64,000 bases of DNA from Olsenella sp. KGMB02461 (GCF_012584445.1 NZ_JABAHI010000008.1:1116001-1180000); one strand, 5' to 3'; numbered from the stretch's first letter, positions 1 to 64,000 are shown. Made by a program: numbers and translations. Notes: generated by a model not told the origin, from the letters alone.

Positions 1-750
1 GGCCCCTTGTTGGAATAAGGTCTTGTACTCCCATCGGGTATAAAGTCGCTCACCGGTGGCCAGAGGAACAGCAACCTCACTGGCGATCTTGTCAAAGACC
101 TCCCAGTTCTCAGGGAGCACCACTTCCTCTAAGAACATGGGGTGATAGGATTCAAGAGCTTTAGCAAGCACCTTGGCCATAGGCTTGTGCACACGACCGT
201 GAAAGTCGATGCCTACTTCGATATCGTCGCCGCAGACCTCGCGGATAGAGGCGATGCGATCCACTACCGCCTTCACCTTGTCGTAGGTGTCAACGTAGTG
301 AAGTTCCTCAGTGGCGTTCATCTTCACTGCACGAAAGCCGCGATCAAGGCGGCTCTTAGCTTGTTCGGCAACGTCTGAGGGGCGATCTCCGCCAATCCAA
401 GAATACACACGGATACGATCGCGAGCAGCGCCCCCAAGAAGCTCATACACGGGCACGCCAAAGGCTTTACCTTTGATATCCCAGAGCGCCATCTCAATGC
501 CCGAGACAATAGTGCCGTTGATGGGGCCGCCACGAAAGAAGGAACGGTGCAACTCCTGCCAGAGACGCTCGATCTCAAAGGGATTTCGGCCAACAATGCG
601 CTCGGCCAGCTCCTTGGCTCCCTCCACCACAGTACGGGTCTTGGTACCAGAGATAAGCTCACCCCAACCAGAAATGCCCTCATCGGTGTTTACCTTGATA
701 AAGATCCAACGGGGCTTAACCTCAAAGAGCTCCACATCGGTAATTTTCAT
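1..750 (-). CDS. dgoD: D-galactonate dehydratase, 3' part outside window
   Basis: This enolase-superfamily enzyme dehydrates D-galactonate to 2-keto-3-deoxygalactonate. The 250 visible residues follow the E. coli DgoD pattern from the start (MKITDVELFEVKPRW). They contain the FRGGP and ALWDIKGKAFGVPVYELLGG segments. The expected metal ligands are D182 (in GIDFHGR), a glutamate in FLEE near 208, and E234 (in ATGERL). H184 of DFHGR is the matching catalytic base. The second catalytic histidine would lie beyond the left edge. The start ATG follows a weak AGGGAT. It is the last visible gene of a leftward operon after eda-gatA-gatB-gatC, so its substrate probably comes through that system. The assignment is firm at family level. 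Galactonate versus another sugar acid is inferred from similarity and neighbours. Confidence 0.9.
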   Translation of the reverse strand, partial: MKITDVELFEVKPRWIFIKVNTDEGISGWGELISGTKTRTVVEGAKELAERIVGRNPFEIERLWQELHRSFFRGGPINGTIVSGIEMALWDIKGKAFGVPVYELLGGAARDRIRVYSWIGGDRPSDVAEQAKSRLDRGFRAVKMNATEELHYVDTYDKVKAVVDRIASIREVCGDDIEVGIDFHGRVHKPMAKVLAKALESYHPMFLEEVVLPENWEVFDKIASEVAVPLATGERLYTRWEYKTLFQQGA

Positions 751-814
751 ATTTATCCCTAGCTTCCAGAAGAGCCCAGGGGATCTTCTCCCCTGGGCCA
801 GATGAACAAACCGA

Positions 815-2083
815 TTAAGCGAACAGACCGCCCACGAGAGAGAGCAGGTAACCGATGAGGTGCGTACCGGCATCCTCGGTGCTAATGAGCTCCATGCCTT
901 CGGGAAGGACAAATCCACCGGTAAGCGCAAGCTCGGTGTGAACGGGAGCCATGGCAGTGCCGATAAGCAGTACGGCTGCGGTAATAAGGGTTGCCGACAG
1001 GATGCCACGAACAATGTTGCCCTTTCCAAAGGCGCAGGGCCACGCGGCCAGCCACATGGCCTGATAGGCAATGTCGGCCACAGGAAGGAGCTTGTTGCCA
1101 GGCAAGAAAGCCGCAAGCACTAGAGTGATGGGCACCATGATGATGCCTACAGTGATGACGGAATCATCAGCCACGGTCAGAGCGGCATCGACACCCATGG
1201 TGAAGTTGGCATCGGGAAACTTCTTGGACAGGGTGTTTTTGACGGCGTCAGCAAAGGGGAGCAGGCCCTGCATGAGGATCTGCATCATCTTGGGAGTCAG
1301 GACCATGGTGGCCGAGGTGCTCATGGCGACGATCATGATCTGATCCACCGGATCGCCGGCAAGAATGCTGATAAGAGCACCAAATATCAGGCCCATGAAC
1401 ATAGGCTCGCCAACAAAACCAAAGCGTTCTTGGATGCCTGCAGGAGAAGCGTTGACGTTCTTGAGGCCGGGGATAACACCCCAAAGCTAATCGAGGAAGA
1501 AAGCGATGGGGGCCCAGCAAACCGAGTTGGACGTGGGGAAGTTGACGCCTTCGAGCTCGAAGTAATCCTCCACCACAGGAGTGGTCCAGTCGGCAAGCTT
1601 GAACGAGATGATTGCGTCGATAGCTGCGGCCACAAGAGCAATCCAGGGGTTTCCACCAGTGGCATACCATACGAGGGCGCCCGTGAAGATGTAGTGGTTA
1701 TACGACCAGAAGTCCACCATCACCGTGCGAGTCTGCTTGATGAGAAGCATCACTACGTTCACGCCGAGGATAACGAAAACCACAGGAGCTGCCAGGGGGA
1801 ACGACCAGGTAGCAGCAGCGCGGGCCGGCCAGCCCACATCCATAATGGACGTCTGTATGCCCCAGTTAGCAACCATAGCCTGGACACTGCCGGCCACCTG
1901 ACCTACGAACCAATTGATGACGATATTGACGCCCGCAAAACCAACGCCCACAAGAAGAGCGGACTTCAAAAGAGTGTTCATTTTCACGCGGAAGATGAGG
2001 CCCAAAATAAAGATGATGATAGGCATCATGCACATAGGGCCCAGCGACGCGAATGTCTGCAAGGCGGTGATCACGATCTCCAT
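815..2083 (-). pseudogene. gatC: Galactitol-family PTS IIC permease with an internal amber codon
   Basis: This is a multi-pass PTS EIIC of the galactitol (GatC) family and would be about 422 residues if continuous. It starts at ATG 2083 behind AGGAGG. The first part runs to ...WAPIAFFLD and then meets TAG at 1487-1489. The same reading frame continues directly as LWGVIPGLKNVNASPAGIQERFG and on to the normal end at 815. There is no frameshift. The change is a single stop codon, most simply TGG (Trp) to TAG by one base. Both halves keep family character, so the lesion looks recent, or the codon is read through, or it is a sequencing error. Without readthrough the permease loses its C-terminal half and the operon would not transport. 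Upstream gatB and gatA and downstream dgoD appear intact. Confidence 0.85.
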
Positions 2084-2125
2084 GGAACAAGCCTCCTAAT
2101 GCTTGTGCGCTCTTATCTCTCAGCG

Positions 2126-2422
2126 CTACTTCTTAAGCTCTTCTGCGATCTTGTCGAGCACAGCCTGCTCGCCCACACCGGTAATAAAGGCAGTCCCCTT
2201 TACGATGGGCACATCGGTCTCAATGCCCTTGAGCTTGCCTGTGGGAACAATCAGATCCACGCGGTTGGTAGCGAGATTGCCAAGCACCTCGGAGAACTTG
2301 CACTGAATGAAATTGGGTTCAGGGGCGCCAATGGCTTTCGCAACTTCCTTGATCTTCTCCACAGCAACCGTGGAGGTGATCATTGACGATGCGCAGCATA
2401 CGATGACGGTCTTCCTCTCCAT
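2126..2422 (-). CDS. gatB: Galactitol-family PTS IIB component
   Basis: This 98-residue cytoplasmic phosphocarrier would pass phosphate from IIA to the sugar entering through IIC. The N-terminal strand and P-loop-like turn are visible as KTVIVCCASSMITSTVA. Cys10 aligns with the phosphorylated cysteine of GatB, where the usual pattern is C-x6-TS. The length is normal for a separate IIB. It lies 14 bp after gatA and 42 bp before gatC on the same strand, and is co-transcribed with them. Substrate cannot be read from the sequence. The dehydratase and aldolase neighbours suggest a galactose-derived acid or polyol. Confidence 0.88.
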   Translation of the reverse strand: MERKTVIVCCASSMITSTVAVEKIKEVAKAIGAPEPNFIQCKFSEVLGNLATNRVDLIVPTGKLKGIETDVPIVKGTAFITGVGEQAVLDKIAEELKK

Positions 2423-2436
2423 AATGCCTTTCCTAT

Positions 2437-2880
2437 CTAGTTAAATATTCTTACTACTTCATCTACATTCGAAGCGTTTAGGACCTTCTTGAGCGCGCTT
2501 TGGTCTTGGATGATTCCCATGATTTTTTGAAGTGCTTCTAGCTGCTTCTCAGGCTTATCAAAAAGGCTGAGCACTACCACTGACACCTCTACTTGCTCGT
2601 CAGGGTCTTCCATGTTCTTCCATGCCACTGGATTCGCCAACGCAGCAACGACGAGCTTAGTGGTGCGGGCATATTGAGGGTCGGTATGAGGGATAGCCGC
2701 ACAAACCTCGCCTAGGACAAGACCGGTAGGATAGTTCTCTTCGCGCTCCAGCAAGCTCTCCTCATAGCCAGGAACAATGTCTTTTTGGGCAGCCAAGTGC
2801 TCACAGAGCAGATGAACGACCTCCTCTTGGCTTGTTGCCTTAAGCCCGAGCAATACGTCTTCAGGAGAAACACTGAACAT
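2437..2880 (-). CDS. gatA: PTS IIA component, fructose/galactitol type
   Basis: This 147-residue PTS_EIIA_2 domain accepts phosphate from HPr. The active-site segment is visible as EREENYPTGLVLGEVCAAIPHTDPQ, split here only for description. The phospho-acceptor is His65 in AAIPHTD. I chose ATG 2880 because a GAGGTGG lies 11 bases upstream. An in-frame GTG at 2895 would add MVAVA and overlap the aldolase gene by a few bases, so it remains possible. The preceding aldolase stop lies 8 bases upstream, so translation is probably coupled. It works with the adjacent IIB and the interrupted IIC. Confidence 0.87.
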   Translation of the reverse strand: MFSVSPEDVLLGLKATSQEEVVHLLCEHLAAQKDIVPGYEESLLEREENYPTGLVLGEVCAAIPHTDPQYARTTKLVVAALANPVAWKNMEDPDEQVEVSVVVLSLFDKPEKQLEALQKIMGIIQDQSALKKVLNASNVDEVVRIFN

Positions 2881-2888
2881 AGCCACTG

Positions 2889-3515
2889 CTACCACCTCAC
2901 GTTTTTCTCGAGCTTTGCTAGGGAGCGAGCAATACCCTCGCCATTGAGCGTGGCCACATCGTCTGGGTTAAAACAGCCCGAACCAATACCTGCATAGGAA
3001 GCGCCCGCATCAAAGTAGTCTTGGACGTTCTGGGCATTGATGCCGCCTACCACCATGAGAGGCAAAGGGCCAAGAGGAGCGGCCAGATCCTTGAGATACG
3101 CAGGCCCCAGACGACTGGCAGGGAAGACCTTTACGATATCTGCCCCCATATCAAACATAGTGGCTATCTCGGTGGGACTGAAGCCTGAGGGCACCGAGAC
3201 AACGCCCGCATCCTTAGCCACATCGATGATTCCCTGAGAGAAACCCACTGGGGAAAGCAGGAACGAAGAGCCCGCATCGATCGCTGCACGAGCTTCTTCC
3301 ACCGTTCGCACAGTGCCGGCGCCGATATGGAGTTCATCGCCAAATTCATCATTGAGCGCGCGAATGGTGTCGAGCGCATCGTCGGTGACCAGAGATACCT
3401 CCATGGATCGAATGCGACTCTTGGTCATCTGGGCTGCGATAGTCCGCGCTGCCTCTAAGGGCGTTCGCCTGAGAATCACGGTTACTTTTGGAAACTCCGC
3501 GTCTTGACCAATCAC
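2889..3515 (-). CDS. dgoA: 2-dehydro-3-deoxy-6-phosphogalactonate/gluconate aldolase
   Basis: This 208-residue class I aldolase of the KDPG/KDPGal family cleaves 2-keto-3-deoxy-6-phospho sugar acids to pyruvate and glyceraldehyde 3-phosphate. The visible signatures are the general acid/base E39 in SMEVSL, the GAGTV phosphate/ring segment near 66, and the Schiff-base lysine K129 in DIVKVFPAS. VVGGIN lies near the C-terminal phosphate site. It is the first gene of the leftward operon with the PTS and galactonate dehydratase. KDPGal specificity is inferred from dgoD, and the sequence alone cannot exclude KDPG. No kinase making the phosphorylated substrate is in the window. It may lie beyond the left edge. 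Confidence 0.88.
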   Translation of the reverse strand: MIGQDAEFPKVTVILRRTPLEAARTIAAQMTKSRIRSMEVSLVTDDALDTIRALNDEFGDELHIGAGTVRTVEEARAAIDAGSSFLLSPVGFSQGIIDVAKDAGVVSVPSGFSPTEIATMFDMGADIVKVFPASRLGPAYLKDLAAPLGPLPLMVVGGINAQNVQDYFDAGASYAGIGSGCFNPDDVATLNGEGIARSLAKLEKNVRW

Positions 3516-3930
3516 TCTCTCCTCCTTCTATATCGTATTTTTTCTTGTTATTGAGATTAGAGCACATGTATTCTTCACATTCAATAGAGCGGGATCGATC
3601 CTATCCGTTAGTTCTATTACTGAATCTATCAGTTCGTATTATGCCTGTTACATTGCTCATTAAATATTATTCAGTCATTCACGATCACTTATGTAGGAAC
3701 TATGTACTAACTGTTATGCCAGTTATGTTATGTATATTTCTTTTTGTTTTTTGTATAACTACAACATATTATTTTTCATTGCATGACTATTTCCAACCCC
3801 GCACCTCCACTGAAACAAACTGCGGCACGCAGGCTCACTTAGAACCTGCGTGCCGCTTTATTGCACCGCGCTTTATGGACGCTGGTAAGTTGAAAAGGGC
3901 TTGGAACACTATGTCTCAAGTTAGGTCATG
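3516..3930. other. AT-rich intergenic region holding the galactonate-operon promoter
   Basis: Between the divergently placed ends of nifJ (stop at 3931) and the start of the aldolase operon lies a clearly AT-rich stretch (about 3540-3790). It contains no ORF with a convincing start or composition. It should hold the promoter and operator of the leftward operon, but I cannot assign -35/-10 boxes with confidence. Confidence 0.5.
3822..3856. terminator. Hairpin terminator downstream of nifJ
   Basis: Perfect 12-bp arms GCGGCACGCAGG / CCTGCGTGCCGC are separated by 11 bases. The minus-strand side continues with AGTTTGTTT and the plus-strand side with TTTATT. It lies about 75 bp beyond the nifJ stop and probably ends that transcript. 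Confidence 0.7.
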
Positions 3931-6900
3931 CTACTGAACCTCGCCTTTGTCTTGAGAGCCATACATATCTACAAGGCCGCTCAGATGCTTATACACAGCG
4001 TCGCTATCCTTGGCCAGCTCAGACTGGAGGCGGCTGGAAAGCTGGGGCTCGCGATCGGCCAGGCTCTCGTAGCGGCGCATCTTGGCCAAGAATGGCTTGA
4101 GTGGCTTGGAAGGTGCGGGAGAGTCAACAGTCAAGGGGTCTTCTCCTTGAGCGCTCTTGCGTGGGTCGAAGCGCCAAAGCGGCCAGTAGCCGGTTTGGGT
4201 GGCTTCGTGCATGATGCCTGTGACAGAGGACATGCCGCCTTCGATCTGCCAGCTGATGCAGGGGCAAAGAGCGATGACCACGCTGGGGCCGTCGTAGGAG
4301 TCGGCCTCGTGGAGGGCCTGGATGAGCTGGTTCATATCGGCGCCAAAAGACACATGGGCCACATAGACGTAGCCGTACTGGGTGAGCATGAGGCCCAAAT
4401 CTTTCTTGGGCGTGCGCTTGCCGTTATAGGTGAAACCGGTCACCGCACCCAGCTGGGTAGCCTTGCTCATCTCGCCGCCGGTGTTGGAGTAGCCCTCGGT
4501 GTCGAGCACCAGCACATTGATGTTCTCACCCGAGGCCACCACCTCGTCCAGTCCCCCATAGCCAATGTCGTAAGCCCAGCCATCGCCGCCCACGGCCCAG
4601 ACGCTCTTCTTGCCAAACATCTCCTTGTAATCCAGGATCTCGGCGGCCAACGAACGCTCGTCAAGTCCCTGCGCTGCGCCAGAGGCAGCCGATGGATGAG
4701 GTCCGTCAGCGTAGGGTTCGAGTTTCTCGGCAATGGCAACGCCCAAAGGATAGGCGGCGTCGGGATCGTCTTTGGAGGAGATCCAGGTAGACATGAGGGC
4801 GCGGGTCTCGGGATCGAAGGCCTTCTGGGAGAGGGCAGCGGTGACGCATTGGGCCAAGTGGTCTCGGCGGATCTTGACGCCCTTGGCGATGCCGTAGCCG
4901 TACTCGCCGTTGTCCTCGAACAGGGAGTTGCCCCAGGCGGGGCCGTGACCGGCGGCATTGGTGGCATAAGGGATGGCCGGCATGTAGGCGCCCCAGATGG
5001 AGGAGCAGCCGGTGGCGTTGGCTATGATGAGACGGTCACCAAAGATCTGAGTAAGCAGCTTCACATGGGGAGTCTCGCCGCAGCCGGCGCAGCAGCTGGA
5101 GAACTGCAGGAGCGGAGGCTGGAGCTGAGTGCCCACCACCGAGGTCGTAGGCATGAGGTATGTCTTGAGCGAGATGGACCCCTGGCAAAACTCCAGAGCC
5201 TCTTTTTGGGTCTCGAGCTGGGTCTCCAGGGGCTGCAGGCTCAGGGCATGGCCGGGGCAGCGATAGACGCAGCTGCCGCACCCCACGCAATCCTCAGGGA
5301 AGACCTGGATGCGGAAGTTCAAGCCCTTGAGATCGGGGTGGTGGGCCGGCTTGGTGTCGAAGCCCTCTGGGGCGCCAGAAAGCTCCTGGTCTGTGGCCAC
5401 AAAGGGGCGGATGGCAGCGTGGGGGCACACGAAGGAGCACTGGGTGCATTGGACGCATTTGTCACTATCCCAAAGGGGAACGTTCACGGCCACCGTGCGC
5501 TTTTCCAGCGCGGTGGTGCCCAGGGGCGCAAAGCCGTCGGGGGCAAGGGCGCTCACAGGCAGGTCGTCGCCCTTGAGCTCCTCCATGGGCCAGAAGACGT
5601 CTTTGACATAGGCGCTCTGGGTGCGGTCGGCCTGCTCCTGGGCCTGGGTGAGGGGGCCTTGGGTGTCGGTGGACCAGCTGGCGGGGTAGTCGACGGCCAC
5701 CAGCGAATCCAGGGCTTGTTGAACCGCCTGGATGTCGGCGTCCACCACCTTGGAGCCCTTGGCGGCGTAGACCCGGGCGATGTCTTTCTTAAGGGCGTCC
5801 AGGAAGCGATCGTAGTCCATAAGGCCCGAAAGCTTGAGGTAGACGCACTCCATGATGAGGTTGACCTTGCCGCCCAGGCCGCATTTCTCGGCCAGAGAGG
5901 TGGCGTCCACGGCGTAGAGCTTCGCATGCTTTTTGGCCAGCGCCCGCCTGAGCTCGGAGGGCACCTGACCCTCCCAGTCCTGCGGGGTGGCCCAGGGCGC
6001 ATTGATCACAAAGGCGCCGCCCTCCTTGAGGCGGCCGGCCATGGGATAGCCGCGGCGCACATAGATGGACTTGTGACAGGCCACGTAGTCTGCGTGGTCG
6101 ATCAGGTAGGGGGTCTGAATGGGGGCATCGTCCAAACGCAGGTAGCAAATGGTGAGACCGCCGGACTTTTTGGAGTCGAACCAGCTGTATTCCTGCACGT
6201 AGGCGCCCTGCTCTTGAGAGAGGATGCGCGCCGCCTGCTTGGAGGCGCCCACGGTGCCGTCAGAGCCAAAGCCATAGAACACGGCCTGGGACTTGGGCGC
6301 CTTGCCCACCTGGAAGGGTTCGCCCACCGGCAGCGACAGATAGGTGACGTCATCGGTGATTCCTACCGAGAAACGCTCCTTGGGCGAGCTGGAATCCATG
6401 TTGTCGAAGACAGCCTTGACTTGGGCCGGAGTGAAATCCTTGGAAGACAATCCATAGCGGCCGCCAAAGACCTTGATGGCACGCCCGCTTGAAAGCACTG
6501 CCAGCGCCACGTCTTCGAAAAGGGGCTCGCCTAGGCTGCCAGGCTCTTTGGTGCGGTCTAACACCGAGATGCACTCTACCGTCTGGGGCAGCGCATCCAT
6601 AAGGTGAGCCGCGGAGAAGGGGCGATAGAGCCGCACGGCAACCACACCCACTTTGCGGCCTTCATGCTGCAGCTGCGCCACGGTTTGGGCCACCACCTGG
6701 GCCGACGAGGCCATGGTCACAATCACATGGGTAGCGTCCGGCGCACCGGTATAGTCAAAGAGATGATACTGGCGGCCGGACAGCTTTGCCAGCTTGTCCA
6801 TGTTGGCCTGCACCAGCGCCGGCAGCTTGTCGTAGTAGGGGTTGGCAGCCTCGCGATTTTGGAAATAGATGTCAGGATTTTGGGCGGTGCCGCGCACCTG

Positions 6901-7584
6901 TGGACGCTCGGGCTCCAGGCAACGCTGCCTGAAGGCACGCACCTTATCCCAATCTACCAGCGGTTTCATGGCATCGGGGTCGATGGTCTCGATGGTCTCG
7001 ATGGCATCCGAGGTGCGGAAGCCGTCAAAGAAGTGCACAAAGGGCACCGATCCGTCGATGGCCGACAAGTGCGCCACCCAGGACAAGTCCATGCATTCCT
7101 GCACCGTGGCGCTTGCCAACATGGCCAAACCGGTAGCCCTGATGGCCATGATGTCTTGATGGTCGCCAAAGATCGACAGGGCATGGGCCGAAAGCGAGCG
7201 GCAAGTCACATGGAGCACGCCCGGCAGCAGCTCGCCCGAGAGCTTGTAGAGGTTGGGAATCATGAGCATGAGGCCCTGGGATGCGGTGAACGTCGAGGTA
7301 AGGGCCCCTCCTGCCAAGGCACCGTGCAGAGCGCCGGCCACGCCCTTCTCGGACTGCATCTCTTTGACCTCCACCGGCGACCCAAAGAAATTGAGGCGGC
7401 CGTCGCAAGCCCAGCGTTCCACCGTCTCTGCCATCCGCGAGGCCGGCGTGATGGGATAGATGAAGGCCGCATCCGAGAGCGCATAGGCCGCCTGAGCCGC
7501 CGCCGTCATGCCATCCATCGCTTGAAGCTGGGGGCTTGTCGCAGACGACGAAGCAGACGCAGGGGTAGACGGAGTTTGAGCCAT
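3931..7584 (-). CDS. nifJ: Pyruvate:ferredoxin (flavodoxin) oxidoreductase
   Basis: This single-chain PFOR of about 1217 residues oxidises pyruvate with CoA to acetyl-CoA and CO2 and reduces ferredoxin or flavodoxin. It is central to anaerobic energy metabolism. Domains in order are: the N-terminal pyruvate/TPP pyrimidine domain (AAQAAYALSDAAFIYPITPAS), the CoA/gamma domain, two 4Fe-4S motifs (CVQCTQCSFVCP near 710 and CVGCGSCVYRCPGH near 770), the proximal-cluster cysteines CAGCGET, and the C-terminal TPP-diphosphate domain (GGDGWAYDIGYGGLDE, DTEGYSNTGGEMSK). I chose ATG 7584 because GGGAGG sits just upstream. A longer in-frame start at 7614 has no such site. It is monocistronic and divergent from the ClC-like gene. 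Confidence 0.97.
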   Translation of the reverse strand: MAQTPSTPASASSSATSPQLQAMDGMTAAAQAAYALSDAAFIYPITPASRMAETVERWACDGRLNFFGSPVEVKEMQSEKGVAGALHGALAGGALTSTFTASQGLMLMIPNLYKLSGELLPGVLHVTCRSLSAHALSIFGDHQDIMAIRATGLAMLASATVQECMDLSWVAHLSAIDGSVPFVHFFDGFRTSDAIETIETIDPDAMKPLVDWDKVRAFRQRCLEPERPQVRGTAQNPDIYFQNREAANPYYDKLPALVQANMDKLAKLSGRQYHLFDYTGAPDATHVIVTMASSAQVVAQTVAQLQHEGRKVGVVAVRLYRPFSAAHLMDALPQTVECISVLDRTKEPGSLGEPLFEDVALAVLSSGRAIKVFGGRYGLSSKDFTPAQVKAVFDNMDSSSPKERFSVGITDDVTYLSLPVGEPFQVGKAPKSQAVFYGFGSDGTVGASKQAARILSQEQGAYVQEYSWFDSKKSGGLTICYLRLDDAPIQTPYLIDHADYVACHKSIYVRRGYPMAGRLKEGGAFVINAPWATPQDWEGQVPSELRRALAKKHAKLYAVDATSLAEKCGLGGKVNLIMECVYLKLSGLMDYDRFLDALKKDIARVYAAKGSKVVDADIQAVQQALDSLVAVDYPASWSTDTQGPLTQAQEQADRTQSAYVKDVFWPMEELKGDDLPVSALAPDGFAPLGTTALEKRTVAVNVPLWDSDKCVQCTQCSFVCPHAAIRPFVATDQELSGAPEGFDTKPAHHPDLKGLNFRIQVFPEDCVGCGSCVYRCPGHALSLQPLETQLETQKEALEFCQGSISLKTYLMPTTSVVGTQLQPPLLQFSSCCAGCGETPHVKLLTQIFGDRLIIANATGCSSIWGAYMPAIPYATNAAGHGPAWGNSLFEDNGEYGYGIAKGVKIRRDHLAQCVTAALSQKAFDPETRALMSTWISSKDDPDAAYPLGVAIAEKLEPYADGPHPSAASGAAQGLDERSLAAEILDYKEMFGKKSVWAVGGDGWAYDIGYGGLDEVVASGENINVLVLDTEGYSNTGGEMSKATQLGAVTGFTYNGKRTPKKDLGLMLTQYGYVYVAHVSFGADMNQLIQALHEADSYDGPSVVIALCPCISWQIEGGMSSVTGIMHEATQTGYWPLWRFDPRKSAQGEDPLTVDSPAPSKPLKPFLAKMRRYESLADREPQLSSRLQSELAKDSDAVYKHLSGLVDMYGSQDKGEVQ

Positions 7585-7716
7585 GGTGCCTCCCAATAAA
7601 TCGCGCGGACGCAATGAGTGCCTTCCGTCGGTCTATACCCCCCAAGAGGTCCTATCCCAAGGCATGCGCCTGCCTGCATGGGTAAAAAGGAACCTACGGA
7701 TACACGGGAGGTGACT

Positions 7717-8973
7717 GTGGGCTCCGCGCTTCGTCAGAAGATTGCCCAACTGCAGGGGCGGCTGGCTCGCCACGACTGGGCGCAAGAACGGCGCAGACTG
7801 GCCTTTGCCCTGGTCTGCGGCCTGCTTTGCGGCCTTGCGAACATTGTGTTGTGCCGCAGCGTCTCCTGGATAGGCGAGCTTTGGCGCGCATTCCCCTGGA
7901 TGAGCGCCCTTTTGCCTGCGCTAGGGTTGCTGGAGATCGTGCTCTACCAAGCGTTGCGCCTGCCCATGAACCTCACTCCTGGATTTGACAGCCTCATCGA
8001 CTCCATGAAGTCCCGCAGGCGCTTTCCCGTCCGAGAAGGGATTGGTGTCTTTCTCGGCACGCTGATGTCTCTTGCAGGAGGCGCCTCCGTGGGGCCGGAT
8101 TCTGCCTCCAAGCATCTGGGGGCCTCGGTAGGGACACTGCTGCTTCCCTGGTTCTCCCTGAAGGAGGATGACGGTGAGCCTGCCTGGGCCTGGGCGTGCG
8201 CCTGTGGCTTGGCAGCGTGTTTCTCGGCACTGCTCTGTGCGCCACTGGGCGTCTTTGCCTACCTGGTCGAGCATCTTCACGCCCACCGCATCACCCTGCG
8301 CCATTTGCCTGCCGTCTTGCTTTCTTGCTTGATTGCCGCCGCATTCGCGCGCCCTCTCAACCAGCAGCTGGCCACCCCTTATGTGGGCGTGCAGGAGGCC
8401 GCTCCTGTGGATCTTTGGGCCGTCTGCCTGGTGGCCGCGGCTTGCGCGGCGGCAGGCGCCTGCTTTGGCGCCGGGGTGCGCTGCTTGGAGCTGGTGCGCG
8501 ACAAGCTGGGGCGTTCCCCTGCGAAGTGCCTGCCCACAGGGGCGGTGTTGGTCACACTGGCGCTGCTTCTCATCCCCGGGCTCGCTGCCTGGGCCGGCCT
8601 GGGAACCCAACTGGTGGCACCCGCCCTTGCGCACGCGCAGCCCAGCTGGGGCTTTGCCTACAAGTTGCTGCTCACCATCGTGTGCTTGGGCTTTGGCCTG
8701 AGGGGCGGCGAAGTGACCGTCATGTTTGTGGTGGGGGCGCTTCTCGGCTCCTCTATCGCGGGCCTTTTGGGAGCCAGCCCCTTGATCTGCGGCGCCCTCG
8801 CCATGGTGGCGCTCTACGGCGTGGCGCTGAACTCCCCTGTCTCGGGCATGCTCATTGGCTGCGAGTTCTTTGGCTGGGGCTTTGCGCCTTGGATCGTTCC
8901 CTGCGTGGCTGCGGCCTACGGCTTGAGAAGGGTTGTCGGGCGACTCCTCCCCTTCCGCTCGCTTACTCTGTAG
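7717..8973 (+). CDS. ClC-family anion channel/transporter-like membrane protein
   Basis: This 418-residue polytopic membrane protein has the ClC layout. SLAGGASVGPDSASKHLGA corresponds to the ClC G-x-E-G-P selectivity segment. GGEVTVMFVVGALLGS corresponds to the GGxFxP segment, followed by the usual final helices. The gating glutamate is replaced (SVGP), as in the divergent bacterial YfeO-like branch, so chloride/proton exchange cannot be assumed. GTG 7717 is preferred: GGGAGG lies five bases before it. The in-frame ATG 7678 lacks a clear site. It is divergent from nifJ across about 130 bp. The ion carried is unknown. Confidence 0.75.
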   Translation: MGSALRQKIAQLQGRLARHDWAQERRRLAFALVCGLLCGLANIVLCRSVSWIGELWRAFPWMSALLPALGLLEIVLYQALRLPMNLTPGFDSLIDSMKSRRRFPVREGIGVFLGTLMSLAGGASVGPDSASKHLGASVGTLLLPWFSLKEDDGEPAWAWACACGLAACFSALLCAPLGVFAYLVEHLHAHRITLRHLPAVLLSCLIAAAFARPLNQQLATPYVGVQEAAPVDLWAVCLVAAACAAAGACFGAGVRCLELVRDKLGRSPAKCLPTGAVLVTLALLLIPGLAAWAGLGTQLVAPALAHAQPSWGFAYKLLLTIVCLGFGLRGGEVTVMFVVGALLGSSIAGLLGASPLICGALAMVALYGVALNSPVSGMLIGCEFFGWGFAPWIVPCVAAAYGLRRVVGRLLPFRSLTL

Positions 8974-9024
8974 CTTTTCGTTGCGCCCATGAGATGTGCT
9001 TTCGTGAGACTCGGAGCGCTGGAT

Positions 9025-9075
9025 GGATGCCGGCGGAGCGCATGCCAACCTGACGGATGCTGGCGGAGCGCATGC
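9025..9075. repeat. Two direct copies of a 21-mer, 30-bp period
   Basis: GGATGC(C/T)GGCGGAGCGCATGC occurs at 9025-9045 and again at 9055-9075 with one mismatch. It is non-coding. Confidence 0.85.
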
Positions 9076-9170
9076 GGGATGATATGGCGCGAGATTCGTA
9101 ATTTGGGTCCCCAGTTACGAAAAAAGGGTAGCTTTTTCGTGCTTTGAGCCCAATCCTCGTTATAAGAAGG

Positions 9171-9210
9171 GTTTCGGCACTGGGGCTTTGCAAAACCCCA
9201 GTGCCGAAAC
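9171..9210. repeat. 40-bp palindrome
   Basis: Arms GTTTCGGCACTGGGG and CCCCAGTGCCGAAAC are complementary over 15 bp, and the TTT/AAA inside them also pairs. It would form a very stable hairpin between the ClC-like gene and the AEC carrier gene, which converge here. Confidence 0.85.
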
Positions 9211-9300
9211 TGCACTAATAACGAATTGGATGCCAAAGCGGATGCGATGACGACAGCCGTCAAAGGCTGCCCAACAATGGGCCGCCGGATACCCGCTCCC

Positions 9301-10479
9301 TTAGTGGAACATGGAGCATAGGACAGGCATGAGCCACACCCACAGGATGCAGGTGGCGGCAAAGCCCACGGTGGAGACGGCCACCGAGTTGGCGCCTTCC
9401 TTCACATAGATGTTGTAGCGGCTCGAGATGATGATGCCGGAAAACGCAGGAGGCAGGGCCACAGCCATGCAGAGCATGGAGATCTTCGCAGGGTCGGAAC
9501 CCATGCCCAACAGGAAGCCCGCAGCCACGATGACCGCAGGGGTGAGGATCAGGCGGAAGAACGTGTTCCAGATGACCTCTTTGTTGATGCCCAGGCTTAC
9601 GGTAGAGAGCGCCAGGCCAGCGGAGAGCACGGCAACGCCGGAGTTCGCCTTGGCGATAAGGTCGAAGCAGGGATCCAGCGCATCGGGAACGCGAACGCCC
9701 AGAAGCACCAACGCCACAGCAAGCAGCGGCGCCGCCGCCACGGGCTTCTTCACCGCGTTGACGATGGCGGCGAGGTTCTGGTTCTTGATGACATGCTTCT
9801 TGCCATGGCCGCGTTCCTCGGCACGAATGACGTCGATCTCTTTGCGAATGCCATGCTCCTTCTCGGCCTTGCGGGCCTCCTCGTCGGTCACCGGGGCGCC
9901 CTCAGGCGTAGGCGCCGGCGCGACAGCGGCCACGGCTTTGGCAGGGGCAGCCGCCACAGCAGCGGAGCCGTTGGAAGAGGCTGCAGACTGCTTGGCCACC
10001 TTGTCGCGCAGCTCGCTCTGCCCCTTGTTGATGAGGTAGAAGCCCAGGGGGATGGTCACTGCATTTACCACGATGGACACGATGCCAATGACCAGGTTGG
10101 TGGTGACGTCGTTGCCGTAGATGGGGTCGAGCACCGCGAACCCCAAAAAGCCGATGGTGGGCGAGCCTGCGATCATGGCGCAGATGGCCGCCTCCTGGGT
10201 GGTGTGATGGAACAGCTTCTTGCACAGCCAGTAGCTGAGCATGAACATTCCGGTGACGCCCACCAAAGACAGGATGGTAAGCATGAGGTCGGAGGCGAGC
10301 ATCTCGCGCGTGGCCTTGACGATGGACACGAACAGGGCCGCAGGCAGTGCGATGTCCAGCACTACCTTGTTAAGGCCCTGGCGCTGGTCGTCATCAAAAT
10401 AGTGAACGCGGCCGCAGATGTATCCCAAAGCCATGATCACCAAGATGGGGATGATGTCGTTGACGATGATCTTGATCAT
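9301..10479 (-). CDS. AEC-family (auxin efflux carrier/YfdV-like) anion transporter, probably oxalate-linked
   Basis: This 392-residue membrane protein of the AEC family opens with MIKIIVNDIIPILVIMALGYICGR. It has about five helices in the N-terminal half (GSPTIGFLGFAVLDPIYG in the middle) and five in the C-terminal half (NSGVAVLSAGLALS, LPPAFSGIIISSRY). Between them is an unusually long hydrophilic insert, about residues 155-245, rich in Ala, Pro and Glu. It lies 80 bp after oxc on the same strand. The same gene pairing is known for E. coli frc-oxc-yfdV, so it probably moves oxalate or formate. That is an inference. No strong Shine-Dalgarno precedes the ATG. Confidence 0.85.
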   Translation of the reverse strand: MIKIIVNDIIPILVIMALGYICGRVHYFDDDQRQGLNKVVLDIALPAALFVSIVKATREMLASDLMLTILSLVGVTGMFMLSYWLCKKLFHHTTQEAAICAMIAGSPTIGFLGFAVLDPIYGNDVTTNLVIGIVSIVVNAVTIPLGFYLINKGQSELRDKVAKQSAASSNGSAAVAAAPAKAVAAVAPAPTPEGAPVTDEEARKAEKEHGIRKEIDVIRAEERGHGKKHVIKNQNLAAIVNAVKKPVAAAPLLAVALVLLGVRVPDALDPCFDLIAKANSGVAVLSAGLALSTVSLGINKEVIWNTFFRLILTPAVIVAAGFLLGMGSDPAKISMLCMAVALPPAFSGIIISSRYNIYVKEGANSVAVSTVGFAATCILWVWLMPVLCSMFH

Positions 10480-10502
10480 AAAGGGGCTTTTCTCTTAAGA
10501 GG

Positions 10503-10526
10503 GGCCGCCCGCCTTGGCAGGCGGCC
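10503..10526 (-). terminator. GC-rich hairpin between oxc and the AEC gene
   Basis: Arms approximate GGCCGCC...GGCGGCC in the 80-bp gap, without a clear U-tract on the minus strand. It may reduce read-through or stabilise mRNA rather than terminate fully. Confidence 0.35.
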
Positions 10527-10559
10527 TCCTCACTGACAGATCGCGTGGCGTGCGCCAGG

Positions 10560-12356
10560 TTATTGCTGGGCGGGCTTCTCCTGCACCAGCTTTCCGTCAA
10601 CAACCTCCTCATCGAGGTCTTCGCACTCGCCGGTAGCCAGCGGGCCAAAGATGGGCTTGGGGTTGAGGTTGCCAATATGGCCGGACTCCTTGCCGGCATG
10701 GATGGAAAGCTGCACATGAATGAAGGCAGGCTTGCCGGAGGCCAGGGCCTCGGTGAGGTATGCCTCTACCTGGGCAGGGGTGGTGGCGTAGTAGCCCTTG
10801 GCGCCGAAGGCCTCGCCCACCTTCTCATAGTGGGCCGTGGCGTCCAAGGTCAGGGGGCTAGGATCTCCGGAGTCACCCAGATCCTCGAAGTCGCCGCGAT
10901 AGATGCCGCCGTTGTTGAGGACGACGGTGACGATAGGCAGGTTGAAGCGGGTGGCAGTCTCCACCTCGAGAGGCGCGAAGCCATAGGCAGAGTCGCCGGA
11001 GATGGACACCACGGGCTTGCCGGTGGTCACGGCCGCGCCGATGGCGTAGGGCATGGCCACGCCCATGACGCCCCAGGTGCCGCAGTCCAAACGATGGCGG
11101 GGCAGGTACATGTTCACGATGTCGCGGCAGTCGTCCAGGGTGTTGGCGCCGTCGTTGGTGAGATAGACGTCATGGTTCTTGTCCAGCACGCGCTTGATGG
11201 CGCCCAGGGCGTTCTGATGGGTCATGGGCACGGTGTCTGCGGTCTCGGCGCCGCCAAAGCGCTCGTTGTTCTTCTTGGCATCGGACGCCAGCAGGTCCAG
11301 CCACTCCTGGCTTGCCTGCACCTTATGGGTGGCCAGGCCGTCCACCAGCTGGCCCATGACGGTCTTCGCATCGCCCAGCAGGGGGCAGTCGATAGGACGG
11401 GCGTTGCCAAACTCAGACTCATCAATATCGATCTGTATGAACTTGACGTTGGGATTGTACTTCTTGCCTTTGCCGTAGCCCAGCATCCAGTTGAGACGGG
11501 CGCCCACCAGCAGGATGACGTCTGCGGTGCGCATGGCCAAGCCGCGGCAGGACGCGGTGGAGTGGGGGTCGTCATCGGGAATGAGGCCCTTGGCCATGGA
11601 CATGGGCTGGAAGGGGATGTTGGTCTTGCCGACAAACGCCGCCAACTCTTCCTCGGCGCGACCCAGGGCTGCGCCCTTGCCGATGATGATCCAGGGGTTC
11701 TTGGCACCCTCCAGAAGCTCCAGCGCCTTCTCCACCATGGCGGGATCGGCTGCCTGGGCAGCGGCGAGGTTTTGGGCAGGGACGAGGATCTTCTCGGCAA
11801 CGGACTTCTCGATGGTCTGCCCCATAAGGTCGTCGGGAAGGTCTACGTAGACGCCGCCAGGACGGCCCGCCATTGCGGTGCGGATGGCGCGCTCGATGCC
11901 CAGAGGGATGTCCTCGATCTTGTCGATGCGGAAGGAGTCTTTGGCGAAGGGCACGGCGTAGGCGCGCTGGTCGAGGCCCTCGTACTCGCCCTCCTCCAGG
12001 TCCACCGTATGGCGCACCGAGGAACCGGCCAGCTGGATGCAGGGCCAGCCGTTCTCGGTCGCCTCCTTAAGGGAAGCGAGGCCGTTGAGGAAGCCGGGCG
12101 CAGAAACGGTGAGGAACACGCCAGGACGGCCGGTAAGGAAGCCCTCGGCAGCGGCGGCGTTTCCTGCGTCCGCTTCATGGCGCATGCCGATGTATTTGAC
12201 GCCCTTGGCCTGGGCGATGCGGGCAAAGTCAGTGACGGGGATGCCTACCACGCCGTACATGTTCTTCACGCCATTGGCAATGATGGTGTCTGCCAAAAAA
12301 TGCATGCCGTCGGTAAGGTCTTGAGTGGAAGTGGTAGGTGTGGCGCCAGTGGTCAC
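10560..12356 (-). CDS. oxc: Oxalyl-CoA decarboxylase
   Basis: This 598-residue thiamine-diphosphate enzyme decarboxylates oxalyl-CoA to formyl-CoA. It matches Oxalobacter Oxc closely throughout: MYGVVGIPVTDFARIAQ, MRHEADAGNAAAAEG, LTVSAPGFLNG, GRPGGVYVDLP, and LIGARLNW-like LLVGARLNWML. The TPP/Mg motif is GDSAYGFAPLE through VVLNNGGIY. I chose GTG 12356 because GAAGGAGG lies five bases upstream and the homology begins soon after (LTDGMHFLADTI). The ATG at 12392 would add 12 residues without a site. It works with formyl-CoA transferase (12951, divergent) in oxalate breakdown and energy conservation. The AEC carrier follows. Confidence 0.95.
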   Translation of the reverse strand: MTTGATPTTSTQDLTDGMHFLADTIIANGVKNMYGVVGIPVTDFARIAQAKGVKYIGMRHEADAGNAAAAEGFLTGRPGVFLTVSAPGFLNGLASLKEATENGWPCIQLAGSSVRHTVDLEEGEYEGLDQRAYAVPFAKDSFRIDKIEDIPLGIERAIRTAMAGRPGGVYVDLPDDLMGQTIEKSVAEKILVPAQNLAAAQAADPAMVEKALELLEGAKNPWIIIGKGAALGRAEEELAAFVGKTNIPFQPMSMAKGLIPDDDPHSTASCRGLAMRTADVILLVGARLNWMLGYGKGKKYNPNVKFIQIDIDESEFGNARPIDCPLLGDAKTVMGQLVDGLATHKVQASQEWLDLLASDAKKNNERFGGAETADTVPMTHQNALGAIKRVLDKNHDVYLTNDGANTLDDCRDIVNMYLPRHRLDCGTWGVMGVAMPYAIGAAVTTGKPVVSISGDSAYGFAPLEVETATRFNLPIVTVVLNNGGIYRGDFEDLGDSGDPSPLTLDATAHYEKVGEAFGAKGYYATTPAQVEAYLTEALASGKPAFIHVQLSIHAGKESGHIGNLNPKPIFGPLATGECEDLDEEVVDGKLVQEKPAQQ

Positions 12357-12950
12357 GACAGCCTCCTTCGAAGTAGTGGACAGGCGACGCAACCGGCAGC
12401 ACGCGCGAGCCGACTGCGCGCTCTAAGAAGGACGCCGCGCCCCAAAATGCAAGGCCCAGCCGCCCCTAGACGAGCTCTTTCATCGCATTACGTCTCTTCC
12501 CATTAATCCACCCTCCTCACACGAGCTTGGTCTCCCATGCGCAAAAACATCGGTCGACGGACTGTTTCACAAGCTCGCGCCCAACGCTAATTTCAGACTC
12601 CTTTTATGTGTACCAATACTTTTTTATCTTCATGAGGGTTTATTTGATTTTGGTATTTATTTACTTCCCCCTGCCGAGAACCCCACCCCCCCCCCGTTTC
12701 TCGCGCCCTTTTGCGCAACCTCAGGCCAGCCTGAGCCCCTAAGCTGACGGCGGATGGCGGACAAATGACCGCCCTGGGCGCAACAGCCCTGCTCGACAAT
12801 GAAGATTTTGGCGGCGACCTTGTGCCACAGGGTTGCGCGAATGGTTGTGGGTAAGAGTGCCTGTGAGCACTCATCGCACTGTGAAGGCTTTTTGGTGGGG
12901 CCCATACCCCCATGAAGCCCGTCTGCCCTCCTTGGAATGAAAGGATTTTC
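12357..12950. other. 594-bp divergent control region between oxc and frc
   Basis: No plausible coding sequence. It should carry promoters for both oxalate genes. An AT-rich segment lies at 12590-12665, and a homopolymeric run of ten C residues lies near 12690, beside TGCCGAGAA (a near copy of the dispersed 10-mer). The poly-C run could vary in length by slippage. No operator could be assigned. Confidence 0.5.
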
Positions 12951-14297
12951 ATGGCTGACACCACCAACACCGCGCCTCTTGCCGGCATCAAAGTCATCGA
13001 CTGGACCCAGGTCCAGTCCGGCCCCTCCTGCACCCAGATCCTCGCCTGGCTAGGCGCAGAGGTCATCAAGCTGGAGAAGGTCCACGGCGGCGACCCCACC
13101 CGCAACGAGATGAACGACGTCGATGGCTCGTACTCTCTGTATTATCTGCAGCTGAACGCCAACAAGAAGTCCATCACTTTGGACATGAAGGACGATGCCG
13201 CCAAGAAGATCCTCACCGACCTGCTCAAGGACGCCGATGTGTTTGTAGAGAACATTGGCCCCGGTGACGTGGAGAAGCTGGGCTTTGGCTGGGAGCAGGT
13301 GCACGCCATCAACCCCAAGTGCATCATGGCCTCCCTCAAGGGCTTCAACCAGGGCAGCCGCTTTGCCCATGTGAAGGCCTTCGAGCCTGTGGCTCAGTGT
13401 GCCGGCGGCGCAGCTTCGACCACCGGCTGGAACGAGGGCGACTTCAACGTGCCTACTCAGTCCGGCGCCGCCCTGGGCGATTCCAACACCGGCATGCACC
13501 TTTGCATTGGCATCCTCGCAGCCCTGATGCAGCGCGAGCACACCGGCGAGGGCACCTATGTCTATCAGTCCATGCAAAACGCTGTGCTCAACCTTTGCCG
13601 CATCAAGCTGCGCGACCAGCTCATTTTGGACCGCCTGCATCAGCTGAGCTACTACGCCTGCTACCCCGGCTATAAGTGGGGCAAGGCGATTCCTCGCGCA
13701 GAGAACGCCGAGGGTGGCCTTGTTCTGGGCTGGTGCTACCGCGCCAAGGGCTGGGAGACCGACCCCAACGCCTACGTGTACATCGTGATTCAGCAGTCCC
13801 CCAAGGGCTTCGAGGAGTTTTGCAACGCCATGGGCTTTGAGGACTGGCTCACCGACCCCAAGTTCAACACTGCAAATGCCCGCGACGAGCACAAGAAGGA
13901 GATCTACGAACGCGTCGAGCAGTTCACCATGCAGTATGACAAAGGCACCCTCACCAAGATGCTTGGCGAGAAGGGCGTGCCCGTAGGCCCCGTCCTAGAT
14001 TGGAACGAGCTGGAGAACGACCCCGACCTCAACACCGATGGCACCATCATCACCATCGATCAGGACGAGGCTCGCGGCTCCTTCAAGACCATCGGCCTGC
14101 CCTTCAGCCTCTCCAACTACAAGCCCGACTACAAGCGTGCCCCCAACCTGGGCGAGAACAATGTCGAAATCCTCAAGGGTCTGGGCTACACCGACGAGCA
14201 GATCGCCCAGCTCGAGCAGGCTGGCGTCATTGGCTCCAACAACGGCGTCAAAGCCGACCTGGTAGCTGCTCCTACCGCCGGCGCTGCTTCCAAGTAA
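12951..14297 (+). CDS. frc: Formyl-CoA:oxalate CoA-transferase
   Basis: This 448-residue class III CoA-transferase moves CoA from formyl-CoA to oxalate, supplying oxalyl-CoA to Oxc. It matches Oxalobacter Frc: LAGIKVIDWTQVQSGPSCTQ, DVFVENIGPGDVEKLGF, YENVAQCSGGAA-like FEPVAQCAGGAA, and the catalytic Asp177 in AALGDSNTGMHL. MQNAVLNLCRIKLRDQ, KGWETD and RAPNLGENN follow. I chose ATG 12951 (AAAGGA upstream) over ATG 12912, because the family homology starts with it. A tandem repeat and a hairpin terminator follow. Together with oxc and the AEC carrier it forms a full oxalate-to-formate module. Confidence 0.95.
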   Translation: MADTTNTAPLAGIKVIDWTQVQSGPSCTQILAWLGAEVIKLEKVHGGDPTRNEMNDVDGSYSLYYLQLNANKKSITLDMKDDAAKKILTDLLKDADVFVENIGPGDVEKLGFGWEQVHAINPKCIMASLKGFNQGSRFAHVKAFEPVAQCAGGAASTTGWNEGDFNVPTQSGAALGDSNTGMHLCIGILAALMQREHTGEGTYVYQSMQNAVLNLCRIKLRDQLILDRLHQLSYYACYPGYKWGKAIPRAENAEGGLVLGWCYRAKGWETDPNAYVYIVIQQSPKGFEEFCNAMGFEDWLTDPKFNTANARDEHKKEIYERVEQFTMQYDKGTLTKMLGEKGVPVGPVLDWNELENDPDLNTDGTIITIDQDEARGSFKTIGLPFSLSNYKPDYKRAPNLGENNVEILKGLGYTDEQIAQLEQAGVIGSNNGVKADLVAAPTAGAASK

Positions 14298-14343
14298 CGG
14301 CAACCCGCTGCTACGGCGATGCCATAGCGCGATAACTTGATGT

Positions 14344-14427
14344 TGCAACGCAGCCATCGCGTCCTGCAACGCAGCCATCGCGTCCTGCAACGCAGCCATT
14401 GCGTCCTGCAACGCAGCCATTGCGCTT
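14344..14427 (+). repeat. Four tandem 21-bp repeats
   Basis: TGCAACGCAGCCATCGCGTC plus one C is repeated four times head to tail. Copies 3 and 4 carry ATTGCG for ATCGCG, and the last copy has a diverged 3' end. There is no spacer, so it is not CRISPR. It lies between the frc stop and its terminator. Confidence 0.95.
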
Positions 14428-14437
14428 CAAGCTTTTT

Positions 14438-14474
14438 AGAGGTGCCCCATCTAGCGATGAGGCACCTCTTTTTG
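14438..14474 (+). terminator. Rho-independent terminator of frc
   Basis: Stem AGAGGTGCC (14438-14446) / GGCACCTCT (14461-14469) is followed by a run of T. Confidence 0.88.
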
Positions 14475-14916
14475 TGGGTCTTAGAAGCAATGCGATTCAG
14501 CCGAGGGAGAATGACTTCTCAGGTAGCCAAACCACTCTCCCTGCAGGCTATGCATCCTTGAACACAGTGCGGTCTCAGATGTCCCAAAAGAAGGCCCATA
14601 TAGGGTAGCCGCATTCTCCTTAGGGCCTTAAAAGAACATCCAGAGAGAGCAGCTGTTCTCCTAGGCACTCTAAGAGAACAGTTATGTGAGCTCTCCGTAC
14701 TCCTAGGCAGCCAAATAGAACCTATTCTGTTCTATTTGGCTGCCTAGGAGTCGTCATCGCTTGAAGATCGCTAGAAGAGCGCTTGAAGAGCGTTCTATTT
14801 GGGGCCTAATAGCCATCGTCGCTTCGCAAGTTGTTCTCCTAGGTGACCATCTAGAACATCGAGATCCACTCAAGATCGAGTTGCGAGGCGAAATAATGCC
14901 CGCAGCTACTGCCCTG
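14475..14916. repeat. Cluster of inverted repeats built on CCTAGG and AGAAC words
   Basis: No gene. The best hairpin has perfect 22-bp arms at 14699-14720 and 14730-14751 around a 9-base loop. Related shorter units surround it: GTTCTCCTAGG...AGAGAAC near 14654, GTTCTATTTGG near 14789, and GTTCTCCTAGG...CTAGAAC near 14831. The pattern looks like several generations of one palindromic unit. It could be a mobile palindrome family or a multi-hairpin transcript end. Confidence 0.8.
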
Positions 14917-16011
14917 TTACCAGATTGTCTGCAGATGCATGAGTCGCCATGCCAAATCGTGCCGTTTTATTTGCGCATCTCCTGACCAGTCAAACTCGCA
15001 CTCTAGGTAGTTGGCTATTTTTGCAAAAGCAAGATTGCGTCTTGTGTCGTCTCGCATGGTGTTTCTGTCTACCGTTATCGTTCGCAATCCCATTCGCTCA
15101 TAAGCATCCCTGCGGTTGCGATCCTTTTGTGCTTGAGCTTCAGTCTGATCATGCTCTTGATAACTGTCGTACTCAACCACAAGGCCCTTTTCGAGCCATG
15201 CTAAATCCGGAGTTATTCTTCGCTGACCTCTTAACAAAGCCCTCGCATCACCAGGCAGCGGCATGGATTTGTTCATTGCTGGAAGCGGCAAACCACATCC
15301 TCCTAGGTTCTGAGGCAGGCAAAGCGCCAATTGCAGCACCACTTCCATAGGAGAGTGTGCGCCAGGCGAAACATACCCAAGTGCTTTTTGTAGCTGCACG
15401 CTGCCTCTCACCGAGGGGAGCGACGCCAACATAGTTTCAACCTCTTCTTTACAGCAAAGAGGTGCGGAGCGATATTGAATCACCCCGCCCAAGTCCGGGC
15501 GCACCAAAAAATCGCTCCACATCTGCGCAAGCAGATCGGCTATCCCCAATTCCTCCAACCTGCGTGCACGTATAAGAGGATATGCTGCAGGGCTCACCAC
15601 ATAAATTGGTTTACCGCCGTGAGCAGCCATCGACGTTTTGCACAAAAACCCGCGCATATTGCCTTGTGGCGCTACGTGACATTTAATAGTTCCGCGACCA
15701 CCGTGCTGGCAGCAGGGTGCCACCATCAGATGCACCGGCACCGAGCGCCCCTCCGGCAGCCCCAGCAGCGCCCGGGCGTAGGGCTCCCAGCTTTTCCACC
15801 ACACAAGACCGCGCACCATCGAAGCCGCAGCCGAAGAGGCTCGCGCGCTCTCGATGACGCGGATGGCCTCAGCTTGCGGGACGGGGATGAGAGGCGCTCC
15901 TGAGGCATAGACAGTCCAAGCGCTTATGTCAGTCAAAATCACTTCCATGGGGCGCACCCTAGCAGGCGCTTCTGGCCAATTACTGACCATTTTCTGACCA
16001 AAATCTGTCAC
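14917..16011 (-). CDS. Hypothetical protein with a possible PD-(D/E)XK (DUF559-like) nuclease domain
   Basis: This 364-residue soluble protein is not assigned with certainty. The N-terminal half has a Cys/His-bearing stretch (MVAPCCQHGGRGTIKCHV). The C-terminal 100 residues read ITPDLAWLEKGLVVEYDSYQ, then EHD, and later RRDAYERMGLRTITVDRNT. This is the D-x(n)-E-Y-D...R/K arrangement seen in Vsr/DUF559-like nuclease folds. A second in-frame ATG at 15948 (MEVILTDISAWTVYASG) begins a well-conserved-looking strand and may be the true start. Neither start has a clear ribosome site. It sits alone, next to a repeat cluster. Similar proteins exist in Coriobacteriia with no known role. Function is uncertain. 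Confidence 0.6.
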   Translation of the reverse strand: MTDFGQKMVSNWPEAPARVRPMEVILTDISAWTVYASGAPLIPVPQAEAIRVIESARASSAAASMVRGLVWWKSWEPYARALLGLPEGRSVPVHLMVAPCCQHGGRGTIKCHVAPQGNMRGFLCKTSMAAHGGKPIYVVSPAAYPLIRARRLEELGIADLLAQMWSDFLVRPDLGGVIQYRSAPLCCKEEVETMLASLPSVRGSVQLQKALGYVSPGAHSPMEVVLQLALCLPQNLGGCGLPLPAMNKSMPLPGDARALLRGQRRITPDLAWLEKGLVVEYDSYQEHDQTEAQAQKDRNRRDAYERMGLRTITVDRNTMRDDTRRNLAFAKIANYLECEFDWSGDAQIKRHDLAWRLMHLQTIW

Positions 16012-16120
16012 ATTTCAGGCTCCTGGATGCCCATCTGATCTCCCTATCAGCACCTTCTTGCCTTGCCGAGAAACTCCACCATCCCCACCCGCGCTTTTCC
16101 CATCGCTGAATCAGCACAAA

Positions 16121-16154
16121 AATAGGTGGACCCTCCCCTGAGCGTCCACCTATT
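16121..16154 (-). terminator. Terminator of the MacB-like ABC gene
   Basis: Perfect 11-bp arms AATAGGTGGAC / GTCCACCTATT surround a 12-base loop. On the minus strand they are followed by TTTTTGTG. It lies about 50 bp beyond the stop at 16205. Confidence 0.85.
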
Positions 16155-16204
16155 GCATGCCTATCGTCAGCGATCTCTCTATGGGCCTGCACGCCCCACC
16201 CGCA

Positions 16205-19200
16205 TCACTCGCTGCGAAGCACCACCGCGGGATCCTTCTTGGCGGCAAGGCGTGCGGGAATAAAGCCGGCAATAAACGTCAGCAGCACCGAGATTCCTAC
16301 CAGCAGCAACGCGTCATAGGGCGGAAGACAGGCAATGTTAGCCGCTCCGTAGCTCTTGTAAATCACGTCGCTGATGGGGATGTTGAGCAGCATAGTCACC
16401 ACCACGCCCATGACGCCGGACATCAACCCTTCGATGAAGGTCTCAGCGTTGAAGATGCGCGTGATATCGCCTTTCGAAGCGCCCAGCGCACGCAAAATGC
16501 CAATCTCCTTGGTGCGCTCCAACACCGAGATATAGGTGATGATTGCGATCATGATTGAACTGACCACTAGCGAGATCGATACGAAGGCCAGCAGCACGGC
16601 AGTAATGATGTCGACGATCTCGGTGATGGAGCGAGTCATAAGCCCCACCATGTCGGTATAGGTGATCTGATCTTCTTCTGAGGCTTGCGCGTTGTACTCA
16701 TCAATGAAACCTTGGACCTTTTGCTTGCTCTCGAAGTCCTTGGGATAAAACGTGATGGCGTAGGGATCATCCTCGGTCGCATAACCCAATTGCGTCATCA
16801 CTGCATCGTAGCTATTGGCAGCAGCAGGGTTCATCGAGGCTGCAAGCGACTCCAGATCCAACGAGCCCAACTGTGCGCCAAAGAGCGCCATCAAATCTTC
16901 TTGGCTCATGGACGACAGATACTGGCGAATGAGGTCTTCCATCTGGCCAGAACCCATCGCCTGGGCAAGATACTGGCGCATCAGCTCATCAGTATCCATA
17001 CCGGCCAAATAGCGCTTCATGAGCGTCTCAGGATCCATGGAGCCCAGATACTGCTGCATGTATTGCCTCATCAACGCCTCGGTGTCGATGGAATCGATAT
17101 AGTCCTGCAGATACTTTTGCGCCTCTTCCTCCAAACGCTCTGAGGCCTCAGCCTGAAGCTGATCCACCTGCTCGCGGGTGATCACCCCCGCATTAATCAG
17201 ATCGTCAATGGTTACCTCGTTGCCCTGAAGCGCCGAGGCCAAAAGCGCCCTTTGCTCCGGCGTCAGCTGAGCCAGTGCCTGCAGGATGGCAGCCGTGGCG
17301 GCGTCAGGCTGCTGAGCGGGAATCGCCACGAACGCCGCAGTGTACACGCAGTCGGCCTCCACCGCAGGCAGCGGCGTTCCCGCAGGATAAAGCAGCGTCT
17401 GCCCTTCGGGCCGCCAGCCCAAAAAGACGTAGGTGGCAGTTCCGTCGCCTGCATGGGTGGGGGTCGCAGGCACTGCCGAGGCGGGGATCTGCTGGCCTTT
17501 GGCCACTTCCGCAGGCCCGCTCAGCACCGTGCCGTCCCAGTTCTTAAACGTTACCGAGAAGGTCGCGGCATCGGGGGTTGTGTCGCCGGGAGTGGTCTCA
17601 CCGCCATCAGGAGCCGCATCGCCAGGAGCCGTGCTGGTACTGGCACCAGAAGTCGTGCCATCGGGAGTCGCAGCATCTACCGTCATCAGATCCGGACCAT
17701 CGGCAGGGGTCGCCAGATCCAGCTGAAGCCACTGGCCCGGCTGCATCGCCAGGGTCTGGGGGCTGCCTTGCGCCGCAGACTCTGGCGCCTCATAGCCGGA
17801 GTAGCTCATCATGCCGCTCATCATGTTGCCGTAAAGGGAGTCGATAGAGCTCATGGCTTGCTCGGAGCCAGAGCCAAACTCCTTGCCGGTAAGCACGTTT
17901 TTCTCGGGATTGGCAAGCTGGGCTTTGACTACGGGGGTCTGGGCAGCTCGGTCCATGAGTTCGTGGGTAAGCGCTCCGGTGTAGACTACGCCAGAAGTGT
18001 AGCTGGCAGACTCTTTGGCCTTGAGGACGCCGGCAATGTGCACCTGGTAGCCGTCGCCCGCGTCGAGAGCCTCCTTCATGAAGGCGTCGTCGGACTCCAT
18101 GTCCTCGTAGACTCCGCCATTCTCGCGGTAGAGCTGGGAGGGCGAGAAGACCGTGTACTCGCGGTTCAAGATGGCGCTGTAATCGAAGGTCTCGGTGGGG
18201 TCGTCGATGTCAGTGCCGTTTTGGGCGGCGTCCACCACCTGCTGCATGCGGTCCATGTCCATGAGACCCAAGGTGTAGAGGTAGAAGTCGCTGATGCGGT
18301 TATCCTCGTCGATGACCAGGGCCACTTCGTTGGCTTCCTGGGGCCAATCGCCGGCCACCAACTCATAGTGGTCCTCACGAAGGACTGGGCTGTCTACCAG
18401 CTGCTTCCATTCGGTGGAGATGCCGCTGGTTTGAGAAAGCGCCATGGAGGCATAGCCGCCCTGTTGCTGGATGAGGGAGCGAGGGCTCACCAGCACCGGA
18501 TCGCCTTGGGAATCTTCGCGCCATACCTGGGGGTTCACGTCGTAGGAGTAGGCGATATCGGTGACGGCGTCGTTTATCTCGCCTCGATGGGCCTCGATCC
18601 AAGTGCGGAAGGCCCCTAGGTTATTGGTCTTCACCATGGAATCCAGATCGCGGTAGATCGATCCCACCAAGTTGTCGGAGGTCACCTCGCCGGGATCAGC
18701 AGCCTGCCCTGCGGCGTCGCTGGAGCCCTCATCGCCAGTGGCGGCGTCGCTGGAGCCTGCAGAGGCTCCCTCGCCCGATCCGCCACCCATAAGGTCGCCT
18801 TCCACGCGATCCCGGCGATAGGACTGCACGTTGGCCATGTCGAAGGAGCTGCGGTCGATCTGCAGAGGGTAGCTGCCCATGACGTCGGTCTCGAGCTTGT
18901 TGATGTAATCGTTCATACCGCTGGAAAGCGACAGGATCAACGCGATGCCAATGATGCCGATGGCGCCGGCGAAGGCCGTCAAAAAGGCGCGGCCTTTCTT
19001 GGTGCGCAGGTTGTTGGCCGAAAGCCCCAGCGCCGCCGCAAAAGGCAGGTGGGTATGGGGCGGCTTCTGGTAGACGGGCTCGTCTGCCAGCTCTGCGGCC
19101 GTGGGCGGGTTGGAATCAGAGACCACCGAGCCATCGGAGAGGCGCACCGTGCGGTTGGCGTACTTCTCGGCAAGCTCAGGGTTGTGGGTCACCATGATCA

Positions 19201-19777
19201 CCAGGCGGTCCTGGGCGATCTGGGCCAGAAGGTCCATGATCTGCACGGAGGTTTTTGAGTCCAGGGCGCCGGTGGGCTCGTCGGCCAGGATGATGCCCGG
19301 GTTGTTCACGATGGCGCGGGCAATGGCCACGCGCTGCATCTGGCCGCCGCTCATCATGGTGGGCTTCTTGTGCAGCTGGTCGCCCAATCCCACGCGCTCC
19401 AGCGCCTCGGTGGCGCGACGGGTGCGCTCGGCCTTGGGAACGCCGTCGAGCACGAGGGCTAGTTCGACGTTGGAGAGCACCGACTGATGAGGAATGATGT
19501 TATAGCTCTGGAACACAAAGCCGATGGAGTGGTTGCGGTAGGCATCCCAATCGGCGTCAGAGTAGTCCTTGGTGGAGCGACCGTCGATGAGCAGGTCGCC
19601 CGAGGTGTATTTGTCAAGGCCTCCAATAATGTTGAGCAGCGTGGTCTTGCCGCATCCCGAGGGGCCCAAGATAGCCACGAACTCGCTCTGGCGAAAGCTC
19701 AACGACACGTCGTCGAGGGCCACCACCTCGCCCTCCGCCATGGGATAGCGTTTAGAGATGTGAGAAAGCTCCAGCAT
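16205..19777 (-). CDS. MacB-like ABC transporter: ATPase fused to FtsX-type permease with a large external domain
   Basis: This protein of about 1190 residues has an N-terminal ATPase with Walker A GPSGCGKTT, signature MSGGQMQRVAIARA and Walker B IILADEPTGALD. A first membrane helix follows (AFAGAIGIIGIALILSLSSG), then about 650 external residues, then three C-terminal FtsX helices ending KKDPAVVLRSE. The external part is odd. A Thr/Pro/Gly-rich linker leads to one InlB/Flg_new-like beta repeat (about 739-815: VTFKNWDGTVLSG...FLGW...YTAAF). A set of degenerate LMRQYL...MD(P/T)E repeats follows (about 905-985). I chose ATG 19777 because AGGAGG precedes it. It probably exports peptides or lipids, or remodels the envelope. 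The substrate is unknown. Confidence 0.88.
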   Translation of the reverse strand: MLELSHISKRYPMAEGEVVALDDVSLSFRQSEFVAILGPSGCGKTTLLNIIGGLDKYTSGDLLIDGRSTKDYSDADWDAYRNHSIGFVFQSYNIIPHQSVLSNVELALVLDGVPKAERTRRATEALERVGLGDQLHKKPTMMSGGQMQRVAIARAIVNNPGIILADEPTGALDSKTSVQIMDLLAQIAQDRLVIMVTHNPELAEKYANRTVRLSDGSVVSDSNPPTAAELADEPVYQKPPHTHLPFAAALGLSANNLRTKKGRAFLTAFAGAIGIIGIALILSLSSGMNDYINKLETDVMGSYPLQIDRSSFDMANVQSYRRDRVEGDLMGGGSGEGASAGSSDAATGDEGSSDAAGQAADPGEVTSDNLVGSIYRDLDSMVKTNNLGAFRTWIEAHRGEINDAVTDIAYSYDVNPQVWREDSQGDPVLVSPRSLIQQQGGYASMALSQTSGISTEWKQLVDSPVLREDHYELVAGDWPQEANEVALVIDEDNRISDFYLYTLGLMDMDRMQQVVDAAQNGTDIDDPTETFDYSAILNREYTVFSPSQLYRENGGVYEDMESDDAFMKEALDAGDGYQVHIAGVLKAKESASYTSGVVYTGALTHELMDRAAQTPVVKAQLANPEKNVLTGKEFGSGSEQAMSSIDSLYGNMMSGMMSYSGYEAPESAAQGSPQTLAMQPGQWLQLDLATPADGPDLMTVDAATPDGTTSGASTSTAPGDAAPDGGETTPGDTTPDAATFSVTFKNWDGTVLSGPAEVAKGQQIPASAVPATPTHAGDGTATYVFLGWRPEGQTLLYPAGTPLPAVEADCVYTAAFVAIPAQQPDAATAAILQALAQLTPEQRALLASALQGNEVTIDDLINAGVITREQVDQLQAEASERLEEEAQKYLQDYIDSIDTEALMRQYMQQYLGSMDPETLMKRYLAGMDTDELMRQYLAQAMGSGQMEDLIRQYLSSMSQEDLMALFGAQLGSLDLESLAASMNPAAANSYDAVMTQLGYATEDDPYAITFYPKDFESKQKVQGFIDEYNAQASEEDQITYTDMVGLMTRSITEIVDIITAVLLAFVSISLVVSSIMIAIITYISVLERTKEIGILRALGASKGDITRIFNAETFIEGLMSGVMGVVVTMLLNIPISDVIYKSYGAANIACLPPYDALLLVGISVLLTFIAGFIPARLAAKKDPAVVLRSE

Positions 19778-20082
19778 GGAGTCCTCCTGAGGGTCAATGG
19801 TGCAAAGGCCGGGGGCCCGCACAGCAAGGATGGCGCTTGCGCCCTGCCAGCGCCCAGGCCTCCGCACTTCTCACAAGGCCCAGGCGATGCCGAGAAACAC
19901 CTTCCCCTAAGGATCCCCCTATTAGTTTCTAGTAACAACAAAAGGGTCCCAGGTTTTAAAACCCGAGACCCTCAGCTGCTTACTGATATTCCACTAGGCC
20001 GATGTCCGAGCGTCGATGTGGAGGTGTACGCCAAGAAGCGACCTTGGGATGAACCTAACTTCATTGCTTTAAGCGGCAGCGA
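19778..20082. other. Intergenic region upstream of the ABC gene
   Basis: No gene. It contains a perfect copy of the dispersed 10-mer (TGCCGAGAAA at 19888), the terminator of the arsR-like gene at 19943-19972, and presumably the ABC-gene promoter (the AT-rich TTAGTTTCTAGTAA near 19921). Confidence 0.55.
19943..19972 (-). terminator. Terminator of the ArsR-family gene
   Basis: Near-palindrome AGGGTC.C.GGTTTTAAAACC...GACCCT; on the minus strand it is followed by TTTTGTTGTT. It sits 110 bp beyond the stop at 20083. Confidence 0.75.
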
Positions 20083-20478
20083 TCAATCTTCCATAGCCAC
20101 ACGGCGCACATCGCCATCTTGCCCGTCATCCATGCGAATGACCGCGGGCTCTTGCTCTACCTCTTGGCCGATGCCGCGGCGGGCAGCGCGGACTTTGAGC
20201 GAACGCGGAGTGCGCAAGCTGGTGACGCAGCGCTCCAAGCGGTCCACCGCATCAAGGTTGATGGAGTAGTGGGTCCACTTGCCCTTGCGCTTGGCAACAA
20301 CAATGCCCGCACCGATAAGGACCTTCATGTGATGGGAGAGGGTAGACTGCGCAATGTCCAGACGGTCCAGCAGGGAGCTTGCCGTCACGCCAGGATTGCG
20401 TGCGATGCAACGAACGATTTCGACGCGGTTTTCATCTGCCAGTGCTTTGAAGATGGCAGCACTATCAATGCTCTTCAT
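20083..20478 (-). CDS. ArsR-family winged-helix transcriptional regulator
   Basis: This 131-residue repressor-type regulator has a clear winged helix near the N-terminus: AAIFKALADENRVEIVRCIA, then GVTASSLLDRLDIAQSTLSHHMKVL as the DNA-reading helix pair, and KRKGKWTHYSI as the wing. The metal-binding CxC of classical ArsR is absent. A charged tail of about 35 residues (RRGIGQEVEQEP...) follows. GGAGGAG precedes the ATG. It may control the MacB-like transporter downstream, which is on the same strand but behind a terminator. The signal sensed is unknown. Confidence 0.88.
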   Translation of the reverse strand: MKSIDSAAIFKALADENRVEIVRCIARNPGVTASSLLDRLDIAQSTLSHHMKVLIGAGIVVAKRKGKWTHYSINLDAVDRLERCVTSLRTPRSLKVRAARRGIGQEVEQEPAVIRMDDGQDGDVRRVAMED

Positions 20479-21139
20479 GGCTCCTCCAGCGCCTACGAAA
20501 AGATGGAACGATAGTCAGCATCTATAATGCATCCATTAGCGACGTTTGTCTATACGTAATTCCTAATCAGTTTGGAATGCGCCAAACATATCGATGAACG
20601 CGCGTTAGTTCCAAATCCTACATCCTGAGGTCAGGGGCGATTTACCGCTAACTGTTGATGAATACCCTAAAACTCTGTGGAAATTTTCTTTCATATCGTT
20701 ACTTAACAATATCTTTGAAACCCGTTTTCCTGCTGTTCCCGGCTCTAAGATTATCACTGGTTGCATAGCCCCTGAAGCACAGTCTACGATTTCGTGAGCA
20801 TCTATAGTGCATAACACTATGATGGTCCTCAATATATATTATGCAAATATACCCGCTAATTCCCCTGATTTTGCTCTCACGGGATAATGGCTGAACACAC
20901 CCTTAGCAAACACATGCTAATCTATTTGAAATTGCATGCTATATCTATCAATTTCTGCCTTATTATTTGTATCAGGTTGCATTCAACGTGTAATAAGGGA
21001 GCTTATCAAAAAATAATTATTTTGTATCATTGTTATAGATGCTGGCAGGCTGCCGTACAGAAAAACGCCCAAAAGCCCTCTCTAAAGGGCCATGGTAGAT
21101 GCGCATTGGGCAACCCGTTTACGGACGTTTTGCTACCGT
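20479..21139. other. 661-bp AT-rich region without a recognised gene
   Basis: The short ORFs on both strands here lack ribosome sites and family features. The words GCATCTATAATGCAT (near 20518) and GCATCTATAGTGCATA (near 20798) form a related pair about 280 bp apart, possibly operator sites or element ends. Composition is more AT-rich than the flanks. Confidence 0.5.
21075..21090 (-). terminator. Short hairpin after the lipoprotein gene
   Basis: GCCCTTTAGAGAGGGC read on the minus strand is followed by TTTTGGGCGTTTTT. It lies about 50 bp beyond the stop at 21140. Confidence 0.55.
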
Positions 21140-21724
21140 TCACCCAAATTGAGGATAACTGAATGTTGCAATGGTGTTGCCTGACGAGTTTTGAAGCGTC
21201 ACGTTGCACTGCAACGATTGGCCAGCGATCACTTGATGGAGCGCCACCACATAAATGGCCAGGCTTGCAGCGTTTTGGCCTTGTTCGCCCATATCGTCTT
21301 TGGCGCAGGTGAGGGTGATCTGAGTGAGGTCGTCGCTGTAATCCACGGCCACAATTTGAGGGTAGTCCCGAGAGCCTGGGATGGCATCGAGCACCTTGCG
21401 CGTAGAAGCCATACTGTCTTCACAAAACCGCTTGTAGTTGCTGTCGCTCATGGTGACCAGATAATTGCCCTCGCCGTCGCGCTGCACATCGGAGCCGCCA
21501 TAGCTTTCCAGCTGGGAGATGGCGCCCTTCTCGTCTTTGGATCCAAAGAAGGCCTGCGGCACGGTGAAGCGCCTGCCGGTTGTGGTCTGCTGGGAAACCT
21601 GTCCCGAGTTTGCAGAGCCAGCCGTGGCGCCGCAGCCTGCGAGCGCCAAGGGGCTGGCGCAGAGAGCTGCCAGCGCCAGGGCGCATAGCAGCTTGGGAGC
21701 CAATGCGTTTCTCAAGAGTGCCAT
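21140..21724 (-). CDS. Putative lipoprotein of unknown function
   Basis: This 194-residue secreted protein starts at ATG 21724 behind TAGGAG. A lipoprotein signal peptide (MALLRNALAPKLLCALALAA...) ends in the lipobox LALAGC, so the mature protein would be lipidated on a cysteine. The mature part has a short Ser/Gln linker. A mixed alpha/beta domain follows (FTVPQAFFGSKDEKGAISQLESYG, then YKRFCEDSMASTRKVLDAIPG). It ends ...TIATFSYPQFG, with strands that look like an immunoglobulin-like fold (LQCNVTLQNSSGNTIATF). No catalytic motif or family name is recognised. It is divergent from the DUF2974 hydrolase gene. Confidence 0.75.
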   Translation of the reverse strand: MALLRNALAPKLLCALALAALCASPLALAGCGATAGSANSGQVSQQTTTGRRFTVPQAFFGSKDEKGAISQLESYGGSDVQRDGEGNYLVTMSDSNYKRFCEDSMASTRKVLDAIPGSRDYPQIVAVDYSDDLTQITLTCAKDDMGEQGQNAASLAIYVVALHQVIAGQSLQCNVTLQNSSGNTIATFSYPQFG

Positions 21725-21909
21725 ACCGCTCCTAGAACAGTTCTTCGAGGCTCCCCGGGCACAAGGCCGCTGGCTCCCCAAAAGCTCTTATCAATCAGTC
21801 ACTTATATGGTAATAATCGCCTGCAGACAAAGAGCGAGTACCATTCGGTACACATCGAGAGGACAAAACTTACGCGCCTTGACGGCAAGGCTCTCAGAGA
21901 GGACCACCT

Positions 21910-23280
21910 ATGGCCGACATGCTCGACTACCTGGATTGGTTTGGCGACATCCCTTTGGCAGAAGTGCCCTTTAACGAGGTAGACAATGCCATCTTGGCCC
22001 AGCTGGCCTACTGCGCCCTCGAGGGCGTGGTGCCTACCGTAGAAGAAGGCGGCGCCATCTCCATGGCCACAGCCGACGTTCGCTATCGCCAGATTCACGA
22101 CAAAGAGTCCATCTATGGCTCCGCCGGGGTCATCTCGCCCTACACCGCTCTTTTGCCGGGGCGCCTAGGGGCCAGCAAGCGCTTTGGGAACGCCCAGCTC
22201 TCAAACCTCCACTCTCACTTGGACGCCGATACCGCCGAGCAGTTTTGCGCCTTTCACATCGCTTTAGATGACGGTTCTACCTATGTGGCCTTCCGGGGCA
22301 CCGACGACACCTTGGTAGGCTGGCGCGAAGACTTCGAGATGACCTACGGCACAGTGCCTTCCCAGCGCTCTGCGGTGGACTACCTCAACACCACCTGCGC
22401 CTCTGCCTTGGGTCCCCTTATGGTAGGAGGCCACTCCAAGGGCGGGAACCTGGCCATCTACGGGGCCGCCCTCTGCGACAGGACCATCCAAGACCGCATC
22501 ACCCACGTGTGGAACAACGACGGCCCGGGCTTTGACAAAGGGGTTCTCGCTGCCGAGAAACTCGCGGCCATCCAGGGAAGGATTTCCACCTTTGTCCCTG
22601 TGTTCGACGTGGTAGGGCAGCTTTTATCGGTAACTCAACACGCCAAGATCGTGGAGAGCGACGCCGCGGGGATCATGCAGCACTCGGCCATGAGCTGGCA
22701 GGTGATGGGGCCGCGGTTTGTGGCGGCGAGCCCTCAGGAGCTTTTGCCTGCGGCCAAAAGCCTCAACCTGGCCTTCGACCGCTGGCTCAGCGAGACCACC
22801 GAGCAGGAGCGCAAGCATGTCTTCACTGCGTTCTTCGACGCGCTGGCGGCCATCCCGGTGACCACCCTTTCAGATCTTATGAGCGGAGATCCGGCGATCT
22901 TGGCCGCCGTCACCGAGAAGCTGGTAAACGCCGATCCCAAGACCCGCGACTACATCATGGACCTGCTGGGCGTGCTGGCCGGCGGCTACATGCAGGAGCG
23001 GGTGACTACTGTGGCCCAGATGACTCAGGATACCGTGGCGGCCATGATAGACAATCCTATAAACCGCCGAAGGGCGCCTCAGATGGACGAGGACGCGCCC
23101 CTCACCCCTGAAGAGATGCGCCACTACCGCCGCTATTTAGGTCGCGAGCAGGCCTGGGAAAACGTGGCCAAGCTTTTGGGGGTGCGGGCTTCTCGGCTTA
23201 AAAAGGGATGCGCCGTGGCAGCCGGCGCGCTGGGTGTCACAGCGCTCATCTCGGCCATTGTGCGCAGGCGTCAGAGCTAG
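21910..23280 (+). CDS. DUF2974 (Mbeg1-like) alpha/beta hydrolase
   Basis: This 456-residue protein has a lipase-like alpha/beta-hydrolase core. FCAFHIALDDGSTYVAFRGTDDTLVGWREDF is the strand and oxyanion region, and VGGHSKGGNLAIYGA is the nucleophile elbow (G-H-S-K-G). NNDGPGFDK follows. The catalytic serine is in GHSKG. The C-terminal 150 residues are helical and end in a hydrophobic helix with a basic tail (AVAAGALGVTALISAIVRRRQS), suggesting membrane attachment. The family is common in gut Firmicutes and Actinobacteria and its physiological substrate is unknown. It is convergent with the next gene. Confidence 0.85.
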   Translation: MADMLDYLDWFGDIPLAEVPFNEVDNAILAQLAYCALEGVVPTVEEGGAISMATADVRYRQIHDKESIYGSAGVISPYTALLPGRLGASKRFGNAQLSNLHSHLDADTAEQFCAFHIALDDGSTYVAFRGTDDTLVGWREDFEMTYGTVPSQRSAVDYLNTTCASALGPLMVGGHSKGGNLAIYGAALCDRTIQDRITHVWNNDGPGFDKGVLAAEKLAAIQGRISTFVPVFDVVGQLLSVTQHAKIVESDAAGIMQHSAMSWQVMGPRFVAASPQELLPAAKSLNLAFDRWLSETTEQERKHVFTAFFDALAAIPVTTLSDLMSGDPAILAAVTEKLVNADPKTRDYIMDLLGVLAGGYMQERVTTVAQMTQDTVAAMIDNPINRRRAPQMDEDAPLTPEEMRHYRRYLGREQAWENVAKLLGVRASRLKKGCAVAAGALGVTALISAIVRRRQS

Positions 23281-23332
23281 CCCTGCCGGCCTAAGGGCCC
23301 TTTTGCGCGCCCAGAGCCAGCTGCTCTGGCAC

Positions 23333-24868
23333 CTAGCTCTGGGTGCGGGCGCTGTTGTCCACATGCATGGTCATAGTTTGGAAGCGATGCTGCATGTAGG
23401 CGTTGTCGTAGTGTTCGGCGCAGAAGCGCTCCACCTGGTTGGTCACCGGCACGCCGGCCTCGCGCAGGTACCAGCAGTCCAGTGTAGTGAGGGTGGCGGC
23501 TCCGTCAAAGAGGATGAGCACCGCGCAGATGGCCGTGAGGCAGTAGCGCCAGCCCCAGGGGATCTTCTTGATGAAGTAGAGCATCACCGGCAAAAGAAGC
23601 TTGACCCACACCAGGCCCAAAAGGCCCCAGCAGCACATATAGAAGAAGTTGGTGCGTCCGTCGATGTTCAAGAAGGTGCCAGAGTAATTCCAGGCGGTCA
23701 CGCCAAAGGCGTACTGCATGAACCAGCTGGTGAAGAACTCAAAAGCACCACCGATAAGCGCGCTCACCAAAAAGATGACCGCCACCGGCTTGTTATGGAA
23801 ATGATTGAGCGCGATGGTCATGAGGCAGGCGCCAAAGCCATAGATGGGCGAGAAGGGGCCCCAGAGCATGCCGGCACGGTCCATCCACCAGTGATTGCCA
23901 ATGTAGAAGTAGAGGGTCTCCACCATCAGGCCGATGATGGACGCGATGACAAAGATCCAAAAGAGGTTGAAGAAGTTGAGGGTGATGTAGCCAGTGCCTG
24001 GACGCTTGCCCGGGGTGTTGGTGCGCTCGTCGGAGGAGAAGATCATGGCGCGCAGCGACTCGGACTCGGTGCGGCGGTTGGCGCGCTCCAGAGCCAGCTC
24101 GGGATCCCAATAGGAGTGCAGCGAGATGAGCAAGGCCGCATCCAGGGCGAAGATCACCAAAAACGAGGTCATGCCAAAGACCATCACATGACACAGGATG
24201 GCGCCGGTGAGCACCACCAGGCTGGCTTCGCACAGCTGGAGCCTAAAGCGCGTCTCCCCTTCCCACATGCGAAAAGCCAGGATAGCCAGCAGGGCGGCGA
24301 GCGCCAGAATGCACACGGACTCGGCCACAAAGATGGACACCGTGAGCATGAGGTTGGCGTGGTCGCCCGAGGACAGGTCGGTGAAGGCCACCATGGCCGC
24401 GCTGGCAAACAGCGGAATCAAAAAGGCGGCAGCCACCAGGCAGAGCACTGCATAAATGGCGCAGGAGCGCGACAGGTTGTGCCCCAGCACTTCCACGTAG
24501 CTGGGCAGATGCAGGCCCTTGGAGGTAAGGATGCCCGCCCCCGCAGCCTCGGTCTCTGCCGCAGTGGGGCGAGGCCCCTGCGGCCGAGAAGCCCGCACCT
24601 CTTCATCCGCCACCGGGCCAAAGAAGGCATCCAGGGTCTCGTCGTAGCGAGTACGACCTATCTGACGGTCGATTTTGCGGCGCTGGCGCACCAGCTTTGC
24701 CTGCTGGTTGCCTAGCTCGCGGATCTGGCGCTCGAGGTCATCGCGCTGCTGCCTGAGCTCACGCATGGGGCTGGCATCTTTCTTCACCGCAGCCTGAACC
24801 TCGACCTGGGAGGCCTGAGCCTTCCCCGCCTGGCGGGAATGCTTTATATGATGATGACGAATCGCCAT
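23333..24868 (-). CDS. CmpB-like putative ABC transporter permease/membrane protein
   Basis: This 511-residue protein has a basic, coiled-coil N-terminal region (RELRQQRDDLERQIRELGNQ and on). Several membrane helices follow, and then the PF06541-type block: YFYIGNHWWMDRAGMLWGPF, PIYGFGACLMTIALNHFHNK, FFTSWFMQYAFGVTAWNYSG and RTNFFYMCCWGLLGLVWVK. This block is annotated in databases as ABC-transporter permease CmpB, although no ATPase is adjacent here, so transport is not shown. I chose ATG 24868 because AGGTG precedes it. An ATG five codons upstream lacks a site. Role unknown. Confidence 0.8.
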   Translation of the reverse strand: MAIRHHHIKHSRQAGKAQASQVEVQAAVKKDASPMRELRQQRDDLERQIRELGNQQAKLVRQRRKIDRQIGRTRYDETLDAFFGPVADEEVRASRPQGPRPTAAETEAAGAGILTSKGLHLPSYVEVLGHNLSRSCAIYAVLCLVAAAFLIPLFASAAMVAFTDLSSGDHANLMLTVSIFVAESVCILALAALLAILAFRMWEGETRFRLQLCEASLVVLTGAILCHVMVFGMTSFLVIFALDAALLISLHSYWDPELALERANRRTESESLRAMIFSSDERTNTPGKRPGTGYITLNFFNLFWIFVIASIIGLMVETLYFYIGNHWWMDRAGMLWGPFSPIYGFGACLMTIALNHFHNKPVAVIFLVSALIGGAFEFFTSWFMQYAFGVTAWNYSGTFLNIDGRTNFFYMCCWGLLGLVWVKLLLPVMLYFIKKIPWGWRYCLTAICAVLILFDGAATLTTLDCWYLREAGVPVTNQVERFCAEHYDNAYMQHRFQTMTMHVDNSARTQS

Positions 24869-25043
24869 GGGGCACCTGCTCACAGTGGGTTGCAGTCATA
24901 GTTCGGGGGGAGTATTCCCCTTCTCGCTGGCTGCATCCACTGAAGCGGCTTTGAAGGCAGATCATAAAAAGTTTGAAAGACTCTTCAAGCCCTTATCAAA
25001 GGCGCCCGCACACCATGCGCCCCTGCTTTGACAATCTATGAGA

Positions 25044-25505
25044 TTAGCACTCGTCGGACTCGCGGGCTACCTGCTCAGCCGCCTCGCTGATGGCATTGAG
25101 CATAGCCACGATCTTATCGGCATCGTCCTCGCCTACGCGCTCTGCCACAGCACCCACAATGTCCAGGATCTTGGCATGTTGGCGCTCGTAGATGTTGGAG
25201 CCGGGACGCAGCGTGGTAAAGACGCGGCGGCGGTCCACATCCGAGCGCTCCCGCTTGATAATGCCCTTGGCCTCCATGGAAGAGAGCGTGCGGTTCATCT
25301 GCGATTTGAGCATGTGAGACTCGTTGCATAGATCCGTGGCAGTAAGTTTGTGGCCAGGATTCTCTACCTCATTCTTCATGAGAATGTTGCAGATGACCGC
25401 CTCGTTATATCGAAGCTCTTGGAACTGTTGGACCTGCGCGACGCTCGCGGTGACCCTAAGCCAGGCCGCCAACATCCGTTCTTTGTCTTCCTTAGTCAAG
25501 GCCAT
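25044..25505 (-). CDS. MarR-family transcriptional regulator
   Basis: This 153-residue winged-helix regulator has the helix-turn-helix LTATDLCNESHMLKSQMNRTLSSMEAKG, then the wing IIKRERSDVDRRRVFTTLRPG with the typical D-x-R-x(n)-R pattern. A C-terminal dimerisation helix follows (ILDIVGAVAERVG...). It is a complete, normal-length MarR protein. I chose the start at ATG 25505 over an upstream in-frame codon at 25514. It sits downstream of the nitroreductase gene on the same strand, beyond a terminator, so it is probably transcribed alone from the AT-rich region upstream. Confidence 0.88.
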   Translation of the reverse strand: MALTKEDKERMLAAWLRVTASVAQVQQFQELRYNEAVICNILMKNEVENPGHKLTATDLCNESHMLKSQMNRTLSSMEAKGIIKRERSDVDRRRVFTTLRPGSNIYERQHAKILDIVGAVAERVGEDDADKIVAMLNAISEAAEQVARESDEC

Positions 25506-25660
25506 AGCTAGCACCCTATCGTCGTTAATAAATTATCATACTTAACAAGTTAGATGCTATATTTTGGCACCTAGTTGCCGTAGGTGTAGCGTGTCACAAA
25601 CTAGGGTTTTCCGCAACCGTTCAGATTTATTTTCAGCAATATTTAGTTTTAAATAATAAG

Positions 25661-25685
25661 GGATCTTGACCACAAAACAAGATCC
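25661..25685 (-). terminator. Terminator after the nitroreductase gene
   Basis: Arms GGATCTTG / CAAGATCC surround nine bases. The minus-strand side continues CTTATTATTT. It lies about 60 bp past the stop at 25745. Confidence 0.75.
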
Positions 25686-25744
25686 TTTAGGGAAAAACCG
25701 CTGTTCAGGGCTACCGTATTTTAACGGACAAAATATGGTTGTTT

Positions 25745-26410
25745 TTAGGACCACGCCACATTTTCTCTGCCGGCTCCCAGCTCAAAATGACGCTTAACAA
25801 TGCCTGCATCAACACCGGAAAACGGGCCCGGGGCCACGTTAAGGTGCACGGCGCCCCCGCGATACTCCACCCGAAAGCCCTGGCGGTTAAGGGCGGTGGG
25901 CGCCAGCTGCGCCGCCCACATGCCCCGCTCGAACCAGTCGGGGGCCTCCCCCACCACGCTGGAGAGCTGCTCCACCGACTTCACAGGGTGCGTTTTGCCT
26001 TCGCCTTTGCCGTAACCGATGGCGATGACGCACACGAGCTCCTGCCCAGGCTCCACATAGCGAAGCGCGGCCCTATGGGAGAAGGTAGCCCCTACCCAAC
26101 AGGTGTTGAGGCCCTGCATCTGCGCTTCGAGCACCAACTGCTCGCCCCAATAGCCCACAGCCTCGCCCAAGGCTGCGCCTTTGGGGCCTGCGCACACAAT
26201 GACGTTGTCGACGCCGGAGAACTTGCCGTAGTTGGCGAGCAGGCTCGAGAACACGGAGGGGTCGTCCACCACCAGCGAAAACGCCAGCCCGCTCTCCTCG
26301 TTGACGGTGCCGATGAGCTCCCTTAGCAGGTCAGCCGTGGCAGGCTCGATGGGCCGCGACTGGTAGGACCTCACAGAATGGCGCTGCGCGATGGCGTCCA
26401 TAATGTTCAT
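25745..26410 (-). CDS. Nitroreductase-family flavoprotein
   Basis: This 221-residue NAD(P)H-dependent FMN oxidoreductase-like protein opens with the family signature IMDAIAQRHSVRSYQSRPIEP, where RHSVR contacts the FMN phosphate. AVGYWGEQLVLEAQMQGLNTCWVG is the central helix. LVCVIAIGYGKGEG follows near the second FMN-contact region. The form lacks the typical C-terminal cap of NfsA/NfsB and resembles the TM1586-like group. I chose ATG 26410 because GAGGAG lies eight bases upstream. The substrate is not deducible. Confidence 0.88.
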   Translation of the reverse strand: MNIMDAIAQRHSVRSYQSRPIEPATADLLRELIGTVNEESGLAFSLVVDDPSVFSSLLANYGKFSGVDNVIVCAGPKGAALGEAVGYWGEQLVLEAQMQGLNTCWVGATFSHRAALRYVEPGQELVCVIAIGYGKGEGKTHPVKSVEQLSSVVGEAPDWFERGMWAAQLAPTALNRQGFRVEYRGGAVHLNVAPGPFSGVDAGIVKRHFELGAGRENVAWS

Positions 26411-26548
26411 AGCATTCACTCCTCAAAGGCACTTGAGCCCATAGTTGCCAAGAAGAACTCCCCCTCGAAGCCCAAGCTCAGGTATTTGGGGCTTTCTATA
26501 CCCAGCCTGAGCCAATAGGCCCGCCTGAAAGGCGGCCCTCGAAGCCAG

Positions 26549-27841
26549 CTAACGGGACAGCGATTCCAAGAACGCCTGCGCGCGGGTGACCATGGGGCCG
26601 TCGGCAGCGTTGCGAGGGTCGCAGCCGTCGCCGTTGAGCACCAGCAGAGGAATGCCGGCCTCGTCGAAAGCTTTCTGGGCCAAGCCTGCCATGCCCAGAG
26701 TTTGCTTGCAGCCCCAGTGCCCAAAGACCACTGCGCCGTCTGCTGCTGCCTCTTGAGCCATCTTAAGAGCTGCCTCCACGCGGCGGGCAGCCGGGCCATT
26801 GGAGGTGTTGCCCACCAGACGGCGGGCCATGAAGTCGAAGGGATCTTGCGGGTCCAGCTGGTCCACCAGATGCAGCACGTCGTAGGCCATGTCGTTGCCT
26901 ACCAGCTCGGCCGACTGGGCCTCATCGAAGATCCGACCCATGGAGCGCTGCCAGTTGGGCAGCGTGTGGATCCAAAAGATGCGAGGGGCCGCTGGGCCCC
27001 CGGTGGCGGCGGCAGGGTTTCTCGGCGACAAAGCCTGTGCAGCCAGAAGATCGTCCAGGTAGGTCTCGGCGGCCTGGGCGCCCAGCAGCACGTGGGTGCA
27101 CACCAGCAGGCAAAGCTCGGAGGTGAGGGTCATGGGCAGGGTGGAGGAGGATCGGCGAGAGGCGAAGAGCTTGGCTTTGGCCAGCGTGCGCTGCGAGCGT
27201 TCGCAGATCTCCCGGAGCTTGCCCAGGTCGAGCTTGACATGGAAGGCCTCTTCGAGCTGACAGGCCAGCTGGCGCAGCTGGGAGGCGACATAGTCGACGT
27301 TTTGCTGCGTGAAGTCCTGAGGCACGTCCAGCGTGAAGTGCGGCGAGGCGGCATGGGCGGCGAAGGAGCGAAAGCTCACCTGGTTGGCGTCGCAGGCCAG
27401 GGTGGTGTTGGCGATGAAGGCCGGGGCCGGCAGCACCCCTGTGGACTCCATGCCTAGCATGAGCTTGTGATAGCTGCAAAAGCTCTCAGGGACGCCCGAG
27501 GACTCCGCCCACTCGCAAAAGACCTCTGCGCAGGAGGTGCAGGCCACATAGACCGAGATGCCCTCGGGAAACATGGGGGTGATTCCCAGGGCATAGAGCA
27601 GCTCGCAAGGCATGAAGATGTTTACCACACAGGCCCGCTCGGGGTGGCGCATGCCATCCACGATCATGGAGGCCACCGCGCCGTTGCAGCGGTCTTGGGC
27701 GGCGAGCGCGTCGCCGGGAGAGGTCACGCGCCCTTTGAGAGCAACCGCACTATAAGCGCAGGTCAAAAGCGTGCGTGCACGCACCGGAGAGCGGCGGGCA
27801 GCGCGCTCTACCGCCGATCCAAACAGCTGCACGGGATCCAT
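26549..27841 (-). CDS. 2-hydroxyacyl-CoA dehydratase subunit-like protein (HgdB/BcrC family), orphan
   Basis: This 430-residue protein of the D-component (HgdB/FldB/BadD) family binds a 4Fe-4S cluster in known members. Cysteines are in the expected places: NIFMPCELLYALGITPMFPE, IANTTLACDANQ and VFGHWGCKQTLGMAG. WIHTLPNWQRSMGRIF is also typical. Only one subunit is present. No partner subunit, ATP-driven activator (HgdC) or CoA-transferase is nearby, so the classical dehydratase reaction is not assured. Orphan copies are also described as possible double-cubane-cluster reductases, which have a different cluster arrangement. GGAGGGG precedes the ATG. Confidence 0.82.
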   Translation of the reverse strand: MDPVQLFGSAVERAARRSPVRARTLLTCAYSAVALKGRVTSPGDALAAQDRCNGAVASMIVDGMRHPERACVVNIFMPCELLYALGITPMFPEGISVYVACTSCAEVFCEWAESSGVPESFCSYHKLMLGMESTGVLPAPAFIANTTLACDANQVSFRSFAAHAASPHFTLDVPQDFTQQNVDYVASQLRQLACQLEEAFHVKLDLGKLREICERSQRTLAKAKLFASRRSSSTLPMTLTSELCLLVCTHVLLGAQAAETYLDDLLAAQALSPRNPAAATGGPAAPRIFWIHTLPNWQRSMGRIFDEAQSAELVGNDMAYDVLHLVDQLDPQDPFDFMARRLVGNTSNGPAARRVEAALKMAQEAAADGAVVFGHWGCKQTLGMAGLAQKAFDEAGIPLLVLNGDGCDPRNAADGPMVTRAQAFLESLSR

Positions 27842-28033
27842 AGGCGCCCCTCCAAGGTTTTCCCGGCGGCGCCAGCCTGCGCAGACCGGCTGCAGAGCAA
27901 CCTCGCGCTCTGCCGGGCATGACGTGCGCCGCCCCTCCTCTATGCCCCGGTCATGCCAGCTGCACCGGCCATGCCAGCCAGTGGTGTGCTAATCCAGACG
28001 AGTCATCTGCCGAGGGTCTAGAAGCGTGAGTGA

Positions 28034-28050
28034 TTAGGGTATCACCCTAA
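28034..28050. promoter_or_regulatory. TTAGGGT-ATC-ACCCTAA palindrome upstream of the Pro-rich membrane protein
   Basis: Perfect 7-bp arms surround a 3-base centre, ending 30 bp before the ATG at 28081 and ahead of the ribosome site GGGAG. Position fits an operator or a promoter -10 region. Confidence 0.5.
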
Positions 28051-28080
28051 CAATGAACATTCGTCGATGGGAGAATTTCC

Positions 28081-28788
28081 ATGGCCACTGATACGCCAAC
28101 CCCTGAGCCCAACGCCCAGGACTCCAATGGCACCCTTCACTCCCCGGTCACAGAGGCCGAGGCAGCCCCCTACAAAGATGGCGACGGCACCGTGCACGAC
28201 CCCGGTTTCGTCCCCGCCATCCCCCGCGAGCCTCAGGTCAAAGAGGCCCTGGATGACGACGATGAGTCTGTCTACCCCAACTACATCGAGCCCGAAAGCC
28301 CCGAGGCCCAGCAGTTTGACGGCCCAGTTCCCCCTTCTGTAGGCCCCGATGCCCCTGCTGCCGAGAAACCCGCGCCCTCTCAGCCTGCAGGCGCCCCGGC
28401 GCCCAAGGACGCGCCTGCACCTGGTGCGCCAAAGCCCGGCGCGCCCAGGCCTGAGGCTCCCGCCCCCGCCAGCGAGGCCGAGCAGGCACGCATCGATCGC
28501 GAGCTGTCGCACCTGGGCCACCGCCGCGCCCGCAAGGTCTATGACTGGCTGGGCTTCTTTGGCGGCGTCTTCGCCCTGGCTCTGGGCATCGTAATGCTCA
28601 CTCAGGGCACCCCGGACGCCTCCATCGTGTTCCGCGGCGACTTCTACACCGAGGCCTACCTGGCCATGGCGTCCATCGCCTTCATCTTGAAGATCGGCTT
28701 CTTTGGGCTGCTCTTCTCGGTTGGCCTGGGCCTCATGGGCTTCTTTGGGCCTCGCCTGATGCGCGACGACCGTCCTCGTCGCCGCTAG
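28081..28788 (+). CDS. Pro/Ala-rich protein with C-terminal membrane hairpin, unknown function
   Basis: This 235-residue protein has no recognised family. Residues 1-135 are acidic and low-complexity, rich in Pro, Ala and Glu (PAPSQPAGAPAPKDAPAPGA and so on). A short charged helix (EQARIDRELSHLGHRRARKVYDW) leads into two membrane helices (GFFGGVFALALGIVML; AYLAMASIAFILKIGFFGLLF). The tail is basic (RLMRDDRPRRR). There is no signal peptide, so the Pro-rich part is probably cytoplasmic. GGGAG lies seven bases before the ATG. The GPP34 gene follows 213 bp later on the same strand. Confidence 0.78.
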   Translation: MATDTPTPEPNAQDSNGTLHSPVTEAEAAPYKDGDGTVHDPGFVPAIPREPQVKEALDDDDESVYPNYIEPESPEAQQFDGPVPPSVGPDAPAAEKPAPSQPAGAPAPKDAPAPGAPKPGAPRPEAPAPASEAEQARIDRELSHLGHRRARKVYDWLGFFGGVFALALGIVMLTQGTPDASIVFRGDFYTEAYLAMASIAFILKIGFFGLLFSVGLGLMGFFGPRLMRDDRPRRR

Positions 28789-29001
28789 GGTTGCGCCACC
28801 GCGCGCCGCTTCGCCGTAAGGCGGCGCATCCGCACAGGCGGAAGACTGCCTTACGCCCGCGCTGCACCTGCTGCATGTGCATGGACACAAGTTCTGCACG
28901 CCAAGTGGGTACATATCGCCACTGAAAACCTTTGGGCCCGCCTTGGCCCAAAGCTCAGGCCGCCATTTTGGTTGGCACGCTTCTTTTGAGGGAGATCTCT
29001 T

Positions 29002-29661
29002 ATGAACGTATCTTTGACTCAACAGTATTTGCTCTGCGCCCTGGACGACAAGGGCGCCTTCGCCTCCAAGGAGGCTGCCGCCACCCTGCCCGTGGTGGCC
29101 ATGTACGAGCTGGTGAGCGACGGCTATCTGCACCTGAGCGAGGACGGCACCGAGCTTCGCCCCTCCGCAGAGCCCACCAAGAAGCAGGCAGACCTGCTGA
29201 CCTGCTACACCTATGTAGAAGAGCGCCGTGTGGTGAACGTGCAAAAGTTCATCGAGCACTTCTCCGGCAAGGGCGACGGCGCCGCCTCCCTCCTGGCCGC
29301 TGTCGCCGATCCCCTGCGCGACGAGGGCCTCATCAAGGCCGCCAAGAACCAGGTCGTCTTTGTGCCCGCCCCCACTGCCCGCAAGCAGATGGTGGACACC
29401 ATCGAAAAGGCTCTGGACGGCAAGGCCGAGATGACTCGCGACGTCGCCGCGCTGCTCACCTTTGTGCTGGGCGCCGGCTTGCTGGACAAGCTCTTCAACC
29501 GTGAGGCCCGTCGCAACCTGGAGCGCGTCCTCAAGGACGGCAAGTGGGACACCTTCCGCTTCGCCACCACTCCTGAGGGCAAGGACACCTTCCTGTCTGT
29601 GCACCAGGACATCGAGAAGCGCTACGCTCCCATGGTGCGCTACTTTGTGGCCAACAACTAA
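29002..29661 (+). CDS. GPP34-family (Golgi phosphoprotein 3-like) protein
   Basis: This 219-residue protein has the GPP34/GOLPH3-like pattern. It has an N-terminal LTQQYLLCALDDKGAFAS helix-and-strand unit. A domain of short helices follows (VVAMYELVSDGYLHLSEDG, DPLRDEGLIKAAKNQVVFVP). The C-terminal helical segment includes LLTFVLGAGLLDKLFNREARRNLERVL. Eukaryotic members bind phosphatidylinositol 4-phosphate. In actinobacteria the role is not established. GGGAGATCTCTT precedes the ATG. It is followed by a strong terminator. The preceding gene codes for a membrane protein, so a membrane-peripheral function is plausible. Confidence 0.78.
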   Translation: MNVSLTQQYLLCALDDKGAFASKEAAATLPVVAMYELVSDGYLHLSEDGTELRPSAEPTKKQADLLTCYTYVEERRVVNVQKFIEHFSGKGDGAASLLAAVADPLRDEGLIKAAKNQVVFVPAPTARKQMVDTIEKALDGKAEMTRDVAALLTFVLGAGLLDKLFNREARRNLERVLKDGKWDTFRFATTPEGKDTFLSVHQDIEKRYAPMVRYFVANN

Positions 29662-29804
29662 GGGCTTGCTTGTGGCCTAACGCTGCAAGCCGAGTAGCGA
29701 GCCCTGCGGCCGCGACCGCCTGCAACCGAGCCGCCGCAGCCGAGCTGCCTGCAACCGAGCTGCTGCACAGGGCGCCCCATTTCTCTCGAGCTCCCAATAG
29801 CTAA

Positions 29805-29841
29805 GGCCCCGGCATCTTTCGCGAGATGCCGGGGCCTTTTT
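29805..29841 (+). terminator. Strong rho-independent terminator after the GPP34 gene
   Basis: Perfect 13-bp stem GGCCCCGGCATCT / AGATGCCGGGGCC with a 6-base loop, then TTTTT. Confidence 0.95.
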
Positions 29842-30390
29842 CGTGCGGGGACAGGGTAGCCCCAGGTAGGGATGGCGGAGTTTCTCGGCAATGGGAGGGG
29901 CGTAACGACGCTGGCGACCCGCCTTGACACAAAGCCCCATTAACCGGCAGATTTGATCCCCCTTTGGCACGAAGGCTTGCTTTCCGGCAAAAATCTAGAC
30001 AGAAGAGGGCCCCAGCGAGCAGATTGCTGGGCAAATCTGCTCGCTGGAGGGGTTTCGTGCCAAGATTGCTGCTCGCTACTTGCCTTTCGTGCCATTTGGC
30101 GGAGAGGGCCTTTAGGGCATGGCAACCTTGGCGCAGGAAGCTTCTAGGGCATGGATTTTGGTGAAATCCATGCCCTGCCAGGGATTCCTGCCAACTTTGC
30201 CATGCCCTAGGTGCGCCTCGGGTCAACGGGGCCGCACAGCCACCTCCTAGGTGCGCCTCGGGCCAACGGAGCCGCGCTCCCGCCTCGTGCCAGCGAGCCA
30301 AGGCGCACTCAACGCCAGCTTGCGTCGCGTGCCAGCGAGCCAAGGTGCGCCATCGTCCAGCGCCCATCCTGTCAGCGAGCTCGCTGCCAG
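29842..30390. repeat. Mosaic of inverted and direct repeats, non-coding
   Basis: No gene. A copy of TTTCTCGGCA is at 29881. Inverted repeat CCAGCGAGCAGATT / AATCTGCTCGCTGG is at 30012-30047. AGGGCATGGATTT / AAATCCATGCCCT at 30146-30176 is nested inside AGGGCATGGCAA / TTGCCATGCCCT at 30114-30208. Direct repeats of CCTAGGTGCGCCTCGGG (30206, 30247) and CGTGCCAGCGAGCCAAGG (two copies, 30280-30350) follow. The words GAGCAGAT/ATCTGCTC, CTTTCCGGCA and CGTGCCA recur at 60.88-61.15 kb. Confidence 0.85.
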
Positions 30391-31176
30391 CTAGAACAGC
30401 GTGGCCTGGCCGGGATCCTCGGGCTCGGAGGAGAGCGGAGTGGCGCTGCGGTTGGCCAAGCCTGCAAAATGGGGGCCCAGCCAAATGGCCACCTCCTCGG
30501 GTTCGAGCACCAGCGGCATACGGCGGTGGATGGGCGCCATGGTGGCGTTGGGCTCGGTGGTGACAATGGAGAACACCTGGCCATCAGAGACCGCGCCCAG
30601 CAATGTGACCTGGGCATCGGGCGAGCCAAAGCTATAGATGCGCTTGATCTGCTTGCCCGAGCGCTTGCTGGTGACCGTCTCGATGTCGCTGGCCTCGAAG
30701 AAGCGGCGGCAAGGCACTACGCATCGTCCGCGTTCGATGGGATCTTTCCAAAAGCCGTAGCCCTGCTGCAGGTCCCTCAGCGCCGTCTCGATACGCGTGT
30801 TGAACACGGTGCCCTTGGCTTTCCAAGGTACCGAGAAACCCCAGCTCATAGGCGCAGCCGTGAGCTCGCTGGGGCTCGCGGCATCCGATTCAGGACCGCC
30901 ATGGGCCATCGCGGGGCGCGCCTCTGGATCCATCGCCCCCGGCGCCAGCGGATCGGCGGGGACTTGCAGGGCCGGATCAACCAGCGATGCGCGCTCGGCC
31001 AGTGCGTAGGGCAAAATCAACTGAGCTTGGGCGCCGGGAAAGGCGTCCTTCTCGGCAACGTTCCAGAGGCCGCCTAGGGGAACGCCGCTATAGTCGCCGG
31101 TTGCCTGGCCGCGAGCCAGGCTTTGGAGCACCGCCATCACTTGCCTGAGCGTCAAGGGCACAAACCTGCCGCACAT
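30391..31176 (-). CDS. SRAP/YedK-type abasic-site crosslink protein (SOS response-associated peptidase)
   Basis: This 261-residue SRAP protein (YedK/HMCES family) forms a covalent thiazolidine link between its N-terminal cysteine and abasic sites in single-stranded DNA. Removal of Met must expose Cys2, so the start is the ATG of MCGRF at 31176, with AGGAGGTGG upstream. An upstream in-frame codon would destroy the active site. Other active-site segments are FNTRIETA (Asn), CVVPCRRFFEA (Glu) and MAPIHRRMPLVL (His). An Ala/Pro/Asp-rich insert of about 40 residues (about 65-110) is longer than in E. coli YedK. It is divergent from the alcohol dehydrogenase gene. Confidence 0.93.
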   Translation of the reverse strand: MCGRFVPLTLRQVMAVLQSLARGQATGDYSGVPLGGLWNVAEKDAFPGAQAQLILPYALAERASLVDPALQVPADPLAPGAMDPEARPAMAHGGPESDAASPSELTAAPMSWGFSVPWKAKGTVFNTRIETALRDLQQGYGFWKDPIERGRCVVPCRRFFEASDIETVTSKRSGKQIKRIYSFGSPDAQVTLLGAVSDGQVFSIVTTEPNATMAPIHRRMPLVLEPEEVAIWLGPHFAGLANRSATPLSSEPEDPGQATLF

Positions 31177-31355
31177 GACTGCCACCTCCTGCGGGCGCTG
31201 GATCCTAGGGCGAGCACCCTATCGTAAGGCGCGCTTGGGGAAGCACAGCCCTTAGCGCGTTACACTACTAGCAACCTTATAGCCAACGGTTGGCACAGCC
31301 AACTGGGAGAGGCGAGGCCAATGCGCGTGGGTTCGCCTCGAAGAGAGGAGCTCCA

Positions 31356-32540
31356 TTGAACGGGTTTGTCTACTCTATCCCTACCACGATTTACTTTGGC
31401 GATGACCAGTTTGATAAGTTGGGCGAGGTAGTGGCTTCCTACGGGTCCTGCGTGCTTCTCACCTACGGCGGCGGCTCCATCAAGCGCACCGGCCTCTATG
31501 ACCGCATTATGGGGCTGCTGCAGGCGCAGGGGCTGTCGGTGGTCGAGCTGGGCGGCATCGAGCCCAATCCGCGCATCGCCTCGGTGCGCAGGGGCGCCCA
31601 GATGTGCAAAGAGGGCGACGTGGACGTGGTGCTGGCTGTGGGCGGCGGCTCCACCATCGATTGCTCCAAGTTCATCTGCGCGGGCGCCAAGACCGATCGC
31701 GACCCCTGGGATTGGTTTGACGACAAGACCACACCCATCGACGATGCGCTTCCGCTGGTCACCGTGCTCACCCTTGCAGCCACGGGCTCTGAGATGGACT
31801 CGGGCGGGGTGATCTCCAATCCCGAGACCCGTCAGAAAGAAGGTCGCAGCGCAGCGTGCCTGCTGCCAAAAGCCAGCTTCTTAGATCCTCAGAACACCTA
31901 TACAGTGCCGCCGTTCCAGACAGCAGCCGGCTCGGCAGACATCATCAGCCATACCTGCGAGACCTACTTCTCCCAGGACAAGGACCTCTACTTCCTGGAT
32001 ACCTTTATGGAGGGCCTGCTGCGCACCGTCATCAAATTCGCGCCCATCGCCATGGCGGATCCTGCCAACGAGGAGGCCCGTGCCAACCTCATGTGGGCCA
32101 GCAGCTGGGCCATCAACGGCTTTGCCGACGGCGGCAAGACCCAGGCCTGGAGCGTGCACCCCATGGAGCATGAGCTCTCGGCGTTCTACGACATCACCCA
32201 TGGCCTAGGCCTGGCCATCCTCACCCCTGCTTGGATGCGCTTCGTGCTGGCCAAGGACCCGGACGGCACGCTGCCCAAGCTGGCGCAGTTCGCCCAGAAC
32301 GTCTTTGGCATCGATGACCCTGCCCTAAGCGACCTGGAGCGCGCCAACGCCGGCATCGACGCCCTGCAGAAGTTCTTTGTGGAAGACCTCAAGCTGGCGC
32401 CCACTCTCACCGCCATCGATATAGATGACGAGCACTTCGAGCAAATGGCCGAGAAGGCCTGCCACAAGAACCCGGCCATCGCCGGGTTCGTGGACCTCAC
32501 TCCTGCCGACATCGTGAAGATCTACAAGGCCTGCCAGTAA
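31356..32540 (+). CDS. Iron-type alcohol dehydrogenase, butanol dehydrogenase/YqhD group
   Basis: This 394-residue group III alcohol dehydrogenase reduces aldehydes with NAD(P)H in fermentation or detoxification. Motifs visible are TTIYFGDDQFDKLG at the start, the nucleotide-binding AVGGGSTIDCSKFI, and LAATGSEMDSGGVIS. The metal site lies in DIISHTCETYFS and VHPMEHELSAFYDITHGLGLAI. I chose TTG 31356: GAGAGGAG lies five bases upstream and the homology to YqhD/BdhA begins exactly there (MNGFVYSIPT). The longer ATG 31290 form would add 22 unrelated residues. It is monocistronic and convergent with the LysR gene. Confidence 0.92.
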   Translation: MNGFVYSIPTTIYFGDDQFDKLGEVVASYGSCVLLTYGGGSIKRTGLYDRIMGLLQAQGLSVVELGGIEPNPRIASVRRGAQMCKEGDVDVVLAVGGGSTIDCSKFICAGAKTDRDPWDWFDDKTTPIDDALPLVTVLTLAATGSEMDSGGVISNPETRQKEGRSAACLLPKASFLDPQNTYTVPPFQTAAGSADIISHTCETYFSQDKDLYFLDTFMEGLLRTVIKFAPIAMADPANEEARANLMWASSWAINGFADGGKTQAWSVHPMEHELSAFYDITHGLGLAILTPAWMRFVLAKDPDGTLPKLAQFAQNVFGIDDPALSDLERANAGIDALQKFFVEDLKLAPTLTAIDIDDEHFEQMAEKACHKNPAIAGFVDLTPADIVKIYKACQ

Positions 32541-32597
32541 CACAAGGCCTGCCTCTAAAATCCGGCCGCGGCTCACCGCGCCGCTGCTTCGCACTAC

Positions 32598-33470
32598 TTA
32601 GGCGAGCTTGGGCGCCCTATGGGCCTCGAGCTCGCGCACTAAGGCGGCGGCCGGGGCAGAGAGCGTCTCCCAGCCCCTGTGGGCGATGCCAAAGACAAAG
32701 GGGTCCACGCCGCAGATGGGAACCACCACCGCGCCTGTCCCTGCCACAGAGCCCACCAGGTCGATAGTGAGGCAGATGCCCAATCCCGCCCCCACCATGG
32801 CCTTGGCGGTAGTGAGGTCAGAGGTATAAAAGCGCACGTCGGGATGGATGTCTTTCTCGGCAAGGAGGGCGTCGGTGTTGGTGCCGCGCCGAGGATTGAT
32901 CTGCACCATAGGCTCGCGATCGAAGTCCTCAAGGGTGAGGGAGACTCGGCGGGCGTAGGGGTGGTCGGCGGGGACCAGGGCCACATAGGCGCTCTGGCCC
33001 AGGGGCTCCCAGAAGCGTTTGGGCTGGCAGCCGCCCACGCAAAGGTCTACCTCGCGCTGGGTGAGCCAGCCCATCAGCTCGGGAGTCGCCCCTTCACGCA
33101 GCTGCACCACCACGTCTGGATAAGCGTCCACGAACTGGGCGACCACCGGCGCCAGCCAACTGCCTGCCACCGAGCGCGCGCAGCCCAGGCTCACAGTGCC
33201 CTCGTAGGGCGATGCGATGGTATGGGCCCGGCGGCGGGTGCGGTCCATGAGCACAGAGATCTCGCGCAGGTCCGGAAGCAGCTCCTCGCCGGCTCGGGTG
33301 AGATGCACCCCTTGGGAAGAGCGCTCCAAAAGCGACACGCCCAATTCGTCTTCGAGGGCTCCTACCAGCCGCAGTATCCCAGCAGGCGTGTAGCCCATGG
33401 CGCGGGCAGCCGCCGAAAAGCTCCCGCTGTCGACCGCATGGATGAGCGCCTGGATTCGAACATCGTCCAT
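32598..33470 (-). CDS. LysR-family transcriptional regulator
   Basis: This 290-residue LysR regulator has the N-terminal winged helix IQALIHAVDSGSFSAAARAMGYTPAGILRLVGALEDELGVSLLERSSQGVHLT. A periplasmic-binding-protein-like effector domain follows (TVSLGCARSVAGSWLAPVVAQF, VALVPADHPYAR, MVGAGLGICLTID). GGGAGG precedes the ATG. It is divergent from the MFS gene at 33647 across 176 bp, the standard arrangement for a LysR regulator and its target. It therefore probably controls that transporter and itself. The effector is unknown. Confidence 0.92.
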   Translation of the reverse strand: MDDVRIQALIHAVDSGSFSAAARAMGYTPAGILRLVGALEDELGVSLLERSSQGVHLTRAGEELLPDLREISVLMDRTRRRAHTIASPYEGTVSLGCARSVAGSWLAPVVAQFVDAYPDVVVQLREGATPELMGWLTQREVDLCVGGCQPKRFWEPLGQSAYVALVPADHPYARRVSLTLEDFDREPMVQINPRRGTNTDALLAEKDIHPDVRFYTSDLTTAKAMVGAGLGICLTIDLVGSVAGTGAVVVPICGVDPFVFGIAHRGWETLSAPAAALVRELEAHRAPKLA

Positions 33471-33646
33471 GAGAGCCTCCCTGCCCCATCTCCCGCTGAG
33501 CGCTGTCGCCGTTTCCTTCGCTGGCTTTCACGCTGCGCTAGCTTTCACTGTTTGTAATAGACCCTATTTATTATTATCTATTCCATAAAATCTCGCAGGG
33601 GACCACTATAAGTTGGCCAGTATTGCCACTCTGTTTTGAGGTTCCC

Positions 33647-34960
33647 TTGTCTCACAGCTCGTCTCACGCCATCGCGCTGCCGCGCCATCAAGCTGCCCTG
33701 CTGGACGCCCCGGCGGTCCCCCAAGTCTCCGATCGTCTGTTTACCCGCACCTTTACCTGGGGCTTTATCGCTTCCTTTGGGCTGCGCACCAATTTGTACC
33801 TGCTTTCGGTCATCATGACGGCCTACTGCATGAGCCGCTATGGCTGCGACATCTCCTGCGCCTCCATCGCCACAGGCATCTTCACCATCGGCTGTTTGGC
33901 GGCACGCTTTTGCGGCGGCCCCGTCACCGACCGCCTGGGCCTCAAAGCCACCACCCTTTTGGGCATGGGCCTCACCTGCGCAGCCAGCTTCCTCTATGTG
34001 ATCGCAGGCTCCATTGAGGCCGTCATCGCCATCCGCCTCATGCACGGCCTTTGCTACGGAGTCGCCTCGACCACGGTGACCTCCATTGCCTCGGTCAACA
34101 TTCCCGAGAAACGCCACGGCGAAGGCATGGGCTATTTCATGCTCTCGGTGACACTGGCTTCTGCGGTGGGCCCGCTGGCGGGCATCGCGCTCAACAGCGG
34201 CTCTACGGGCAACCTGCTCTTCTATTTGGCAGGGGCGACCGCGGCAGCCGCCTTCCTCGCGGTGATCCTGGCCGGCCCCCTCACCCCTCAGGAGAGCGCC
34301 GAAGGCCAAGCCCTTGAGGACGTGACCTCTCTGGAGCCTGCCGCTCCCTCGGTGGAGTTTGACCATGCGGCCATACGCCTGATCCCCACTCCCCCTTCGC
34401 TCAAGCGCTGCCTGGAGTTCTCGGTCTTTCCCATTGGCAGCCTGGCCTTTGTGAGCTACCTGGTTTACGGCAGCGTCTCTGCCTACCTGGACCCCTTCGC
34501 CCAGCAGGCGCATCTCATGGGCGCCGCCGGCCTCTTTTTTGTGGTCTACGCTGCGGCCATGCTCATCTCGCGCCCCTTCACCGCAAAGATCCTCGACCGC
34601 CAAGGGCCCACGCTGCTCATCGTCCCTGGCTTCATCGCTTTAGGTGCAGGCATCTTTTTGATGGGACTCTCCACCAACGGCATCGAACTGCTGGCAGCGG
34701 CGGCCCTTATCGGCTATGGCCTAGGCGCCATCCAACCCACCGGCCTGGCCCTTTCCACCCAGTACCTGGGGCGCTCGCGTTACACCGTGGCCAACGCCAC
34801 CTTCTACATGATGACCGACCTCGCCTGCGGCATCTCCCCCATCATCTTTGGGTTCGTGGTGCCTGTCCTGGGCTATCGAGGCCTCTTTTGCAGCCTTCTT
34901 GCGCTCACGGCGGCAGGCATCGCCGGCTATATGGCGCTCCATCGCGCCCACAGGGTCTAA
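33647..34960 (+). CDS. Major facilitator superfamily transporter
   Basis: This 437-residue MFS permease has twelve predicted helices. The conserved loop 2-3 motif is GGPVTDRLGLKATTLLG. Central MFS features are MHGLCYGVASTTVTSIA and PEKRHGEGMGYFMLSVTLASAVGPLAG. The second half starts at CLEFSVFPIGSLAFVSYLVYG. I chose TTG 33647 because GAGG lies five bases upstream. TTG 33623 is an alternative without a site. It is divergent from, and probably regulated by, the LysR protein. The substrate is unknown. The resemblance is to drug/metabolite exporters of the YfcJ/AraJ type. Confidence 0.88.
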   Translation: MSHSSSHAIALPRHQAALLDAPAVPQVSDRLFTRTFTWGFIASFGLRTNLYLLSVIMTAYCMSRYGCDISCASIATGIFTIGCLAARFCGGPVTDRLGLKATTLLGMGLTCAASFLYVIAGSIEAVIAIRLMHGLCYGVASTTVTSIASVNIPEKRHGEGMGYFMLSVTLASAVGPLAGIALNSGSTGNLLFYLAGATAAAAFLAVILAGPLTPQESAEGQALEDVTSLEPAAPSVEFDHAAIRLIPTPPSLKRCLEFSVFPIGSLAFVSYLVYGSVSAYLDPFAQQAHLMGAAGLFFVVYAAAMLISRPFTAKILDRQGPTLLIVPGFIALGAGIFLMGLSTNGIELLAAAALIGYGLGAIQPTGLALSTQYLGRSRYTVANATFYMMTDLACGISPIIFGFVVPVLGYRGLFCSLLALTAAGIAGYMALHRAHRV

Positions 34961-35001
34961 CGGGACACAGTGTCTTACTGTGAGAGAAAGGTGCCAATTG
35001 A

Positions 35002-35280
35002 TCAGTCTTCTACCTGGACCTTTCTATATTGTGAGCCCTTCGCATCCCGAACCAGATAGCCACTGTCAATCATCAGGCGGCGAAGCCATACATAGTCATC
35101 CATAAGTGATGCCAAAACTTCATTGACCTCCCTTTCCGAATAACTCACACCCTCCTCGAAATTGCTCGAAGCCCAAAGCGCGAGCGCGTCTTTCATGGCC
35201 GACTTCGAAGGGATAGAGGCAACCCGCCCATCATCACGCACGTATCTTCTTACAAAATTGGCAATCCTTGTCTCATCCAC
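35002..35280 (-). CDS. DUF2087-family protein
   Basis: This 92-residue protein matches the DUF2087 pattern: FVRRYVRDDGRVASIPSKSAMK at the start, then YSEREVNEVLASLMDDYVWLRRLMIDSGYLVRDAKGSQYRK. This winged-helix-like domain often follows an HTH domain or stands alone as here, and is thought to act in regulation. GGGAGG precedes the ATG. It is divergent from the radical SAM gene at 35446 and lies at the left edge of the AT-rich island, so it could be a regulator of that cluster. That link is only positional. Confidence 0.8.
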   Translation of the reverse strand: MDETRIANFVRRYVRDDGRVASIPSKSAMKDALALWASSNFEEGVSYSEREVNEVLASLMDDYVWLRRLMIDSGYLVRDAKGSQYRKVQVED

Positions 35281-35445
35281 CGCAACCCTCCCGGTATAGG
35301 TTTTGCCGATTAATTTTTATAACTTACAATTTTATAGATCCTTTGATATGCACGATTAGATCAATTTACTCATGTTTTATATTTTATAACGTCAGTAGAT
35401 TTCAACAGTCAAAAATCAGTATTAGTGCAAACAAAGGTTAGTGTT

Positions 35446-37722
35446 ATGAAGGCCACGCTGCTATTTCCCCCAGGATGGAGTCCCGCAGGACCTTATCTTG
35501 CCTTACCTGTGTTGAAAAGCTATGTTGAGACAACCACGAACCACACGGTAGATATCCGGGATATAAATATTGATTTTTATGATTGGTACTTCTCTGAAGC
35601 TCATGGTGTTTCTTGCTTAGACAATCTAGATAACAGCACTCTTACGCCGTCTGCCTACATTACGTCGCAACTGGTAGCCGAAAGCGCACTTCAAATTGAA
35701 GAGGCCAAACACATATTTAGATCCAATCTCTACTATGACCTTGAGAAGCGCCAGTTAGCTGAGAATATTTTTCGCAATGCAATATATATACTGAATTTAT
35801 GCGATTCATCTATTAAATGTACATTTAATGACATCGTTTTTGATAAGTTTTCACATTACTCATCGACCAGCGTGCTCGCGGGAGCCGAGAATCAAAACAA
35901 TCAGCTATACCAGTACTACCTTCAAAACACGATCCCGCAAATTGTGATGAACCAGACGCAGTTCATTGGCATCTCTATCAGCGGATCATATCAACTTATT
36001 CCAGGACTCATGTTTGCTTGCGCAATAAAACAACATTGCCCAACAGTTAAACACGTTAGTTTAGGAGGTAACTACATCACAAGGTTGGCTGATTATCATT
36101 CAGACAAGATAACGGGATTTTTTAAACACATCGATAGCGTTATGATGTATGAGGGCGAATTAGTACTCACAGCACTTCTCAACACCTTGGAGAAGTCTGG
36201 AACTGTAAACAACCTACCTTCCCTCCTTACTGTCATCAATGGAAAACCCCAAAAAACACCTCTAGCACCGTCGGTGACAAACAGTTTCACGCCTGATTTC
36301 GATGGCTTCAGCCTTGACAAGTACTTCATGCCTGAATTAATACTCCCAATCTATTCTTCGAGGCAATGTTTCAATAATTGTGCATTTTGTACCATACCGG
36401 GAGCAACAAACGGCCGTTACCGGACTGTGGATATAGCACGTGTGGTTGATATTATGGATGAGCTATCCGTCAAATATAATACTTGCGTTTTTTCTTTCGT
36501 TGACGAGACACTTGAGGCATCTCGCTTAGATGCCCTCTCCAAGGAGCTGCTATCAAGAGGCCGGCACTACTTTTGGCATGGAGAAACCCGTTTTAGTCCG
36601 CGCCTTACTAAGGACGTTTTTAAAAAGCTATTCTCAGCAGGGTGTCGACAGCTTCAGCTTGGACTAGAATCCTACAATCAGCGTGTGCTTAATTTGATGA
36701 AAAAGAATACGAAAGTCGAGTGGATAGATCAGAATATTAATGATGCTCTAGAATCCGGAATACCCGTCCACCTTTTCTTTATGACCGGCTTCCCTACGGA
36801 AACCCGCGAAGAGGCGCTAAACACGATTAGCTACACAGAGCAAGTACTCAACAGCTCTCGATCCCGTTACAATAATCCATATAGCACTCGAGGCTTTGAT
36901 GCGTTCGGTTTAGACATAGGCTCGGATGTCTGGAACCATCCAGACTCATATGGCGTTACACCAATCCCAAATGATGAACAATACAATATACGATTGAATG
37001 TAAGATATGAATCACGCTATGGGATGTCCATGGATGAAGTGAAAGACGTTATCATATCCCACCGTTTAGACCATCTAAAAACAATGCTAGATGAGACAGT
37101 ATTCGAATATGAAGTCCCCGATCGCATACACATCTCTGAGGCAACTTGGGTGCTCGACGCTTCGCATGGCATAACTCCGACCCCCAACACTCTCCATGTT
37201 GCACGGTGTCCCTCCTATTTTCGCTCTCCTATTCAATTTAGAAATGACTGTAATTTTATTATTCTCTCTGGTAATTGTTACATTTACAGCTTGTCGACTC
37301 ATGCGATCTGTAAGGTTAAGAGCAATCGAATTAAATGCATTAAAGGAGTCTATTACTACGTTTCTCAAAACGACCAGTTCGATCAGTCTACAATTCCCGC
37401 GCTTTCGTTTTATAACATGCTAGTTGATGATCAGCCTGTTTTTACTAACTATTCGGATACAACCGACTACTTGCTAATGGCAAACCCCTTTATATCTGTT
37501 ACTACCGTTGCTTCAGATACTTTCTTGATCGTCACCCCTACTCAAAAAATCTCTCGCGCAGGCACTGGCTTTACCGAGGTTATCGATAACCTACACAGGC
37601 CAAAATCAATAAATTATCTGAACTCTATTTTAAACCAAAAATACTCTATTACGACTGAATCGATTCGAAATTTAATCTCTATCGCAGCCCATGGCGAATT
37701 GATTATTCCAGTATTGCCCTAA
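35446..37722 (+). CDS. B12-binding-like radical SAM enzyme, probable peptide-modifying enzyme
   Basis: This 758-residue enzyme shows a B12-binding-like N-terminal half: MKATLLFPPGWSPAGPYLAL, then IGISISGSYQLIPGLMFACAI and VKHVSLGGNYITRL. The classical DxHxxG is absent. The radical SAM core follows, with CxxxCxxC at C308, C312 and C315 (RQCFNNCAFCTIPG), and GLESYNQRVLNLMKKNT and MTGFPTETREEA downstream. Residues from about 560 are a separate region. The last 70 (TPTQKISRAGTG...SIAAHGELIIP) resemble a PqqD-like winged helix that could bind a leader peptide. This is a tentative reading. It is AT-rich and unlike its flanks. ATG 35446 has AAAGG upstream. The 39-codon gene starts 21 bp after its stop. 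The overall shape recalls RiPP-maturation radical SAM enzymes, but the exact subfamily is not recognised. Confidence 0.85.
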   Translation: MKATLLFPPGWSPAGPYLALPVLKSYVETTTNHTVDIRDINIDFYDWYFSEAHGVSCLDNLDNSTLTPSAYITSQLVAESALQIEEAKHIFRSNLYYDLEKRQLAENIFRNAIYILNLCDSSIKCTFNDIVFDKFSHYSSTSVLAGAENQNNQLYQYYLQNTIPQIVMNQTQFIGISISGSYQLIPGLMFACAIKQHCPTVKHVSLGGNYITRLADYHSDKITGFFKHIDSVMMYEGELVLTALLNTLEKSGTVNNLPSLLTVINGKPQKTPLAPSVTNSFTPDFDGFSLDKYFMPELILPIYSSRQCFNNCAFCTIPGATNGRYRTVDIARVVDIMDELSVKYNTCVFSFVDETLEASRLDALSKELLSRGRHYFWHGETRFSPRLTKDVFKKLFSAGCRQLQLGLESYNQRVLNLMKKNTKVEWIDQNINDALESGIPVHLFFMTGFPTETREEALNTISYTEQVLNSSRSRYNNPYSTRGFDAFGLDIGSDVWNHPDSYGVTPIPNDEQYNIRLNVRYESRYGMSMDEVKDVIISHRLDHLKTMLDETVFEYEVPDRIHISEATWVLDASHGITPTPNTLHVARCPSYFRSPIQFRNDCNFIILSGNCYIYSLSTHAICKVKSNRIKCIKGVYYYVSQNDQFDQSTIPALSFYNMLVDDQPVFTNYSDTTDYLLMANPFISVTTVASDTFLIVTPTQKISRAGTGFTEVIDNLHRPKSINYLNSILNQKYSITTESIRNLISIAAHGELIIPVLP

Positions 37723-37743
37723 AGACGAAGAAGGGAGGGGAGT

Positions 37744-37863
37744 ATGGAAGACAGGCAGTTGATGCAGCATCCACAAGATCAGGAGGATGATAACTCGACC
37801 GTGGGTGACCTCTTTATTGAGGTTCTTGATCATGAAGACTACTTGGTCAAATACTGCAATTAG
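37744..37863 (+). CDS. 39-residue peptide gene, candidate RiPP precursor
   Basis: The ATG at 37744 is preceded by a very strong ribosome site (GGGAGGGGAGT) and ends at TAG 37861. The peptide starts MEDRQLMQHPQDQEDD, runs through GDLFIEVLD and ends HEDYLVKYCN. It has 11 acidic and only two basic residues. Both tyrosines (33, 37) and the only cysteine (38) sit in the last seven residues. An acidic helical leader with a GDLFIEVLD recognition-like segment and a short Tyr/Cys C-terminal core fits a precursor modified by the upstream radical SAM enzyme and exported by the downstream MFS protein. No database family is claimed. It could instead be an unmodified signalling peptide. Confidence 0.7.
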   Translation: MEDRQLMQHPQDQEDDNSTVGDLFIEVLDHEDYLVKYCN

Positions 37864-37870
37864 CCCATGA

Positions 37871-37901
37871 GCCCTGCCTCTTCTTGGTTCTGAGGCAGGG
37901 C
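37871..37901 (+). terminator. Hairpin between the 39-codon gene and the exporter
   Basis: Perfect 10-bp arms GCCCTGCCTC / GAGGCAGGGC have an 11-base loop seven bases beyond the small gene's stop. There is no good T-run, so it is more likely an attenuator or mRNA-stabilising hairpin that favours precursor over exporter expression. Confidence 0.65.
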
Positions 37902-37917
37902 CAATCTTCCTAACACA

Positions 37918-39132
37918 ATGTTCGAAAATAGTCCAATAATTCTCCTCATAGCGGCTCGCGCGTTCTCATCTTTTGGAATATGGACTGTGTCTACGGCTGC
38001 TCCTTCTGTCATCTTTGACGAAACAGGAAACCTCGCTCTTATGGCTCTTCTTTTCGTCTTCCGATCGGTGCCAGCTCTTCCAGCCAATGCCGCACTGATT
38101 GCCCTCGAAAATCGTGGGCATAAAAGCTTTTCTATTTTGCCTCGCCTAGAACTTGGACGTTGCGTACTCTACTTTCCAACTATATTTTTTGATAATGAAG
38201 TAATTGTTTTAATATCAACCCTCGCATGGGCTTTCGCAGAATCTCTAGCAATGCCCTGCTACTATTCTTTAGCTCCCGTGGCAGATGTTGCCAACAAACC
38301 AGAAAAATCAATCAATAGATTACTCACCGTCACCAACCTAACAATGCTTGTAGGTCCTGCAATAGCGGGAACCGTTGCCACATATCTCCCTTTTGGAACT
38401 CTTTCCTTTATCTCAGTTGCGCTCTTTGCGGGTGCCTCCATGTTTACCAGCCGCTTTTCTAAAATCGTCCAACAAAGCTTCCATGACCCTTCAGTACCAA
38501 TATCGGAATCTTCCTTTGTTCCAAATGAAAATAGGGATGCAACCAGCGGCAGAGTAAATACGAAAATACCAAAAATGGTACTTATATACCTTATTGTGGA
38601 TGCCACGTCAGGCTTCGCTTTTGGGTCACTCAATCCGCTTATGCCCATAATTGCCTCAGGCATCTCAGAGGTCCCTATAGCCTTATATGGTGCTTTTCTA
38701 TCCTTGTTAATGGGAGGTCAACTCTGCGGCAACATTGTCTATGAGTTAATTGGAGACCTTTTCTCATCGAATAAACTTTACTTTATAGCAACGGGCTTCT
38801 CACTTTTGGCTTTCTTGCTCTTCGGGTGGGCACCTTGGTGGGCGCTTTGCGGCGTCTTTCTCTTTTTAACGGGCCTGGGCAATTCTATACAAGATGTGTG
38901 CCTCCTCACCTCCCTTCAGACTGCAAACCGACTATCTCCCAGTACTCGCCTCATTGCCCTTCGCGAATCAATCGGATCCATAACGGTGCTATGTGCCTCT
39001 GTTGTAATAGCGATATTAATTAGCCTTATCCCAGTCAACATCATTGTCACTGTAGTCTTTATCGTAGCCGTAGCCACATCGATAATTACCTGGACAAGGC
39101 TCTCAAATCCGCAGTCCAAACCACTCACATAA
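37918..39132 (+). CDS. MFS transporter, probable exporter of the peptide product
   Basis: This 404-residue polytopic protein is of the MFS drug/macrolide-exporter type. It has about twelve hydrophobic segments (IILLIAARAFSSFGIWTVST at the start; TLSFISVALFAGASM; FLFLTGLGNSIQDVCLL) and a charged central loop of about 60 residues (PSVPISESSFVPNENRDATS). RLELGRCVLYFPTIFF and LTVTNLTMLVGPAIAGTVA resemble MFS helices 3-5. The ribosome site is weak, and the gene lies just behind the hairpin, so expression is probably lower than that of the small gene. AT-rich composition and ATA/TTA codons match the radical SAM gene. Export of the modified peptide is inferred from synteny. Confidence 0.82.
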   Translation: MFENSPIILLIAARAFSSFGIWTVSTAAPSVIFDETGNLALMALLFVFRSVPALPANAALIALENRGHKSFSILPRLELGRCVLYFPTIFFDNEVIVLISTLAWAFAESLAMPCYYSLAPVADVANKPEKSINRLLTVTNLTMLVGPAIAGTVATYLPFGTLSFISVALFAGASMFTSRFSKIVQQSFHDPSVPISESSFVPNENRDATSGRVNTKIPKMVLIYLIVDATSGFAFGSLNPLMPIIASGISEVPIALYGAFLSLLMGGQLCGNIVYELIGDLFSSNKLYFIATGFSLLAFLLFGWAPWWALCGVFLFLTGLGNSIQDVCLLTSLQTANRLSPSTRLIALRESIGSITVLCASVVIAILISLIPVNIIVTVVFIVAVATSIITWTRLSNPQSKPLT

Positions 39133-39195
39133 GCGTATATCGATGTTATGTCAGACAAGAACCTGCGGACTCTGTCCAACATGTAGCTATCAAGG

Positions 39196-39396
39196 TCAAA
39201 GGTCATCAATTCCTCTTAGATCCCTCCTCGGTGCTAGATGCACCCACTTCCTGATCGACCTTGGCACCGCACGCCACCCAACGAGCATCCCAAAGAAGCA
39301 GACCGGGCACTCTATGCCTTGCACTGCTATGGCACGCTCACCTAGGTTGTTGCCGCATCCCTTTTTACGGCACTTTTTGTCCTCTAGGCCGAACAT
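39196..39396 (-). CDS. Doubtful small Cys-rich ORF
   Basis: This 66-codon ORF has CRKKGC and CPVC pairs (KKCRKKGCGNNLGERAIA... GIECPVCFFG), a zinc-ribbon-like spacing. It has no clear ribosome site and lies immediately downstream of a terminator on the same strand, so it may be a gene remnant or chance. The surrounding 39133-39491 region otherwise holds no recognisable feature and marks the right edge of the AT-rich island. Confidence 0.25.
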   Translation of the reverse strand: MFGLEDKKCRKKGCGNNLGERAIAVQGIECPVCFFGMLVGWRAVPRSIRKWVHLAPRRDLRGIDDL

Positions 39397-39426
39397 CGCA
39401 CGCAGCGTATCCTGCCACGAAAAAAG

Positions 39427-39449
39427 GCGCCGGCATTTCGCCGACGCCC
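39427..39449 (-). terminator. Terminator of the small membrane-protein gene
   Basis: On the minus strand GGCGTCGGC-gaaat-GCCGGCGCC is followed by TTTTTT. Confidence 0.88.
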
Positions 39450-39491
39450 TACAAGTCAGAGTGGAACCCTAGGTCCTCGCAACCCAGCGAG

Positions 39492-39710
39492 CTACTCCTG
39501 TTGTTGCCGCGGATGCGACTGCTGCTGGTCGCTGCGCGAAGCGCGCATGATGGCAGCCACAGAGATGACGATGATCACGGCCCAGACCACAGGGATCAGG
39601 ATGTCCAGTGCCGGAATGGTGGTTTGCATGCCGAGAAGCCCGGGCAACCACAGCAAGGAACTGGCGAACACGGCCGCGAGAATAAATACGATCCAGTTGC
39701 TAGTCTTCAT
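39492..39710 (-). CDS. Small two-helix membrane protein, unknown
   Basis: This 72-residue protein starts MKTSNWIVFILAAVFASSLLWLPGLLGM, giving one membrane helix. A second follows (LDILIPVVWAVIIVISVAAIM), then a short Arg/Gln-rich tail. ATG 39710 is preceded by AAAGGA nine bases upstream. An ATG seven codons earlier lacks a site. It lies between two terminators on the minus strand, so it has its own promoter or depends on read-through from the truncated surface-protein gene. No family recognised. Confidence 0.65.
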   Translation of the reverse strand: MKTSNWIVFILAAVFASSLLWLPGLLGMQTTIPALDILIPVVWAVIIVISVAAIMRASRSDQQQSHPRQQQE

Positions 39711-39733
39711 GAGTCTTGTCCTTTTTTCCAAAA

Positions 39734-39755
39734 GCCCCGACCCGAGAGTCGGAGC
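39734..39755 (-). terminator. Terminator of the truncated surface-protein gene
   Basis: On the minus strand GCTCCGAC-tctcgg-GTCGGGGC is followed by TTTTGG. Confidence 0.7.
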
Positions 39756-39779
39756 TTTTCTTAGGTACCCTAATGCGCC

Positions 39780-40154
39780 TTAAGCAGAGGCAGAGCTGTT
39801 GGCATCGTCATTCTTGCGACTGCGAGCCACCAGGAAGCCATAGATGGCGGTCAGAGCAGCGCCCAACACCCAAATCCAGTAGGGGAAGTAACAGGACTCA
39901 GGGGTGCGAGCCAGAGGAGTGCCGTCGTCAGAGATGGTCTCAGCCACGGCCTCGGGGGCTGCGGTCTCCTCGGCCGCCTCAGCCAGCGGAGTAGCGTCGT
40001 CCTCCACCGTGGTGGGAGCAGCAGGAGCCACGCCACCAGTGGCAAGCACTACAGGAGCCGCGGGGGCGGCAGGGGTAGCAGGAGTTGTCGTGCCAGCGCC
40101 AGGAGCAGGGTTGGGAGTGGGCGTGGGAGCAGGGGTGCCACCACCAGCATATGG
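39780..40154 (-). pseudogene. 3' remnant of a cell-surface protein gene
   Basis: The open frame runs from 40154 to the stop at 39780 but begins after a TGA with no usable ATG. GTG 40049 is the only candidate start and has no ribosome site. The translated 124 residues are a Pro/Thr/Ala-rich stalk (GGGTPAPTPTPNPAPGAGTT...). They are followed by ETISDDGTPLARTP, one membrane helix (YWIWVLGAALTAIYGFLV) and a basic tail. That is the C-terminal anchor seen in many coriobacterial surface proteins. The expected signal peptide and ectodomain are missing, and upstream DNA turns abruptly AT-rich at about 40155. The 5' part was probably lost by recombination. Confidence 0.7.
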
Positions 40155-40621
40155 TCAACTAGCTATTTATGCCACGTGTTTCATTTATATACTGTGTTTT
40201 AGTTACTGCCATCATCATGTATCTTATTTTCAAGAAAGCACTTCGCCTGGCACGCTATTATTGAGAGATCATCCTCGCGATACACATTATTTGGTTTTAT
40301 TTCAAGTTCGATGGCTAAGGTTAACGGCCTTGCCAAATATCAAGGGGCATCTCACACGCACGGCACCGTAATTTCAACTTATTATGTGTCCTTGCCGAAT
40401 GCCCACTTTCCTGTGTCTTCTTAATAAATGTGATTATTTCTTAAAATATACGGTAACATTCTTGTGTATTATCGATTGATGACTATGTGTAAATTTGCTC
40501 ACGTATTTCCCTGCATATATATGCACAATTATTGTATTTCGTAAGGTAGTTTAGCTGATACTCGTTGGAGTTAGAACTACCTCACTCACAGGATATAGGG
40601 TCACTATATACGTGATTGTTT
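40155..40621. other. 467-bp AT-rich region upstream of the surface-protein remnant
   Basis: No gene recognised. Composition is strongly AT-rich with many short T/A runs, in contrast to both flanks. It directly abuts the broken surface-protein frame, so it may be inserted or residual foreign DNA. I see no terminal repeats or transposase fragments. Confidence 0.5.
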
Positions 40622-41425
40622 TCACGGTAAGCGTGTGAATACCAACCGATGGCGATCCAGCTCAGAGCGCTCCTCATCCAACCTATAGCCGGCTTCCTCA
40701 AAACCGGAAAGCTCCCCTACCTCGCACACCTCATGCTCGGCGCACCAGCGCACAAACGTCCCGCGAGCTTCCTTGGCCGCAGTGGCGCGCTGCAGCCAAC
40801 GGCCGCCCTTCTCGGCGCCAAAGAGGCAGGTGACCACTTGGACACCGGCGTCCGCAAGCAGTTCAGACGTGCCGGAACCGCTGCATGCTGCCTTGGCATA
40901 CTCCTCGGAAGCCACGTTGATCAGCGCATCTGTGCCTTCTTGCACCAACGCCCAAGCCAGCCGGTCGCCCCAGTACTGATAAAGATTGCGCACAAGAGGC
41001 CCCTGAGCGGTGGTGCCTAGGGGCTCAGAGAACTTGGCGCCCATTTCCAGCCGATAAGGACAGACTCCGTCAAAGGGGCGCAACAGGCCGTAGAGTCCTG
41101 AGAGGATCCTCAGGTGATCCTGAAGGTAATCCAGCTGCTGTTGAGTCATCACTGCCGGCGCCATACGGGTGTACTGGATGCCTTGATAGGCTAGGAGCGC
41201 GGGAGGCGATGCGGGTCCTGTGGGCTCCCAGGCCTCCAGGGTCGCGAGGCAGCGGGTCGTAAGCGCGTCAGAGGTGCGCCAGAGGCGTTGGAGCTTCTCG
41301 GCAGGAAGGGAGCGCAGCAGCGAAGTGAGCGCTTGGGCATCGGAGGCGAAGCGCGGCGTGGTGGCTGAGGGCAACGAGGCCTCGGCGACCATCTTTTTTG
41401 CGGGCGAGATAATGAGGCGCAGCAT
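40622..41425 (-). CDS. yaaA: YaaA/UPF0246 peroxide-stress protein
   Basis: This 267-residue protein of the YaaA (DUF328) family opens LRLIISPAKKM. Conserved segments follow: AYQGIQYTRMAP, LRILSGLYGLLRPFDGVCPYRLEMGAKF, LYQYWGDRLAWAL, LINVASEEYAKA and RGTFVRWCAEH. E. coli YaaA lowers free iron and limits oxidative DNA damage under peroxide. The fold binds DNA. The sequence looks complete and of normal length. No strong ribosome site precedes the ATG. The Pth2 gene follows upstream on the same strand, 54 bp away. Confidence 0.92.
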   Translation of the reverse strand: MLRLIISPAKKMVAEASLPSATTPRFASDAQALTSLLRSLPAEKLQRLWRTSDALTTRCLATLEAWEPTGPASPPALLAYQGIQYTRMAPAVMTQQQLDYLQDHLRILSGLYGLLRPFDGVCPYRLEMGAKFSEPLGTTAQGPLVRNLYQYWGDRLAWALVQEGTDALINVASEEYAKAACSGSGTSELLADAGVQVVTCLFGAEKGGRWLQRATAAKEARGTFVRWCAEHEVCEVGELSGFEEAGYRLDEERSELDRHRLVFTRLP

Positions 41426-41479
41426 GGTGTCAGTGGGCGTGACCTGGGATTAGGCGCAGAGCTTAGGGTGGGTCACGGG

Positions 41480-41902
41480 TTAGTAGAGGGGCAGATCGCC
41501 GGTGATGGGGTCGATGTCGGCCGGGAAGAGAGGCTCGAAGGCCAGGCAGGTATAGGTGGGCTCGCCATGGAACTCTGTGATGCCGGCGTCGCGCACCAGA
41601 GAGACTACGAAGCCCTGCTCGCGGCCCTTCTCGGCGATGTCGAGGAGCGCCTCCTCGCCGTCCACGTAGACGCAGACCTTAGCCACGCCGGCGCCAAACC
41701 AAGCGGCCAGCGGGGAGTCATCGGCGGGGGCGAAGCGGGGGTCGCCATCGGGCTCCAGCGTGATGGTGGGGCCGTAGTGGGCCGACAGCGCCTGCAAGAT
41801 GGCATCCACGCAGGCATGCCCCGCCTGAGCTGCGATTTTGCCCTTTCGCATCTTAAGGTCGCGGCGCATCACGATCATTTGCTTGGCCTTATAGGCAGCC
41901 AT
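41480..41902 (-). CDS. Pth2-type peptidyl-tRNA hydrolase
   Basis: This 140-residue protein carries the PTH2 signature KQMIVMRRDLKMRKGKIAAQAGHACVDAIL, with K, G-K and Q-x2-H in the family pattern. VAKVCVYVDGEEALLDIAEKGREQG and VRDAGITEF follow. Enzymes of this family recycle peptidyl-tRNA in archaea and eukaryotes. Bacteria normally use the unrelated Pth1, so this would be an accessory enzyme. ATG 41902 has AGGAGG eight bases upstream. The open frame extends further without a start signal. It lies 29 bp after the CDF gene and is probably co-transcribed with it. Confidence 0.82.
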   Translation of the reverse strand: MAAYKAKQMIVMRRDLKMRKGKIAAQAGHACVDAILQALSAHYGPTITLEPDGDPRFAPADDSPLAAWFGAGVAKVCVYVDGEEALLDIAEKGREQGFVVSLVRDAGITEFHGEPTYTCLAFEPLFPADIDPITGDLPLY

Positions 41903-41931
41903 AGGGGATCCTCCTGAAGGCGACAGAAGCG

Positions 41932-43179
41932 TTACTCGGCATAGTCTACGTCTACGTGGACAGTGTAGGTGTATTGGGGATGAAGTCGAGTGAGGTCGTC
42001 GATGATCTGCTGGCGGAACTCCCCCACGTTGGTGACGCCAAAGTCGCGCACCACATCCAGGGTCACATGCCTCTTGGCATGGTCGACGTAGAGCGCGTGC
42101 ATGGACAGGGCGCCCGGGTGGCGCATGACCTCGTCGCGGATGGACTGGTTGAAGGCGCGCCACTGCGGGTCGTTGGGATCGGCGCCGTAGATGCCGCAAG
42201 TCAGGATGATGTGGTGCTTGTCAAAGACCTCTTTTGAGATGGCTCGGGAAAGCTTGTCTATCTCCTGCGCTGTTAGCTGGGCCGGCACCTCCAGGTGAAT
42301 GGAGCCAATCATGGAGTTGGGACCGTAAGAGTCGAGATAGAGGTCATGTGCGCCGATGACAGGCTTGAAGGACTCCACCTCCTGGCGCACTTCCTTGGCC
42401 AGCGTGGGGTCGATGCGCTCGCCCAGGATCTCGTTGATGATGTTTGCCAACATATCCCAACCGGATTTGATGACCACGGCCGAGATGAACGCCGAGATCC
42501 ATCCGTCCAGCGTGATGTGCCAGATCATAGTGATGAACATGCCCACCAGAGTGGCGCCGGTGACCACCGCGTCAAAAAGCGCGTCGACGCCGGAAGCATC
42601 GAGGGCTTCCGATTGGGTCTCCCTGCCGCGCTTGCGGGTATAGAGCCCCAGCCAGATCTTCATGACGATGGAGAGCACGATCACGATGACGGCTACCAGG
42701 TCATAATGAGCGAGCTCAGGGTGGATGACCTTGAGGATGGAATCGCGCATGGTGATGATGCCGGTGGCAAAGACAGCGGTGGCCACCAGCAATGCCGACA
42801 AGTACTCGACGCGCCCATAGCCCATGGGATGCTCTTTATCGGCAGGCTTTCCTGCCAGCTTGACGCCGATGATGGTGACGATGGAAGAGAGCGCGTCGGT
42901 AGCGCTGTTGACGGCGTCCAGAATGATGGGCAAGGAGTTGGCAATGAGGCCTATGACCGCCTTTGCCAAGGCCAATCCCACATTGGCGATTATGCCCACG
43001 GTGCCCGTGCGAGTGATCACCTGGTTGCGATGTTGAATCTTTTGCTCCAGCGTCATGGACTGGGCGGCGGGCTGCGAGGGGGAGCTCGGCTGCTCTGATG
43101 CGGCATGTGTGGCGGATTGCGCCTGCCCCGCGGGCTCCTTGGGCGCGGCGGCGTTGTGGGATGTGTTCTGTGAAGTCAT
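41932..43179 (-). CDS. Cation diffusion facilitator (CDF) metal exporter
   Basis: This 415-residue CDF transporter has a Pro/Ala/Ser-rich N-terminal extension of about 45 residues. Six helices follow, with the metal-site helix NSLPIILDAVNSATDALSS and the HPMGYGRVEYLSALLVA segment after KPADKEH. A second set of site residues is in EALDASGVDALFDAVVTG. The cytoplasmic ferredoxin-like domain is about 290-415 and is longer than usual (an extra VRDFGV...HVDVDY unit). It exports Zn, Mn or Fe in exchange for protons. The metal is not assignable by eye. The start follows AGGGG. Confidence 0.9.
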   Translation of the reverse strand: MTSQNTSHNAAAPKEPAGQAQSATHAASEQPSSPSQPAAQSMTLEQKIQHRNQVITRTGTVGIIANVGLALAKAVIGLIANSLPIILDAVNSATDALSSIVTIIGVKLAGKPADKEHPMGYGRVEYLSALLVATAVFATGIITMRDSILKVIHPELAHYDLVAVIVIVLSIVMKIWLGLYTRKRGRETQSEALDASGVDALFDAVVTGATLVGMFITMIWHITLDGWISAFISAVVIKSGWDMLANIINEILGERIDPTLAKEVRQEVESFKPVIGAHDLYLDSYGPNSMIGSIHLEVPAQLTAQEIDKLSRAISKEVFDKHHIILTCGIYGADPNDPQWRAFNQSIRDEVMRHPGALSMHALYVDHAKRHVTLDVVRDFGVTNVGEFRQQIIDDLTRLHPQYTYTVHVDVDYAE

Positions 43180-43396
43180 GGAATCGCCCCTGTTGATCTT
43201 TGCGCACAGGGGTCTATACCCAACAAGAGCTGCAGGTTGAGGGGCGTAGGTTTCTTGGCAGCAAGAAACCAGAGGGGTTTGCGCAAACGGTGGGGCCAGA
43301 AGATGCGAGGACTAGGAATCGCTTGGTTGGGCACACCTTAGATGCAGACAATTCGATCCGACGCCTTAAGGCGCCCGGCACAGAAAGGGGACTCCA

Positions 43397-43663
43397 ATGT
43401 CTGAGCATATGGACGCAAAGAAGGCCGAGCAGACGCTGGTTGACGACGTTATCGCCGAGGGCAAGCTCGAGGACGAGACCCATTCCATGGAGGCCTCCAT
43501 CAAGCCCAACTACAACATTGAGGACAAGTACAACGATCCTGAGGTTGGCAAGGCCATCGAGGGCGCCGCCGACGAGATCCTCCAGGAGCACATTACCGTG
43601 GGCACCGATGAGGACGGCCACCAATACGCCGAGGTCACCGAGGACGTTACTGGCGAGGAGTAA
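43397..43663 (+). CDS. Small acidic protein, unknown
   Basis: This 88-residue highly acidic protein reads MSEHMDAKKAEQTLVDDVIAEG and ends VTEDVTGEE. It has no Cys and no hydrophobic segment. AAAGGGG lies six bases upstream of the ATG, and codon use is GC-rich like the chromosome, so it is probably real. No family recognised. It may be a cytoplasmic abundant or stress protein. It is followed by the first copy of the palindromic element. Confidence 0.7.
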   Translation: MSEHMDAKKAEQTLVDDVIAEGKLEDETHSMEASIKPNYNIEDKYNDPEVGKAIEGAADEILQEHITVGTDEDGHQYAEVTEDVTGEE

Positions 43664-43697
43664 CGATTCTCTAAGATTTTGTCTCTTTAGGCCTTGC

Positions 43698-43777
43698 GCA
43701 TACACTGAGACAGTTCGAACGCCCCCACTGCATCTAACGATTCGGTGGGGGCGTTCTCAGATGTCTCCTTAGCATGC
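43698..43777. repeat. Palindromic repeat element, copy 1
   Basis: Ends are GCATACACTGAGACA and TGTCTCCTTAGCATGC. The inner stem is GAACGCCCCCAC / GTGGGGGCGTTC around TGCATCTAACGATTCG. The rest of the gap to ribokinase (43778-44007) holds only short degenerate repeats (CTCTCTGAGC words and GGCGCC...GGCGCC) and presumably a promoter. Confidence 0.9.
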
Positions 43778-44007
43778 CAAGGCCTGATGCGTCGCGCTCT
43801 CTGAGCTGCAGCTCTCTCTGAGCGTCACTCTCTTTCTGAACGTCGCCGTCATTCTAAGCGCCGCTTTCTTCTGCCTGGGCTCTCATCTGTACAGGCGCCC
43901 GTCTTGCGCAGGCGCCTCTGGCTCGCCCCCATCCCCACTGCCAAGAAACCCTACGCCGCCACCTGCGTTAGAGTGAGAGCAGAAGCGACCGGCACGAAGG
44001 AGTGGCT

Positions 44008-44964
44008 ATGGCAAAGCTCATCGTATGCGGCAGCGTAAATATGGACTTGAGCATCCAAGTGGACCGAATGCCCCAAGCAGGCGAAACCCTCACGGGCTCG
44101 GGCTTCATGACCACTCCCGGCGGCAAGGGCGCCAACCAAGCGGTGGCGGCTTCTAGGCTGGGCGCTCCGGTGACCTTCATTGGCGCAGTGGGCGATGACG
44201 CCTTTGGCCATGAGCTGCGCGCTACGCTGGAAGCAGACCGCATTGATACCTGCCACCTGAGTCAAAGCACGCTTTCTACGGGCACGGCTATCATTCTTCG
44301 CTGCAATGCCGAGAACCGCATCATCCTCAACCCGGGCGCCAACGGCGGCTTTGGATCAGGCTTTGTGCGCGAGGCGCTGGATTCATTGGCAGAGCCGCAG
44401 GATATGGCGCTCACCCAGTTTGAATGCGCTCCAGAGGCAGTCCGCACCTTTATTCGCACTGGACATGAGCTGGGACTTTATACGATGACGAACCCGGCGC
44501 CAGCCGCCCCCATGGATGACGAGATGCTCTCCTGCTGTGACCTGATATGCCTCAATGAGACCGAATGCGAGATTGTCTGCGGCATCCTGCCCACATCGCT
44601 GGCACAGTGCGAGGCTGCTGCCGCCAAGCTGCATGAGGCCGGGGTGCGTCAAGTGGTGATTACACTGGGCGAGCGGGGGGCCTACGGAAGCGCCCGAACC
44701 TCTGACGACTGGCTCCTCTCCCCTATGGAGTCCGCCGTTGGTGCTACCTCGCTGGACCTTTCTACCCAGCTTGTCGAAGCGTTGCCCGTCGAAGCGGTGG
44801 ATACCACTGCGGCTGGCGATACTTTCCTAGGCGCACTAGCTGCGGCTCGACTGGAAGGGCTGTCGTTCTTCGATGCCCTCGCTTTTGCCACCCGAGCCTC
44901 CGCCCTCACGGTCACCAGGCTGGGCGCCCAAGTATCCATTCCCTACCGAGAAGAGCTGACCTGA
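44008..44964 (+). CDS. rbsK: Ribokinase (PfkB family)
   Basis: This 318-residue sugar kinase phosphorylates D-ribose at O5. Motifs are IVCGSVNMDLSIQVDRMPQAGET (substrate site), TPGGKGANQAVAASRLG (PfkB signature 1), and VDTTAAGDTFLGALAA (signature 2, with the catalytic Asp in AAGD). ATG 44008 has GAAGGAG upstream. GTG 44002 is an alternative. Length is normal. No ribose transporter or regulator is adjacent. Palindromic elements flank it on both sides (copies 1 and 2), and it is convergent with the DUF4143 ATPase gene. Confidence 0.93.
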   Translation: MAKLIVCGSVNMDLSIQVDRMPQAGETLTGSGFMTTPGGKGANQAVAASRLGAPVTFIGAVGDDAFGHELRATLEADRIDTCHLSQSTLSTGTAIILRCNAENRIILNPGANGGFGSGFVREALDSLAEPQDMALTQFECAPEAVRTFIRTGHELGLYTMTNPAPAAPMDDEMLSCCDLICLNETECEIVCGILPTSLAQCEAAAAKLHEAGVRQVVITLGERGAYGSARTSDDWLLSPMESAVGATSLDLSTQLVEALPVEAVDTTAAGDTFLGALAAARLEGLSFFDALAFATRASALTVTRLGAQVSIPYREELT

Positions 44965-44990
44965 GCATCTGGGCTTTTACGCTTCTTCGG

Positions 44991-45083
44991 GGGCTTTCGC
45001 ATACACGGAGACAATCGAACGCCTACCTGCATCTGGCGACGCAGGTAGGCGTTCTTAAAAGTCTCCTTAGCATGCAAAAGCCC
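44991..45083. repeat. Palindromic repeat element, copy 2
   Basis: Outer arms are GGGCTTTCGCATAC and GCATGCAAAAGCCC. Next come ACGGAGACA / GTCTCCTTA. The inner stem GAACGCCTACCTGC / GCAGGTAGGCGTTC is 14 bp and perfect, around ATCTGGCGAC. It lies between two convergent genes and could serve both as terminator. Confidence 0.95.
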
Positions 45084-45114
45084 TACGTCTTCTGTTAAGC
45101 GCAAAGCCTTTCCG

Positions 45115-46341
45115 CTAGATGCCCCAAGCAGGAAAAATGAGGCAGCTGCCATCAAGAGCGCCTAGACCCTCGGTCATCGAAACAAGCATCCCCATTCCTA
45201 GTTCGAGTGGGGATTTCGCTAACATCGAAAACGACGCCACGTCTTTCCGTTGGGGATTGGCACTGCGCTTTATCTCTATGGGATGAAGCGCACCATCTCG
45301 CTCGATGACACCATCAATCTCCTTGGCATCTCTATCGCGATAGAACCATAGTTGAGCCACATCCCCGCTGTTCACGATAGTTTTATTAATTTCACTCACT
45401 ACGTAGTTTTCGAATATCTGACCCGATAGCGCGCCTACTGCCAAGGTCTCCGGAGAACTCCACCTCCCGAGCCAGGCAGCAAGACCCGTATCGTTGAAGT
45501 AAAGCTTTGGCGTCTTGACGGCACGCTTCATGGCGTTATTGGCATAGGGCTGCAACAAAAAGACGATATCGGATTTCTGCAAAATCCCAAGCCACTCCTG
45601 CACCTTAGCGCGAGTAATACCCACATCGCGTGCCATCGACTCGATATTGAGCAATTGCCCTATTTGAGCAGCTGCAGCGGCCATAAATCGAGAAAAATCG
45701 ATCGCGCTCGCAGCCCCGTCAAGATCGCGAACATCACGTTCGATATACGTTTGCACATAGCTGCGATAGAAATGATCCACGTTTGGCGTGCGCCCATTGG
45801 CCACTGCCGGCATCCAGCCTTGAAAAATGCGCTCGTACACTTGAGGCAATGTTGCCGGTTCGTGCTCGGCGAGACGATCCTTCAGCGCAGGGATAGATAT
45901 GTCCAGCCTACGAAGAGGGCCGTTTCCATAGAGTTCGTGCTGAGAAAGAGGAAGCATGTGCAAGATACCCGCTCGACCAGCGAGGGACTCTCCGGCGAGC
46001 TTCATAAGAGGAAATGGCTGCGACCCGGTAAGCCAGAAGCTGCCGCGCGAATCAGGATGAGAATCGGCATAGATCTTCAAATAGGGAAACAGCTGTGGGG
46101 CGTACTGAATCTCATCAATAATCAGAGGTGGTTCGTGAAGCTGGAGAAACATCTGAGGATCACTCTGGGCAAGAGCGCGCTCCTGAAGATCGTCCAACGT
46201 CACTGCCGCTCGGTTATCCCTCGCCAAATGAGCAAGCATTGTCGACTTGCCACATTGACGCATACCAGTAAGCAAAACGACAGGAAATTCAGCCGCATAA
46301 GAGAGAAACTCTTCCTCAATATCGCGCTTAATGTATTCCAT
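45115..46341 (-). CDS. AAA ATPase with C-terminal DUF4143 domain
   Basis: This 408-residue protein of the AAA_14/DUF4143 family has Walker A in LLTGMRQCGKSTML (about 22-35), Walker B in PPLIIDEIQYAPQLFPYLK, and the sensor LTGSQPF. The C-terminal DUF4143 part reads TPKLYFNDTGLAAWLG, later KEIDGVIERDGALHPIEIKRS, a PD-(D/E)XK-like strand pattern. It is abundant in anaerobes, its role is unresolved, and it is often suspected in defence or phage/plasmid interference. Immediately upstream lies a perfect 17-bp-arm palindrome. It is complete. Confidence 0.88.
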   Translation of the reverse strand: MEYIKRDIEEEFLSYAAEFPVVLLTGMRQCGKSTMLAHLARDNRAAVTLDDLQERALAQSDPQMFLQLHEPPLIIDEIQYAPQLFPYLKIYADSHPDSRGSFWLTGSQPFPLMKLAGESLAGRAGILHMLPLSQHELYGNGPLRRLDISIPALKDRLAEHEPATLPQVYERIFQGWMPAVANGRTPNVDHFYRSYVQTYIERDVRDLDGAASAIDFSRFMAAAAAQIGQLLNIESMARDVGITRAKVQEWLGILQKSDIVFLLQPYANNAMKRAVKTPKLYFNDTGLAAWLGRWSSPETLAVGALSGQIFENYVVSEINKTIVNSGDVAQLWFYRDRDAKEIDGVIERDGALHPIEIKRSANPQRKDVASFSMLAKSPLELGMGMLVSMTEGLGALDGSCLIFPAWGI

Positions 46342-46358
46342 GAACGCTCCTTTCTGGC

Positions 46359-46399
46359 ATTTCGGCTGATTTTATTATAAAGATAAAATCAGCCGAAAT
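46359..46399. promoter_or_regulatory. Perfect palindrome (17-bp arms) overlapping the DUF4143 ATPase promoter
   Basis: Arms ATTTCGGCTGATTTTAT and ATAAAATCAGCCGAAAT surround TATAAAG. The right-hand ATPase start codon lies 18 bp away. The AT-rich centre could contain the -10 box, so a dimeric repressor bound here would block transcription. A hairpin in the 5' leader is the other reading. Confidence 0.75.
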
Positions 46400-46463
46400 A
46401 GGCACCGCAACAAAACAAGCGTGCGCCATTAAGAGACGTCGCCCCCGTAAGCCCACATGAAAA

Positions 46464-46491
46464 GAGCCCCTCGCCGCCAGGCGAGAGGCTC
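46464..46491 (-). terminator. Terminator of the large surface-protein gene
   Basis: On the minus strand GAGCCTCTCGCC-tggc-GGCGAGGGGCTC is followed by TTTTC. Confidence 0.9.
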
Positions 46492-46517
46492 AGCAAGTGC
46501 TCTAAGGGCGCGGGCTT

Positions 46518-49500
46518 CTAGCTCCGTTTGCGCTGCAGCACCGCTCCGCTGCCGAGAAGCGCTGCCGCTGCAAGCCCGATGATGCCAGGCAACAGGGACT
46601 CGTCGCCGGTCTTGGGGATGGTGACCTTGCCTGCAGGGGCCACCGCCTTGCCATCCGGCGCAGGAAGCACGGCACCGCCCTGGGTCACATCGGCGCCCAC
46701 CGGATAGGCTTTCGTGCTCTGTATCACTAGATTGGAGCTGGTGAACTCATCCCATAGCTCGACCGCAGGTGCAGGGTCGCCAGGCTTGGGCCCGCGGCTG
46801 TTGGGGTTGTTGGGCTTATCGGGACCGTCATCATCAGAAGGTTGGTTTTCCTTCCATTGAGACGGTTTATGGCCGCCTAGGTAGGCGACGTTGCCAATGT
46901 CGGCGCCTACACCCTCGTGATTGACTCGGGCCTCAAAGGTGAGTTCTAGGTCATGGCCGCCCCAGAGATGTCCGCCGTACACCGCCAGGGTACGGGTGGC
47001 AGGATCAAAGATGGCATCGGTGGGAGCATAGAGAGTGCCGTCCTGATCGCGCAAGTGCGCAGATCCTGCCACATAATCGAGACCTTGGGGCAGCTGATCG
47101 CGAAGGACCACTTCCATCCAACCAGTGCCGGGCGTCAACGCCTTGGCTGTGAGGGTGTAGCGGATGATATCCCCCTCGTAGGTGGCGTCGGTGTGGGAGA
47201 GGTTGGCGGCCTCTTTGGTGATTGCCATGTCCTTGGAAGTGGCGTCGGCCGGGATCACAGAGTCGGGCTCCACGGGAGCGCTGGAGGCCAGCGGCTCGTC
47301 GAAGAGAGCTGGGTCCACCGGAAGACCAGGCTCTTCAGGTACCTGCGGCTGCGTAGGGTCTGAGGGACTGGATGGGTCATCCGGGTCGCTGGGATTGGTT
47401 GGGTCGTCGGGGTCAGAGGGATCGTCCGGGTTTGAGGGGTCGGGCTTCTCGGCAGGAAGGTCTGAAGGCAGCGTGCCGGTACCGTAAGCCTGATTGGCCA
47501 GGGGCCGCTCCAGTGCCTCGGGGTTCACCTGGCACTGGAAGGTGAGCGTGGCGCTGGCGCCGCCGGGAAGGTTGCCAAGGCTGAGAGCGATGGTGTGGGA
47601 GTCGGCGTGGTAGGCGCTGTCGGGGACCTGGTGGGTGGCGCCGGCGGCATCGGTAAGCTGGAGGGTGCCGGGGATGAAGGTGAGGCCGGAGGGCAGCGGA
47701 TCGGAGACGGCAGTGGAGAGCAGGCTGGAATTGGCTGCGCCGTTGTTGGTAAAGATGCAGGTATAGGCCACCTTGTCGCCCACCTGCACGCCGGTGGCGC
47801 CAGGATGGGTGAGGTTCTTGAAACTCTTTGCCAGGGTGAGATCGTCCTTTTGGGGGTCGGCCGGCTGGACCTTCTCTCCCGGCTTGCCTGAGGGTGTAGA
47901 GGGACCGGCAACGGGAGTGTTGGGCGACTCGGGGGAAGTGGGAGCTTCAGGCGAGGTGGCGATGTTGTCCAGCACCTGGCCTGGGGCATCGTCGTTCACT
48001 CGGCAGATAAATGCCACAGTGGCGCTTTGGGGCGTCTGGCCTGTGGAGGCGATGATGTCTCCCATAAAGAACTTGAGCGTCTGCTGGCCGTTGGCTGCGG
48101 TGGCGACGCTGTATTGGCCGGCGGCAGGGGCGTCAGCTGCGGCTGCCGCCTGGACAAGCTCGCCAGAGAAGGGAGCCAAGGTGTTGTTGTTGGTGAGGTG
48201 GACGGGTTTGTCGGCAGCGAGGGTGAGGCAGGCGGGCAGCTGGTCGGTGACCAGTGCGTCTTCCCATACCGATCCCTCGCGCTCATTGGAGGCCATGATC
48301 TGGTAGGCCAACAGGTCGCCCGGCTGGGTGGGCCCGTCAGGATGGGTGAGGTTCACCACCTGCTTGTCCAGCTTGGGCGCGGGAGGGATGTCCGGAGCGG
48401 GATCGACGGTGATGTCGTAGACAAAATGGCTGGGCAGATAGGCGCCGTTGGCTTCTTGGGTAAGGTGCAGCTCGGTTTGGCCCACAGCCTCGGGGTCCAC
48501 GATGAGGTCATAGGTGCCGTCGGCGTTTTGGATGGGGTTGCCGCTGTCATCTGCGCGCAGGTAGGCGCGCACGATGCCGCCATTGCTGTCGGTGAGGGTG
48601 AAGGCGCCGGAGCTGGGCGACTTGACCTTGAGCACTGCCTCGCCAGCGGGGCTGCCGTCATCGTTGTTGGCATGGTAGATGAGGTGGAGAGATCCGTGGC
48701 CGCTGATGGCCTCGGGATCGTTGACGCCCTCCACCGGGGTGAAGCTGCCGCCGTCGGGCAGGCTGTCAGCGGTCACCTGAGGCTTGGGGTCCACTGGGTC
48801 GATGTGCACCTCAGCGCTGGGCACGCTGTCGTTTTCTGCCGGGTTGGCGCTCTCCAGGTAGTTGGCAGGACCTTGGAAGTCGGCGTCCGGCCGTAGGAAT
48901 TGCACTGAGACCTCGTGCTTGTTGTCGCCGGTGGCCTTGGGCACCAGATAGTCGGAGTCAGCCGGCGTGAAGACGTAGCTAAAGACCGTGGTGGAGCCGC
49001 CCTTGCCGTTGGACACCTCGGTGGCGTTCTTGGGCATCAGGACTTTTGTGCCGGCCTTGGCAGAGCTTGCGCGCTTGAGGGCGGCCTTCTCGGCAACCTC
49101 GACCTCGGTGTCTTGGAAGAGGATGGGGATAGGGTCGCCTTGGGGCTCGTCGTCGATGAAGAGCTGGATGCGGCCGTGGGGAGCCTTGCAAGTGTCGGCG
49201 GTGTGGGTGCCGTCCTCAAAGACGCCGCCCTCGATCTCGCAGGTCACTTGCAGGGCCTTGCGGGAGTCGTGGGCGATGTCGCCCTTTTGGCTGTCTTCCA
49301 CCCAGGTGGCGTCCACCAGCTTGATGGAGGAAGGCACTGGGGAGATGTCGCACCAGCCGTAGGCGCGATGGCCCCAATAGTTCTCGCGGAAGTCCTTGTA
49401 CTCGGGAGCCGGATTGTTGGAGTACTGGGTGGAGGTCATCACAAAACGCATGACGCCCACGTCGGAGGGCATCTGGTTGTTGTCCGAGACCTCAGGGCCC

Positions 49501-51623
49501 AGAGGCTGGCCGCCGCGCTCGGTGAAGCGCTGGTAGCGATAGTCCACGGCACCGGGATCATTGAGCACCTTGGGAATGTCTTCTTTGGTGGTGATGGCGT
49601 TGGGGTTGCCGCTCTCGTCGGTGCCCCCCAAATCGTAGGTCTTGAAGGGCAGGCCGTCATAGTACTTGGAGAGGTGGTCGGTATAGGTCTTGGGCAGCTC
49701 GAAGTCGATGTAGCGCTTGAGGGTGTCCACCTGCCCGGGGTTGCGGAACAGCGGGTTGATCTTTTGGACTTTGCCCTCATCGTCGATGTAGGAGAGGTTC
49801 ACCGTCACCTGCTCCTGGGTGGCAGATTTAGGCAGCCACAGGTAGAGCTTGCCGTTGTCGAACTGCTGAGGGGCGCCGTAGTTGTAGGGCTCGTTGGCCA
49901 CCAGCAGCTCCCAGTCCCAAATGAGGTTGTTGCCGGCGGCCCCGTTGCCCTTGATCTCAGAGGACAGGTCGATGGTCACCATGAAGACCTTGTTGGGATC
50001 GTTGGGGTTGCCCGTGTTGTAGCCGGGCTCAAGGTAGTTGCTGTTTCCCCAGGCCGTGGAGCCGATGCCCTGGAAGCGGGTGGCGGGGTCCGAGCAGCGC
50101 ACTGAGCCGCCGGTGATCTCCACATAGCCTTTGGAGCCGCCTATCTCGGGGAAGACGTTATAGTCGCCGGTGTGGGCACCGCCTCCACCGCTACCGGGGA
50201 CAGGAATGAGGGTGCCTCCGGTCACTTTGATGGTCTTGCCCTTGTTGGAGGACCAGCAGGCGCTTCCAAACGCGCCGCCATGCCAGCCGCCCTGAGAGTA
50301 GATGTAGCCGCCGTTGATAGTGATGTTGCCGGCGACGTTGGGGTTGTCTCCAGTGCATCGGGTGGTGCCGCGGCTGGGGATGGCGTTGGGCTGGCGGCTC
50401 CCCACGTCGCCATCATGGCCGCTATGGCCCGCACCAATGCCGGCGCCGTGGAGGCCGCCATAGGCGTGGATGGTGCCGCCATTGAAGGTCATGACGGTAG
50501 CGGTGCCGTCGGCAGATCCCGCGGCGCCGATGCCTGCCGAGTAACTCGCGCCTCCTTCGCCGGAAAAGTCCCAGCCATAGGTGCGCACGTCGAGGTTGCC
50601 GCCGTTGAAGGTCATGGTGCCGCCGTTCTCGGCGGGGCTGCCGCCGATGCCCGGGGCGTAGCCGCCGCCCACGATGGCGAGGGTCCCGGGGTTGGCACTG
50701 TCGAGCTCGGTGGAGGCGGTGCCGACGGCAATTTCCTTGCCACCCACGAGCACCGCTGACTCGACGACCTTCTCTCCCTCGACCTTGGCCTCGCCACCGC
50801 CAGCCAAGCGGTTGTCCAGCTCATCATCGATGGTGAGGATGGAGCCCTCGCCACAGCGAATGCCCGCATTGTTGGTGGGGCTCGCCGTGGTAAGGCTGTT
50901 GGTACTCCCGTCTTTGATCTTGAGGTAGAGGGAGGTGGGGTTCTTGATCTGGGAGCCGTCGGTCGCGGGCGCACCGGTAGCCGTGTCGTTGATGTTGGTA
51001 ATGAGATTGATGGCGGGGAGCGAGGCGTTCTGGATGCGCACTCCCGCCAAGGTGATCTCACCGTGAACGCCGGGGTTTATCTGAATGGTGGAGCTTGTGG
51101 GAGCGGGGGTCGAGAGGGTGAGAGGAGTAGAGGTCAGAATCGAGAGCACCGTGCCGCTATAGCTATAATCTATGCCTGCGACGCCGCCGGTCACCTCGAA
51201 GGGGCCGGCTGCCTGCCGTGAATCGCCTGCAGCAGCGGAGGCCTGCTTGAGCTGGGCATCCTGGGATTCCAGCTTCTCCCTCAGCTGTCCCGCGGCCAGC
51301 CGCGCCTCTTTATCGCGAGACGAATCGGCAGGTTGCTCCGGCTCGAATGCCAGATCATCCTCCAGCTTCGTGGAGCCTTCCGATTTTACGGCAGAGTCTG
51401 TTTTCTTGGAATCCTCCGATTCCACTTCTATGTTTGTAGATGCATCATCTGATAGCTCTACAGGTTGCGTTTCCTCTAGCGCTATCTCTGAATTCTGGGG
51501 ACTCTCTGGAGCAAGCACTTGGGCATATGCTTGCATATTTGAATTTGCTAGTATCATGGTGATACTCAATAACACAACTAGTAAATTCTTATACCATGAT
51601 CCATTGCGCGCTGATTGCCTCAT
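46518..51623 (-). CDS. Large sortase-anchored surface protein with DUF11-like repeats
   Basis: This 1701-residue protein has an N-terminal signal peptide (NLLVVLLSITMILANSNMQAYAQ). It ends with the sorting signal VTIPKTGDESLLPG, a hydrophobic helix (IIGLAAAALLGSGAVL) and QRKRS. After an acidic segment comes a Gly-rich, probably beta-helical region (about 150-560) with repeats such as GG(T/N)(M/L)TFNGG. Central beta domains and three DUF11-like repeats follow (LDKQVVNLTHPDG..., LAKSFKNLTHPGA..., ITKEAANLSHTDA...). The last two are separated by a (D/S)P-rich linker (PSDPDDPTNPSDPDDPSS). It would be covalently attached to peptidoglycan and act in adhesion. AAGGGG precedes the ATG. No sortase gene is in the window. 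Confidence 0.88.
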   Translation of the reverse strand: MRQSARNGSWYKNLLVVLLSITMILANSNMQAYAQVLAPESPQNSEIALEETQPVELSDDASTNIEVESEDSKKTDSAVKSEGSTKLEDDLAFEPEQPADSSRDKEARLAAGQLREKLESQDAQLKQASAAAGDSRQAAGPFEVTGGVAGIDYSYSGTVLSILTSTPLTLSTPAPTSSTIQINPGVHGEITLAGVRIQNASLPAINLITNINDTATGAPATDGSQIKNPTSLYLKIKDGSTNSLTTASPTNNAGIRCGEGSILTIDDELDNRLAGGGEAKVEGEKVVESAVLVGGKEIAVGTASTELDSANPGTLAIVGGGYAPGIGGSPAENGGTMTFNGGNLDVRTYGWDFSGEGGASYSAGIGAAGSADGTATVMTFNGGTIHAYGGLHGAGIGAGHSGHDGDVGSRQPNAIPSRGTTRCTGDNPNVAGNITINGGYIYSQGGWHGGAFGSACWSSNKGKTIKVTGGTLIPVPGSGGGGAHTGDYNVFPEIGGSKGYVEITGGSVRCSDPATRFQGIGSTAWGNSNYLEPGYNTGNPNDPNKVFMVTIDLSSEIKGNGAAGNNLIWDWELLVANEPYNYGAPQQFDNGKLYLWLPKSATQEQVTVNLSYIDDEGKVQKINPLFRNPGQVDTLKRYIDFELPKTYTDHLSKYYDGLPFKTYDLGGTDESGNPNAITTKEDIPKVLNDPGAVDYRYQRFTERGGQPLGPEVSDNNQMPSDVGVMRFVMTSTQYSNNPAPEYKDFRENYWGHRAYGWCDISPVPSSIKLVDATWVEDSQKGDIAHDSRKALQVTCEIEGGVFEDGTHTADTCKAPHGRIQLFIDDEPQGDPIPILFQDTEVEVAEKAALKRASSAKAGTKVLMPKNATEVSNGKGGSTTVFSYVFTPADSDYLVPKATGDNKHEVSVQFLRPDADFQGPANYLESANPAENDSVPSAEVHIDPVDPKPQVTADSLPDGGSFTPVEGVNDPEAISGHGSLHLIYHANNDDGSPAGEAVLKVKSPSSGAFTLTDSNGGIVRAYLRADDSGNPIQNADGTYDLIVDPEAVGQTELHLTQEANGAYLPSHFVYDITVDPAPDIPPAPKLDKQVVNLTHPDGPTQPGDLLAYQIMASNEREGSVWEDALVTDQLPACLTLAADKPVHLTNNNTLAPFSGELVQAAAAADAPAAGQYSVATAANGQQTLKFFMGDIIASTGQTPQSATVAFICRVNDDAPGQVLDNIATSPEAPTSPESPNTPVAGPSTPSGKPGEKVQPADPQKDDLTLAKSFKNLTHPGATGVQVGDKVAYTCIFTNNGAANSSLLSTAVSDPLPSGLTFIPGTLQLTDAAGATHQVPDSAYHADSHTIALSLGNLPGGASATLTFQCQVNPEALERPLANQAYGTGTLPSDLPAEKPDPSNPDDPSDPDDPTNPSDPDDPSSPSDPTQPQVPEEPGLPVDPALFDEPLASSAPVEPDSVIPADATSKDMAITKEAANLSHTDATYEGDIIRYTLTAKALTPGTGWMEVVLRDQLPQGLDYVAGSAHLRDQDGTLYAPTDAIFDPATRTLAVYGGHLWGGHDLELTFEARVNHEGVGADIGNVAYLGGHKPSQWKENQPSDDDGPDKPNNPNSRGPKPGDPAPAVELWDEFTSSNLVIQSTKAYPVGADVTQGGAVLPAPDGKAVAPAGKVTIPKTGDESLLPGIIGLAAAALLGSGAVLQRKRS

Positions 51624-51790
51624 ACTACACGCCCCTTATGTGCATATTCTTGCCAGCTGATGAGGTTGGCTCATCTTCTCTACGAAGAGTGTGATGGCTA
51701 TTACGTGTAGTTTGAATTGTAGCTGAAGTAACACGCTATCTAGGGAGTATCCCTTGGTTTTGTTACTAGGCGTATGGATACCAAAGCTAG

Positions 51791-51884
51791 GGGCTTTTGC
51801 ATACACGGAGACAATTCGAGACCCCGTCTGCATCTGACGATGCATCCGAGGCCTCTCAGACGTCTCCTAAGTATGCAAAAGCCC
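51791..51884. repeat. Palindromic repeat element, copy 3
   Basis: Outer arms GGGCTTTTGCATAC / GTATGCAAAAGCCC are perfect over 14 bp. ACGGAGAC / GTCTCCTAA comes next, and TGCATC-tgac-GATGCA is at the centre. The middle stem has a few mismatches. It fills most of the 327-bp gap 51624-51950, which otherwise holds only the presumed surface-protein promoter. Confidence 0.95.
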
Positions 51885-51950
51885 TCACCGCAGCACCTAC
51901 GTGCTCGCAACACAGGCCGCTCTCTATCTCGCATTCCTTCACTTCACGGA

Positions 51951-52370
51951 CTAATGGCCGCGCCTCTTCTCCTTGCGCGATTTGGCGCGCTGTTCGAAAC
52001 GAGCTTTCTTTTCGCCGGCACAGCGCTCTTTTCGCTTCCGCGACGATTCCTGCCTGAGCGCTTCTCGCTGCTCAGCTAGAGCCGCCTGCGCTTTCGTGCT
52101 CATAGGCGACCGCTGAGCAGTCCTCGCTGCCTCGCGCCGACGGCGCTTTGGGTTTGCTGCCAAAGGCTTGGCAGCAAAAAGCTGCGCACCGCCAAACGCT
52201 ACGGTTTGCCATTTTTCAATCACAAAATGCAAAACCTCTTCATTTGAAGGCTCTGCTCCAAACACAATACGAGCAGCTCCGAGACACCCGTCTTCAACAT
52301 GCTCGATGATACCCACCCAAAATTGCCCATCATGGAATAAGGTTAGGGTGGATGACACGCTGATCTGCAT
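51951..52370 (-). CDS. yjdF: YjdF-family (DUF2992) protein
   Basis: This 139-residue protein shows the DUF2992 pattern: STLTLFHDGQFWVGIIEHVE, then GAARIVFGAEPSNEEVLHFVIEKWQTVAF. A long Lys/Arg-rich tail is usual for YjdF (PKRRRREAARTAQRS..., RQESSRKRKERC). In Firmicutes yjdF is preceded by a riboswitch that responds to azaaromatic compounds. The protein's function is unknown. AGGAGG precedes the ATG. A structured leader lies upstream (see 52409-52482). Confidence 0.88.
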   Translation of the reverse strand: MQISVSSTLTLFHDGQFWVGIIEHVEDGCLGAARIVFGAEPSNEEVLHFVIEKWQTVAFGGAQLFAAKPLAANPKRRRREAARTAQRSPMSTKAQAALAEQREALRQESSRKRKERCAGEKKARFEQRAKSRKEKRRGH

Positions 52371-52408
52371 GGCTCGTTCCTCCTTTATATAATCGCACCA
52401 TGCAGAGA

Positions 52409-52482
52409 AGGGACAACCAAGGAGGCAGGTTACTGATACGGCGCTTGTGCCGTACGCCCACGACTACCCGACGGGGACTGTG
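52409..52482 (-). promoter_or_regulatory. Candidate yjdF-type riboswitch leader
   Basis: On the minus strand, 40-110 bases ahead of yjdF, the DNA reads GTCCCCGTCGGGTAGTCG, then GTGGGCG, a TACGGC-acaagc-GCCGTA hairpin, and AGTAACCTGCCTCC. Position and the hairpin plus conserved-looking flanks suggest the yjdF RNA motif. I cannot align it to the covariance model by eye, so this rests mainly on gene context. Confidence 0.4.
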
Positions 52483-52633
52483 TTTTCATCTCTGGTATTT
52501 CGAGTATAGTCCAGAAAAACGCAGACGCCTGAGCAAGACAGTGCACGAACAGCCTGAGTGAGCAAGACAGGCAGCCAAGACTCGCTGCGTGACTCTGGAT
52601 CGCGAGCCTCCAAGCTGCGGCAATGGCGCTCTA

Positions 52634-52739
52634 GGGCGGTTTGCATGCTAAGGAGGCTTTTTGAGAGCGGCCACCTGCATCGCCAGATGCAGGTGGCCGC
52701 TCGATTGCCTCCGTGTATGCAAACTGCCCATTGCCCCAA
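52634..52739. repeat. Palindromic repeat element, copy 4 (inverted orientation)
   Basis: Inner stem GAGCGGCCACCTGCATC / GATGCAGGTGGCCGCTC is 17 bp and perfect around GCCA. Outer parts are GGGCGGTTTGCATGCTAAGG and CCTCCGTGTATGCAAACTGC. It lies between yjdF and ettA. The rest of 52483-52762 holds no gene. Confidence 0.95.
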
Positions 52740-52762
52740 AGCCACGCCTTGAGGTTTAGTTC

Positions 52763-54457
52763 CTAGTCGCGGGTGAGCTTGCGGTGGATGCGGTGGGGCT
52801 TGGACAGGTCGGGACCTAGGCGCTTCTCGCGATCCTTCTGGTAGGCCTCGAAGTTGCCCTCGAACCAGTGCCAGTGGCCGGGGTCCTCGTCGGTACCTTC
52901 CCAGGCCAAGATATGGGTGGCCACGCGGTCCAAGAACATGCGGTCGTGGGAGATCACCACCGAGCATCCGGGGAAGTCCAAAAGCGCCGCCTCTAGGCTG
53001 GAGAGCGTCTCCACGTCCAGGTCGTTGGTGGGCTCGTCCAAAAGCAGCAGGTTGCCGCCCTGCTTCAAGGTGAGAGCCAGGTTCAGGCGGTTGCGCTCGC
53101 CGCCGGAGAGCACGCCGGCCTTCTTCTGCTGGTCAGGACCCTTGAAGCCAAAGGCCGCCACATAGGCGCGGCTGGGCACCTCGGTCTCGCCTACGGTGAT
53201 GAAATCGTTGCCGTCAGAGACCACCTCCCACACCGTCTTGTCGGGGTCGATGCCGGCGCGATTTTGGTCCACATAGGAGAGTTTGACGCTCTCCCCCAGC
53301 TCCACCGAGCCCGCGTCCGGCGATTCAAGGCCAACGATGGTCTTGAACAGGGTGGTTTTGCCAACGCCGTTAGGGCCGATGACACCCACGATGCCGTTTC
53401 TCGGCAAGGTGAAAGAGAGGTCGTCGATAAGGACGCGGCGCTCGCCGGAAGGATCGTCAAAGCCCTTCTCCAGGTGCTCCACCTCGAGGACCTTGGCGCC
53501 CAGGCGCGGGCCCACGGGTATCTGGATCTCGGCGAAGTCCAGCTTCTTGGCGCTTCTGGCCTCGGCCTCCATCTGCTCGTAGCGCTCCAGACGGGCCTTG
53601 TTCTTGGTGAGGCGGGCGCTGGGGCTGGAGCGCACCCATTCCAGCTCGGCGGCCATGCGCTTGGCCAGGCGCGCCTGTTGCTGGCCTTGGGCAGCCAGGC
53701 GGCGCTCCTTGGTCTCCAGGTAGGTGGAGTAGTTGCCCTCGTAGGGGTAGAGAGTGCCGCGGTCTACCTCGCAGATCCACTGGGCCACATGATCCAGGAA
53801 GTAGCGGTCGTGGGTGACGGCCATGACGGCGCCGGGGTAGTTTTGCAGGAAGTGTTCCAGCCACAGGACGCTCTCGGCGTCCAGGTGGTTGGTAGGCTCG
53901 TCCAACAGCAGCAGGTCGGGGGCCTCCAGCAGCAGGCGGCAGAGGGCCACGCGGCGGCGCTCGCCGCCGGAGAGCACGCTGACCGGGGTGTCGGGGTCCG
54001 GGCATTGAAGCGCATCCATGGCCTGGGAGAGCTGGGAGTCCAAGTCCCAGCCGTTGGCAGCGTCGATCTGGTCTTGGAGGGTGCCCATCTCGGCCATCAG
54101 GGCGTCGAAGTCTGCATCGGGCTGGGCCATCTCGTTGCCGATCTCGTTGAACCGGTCGATCTTTGCCAGCAGCGGGCCGAAGGCCTGGCGGATGTTCTCC
54201 AGCACCGTGGCGTCTTCGTCCAGCTCAGGCTCTTGGTCCAGCATGCCCACGCTGTAGCCGGGGGCCAGACGTGCCTCGCCGTTGGAGATGTCCTCTTTGC
54301 CTGCCATGACCTTGAGCAGGGTGGACTTGCCCATGCCGTTAGGGCCCACCACGCCGATCTTGGCGCCCGGAAAAAAGCCCATGGTGACGTCGTCCAAGAT
54401 CACCTTGTCGCCGGCGGTCTTGCGCACGTCGTGCATCTGGTAGACAAACTCTGCCAT
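52763..54457 (-). CDS. ettA: Energy-dependent translational throttle ABC-F protein
   Basis: This 564-residue ABC-F ATPase binds the ribosomal E site and gates the first elongation step according to ATP/ADP. There are two nucleotide-binding domains: Walker A GPNGMGKST and GPNGVGKTT, signatures VLSGGERRRVALCR and VLSGGERNRLNLA, and Walker B LLLLDEPTNHLD and LLLLDEPTNDLD. The linker between them (KNKARLERYEQM...) and the short arm fit EttA, with the usual N-terminal YQMHDVRKT. GAGGAG precedes the ATG. It is complete and has no membrane segment, so it is not a transporter. Confidence 0.95.
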   Translation of the reverse strand: MAEFVYQMHDVRKTAGDKVILDDVTMGFFPGAKIGVVGPNGMGKSTLLKVMAGKEDISNGEARLAPGYSVGMLDQEPELDEDATVLENIRQAFGPLLAKIDRFNEIGNEMAQPDADFDALMAEMGTLQDQIDAANGWDLDSQLSQAMDALQCPDPDTPVSVLSGGERRRVALCRLLLEAPDLLLLDEPTNHLDAESVLWLEHFLQNYPGAVMAVTHDRYFLDHVAQWICEVDRGTLYPYEGNYSTYLETKERRLAAQGQQQARLAKRMAAELEWVRSSPSARLTKNKARLERYEQMEAEARSAKKLDFAEIQIPVGPRLGAKVLEVEHLEKGFDDPSGERRVLIDDLSFTLPRNGIVGVIGPNGVGKTTLFKTIVGLESPDAGSVELGESVKLSYVDQNRAGIDPDKTVWEVVSDGNDFITVGETEVPSRAYVAAFGFKGPDQQKKAGVLSGGERNRLNLALTLKQGGNLLLLDEPTNDLDVETLSSLEAALLDFPGCSVVISHDRMFLDRVATHILAWEGTDEDPGHWHWFEGNFEAYQKDREKRLGPDLSKPHRIHRKLTRD

Positions 54458-54670
54458 GTTGGCTCCTCAACTCACAGTTTGAAGGGGGATTATCAACCTC
54501 CCATCATGCCCTAGGAAGCCGCACCTTCCCAAAAAATCCCAAGGTGAGCTGACAACCGCAAGAAAGCGCCGATGCCCATCTGTGGCAGCTTTGTGGCAGG
54601 AATCTAAAGGTTTCAGGTCTCATAACTCCCTAAGATCAAAGCAGTTCCATAAAGGTCGATGGGAGCACCC

Positions 54671-55786
54671 ATGGTTTCCTATGCCAGAGAGCTTTTTCGC
54701 GCAATCCTCCATAGCCTTTGGATCTATGCAGCCGCGCTGCTCTTATGCCTGTTTTTGTGGCTGCCGTTGGCTGGCGTGGGATCCACTGCCGGCAACGATA
54801 TGGTCGAAAGCTATGTGACCCAACACGCCCAAGACATAGGCCCTCGCATCCAGATGCTTAAGGACTCAGGGGCTGCCGACAATATCATCAACCTCTGGAA
54901 GGAAGCCCAGCAGGCGTTGGACGAGGCTGCATCCAGTCCAAAAGGTTCTGCTGAGCAACTTCGTGCCCTAGGCCGTTACTGCCAGGCGATGGTGGCGCTT
55001 TGCGATGCAGGCTATTTTGCCGGAACAGATGAGGCCATGATTCGCGCGAACTCCCTCACCATGGTGCATGTCGGCGAGCTCCAAGAGCCGGTGGTCTATG
55101 GTGCTACCCATGAGATGGATGCATGGCCCTACCTGGCCTACGTCTACGGACAGGTGCCTCCGATGCTCTGGCTCGCCATAGCGGCACTGGTAGCGGGAGT
55201 GGGGGTTTCTCGGCAGGAGCCAAAAAGCCTGCTGGGGCAATGCCCCGTGAACCCCGGAGCTAAAGCGCTGGTGAGCATAGGTGTGACAACCATCGTAGCT
55301 TGGCTGCTCATGATGGCAGCCTGCCTGGCAGTATTTTGCCAGCGTGGGCTGACTGCGGGGCTTGGAGATCCCAGCTATCCTGCAGTGTTCATTCAAGGTC
55401 AGCGGGTGCTTGATTTCACCGCAGCCCAGGTGTTGGGACGCGCATCTGCGTTATTGCTGGCTCAATGCGCATGCTGCGCGTCATTGGCGCAGGCCGCGTT
55501 GTCCTTGGGTGCAAAGCGACAGGTAGCGACGGCGGTTTCCTGCCTGCCGATCTTGGGGCTTTTCACAGTCAACGGGCTGGCAGAGGGGGCCTCGGCCTGG
55601 AATCCGGCGGCTTATTTCGATCTTTGGCCCATCGCCGGCGGACTTGCCTATTTCAATGGAGAAGCCCTTGTCCACGAGCCGGGAGTGTCCTGGGAGCAAG
55701 GATTGCTGGTTTTAGGACTTTGGTGCTTGGCTATCGCGACAGCTTCAGTGGCAGGAAACCTCGCCGCACGCTCCACAAGGGTTTAG
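54671..55786 (+). CDS. ABC transporter permease-like membrane protein
   Basis: This 371-residue protein has one helix near the N-terminus (LWIYAAALLLCLFLWLPLAG), an external domain of about 120 residues (ESYVTQHAQDIGPRIQML...), and about five further helices from 170 onward (MLWLAIAALVAGVGV; VTTIVAWLLMMAACLAVF; LPILGLFTVNG...; LLVLGLWCLAIATASVAGN). This is the layout of ABC-2-like permeases. ATG 54671 has GGGAG five bases upstream. ATG 54659 has AAAGG three bases upstream and is possible. The ATPase gene starts 8 bp after the stop, so the two form one transporter. The substrate is unknown. Confidence 0.75.
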   Translation: MVSYARELFRAILHSLWIYAAALLLCLFLWLPLAGVGSTAGNDMVESYVTQHAQDIGPRIQMLKDSGAADNIINLWKEAQQALDEAASSPKGSAEQLRALGRYCQAMVALCDAGYFAGTDEAMIRANSLTMVHVGELQEPVVYGATHEMDAWPYLAYVYGQVPPMLWLAIAALVAGVGVSRQEPKSLLGQCPVNPGAKALVSIGVTTIVAWLLMMAACLAVFCQRGLTAGLGDPSYPAVFIQGQRVLDFTAAQVLGRASALLLAQCACCASLAQAALSLGAKRQVATAVSCLPILGLFTVNGLAEGASAWNPAAYFDLWPIAGGLAYFNGEALVHEPGVSWEQGLLVLGLWCLAIATASVAGNLAARSTRV

Positions 55787-55794
55787 GAGGAGCC

Positions 55795-56526
55795 ATGTAC
55801 GAAGTGCATGATTTGGCGCTGGGATTCGCGCGCAAAAGGCTGCTTGAAAACGCGTCTCTCACGCTTGAACCCGGACAGGTCACAGGCCTTATCGCCCCCA
55901 ATGGCTTTGGCAAGACCACGTTGCTGCGGTGGCTGGCGGGCAACAGGAGCCTAGGCCATGCAAGCCATTGCGTGCTGGACGGCCACAAAGATCCTAGGCC
56001 TCAGACCATTCGATCGAAGGTTTTTTATATGCCTGGAGACGGCTCTCTGCTCAACCCTCAGCTGAGCGGTCGGGATCACCTGCAAACGGTGGATCGGCTT
56101 TGGAAAAGCTCCACAGACATTGCGCAGACAATAGCCCAGTGTTCTATGGAGCCCTATATAGATTGGCCCGTACGGCGCCTGTCCCAAGGCATGGCCCAGC
56201 AGCTAGCGCTAGCTTGTGCCTACGTGGCACAACCAAAGTATCTGCTTTTGGACGAGCCCATGAATGCACTGGACCCCACTCATGCAGAGTCCAATGGATG
56301 TTATCTGCGCGCCTTGGCTCGGCGCGGGAGCGCAGTGCTGTTCTCATCCCACATCTTGGACAACGTGACTGCCGTATGCGATAGCGTGCTCACGATGGAA
56401 AGGAGGCGATTGACCGAGCACCAAAACACCCGCAGCCGGGGATTTGCCGGAGAGCTGTATCGTAGAACCTATCAAACAGTGAATGATGCACCAGGTAGCG
56501 CGGCTTCTCGCCTACCGCCTCGATGA
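55795..56526 (+). CDS. ABC transporter ATP-binding protein
   Basis: This 243-residue ATPase partners the preceding permease. Walker A is APNGFGKTT, the signature is a degenerate RLSQGMAQQLALA (normally LSGGQ), Walker B is YLLLDEPMNALD, and the H-loop is SSHILD. ATG 55795 has TTAGGAGGAG upstream. The open frame extends much further upstream, but that part overlaps the permease gene and is not coding. The C-terminal 30 residues (EHQNTRSRGFAGELYRR...) are unrelated to the domain. A response regulator and kinase follow on the same strand, suggesting signal-controlled export such as peptide-antibiotic resistance. Confidence 0.9.
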   Translation: MYEVHDLALGFARKRLLENASLTLEPGQVTGLIAPNGFGKTTLLRWLAGNRSLGHASHCVLDGHKDPRPQTIRSKVFYMPGDGSLLNPQLSGRDHLQTVDRLWKSSTDIAQTIAQCSMEPYIDWPVRRLSQGMAQQLALACAYVAQPKYLLLDEPMNALDPTHAESNGCYLRALARRGSAVLFSSHILDNVTAVCDSVLTMERRRLTEHQNTRSRGFAGELYRRTYQTVNDAPGSAASRLPPR

Positions 56527-56584
56527 GGGCTGTTCGCCGCAGCATCTCTCTATCCCCTTCTTCGCCGCATTATTGAGGAGCCCC

Positions 56585-57364
56585 ATGGCAAAGATCTACT
56601 TCGCAGACGATGACCCAGACACTCGCACCTTGGTAGTTGCCTGCCTGGAGCAGACAGGTCACGAGGTAGAATGCTTTGCCAATGGAGCCTCTCTGTTGAG
56701 CGCCTTTCGCCGCAGCCCCTGCGATTTGGCGATCCTCGACGTCATGATGCCAGGCATGAGCGGCCTTGAAACCCTAAGCGAGCTTCGCCGCGCCTCGAGC
56801 TTGCCCGTGCTGCTCCTTACCGCCAAAGGCGACCCGGACGACCAATGCCAAGGCCTCGACTCGGGCGCCGACGACTACCTTCCCAAGCCTTTCGAGCTCC
56901 GCGTGCTTGCATCGCGCGTCCAAGCCTTGCTGCGCCGCACAGCTTTGCTTGAGCCGCAAGCTGTGCCGCCTGAAGCATTGAATCGCGACCTTGTGTGCAA
57001 AAACCTCGCCTTCGAGGCCAAGACTCGCCGCTTTTGGGTGACATCCTTGCCGAGAAAAACCTCCACCGCCGCCACAGGCCGCCCCAACCCTTCAAAACCT
57101 CACTACCAAGAGCTCAAGCTCACGCCCCTGGAGGCCGATCTTCTCGGCTACCTGATGGCGCGCTTTGAGGAGCCCGTAGCGCGTGGCGAGCTGGTTCACG
57201 CGGTGTGGGGCTATGAAGAGGTGGTAGCTTCTCGTGCGCCAGACGAGGCCAACCGACGTCTTCGCCGCAAACTGCTTGACGCCGGCGCCCAGGTGATCAA
57301 CGAGACCGTATGGGGCTATGGCTGGCGTTTGGCTCCGAAGGAGGGGTCCCAGGATGTCCAGTGA
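56585..57364 (+). CDS. OmpR-family response regulator
   Basis: This 259-residue regulator has a receiver domain with acidic pocket DDDPDT (10-12), phospho-acceptor Asp in LAILDVMMPG, Thr in LLLTAKGD and Lys in YLPKPFELRV. A C-terminal winged helix follows (ELKLTPLEADLLGYLM, DEANRRLRRKLLDAGAQVINETVWGYGWRL). An insert of about 25 residues (SLPRKTSTAATGRPNPSKPHYQ) splits the first beta-sheet of the output domain. Its DNA contains a perfect copy of the dispersed 10-mer. GAGGAG precedes ATG 56585. It overlaps the kinase gene by 11 bp. It probably controls the adjacent ABC transporter. Confidence 0.92.
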   Translation: MAKIYFADDDPDTRTLVVACLEQTGHEVECFANGASLLSAFRRSPCDLAILDVMMPGMSGLETLSELRRASSLPVLLLTAKGDPDDQCQGLDSGADDYLPKPFELRVLASRVQALLRRTALLEPQAVPPEALNRDLVCKNLAFEAKTRRFWVTSLPRKTSTAATGRPNPSKPHYQELKLTPLEADLLGYLMARFEEPVARGELVHAVWGYEEVVASRAPDEANRRLRRKLLDAGAQVINETVWGYGWRLAPKEGSQDVQ

Positions 57365-58586
57365 TTCGGCCTTCCCTATGCGCGCTCATGCCACATGCCA
57401 TGGGCATATCCCAAAGAAGCATCCTGCAAATCAAAGCACTCGCACGTTAAAAAGGCTCTCTGTGGCCATCATGATCTGCGTTGCCTGCGTGCCCTTTATC
57501 TATCTGTGGTTTTCTCGCTTGGAGCTAGGAAGACAGGCAGAGCGGGCACTGATGGCAGCAGCTGCCAACGAATCTGTCGCCCAAGAGGCTTCGCTGCCCA
57601 CGGTGAGCCGCGTGGAGTTGGGCGAAGAGGGCCGAAGGCTTACTCAGTACCCATCCATGGCCTCGGTGGGTTATTTGCCTTCATTTTGGGAGCACCTGGC
57701 ACGCGCCGCAGACTCCACGCCCCTTAACCAGGTGCAACGTTTTAGCGACCAAGGCCATGAGTTTTACTATCTGGTGACGGGTCCTGATGAAGCCGCTCGC
57801 CAGCAGGGCTACCATCCTTGGCTCGTGCTCTGCGTGGACGAAGGCCCCTATCTCGCGCTGATCAACCAGGCGACCTCGCTCCTGCTGGTTATCGCTCTGG
57901 GCGCCTGCCTACTGGTGAGGAAGGGCTCCAGCTGGCTGCTCAGCCTTATTGAAGAGGACCGCCGTCGCGCGAAAACCTTTTGCGCCAATGCCTCCCATGA
58001 GCTCAAGACGCCCCTCATGGCCATCACCGGCTATGTGGAGGCTCTAGACAGCGGGCTGCTCCCTCCCGAGCGCGCCCAGCCCATCATCCACCGCAACGTA
58101 GACACCATGAGCAGGCTAGTAGACCAAATCATTTTGCTTTCCCAGCTCGATGAGCTGAGCTACGAAACTCATCGAGAAGAGGCGGACCTGCGCGAGATCG
58201 CCTTCGAGTCCCTAGAAGATGTGACTCCCCTAGCCAATGCACGTCACGTCATTCTGCAGGCAGGCCTCCCTTGCCAGCTGCCACTGCGCACCGACGAACG
58301 CCTGGCCGCCAGCGCGCTCACCTCTCTGCTGAGCGTGGCCGTTCGCCAAGCTCAAGACAGGGTTGAGGTGAGCTCTCACGCATGCGCCGACTGGGTGGAG
58401 ATTGCCGCACGCTATGATGCAGCCACTGGCGATGCGACTGCCGTCGATTCGGCTGATAGCTCGCCGATGCCCGCCGCCTTCGATCTCTCGCTGGCCCAAG
58501 AATGCGCCTCGTGGCTGGACGGGGAGCTGCACTGGGATGCTGCTGCCGAGAAGACCACCCTCCACCTGCGGCTCCCTAGGAAGTAG
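57354..58586 (+). CDS. Sensor histidine kinase with degenerate ATPase domain
   Basis: This 410-residue membrane sensor has a helix at about 33-55 (LSVAIMICVACVPFIYLWF), an external domain of about 115 residues, and a second helix (ATSLLLVIALGACLLV). The HisKA box is FCANASHELKTPLMAITGYVEAL, with the phospho-accepting His intact. The following ATPase region has the expected length but no recognisable N, G1, F or G2 box. SLLSVAVRQAQ stands where NLLSNAIKY is normal, and the DxGxG and GLGL motifs are missing. The tail HWDAAAEKTTLHLRLPRK still has the closing strand. It may act as phosphatase or scaffold. ATG 57354 has GAAGGAGGGG upstream. Confidence 0.85.
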   Translation: MSSDSAFPMRAHATCHGHIPKKHPANQSTRTLKRLSVAIMICVACVPFIYLWFSRLELGRQAERALMAAAANESVAQEASLPTVSRVELGEEGRRLTQYPSMASVGYLPSFWEHLARAADSTPLNQVQRFSDQGHEFYYLVTGPDEAARQQGYHPWLVLCVDEGPYLALINQATSLLLVIALGACLLVRKGSSWLLSLIEEDRRRAKTFCANASHELKTPLMAITGYVEALDSGLLPPERAQPIIHRNVDTMSRLVDQIILLSQLDELSYETHREEADLREIAFESLEDVTPLANARHVILQAGLPCQLPLRTDERLAASALTSLLSVAVRQAQDRVEVSSHACADWVEIAARYDAATGDATAVDSADSSPMPAAFDLSLAQECASWLDGELHWDAAAEKTTLHLRLPRK

Positions 58587-58746
58587 GGAGTGTTTCTCGG
58601 GCTATCACCCTGTAGTCCCAACCGCTCTCCCCTCCCCCTCTTACAAAACCGTTATCCCTCTGTCACCAGATTCGATGGATGCGCTCTGTGCGTCGGGCCA
58701 CCATGGTCTATGGGTGCGATGCGCGCATGAGCGATTGGAAGACCCC

Positions 58747-59106
58747 ATGGCAAGAAAGATCCTGGTTGGGCTTGTGGCAGTAGTGGCAGTGGGCGCGGTG
58801 GCGGCAGTGGTGCTCCATAGCGAGTTGGCAGACCCCGACATCGTCTACGTCCAGATAGACAACGACTCCGTACACTCCATCGAGCCCCACGGAGGCATGT
58901 GTTACTCCTATCAGCTGGAAGGCGCCACACCTGACGGTCAGACCATCCCTGTCACCCTGGACACGGAGCGCATCCTTCGCGACACCGCCTACCTGCGCCT
59001 TAAAACCCGTCCGCTGGTGGGCGTCGTCTCCTGGGAAGAGGTGCAGCGGGATGAGATCCCTGAGGCCGCCCAGGCCAAACTGCCTGCCCCCGAGACAGTC
59101 CAATAA
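58747..59106 (+). CDS. YxeA-family (DUF1093) small secreted or membrane-anchored protein
   Basis: This 119-residue protein has an N-terminal hydrophobic segment (ILVGLVAVVAVGAVAAVVL), then the DUF1093 pattern: YVQIDNDSVHSIEP, YSYQLEGATPDGQTIPVTLD, RDTAYLRLKTRPLVGVVSWEEVQRDEIPE. It lies outside the membrane with a single anchor or signal. In Firmicutes YxeA-type proteins often lie next to peptide-sensing ABC/two-component systems, as here. The ATG follows GGAAG. The 160 bp before it hold no gene. Function unknown. Confidence 0.82.
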   Translation: MARKILVGLVAVVAVGAVAAVVLHSELADPDIVYVQIDNDSVHSIEPHGGMCYSYQLEGATPDGQTIPVTLDTERILRDTAYLRLKTRPLVGVVSWEEVQRDEIPEAAQAKLPAPETVQ

Positions 59107-59253
59107 CCTCAGGTTCCCAGCGCCTCCCAGAGTTTGGCGCCAACCCGGCGGCCCCCGCATCTTACTCAAGCCTCTCGCATCCATCCGCTAAGCTGGGGGA
59201 GGCGCGTCTCAACGCGCCATCCCGCCCATCGCGCGCCCAGGAGAGGAGGCTCT

Positions 59254-60408
59254 GTGCCCTTGCAACTTCCCCGCAGCGCTATCGTGGGAGCCGGCATCTG
59301 TGTGGCAACCGCCGCAGCCGCGTGGGCCAGGTCGCTCTGGCTGGCAGCCCACCCTTCCGACGCCTGGGCCCAAGGCCCCTACGTGCCGTTGTCAAACGCC
59401 GTGGGCTGGGTGCCGGGATTGGCTTCTTTCTCGGTAGCGGAATGGGTCCTTCTGGCTGCAGCCATCGCGTTCGCTGCCTACTGCATCTCCAGCCTTCGGG
59501 CGATGCTTAAAGCCGGTCGCGGTCAGCGGCTCAGAGCCTTTGGACGCCGGGCGATCCCCGCCGTCGCAGCTGTGGCGGCCGTCTGGGCGCTCTTCATGGC
59601 GCTTCAAGGGCTCAACTACTATCGGCCCACCTTCGCCCAGCTCGCCGGCTATGGGCCGGCCCTTGAGCAGGTGCGCAGCCTCCCTGCCAAGAAGCGCGCC
59701 GCCCGCTTAGCCGAGCTCTGCCAGGAGCTGGGGCGCCGGATGGATGAGAGTCGGGCGGCGTTGGGGCCCGTCTCCGACCAGTGGCTTCGCAGCCGCCCTG
59801 ACATTTCTGGGGATGGGCTGGGGGAGTTCCCTGCTATGGCCCAGGAGGCAAAATCGCTGGTCGAGGCATTGAACTCCCACTATCCTGGACTGTTTGACGT
59901 CGACTTCTCCACCCCCAAGCCGGTGCTGGCCTCTCGGCTCCTGTCGCTGGTGGGCATCACCGGCTTCTACTTTCCCTTTACCGCCGAGGCCAACGTGAGC
60001 GTCGACTGGCCCCGCTTTTGCGTGCCGGCCACCCTCTGCCACGAGCTGGCCCATCGCGCCGGGTTCATGCGCGAAGACGAGGCCAACTACCTTGGCTATC
60101 TGGCCTGCGTGAACTCAGAGGACCCCCTGGCTCGCTACAGCGGCTACACCCTGGCTTACGACCATGCCATGAACGCCCTCTACGGGCAGGATCAGGCCGC
60201 CTGGGCGCGCATCAACCGTCAAAGGAGCGCCGCGGTGGCCGGTGACCGAACGGCCCGTTCCTTGATGGCCGCCAGCTACCGCGGCCCCCTCCAAGATCTG
60301 GGAGAGACAGTGAACGACGGTTACCTCAAGGCCCAGGGGCAGTCGTCCGGCACCGCCAGCTACAGCCTCATGGTGGATCTGCTGCTGGCAGACCCGGAGT
60401 TTTCCTAG
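59254..60408 (+). CDS. DUF3810 zinc-metallopeptidase-like membrane protein
   Basis: This 384-residue protein has three N-terminal membrane helices (ending GLASFSVAEWVLLAAAIAFAAYC and AIPAVAAVAAVWALFMALQGLNYYR). A large domain follows with the gluzincin-like motif TLCHELAHRAGFMREDEANYLGYLAC, that is HExxH plus a downstream Glu. TGFYFPFTAEANVS precedes it, as in DUF3810. It probably acts outside the membrane. The substrate is unknown. GTG 59254 is chosen because GAGAGGAGG lies just upstream. An ATG 40 codons earlier has no site. Confidence 0.85.
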   Translation: MPLQLPRSAIVGAGICVATAAAAWARSLWLAAHPSDAWAQGPYVPLSNAVGWVPGLASFSVAEWVLLAAAIAFAAYCISSLRAMLKAGRGQRLRAFGRRAIPAVAAVAAVWALFMALQGLNYYRPTFAQLAGYGPALEQVRSLPAKKRAARLAELCQELGRRMDESRAALGPVSDQWLRSRPDISGDGLGEFPAMAQEAKSLVEALNSHYPGLFDVDFSTPKPVLASRLLSLVGITGFYFPFTAEANVSVDWPRFCVPATLCHELAHRAGFMREDEANYLGYLACVNSEDPLARYSGYTLAYDHAMNALYGQDQAAWARINRQRSAAVAGDRTARSLMAASYRGPLQDLGETVNDGYLKAQGQSSGTASYSLMVDLLLADPEFS

Positions 60409-60500
60409 GCCTTGCGGCCCCAGCTTGAAGAGTGCCCTATGGTCCCAAAGCACCCACCGCGCCCCAAGGCAGCCGGCACGGCGGCCTGCCTGCACATCCC

Positions 60501-60767
60501 CTACCGCTGGCTCACATAGAGCTTGTTCGACCGCGGAAACTCCCGGCGACAGGCCTCGCGCAGCGCTTTGCGGGCCTCAGCTCCCGGCGGACAGTCCTTC
60601 TCGGCAGCGGCATAGCCGCCCTCGGCCACCCGCACCGCATCGCCTGTGGCGCACACGCTCACCCAGCGGTCTTTCTTAAACGTCCTAAGCTCCACCGAGC
60701 CTTTGGACCCCTTTCCGCATAGCCCCTGCGCCAGTCCCAGCGCCTGCTTCATCGCCATAAGTTTCAC
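60501..60767 (-). CDS. Small hypothetical protein
   Basis: This 88-residue basic protein reads ELRTFKKDRWVSVCATGDAVRVAEGGY, then EARKALREACRREFPRSNKLYVSQR. GTG 60767 is preceded by GGAGG nine bases upstream. ATG 60758 and 60752 are alternatives. It has the composition of a structured cytoplasmic protein and two-part alpha/beta character. No family recognised. It is convergent with the DUF3810 gene. Confidence 0.6.
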   Translation of the reverse strand: MKLMAMKQALGLAQGLCGKGSKGSVELRTFKKDRWVSVCATGDAVRVAEGGYAAAEKDCPPGAEARKALREACRREFPRSNKLYVSQR

Positions 60768-61181
60768 TGCGTCTCGCCTCCTTCATGGGCAGAAGCTTCA
60801 TGGCCTACCCCCTATCAATACCCACTGGCGATACCTGCTGGCACTCCCTGCGGGCGCGAACGGCCGCCAACAAGCAGATGCGAGATGGCGCTGGCATGAG
60901 AAACCACCATCCGGCAGATTTTTAGCCTTGGCACGAGAGGCCGCGAGCGAGCAGAGATCCTGCCACAAAACGCGCTGAACGAGCAGATTTAGGGCTGGAT
61001 CTGCTCGTTTCTGCCCCCTTGTGCCAGAAACGCTGCCGGAAAGACGGCCCTCATGCCAACGGAAAAATGGATCTGCCGGAAAGTAGGCTCTCGTGCCACA
61101 AAAAAAGCGAATCCACCCGCTTGGCGCCCTGCCGAGAAACCCATGCCTTTCCTGCCTGGCATTCGTGGGCCGCCGGGGCGC
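60768..61181. repeat. Second mosaic repeat region, non-coding
   Basis: It holds AACGAGCAGAT / ATCTGCTCGTT (60978-61009), TGCCGGAAAG twice (near 61032 and 61073), CTCGTGCCA and GGCACGAG words, and TGCCGAGAAA at 61130. These words also build the 29.9-30.4 kb region. No gene is seen. Confidence 0.8.
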
Positions 61182-61487
61182 CTACCCGCTCGCCAGAAAG
61201 CGCTCAAGCTCCTGCGTGAAGTCGCGTTTTACCAGCGTAGGGGTGATGTAGACCACCTGGGCCGCGTCGCCCTCCACCCAAAAGGCCACGCGCACGCTGC
61301 CGGCGTCTTTGGAGTTCACTCGGCACTCTTTGAGGGAGTGGCCCTGGAAGGGGTGCTTGGCGGCGCTCTTGCACTTGAAGAAGCCGTTCTCTGCCTGGCT
61401 GGCAAGCATCTGGGGGATGCGGCAGGCCAGATCGGGCCAGCGCCTGAGAGGCCGCGCGCAGCCGCGCTTGTCGAAGGTCACGTTCAT
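61182..61487 (-). CDS. Small protein with possible RelE/ParE-like fold
   Basis: This 101-residue basic protein starts at ATG 61487 behind AGGAGG. It begins MNVTFDKRGCARPLRRWPDL, contains a helix pair (IPQMLASQAENGFFKCKS), and ends with strands and a helix (CRVNSKDAGSVRVAFWVEGDAAQVVYITPTLVKRDFTQELERFL). The order helix-helix-strands with VYI...KRDF at the end is reminiscent of RelE/HigB toxins, but no antitoxin gene is adjacent and catalytic residues cannot be named. Function uncertain. It is divergent from the glycosylase gene. Confidence 0.55.
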   Translation of the reverse strand: MNVTFDKRGCARPLRRWPDLACRIPQMLASQAENGFFKCKSAAKHPFQGHSLKECRVNSKDAGSVRVAFWVEGDAAQVVYITPTLVKRDFTQELERFLASG

Positions 61488-61592
61488 GGGTGCTGCCTCC
61501 TGTCTGAGCCTCAAGATGCGCAACGGACGCCTGGGCGGGTAAGATTTCCGGGTAGGTTTGTGCCCAAAAGCCAGGGGCAGAGAGGAGCACGC

Positions 61593-62144
61593 GTGCAAAC
61601 TCAGCGGGTCACCCACACTTTGGAGGCGGTCTATGACAGCGCCAGCCGCGTGCTGGTGTTGGGCACTATGCCCAGTCCAAAATCTCGGGAGCTGGGGTTT
61701 TACTACGGGCATCCCCAAGACCGCTTCTGGCGGGTGCTGGCAGCGCTCTTTGGCGAGCCGGTGCCAGAGGCTATCGAGGCCAAACGGGCGCTGGTGCTGA
61801 CCCATGGCATCGCCCTTTGGGACGTGCTGGCTTCCTGCCACATCGCCGGGGCATCGGATGCCTCCATCAAGGACGCAGTGCCCAACGACTTGGGACCGCT
61901 GCTCGCTGCCGCGCCCATCCAAGCTGTGGCAACCACCGGGGCTGCGGCGGCACGATTTTATCGGCAGTTCGACAAGCCGCAGTGGCCGGAGCTCGAACAT
62001 GTGGCGCTGCCCTCTACCAGCGCGGCCAACGCATCCATGCGCCTGGATGATCTGATTGTCGCCTATGAGCCTCTAAGAGAGCTGGCGGCCGGGGACAACC
62101 TGTCGAGCCTCGATGACAAGTTGGCGCACCAGCAGGCTTTGTAA
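61593..62144 (+). CDS. Hypoxanthine/uracil-DNA glycosylase (UDG family 6-like)
   Basis: This 183-residue DNA glycosylase has VLVLGTMPSPKSRELGFYYGHPQDRFWRVL, the motif-1 block of the Mug/hypoxanthine-DNA glycosylase group. THGIALWDVLASCHIAGASDASI follows, and the C-terminal motif is LPSTSAANAS. It would remove deaminated bases (hypoxanthine, uracil) from DNA and starts base-excision repair. GTG 61593 has GAGGAG five bases upstream. The open frame runs far upstream but overlaps the opposite gene and has no start signal. The C-terminal 20 residues (AAGDNLSSLDDKLAHQQAL) extend beyond the usual domain. Confidence 0.88.
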   Translation: MQTQRVTHTLEAVYDSASRVLVLGTMPSPKSRELGFYYGHPQDRFWRVLAALFGEPVPEAIEAKRALVLTHGIALWDVLASCHIAGASDASIKDAVPNDLGPLLAAAPIQAVATTGAAAARFYRQFDKPQWPELEHVALPSTSAANASMRLDDLIVAYEPLRELAAGDNLSSLDDKLAHQQAL

Positions 62145-62234
62145 GGTCCCAAGCGGGACGGTTGGCTTAGAGTGAAAGAGTTCTAAGACCGTCGTCTCGC
62201 GCCGTCGACGGACGCGCCATGCAAAGGGGGCCCT

Positions 62235-63470
62235 ATGGAGCAAAAGTGGGACACCACGGTGTTGGTGGGGCAGTCGGGAGGCCCCACTGCCGCCATCAAC
62301 GCCAGTCTTGTTGGGGTGTGGGAAGCCGCCCATAGGCTGGGAGCCCGCGTGGTGGGCATGCGCAACGGCATCGAGGGCTTTTTGGCCGGCACCACGGTGG
62401 ACCTAGACGCCATTGTGAGCGATCCGCTCCAGGCGGAGCTGCTGCGCCACACTCCGGCCTCGTTTTTGGGCAGCTGCCGCTACAAGCTGCCGGATCCCGA
62501 GGATGACGCCACTCCCTATCAGGAGCTTTTCTCACGCTTTGAAGCCCTGGGCGCAGGGGCGGTGCTCTACATTGGCGGCAACGACTCCATGGACACCATC
62601 GAGAAGCTGGCCCGCTACGGCGAGAGCGCAGGAAGCCCCATCCGCTTCATGGGCGTCGCCAAGACCATCGACAACGACCTGATGGGCACCGACCACACCC
62701 CCGGCTATGGCAGCGCTGCCAAGTTTGTGGCCACCTCGGTCCATGAGCTGAGGCGAGATTCCGATACCTACTTTATGAAGTCGGTCACCGTGGTGGAGAT
62801 CATGGGCCGCGATGCTGGCTGGCTCACCGCCGCCGCAGCCCTGGCAGGGGCTCCGGGACAAGACGGCCCCGACCTGTTCCTGCTGCCGGAGGCTCCGGTG
62901 AGCTTGGACGACATCGTTTCTCGGGTAGAAGAGCTCTTCAAAACCCAGAACACCATCATTATCGCGGCCAGCGAGGGCGCCCGCACGCCCACGGGAGAGC
63001 CGCTCTATCAGGACGAGTCGGTGGGTGTGGACGCCTTTGGCCATGTCGCCGCCCAATCTGGCCTCTGTCGCTATCTGGCCGGCGTCGTCAAGGAGCGTCT
63101 GGGAGTCAAGACCCGCGCTGTGGAGCTCTCCACCCTCCAGCGCTGCGCCGCGCATCTGGCCAGCGCCACCGACCTCGCAGAAGCCGCCACCTTGGGCTCC
63201 ACCTCGCTGCAGGCAGCAGCGTCTGGGGCCACTGGCATGCTTTCGGTGATTCACCGCATCTCCGACGACCCCTACGCGGTACGCTATGGTCTCAAAGCCA
63301 TCTCTGATGTGGCCAATGGGGTACGCACCATCCCACGCAGCTGGATCACGCCGGACGGCATGGGCCTCACCCAGGTCTTTTTAGACTACGCACGCCCACT
63401 CATTGCCGGCGAAGTCCATCCCATCTTTGTGGACGGAGTCCCCTGGTACCCCCGTCTTGCCAAGGAGTAG
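62235..63470 (+). CDS. 6-phosphofructokinase, probably pyrophosphate-dependent
   Basis: This 411-residue PFK-A superfamily enzyme has VLVGQSGGPTAAINASLVG (N-terminal glycine loop), LYIGGNDSMDTIEKLA, GVAKTIDNDLMGTDHTPGYGSAA and EIMGRDAGWLTAA. An Asp follows GGN (GGND) where ATP-dependent enzymes have Gly, and Lys sits in AKTIDND. This combination is diagnostic of PPi-dependent PFK. It therefore runs glycolysis or gluconeogenesis reversibly with pyrophosphate, in keeping with an anaerobic economy. AAAGGGGG precedes the ATG. The next gene starts 3 bp after the stop. Confidence 0.92.
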   Translation: MEQKWDTTVLVGQSGGPTAAINASLVGVWEAAHRLGARVVGMRNGIEGFLAGTTVDLDAIVSDPLQAELLRHTPASFLGSCRYKLPDPEDDATPYQELFSRFEALGAGAVLYIGGNDSMDTIEKLARYGESAGSPIRFMGVAKTIDNDLMGTDHTPGYGSAAKFVATSVHELRRDSDTYFMKSVTVVEIMGRDAGWLTAAAALAGAPGQDGPDLFLLPEAPVSLDDIVSRVEELFKTQNTIIIAASEGARTPTGEPLYQDESVGVDAFGHVAAQSGLCRYLAGVVKERLGVKTRAVELSTLQRCAAHLASATDLAEAATLGSTSLQAAASGATGMLSVIHRISDDPYAVRYGLKAISDVANGVRTIPRSWITPDGMGLTQVFLDYARPLIAGEVHPIFVDGVPWYPRLAKE

Positions 63471-63472
63471 CC

Positions 63473-64000
63473 ATGAACAAGCCCACCTTGTCTTCCCTGA
63501 AGCCCGTGGCCATCGGCGCCCTCACGGTCGCTGCCGGCGCCGCGGGAGCCTTTGGCGCCACCAAGCTCGCCCAGCACCTGGCCTTGCGCGCCGACCGCCT
63601 GGTGCCCACCCGTTTTGGTGTAGCCCATCTGTTCACCACCACCGACTCTGAAGGCCGCCTTATGCGCGTGCTCTCAGTAGGCGGCGGCTGGCAATCGGTG
63701 ATGTATCTGGATGACCCAGACGAGCCCGTGGCGGCCCATAGCCGCGGCTTAGACGTCATCTTCTCCCCTGAGCTGGCCGCCCAGGGCGTCCATCCCAAAA
63801 ACGTGCTGGTGGTAGGCGGCGCCGGCTGCTGCTGGCCGCGCCACGCCATCAAGGAGCACGAGGATCTCTCCATCACCGTGTGCGAGATCGACCCCATGAT
63901 CATCGAGATCGCGCGCCGAGAGTTCCACTTAGACCACGCCATCGAGTTCGCAGGCACTTTGCCTTCCGGCGAGCCGCGCCTGAAGGTGGTGCAGGAGGAC
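63473..64000 (+). CDS. Spermidine synthase-like methyltransferase-fold protein, 3' part outside window
   Basis: The first 176 residues are visible. An N-terminal hydrophobic segment (LKPVAIGALTVAAGAAGAFGA) may anchor it. After VLSVGGGWQSVMYLDDPDEPV comes the SAM-binding-fold nucleotide loop VLVVGGAGCCWPRHAIKEHEDLSI and VCEIDPMIIEIARREFHL, as in spermidine synthase family proteins. Fold family is clear. True polyamine synthesis is not, because many such proteins have other roles. AAGGAG inside the PFK 3' end precedes the ATG, so the two genes are translationally coupled. Confidence 0.8.
   Translation, partial: MNKPTLSSLKPVAIGALTVAAGAAGAFGATKLAQHLALRADRLVPTRFGVAHLFTTTDSEGRLMRVLSVGGGWQSVMYLDDPDEPVAAHSRGLDVIFSPELAAQGVHPKNVLVVGGAGCCWPRHAIKEHEDLSITVCEIDPMIIEIARREFHLDHAIEFAGTLPSGEPRLKVVQED

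Follow-up and report, generated by a model that had tools for sequence, protein, structure and literature searches.

A candidate RiPP cluster of Olsenella sp. KGMB02461 with a B12-type radical SAM enzyme, a 39-residue peptide and an MFS exporter

Layout of the locus

We analyzed a 64,000-nucleotide stretch of DNA from Olsenella sp. KGMB02461, referred to here as the window. In it, a gene for a B12-type radical SAM enzyme is followed by one for a 39-aa peptide and then by an MFS gene, all three lying between a minus-strand DUF2087 gene and a conserved chromosomal block. The features of the locus are as follows.

35002..35280, minus strand: DUF2087 protein, 92 aa, divergent neighbor (PF09860, 69.8 bits)
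35446..37722, plus strand: B12-type radical SAM enzyme, 758 aa, proposed peptide maturase (PF04055, 76.2 bits)
36367..36390, plus strand: CxxxCxxC [4Fe-4S]/SAM motif, residues 308-315 (sequence; 13-sequence alignment)
37489..37719, plus strand: C-terminal winged-helix domain, about residues 682-758, proposed leader-binding RRE (low-confidence AF2 model, Foldseek)
37733..37742, plus strand: Shine-Dalgarno of the peptide gene, gggaggggag (duplex energy -11.8 kcal/mol, 20 upstream bases)
37744..37863, plus strand: 39-aa peptide gene, proposed precursor (homologs in G022 and g51, see below)
37819..37860, plus strand: C-terminal motif EV[LF]D[HF]EDY[LM]xK[YF]C[NH], proposed modified core (three-lineage alignment, codon changes)
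~37868-37903, plus strand: RNA hairpin lacking a T run, between the peptide and MFS genes (-22.8 kcal/mol, z -3.0)
37918..39132, plus strand: predicted MFS exporter, 404 aa, DHA3-like, without a Shine-Dalgarno (profile scores, homologs)

The original prediction had described a 758-residue protein with CxxxCxxC at residues 308-315, a 39-codon gene starting 21 bases downstream of it, a hairpin and an MFS gene, all within an AT-rich block, and each of these elements was recovered. The spacing between the enzyme gene and the 39-codon ORF is indeed 21 bases, and the GC content is 0.435 in the cluster block versus 0.602 in the remaining window. The MFS protein scores just below the cut-off of PF07690 (32.9 versus 33.4 bits) and far below the curated cut-off of the DHA3 family TIGR00900 (39.9 versus 319.6 bits). 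Among the four genes of the cluster (DUF2087, radical SAM, peptide, MFS) there is no gene for a leader protease, nor are there MNIO, arginase or TldD-type protease genes, and PADLOC defense models gave no match.

Conservation of the peptide gene in two other genera

The product of the 39-codon ORF is MEDRQLMQHPQDQEDDNSTVGDLFIEVLDHEDYLVKYCN, with Tyr33, Tyr37 and Cys38 near its C-terminus. Its ribosome site had been called exceptional, and the calculated energies agree with this: the duplex with the anti-Shine-Dalgarno has -11.8 kcal/mol, compared to -3.4 at the enzyme gene and -2.1 at the MFS gene, and only about 5% of the 42 long ORFs of the window match this value, even at their best start.

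A profile search with the enzyme revealed a relative (G514, E 4e-187) in g51, a genus of a different family in the same order. The enzyme is present in 8 of 45 g51 genomes and, in a sample of 373 genomes from the order, in only two genera; the g51 and window enzymes are 43% identical. The gene order in g51 is DUF2087, MFS, enzyme, peptide, followed by a terminator. This set is complete in six of the eight genomes (in G554 it is split over two contigs), while the other two (G567 and G546) are cut off by a contig end ahead of the peptide. In the window, and in all six g51 genomes whose contig extends that far, the peptide gene adjoins the enzyme gene.

The g51 peptide has 36 aa, MDVINKDLLEQLKEFQEEGVVVEVFDFEDYMDKFCH, and its ribosome site, at -12.7 kcal/mol, is better than that of the window peptide; in both clusters the peptide gene has the strongest ribosome site. 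When the last 15 residues of the two peptides were compared, 1 of 5000 shuffles scored as well. A third genus, G022, belongs to the window's own family and carries DUF2087, a 39-aa peptide with 69% identity to that of the window, and the MFS gene in the same chromosomal block. The enzyme is absent from this block, and a whole-genome search found none elsewhere in G022.

Alignment of the three lineages gives a shared ending, EV[LF]D[HF]EDY[LM]xK[YF]C[NH]-stop, in which Glu26, Val27, Asp29, Glu31, Asp32, Tyr33, Lys36 and Cys38 are invariant. The cluster of Tyr33, Tyr37 and Cys38 proposed from the window sequence is therefore present as described, with the exception that Tyr37 is not invariant, being Phe in g51. 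Between the window and G022 peptides, the final 18 codons differ by nine synonymous changes and one amino-acid change, whereas the evolution of the first 21 codons resembles that of the MFS gene. These counts show that the C-terminus is the part kept by selection and that this purifying selection is strong. Together with the presence of the peptide in two other genera, this makes the ORF more than a chance frame, and we conclude that the 39-codon ORF is a genuine, conserved gene. Searches of plasmids and phages gave no match to the window peptide.

The other genes of the set vary more in their distribution. The MFS protein is 55% identical to that of the window in G022 and 30% in g51, and relatives without peptide or enzyme occur in G007 and G044. 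DUF2087 travels with the cluster at every locus whose contig reaches that side, as well as in G022; in the g51 operon a DUF2087-related gene precedes the MFS gene. At the equivalent place between peptide and MFS, G022 has a hairpin of other sequence (z -3.3), and this element is likely to balance or stabilize the transcript.

When the g51 genomes are compared with one another, their cluster DNA shows 99.1-99.6% identity and their flanks are mostly several per cent apart, which suggests a recent spread of the cluster. Of the eight copies of the enzyme gene in g51, four are damaged early, all within the first 29 codons (loss of the start codon, nonsense codons at 11 and 29, a frameshift at 16), and copies without early lesions also exist. 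The enzyme variants comprise 23 synonymous and 7 amino-acid changes when start-loss and nonsense codons are excluded, and by this count the rest of the gene is under purifying selection. Taken together, the early lesions in g51 and the absence of the enzyme from G022 point to repeated loss of the putative maturase.

Class and domains of the radical SAM enzyme

Cys308, Cys312 and Cys315 of the CxxxCxxC motif are invariant in 13 of 13 aligned sequences. The best NCBIfam profiles of the enzyme are TIGR03975 (94.7 bits, curated cut-off 281.85), PhpK (92.9 bits) and ApyD (NF050148; 81.5 bits, curated cut-off 750), all scores lying far below their cut-offs; TIGR03975 was also the best family for all four relatives scanned. 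By profile the enzyme is thus closest to RiPP C-methyltransferases. An AF2 model (pLDDT 71.5) is confident over the first 540 residues, and the nearest solved folds found by Foldseek are the B12-dependent radical SAM enzymes TsrM, OxsB, MgmA, AprD4, TokK and CysS. As for the B12-binding-like N-terminal half that had been predicted, Pfam gave no match to PF02310 in the window enzyme itself; the domain scores above cut-off in relatives L056, L078 and L041 and below it in L157, and the fold of the window enzyme matches TsrM, OxsB and CysS. Given the radical SAM domain, the sub-cut-off profiles, the folds of B12 enzymes and the B12 domain in relatives, we consider the assignment to the B12-type radical SAM class secure and the exact subfamily new.

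A PqqD-like, leader-binding domain had also been proposed, with structure prediction of the C-terminus as the means of checking it. The model of residues 545-758 ends in a beta-beta-beta-alpha-alpha-alpha topology like that of an RRE, at low confidence (pLDDT 45). The six best PDB rows returned for it by Foldseek are without exception RREs or maturases that contain one (TbiB1, lasso B1, CteB), with PqqD, SkfB and TigE just behind (best E 0.028). VIA-align likewise saw a winged helix and ranked RREs mixed among repressors, with ordinary winged helices tying with or standing above them. PF05402 (PqqD) reaches its gathering cut-off in relatives L072, L078 and L127; Pfam gave no match to it in the window enzyme, whose C-terminus has diverged too far, and comparison of the window C-terminus with these relatives by profile yielded a probability of only 6.9%. 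The proposal that the C-terminus is a leader-binding, RRE/PqqD-like winged helix is therefore supported by fold and by relatives, not proven.

Outside the order, the nearest enzymes are those of Streptomyces mesophilus (L056) and a Pseudonocardiales bacterium (L057), which group with the window and g51 enzymes at 95/98 support. In both, a gene for a 50-52-aa peptide with a ribosome site lies directly upstream of the enzyme. The two peptides are alike (4 of 5000 shuffles as good, with YALL in both), and by the shuffle test they show no resemblance to the window peptide. A JmjC/cupin gene and an MFS gene are neighbors in L056, and a P450 gene is among those in L057. These upstream peptide genes lend independent support to the idea that this clade of enzymes has short peptides as substrates. 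A leader motif (VEV) shared by the window and actinomycete peptides was considered and dropped, as its alignment scores did not exceed those of shuffles. The L057 peptide gave no match in plasmids, and the enzyme, searched as a single protein or as a subfamily alignment, gave none in viral contigs. More distant relatives (22-27%) in Rhizobium, Sinorhizobium, Desulfocapsa and Parabacteroides lie in unrelated neighborhoods. Large relatives in Nitrospira and Nitrospina are about 600 aa long and do not have the extra C-terminus.

Interpretation and relation to known systems

We interpret the locus as a RiPP cluster in which a new precursor family is accompanied by a dedicated B12-radical SAM maturase and an exporter, and assign this reading a probability of about 0.78. 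It agrees with the original prediction, since homologous loci in g51 keep enzyme, MFS and small frame together and the C-terminus of the frame is conserved. The 39-aa peptide would be made in excess from its strong ribosome site. A hydrophobic-acidic stretch of it (about GDLFIEVLD; LFIEVLD or VVVEVFD) may then be bound by the winged-helix C-terminus of the enzyme, so that the last residues (EDYLVKYCN, or more generally the EDY..K[YF]C end) would be presented to the B12/[4Fe-4S] active site. There, one or more carbons would be modified, C-methylation being the likeliest chemistry and cross-linking via Tyr33, Lys36 or Cys38 an alternative. The leader would be removed by a protease encoded outside the cluster, the trimmed product would be exported by the MFS protein, and expression may be tuned by the DUF2087 protein. 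In the bottromycin RiPP cluster, BtmL, which contains DUF2087, increases the transcript levels of the precursor (PMC7113386); by this analogy, the DUF2087 protein is a candidate modulator of cluster expression.

Several observations were counted against the RiPP reading: the enzyme-less G022, the missing PqqD match, the low-confidence C-terminal model, the VIA-align ranking, the sub-cut-off NCBIfam scores, the lack of a protease in the cluster, the damaged g51 enzyme copies, and the MFS relatives that stand alone in G007 and G044.

One can instead suppose that the peptide is exported by the MFS protein and works unmodified, as a signal or metal binder, with the enzyme an optional neighbor that has another target. 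Such action is possible because in G022 the peptide, MFS and DUF2087 genes are retained in the absence of the enzyme, and the damage to many g51 enzyme copies fits as well. However, the enzyme subfamily adjoins the peptide gene in two families, related enzymes adjoin short peptide genes in Streptomyces and Pseudonocardiales, and the enzyme has an RRE-like end, and we consider this explanation unlikely. Equally improbable in our estimate is that the peptide serves as a scaffold, as in PQQ and mycofactocin, whose last residues are converted and excised, yielding a small molecule with a redox or metal-binding role. The precursor is very short, its modifiable residues sit at the extreme C-terminus, and this end is conserved over two families rather than diversified, all as such a scaffold would have it; on the other hand, the cluster contains no additional maturation enzymes or proteases, only three lineages are known, and no cofactor-dependent partner was seen.

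From the window alone, the peptide could plausibly be taken for a leader or arrest peptide attenuating the downstream MFS pump, with stalling on its C-terminus opening the hairpin. Both the window and G022 have the ORF, then a stable hairpin, then an MFS gene without a Shine-Dalgarno, and the conserved part of the peptide extends up to the stop codon. In g51, however, the peptide with the same C-terminal motif is the last gene, after MFS and enzyme and before the terminator. The attenuator explanation fails on this gene order, which in effect rules it out and leaves it very little probability. Finally, short ORFs are common in the window, but a chance frame is refuted by conservation, with homologs at the matching place in two other genera, strong selection and the best ribosome site of the cluster.

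Returning to the RiPP reading, a more far-reaching version can be offered tentatively. The locus may represent a new RiPP class. In it, the B12-radical SAM enzyme would bind the leader through winged-helix domains, possibly in tandem, at its own C-terminus and would install a bond on the invariant EDY..K[YF]C end. The product would be conserved across families, as a cofactor, metallophore or signal, and not be a diversifying antibiotic; the maturase would have been lost repeatedly and the precursor kept. We regard this version as doubtful.

A literature search found no work joining Coriobacteriia, RiPP and radical SAM, and no such RiPP described for these actinobacteria. Routine gene calling can overlook a substrate gene this short. 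Enzyme, 36-39-residue substrate and exporter make up a minimal three-gene system that can be tested, in an enzyme class with little explored RiPP chemistry, and the independent peptide homologs already suggest which residues to probe.

Among known systems, the bottromycin cluster likewise combines a RiPP precursor with a DUF2087 protein and with radical SAM enzymes that depend on B12, there methyltransferases (PMC7113386). In contrast to bottromycin, the window has no YcaO or other bottromycin core genes, and its DUF2087 protein is stand-alone, at 92 aa. As with the RiPP maturation C-methyltransferases of TIGR03975 (rSAM_ocin_1), a B12-type radical SAM enzyme lies beside a short precursor; the C-terminus of the window enzyme differs from theirs, and the peptides belong to no recognized family. 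The biphenomycin-like bip/pbs clusters combine a B12-radical SAM enzyme (BipD/PbsB) with MFS genes, and their cupin or JmjC gene has a counterpart in the Streptomyces relative. Unlike bip/pbs, the window cluster is without MNIO, arginase, TldD-type protease and FRF-type motif, and its precursor ends in EDYLVKYCN. ApyD, the third-best profile of the window enzyme, is a B12-type RiPP radical SAM enzyme that acts on a Tyr-containing precursor; the partner enzymes of its pathway are missing from the window cluster. With PQQ and mycofactocin the locus shares a very short precursor, key residues near the C-terminus and, as predicted here, PqqD-like leader binding. In contrast to those systems, the enzyme is of the B12 type, without evidence of SPASM clusters, and the putative PqqD-like domain is fused to its C-terminus.

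Divergence and lesions in the g51 cluster

Between genomes of g51, a genus of another family in the same order, the cluster is 99.1-99.6% identical (reference stretch L157 3500-8000), while its flanks mostly differ by 2-10% between the same genomes. This near-identity amid diverging flanks suggests recent recombination or spread of the g51 cluster. The first 29 of the 773 codons of the B12-type radical SAM enzyme gene are damaged in four of the eight g51 copies, by start loss, nonsense mutation or frameshift:

L158, L146, L160 and L159 (genomes G548, G514, G550 and G571), codons 1-29: g51 enzyme copies with early lesions

Beyond codon 29, the lesion-bearing gene is otherwise intact and under purifying selection. 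In one g51 genome (L162, G546), a single-base insertion frameshifts the MFS gene at codon 208.

Translation start of the MFS gene

A Shine-Dalgarno sequence is absent before the MFS gene in both Olsenella (window 37904-37918) and the genus of locus L052 (6520-6540). MFS translation in these two genera may depend on that of the upstream peptide.

Small genes beside related radical SAM genes

A Rhizobium phaseoli plasmid carries a related radical SAM gene with an unannotated small ORF immediately 3' of it, and in each of two actinomycetes a short peptide gene immediately precedes a related gene for a B12-type radical SAM enzyme:

L041:9143-9406, 87-aa ORF with a CxxC...CxxC pattern
L056:6725-6877 (Streptomyces mesophilus), peptide gene, YALL motif
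L057:280-438 (Pseudonocardiales bacterium), peptide gene, YALL motif

The two YALL peptides form a candidate second RiPP family; the neighbours are JmjC/cupin and MFS genes in L056 and a P450 gene in L057.
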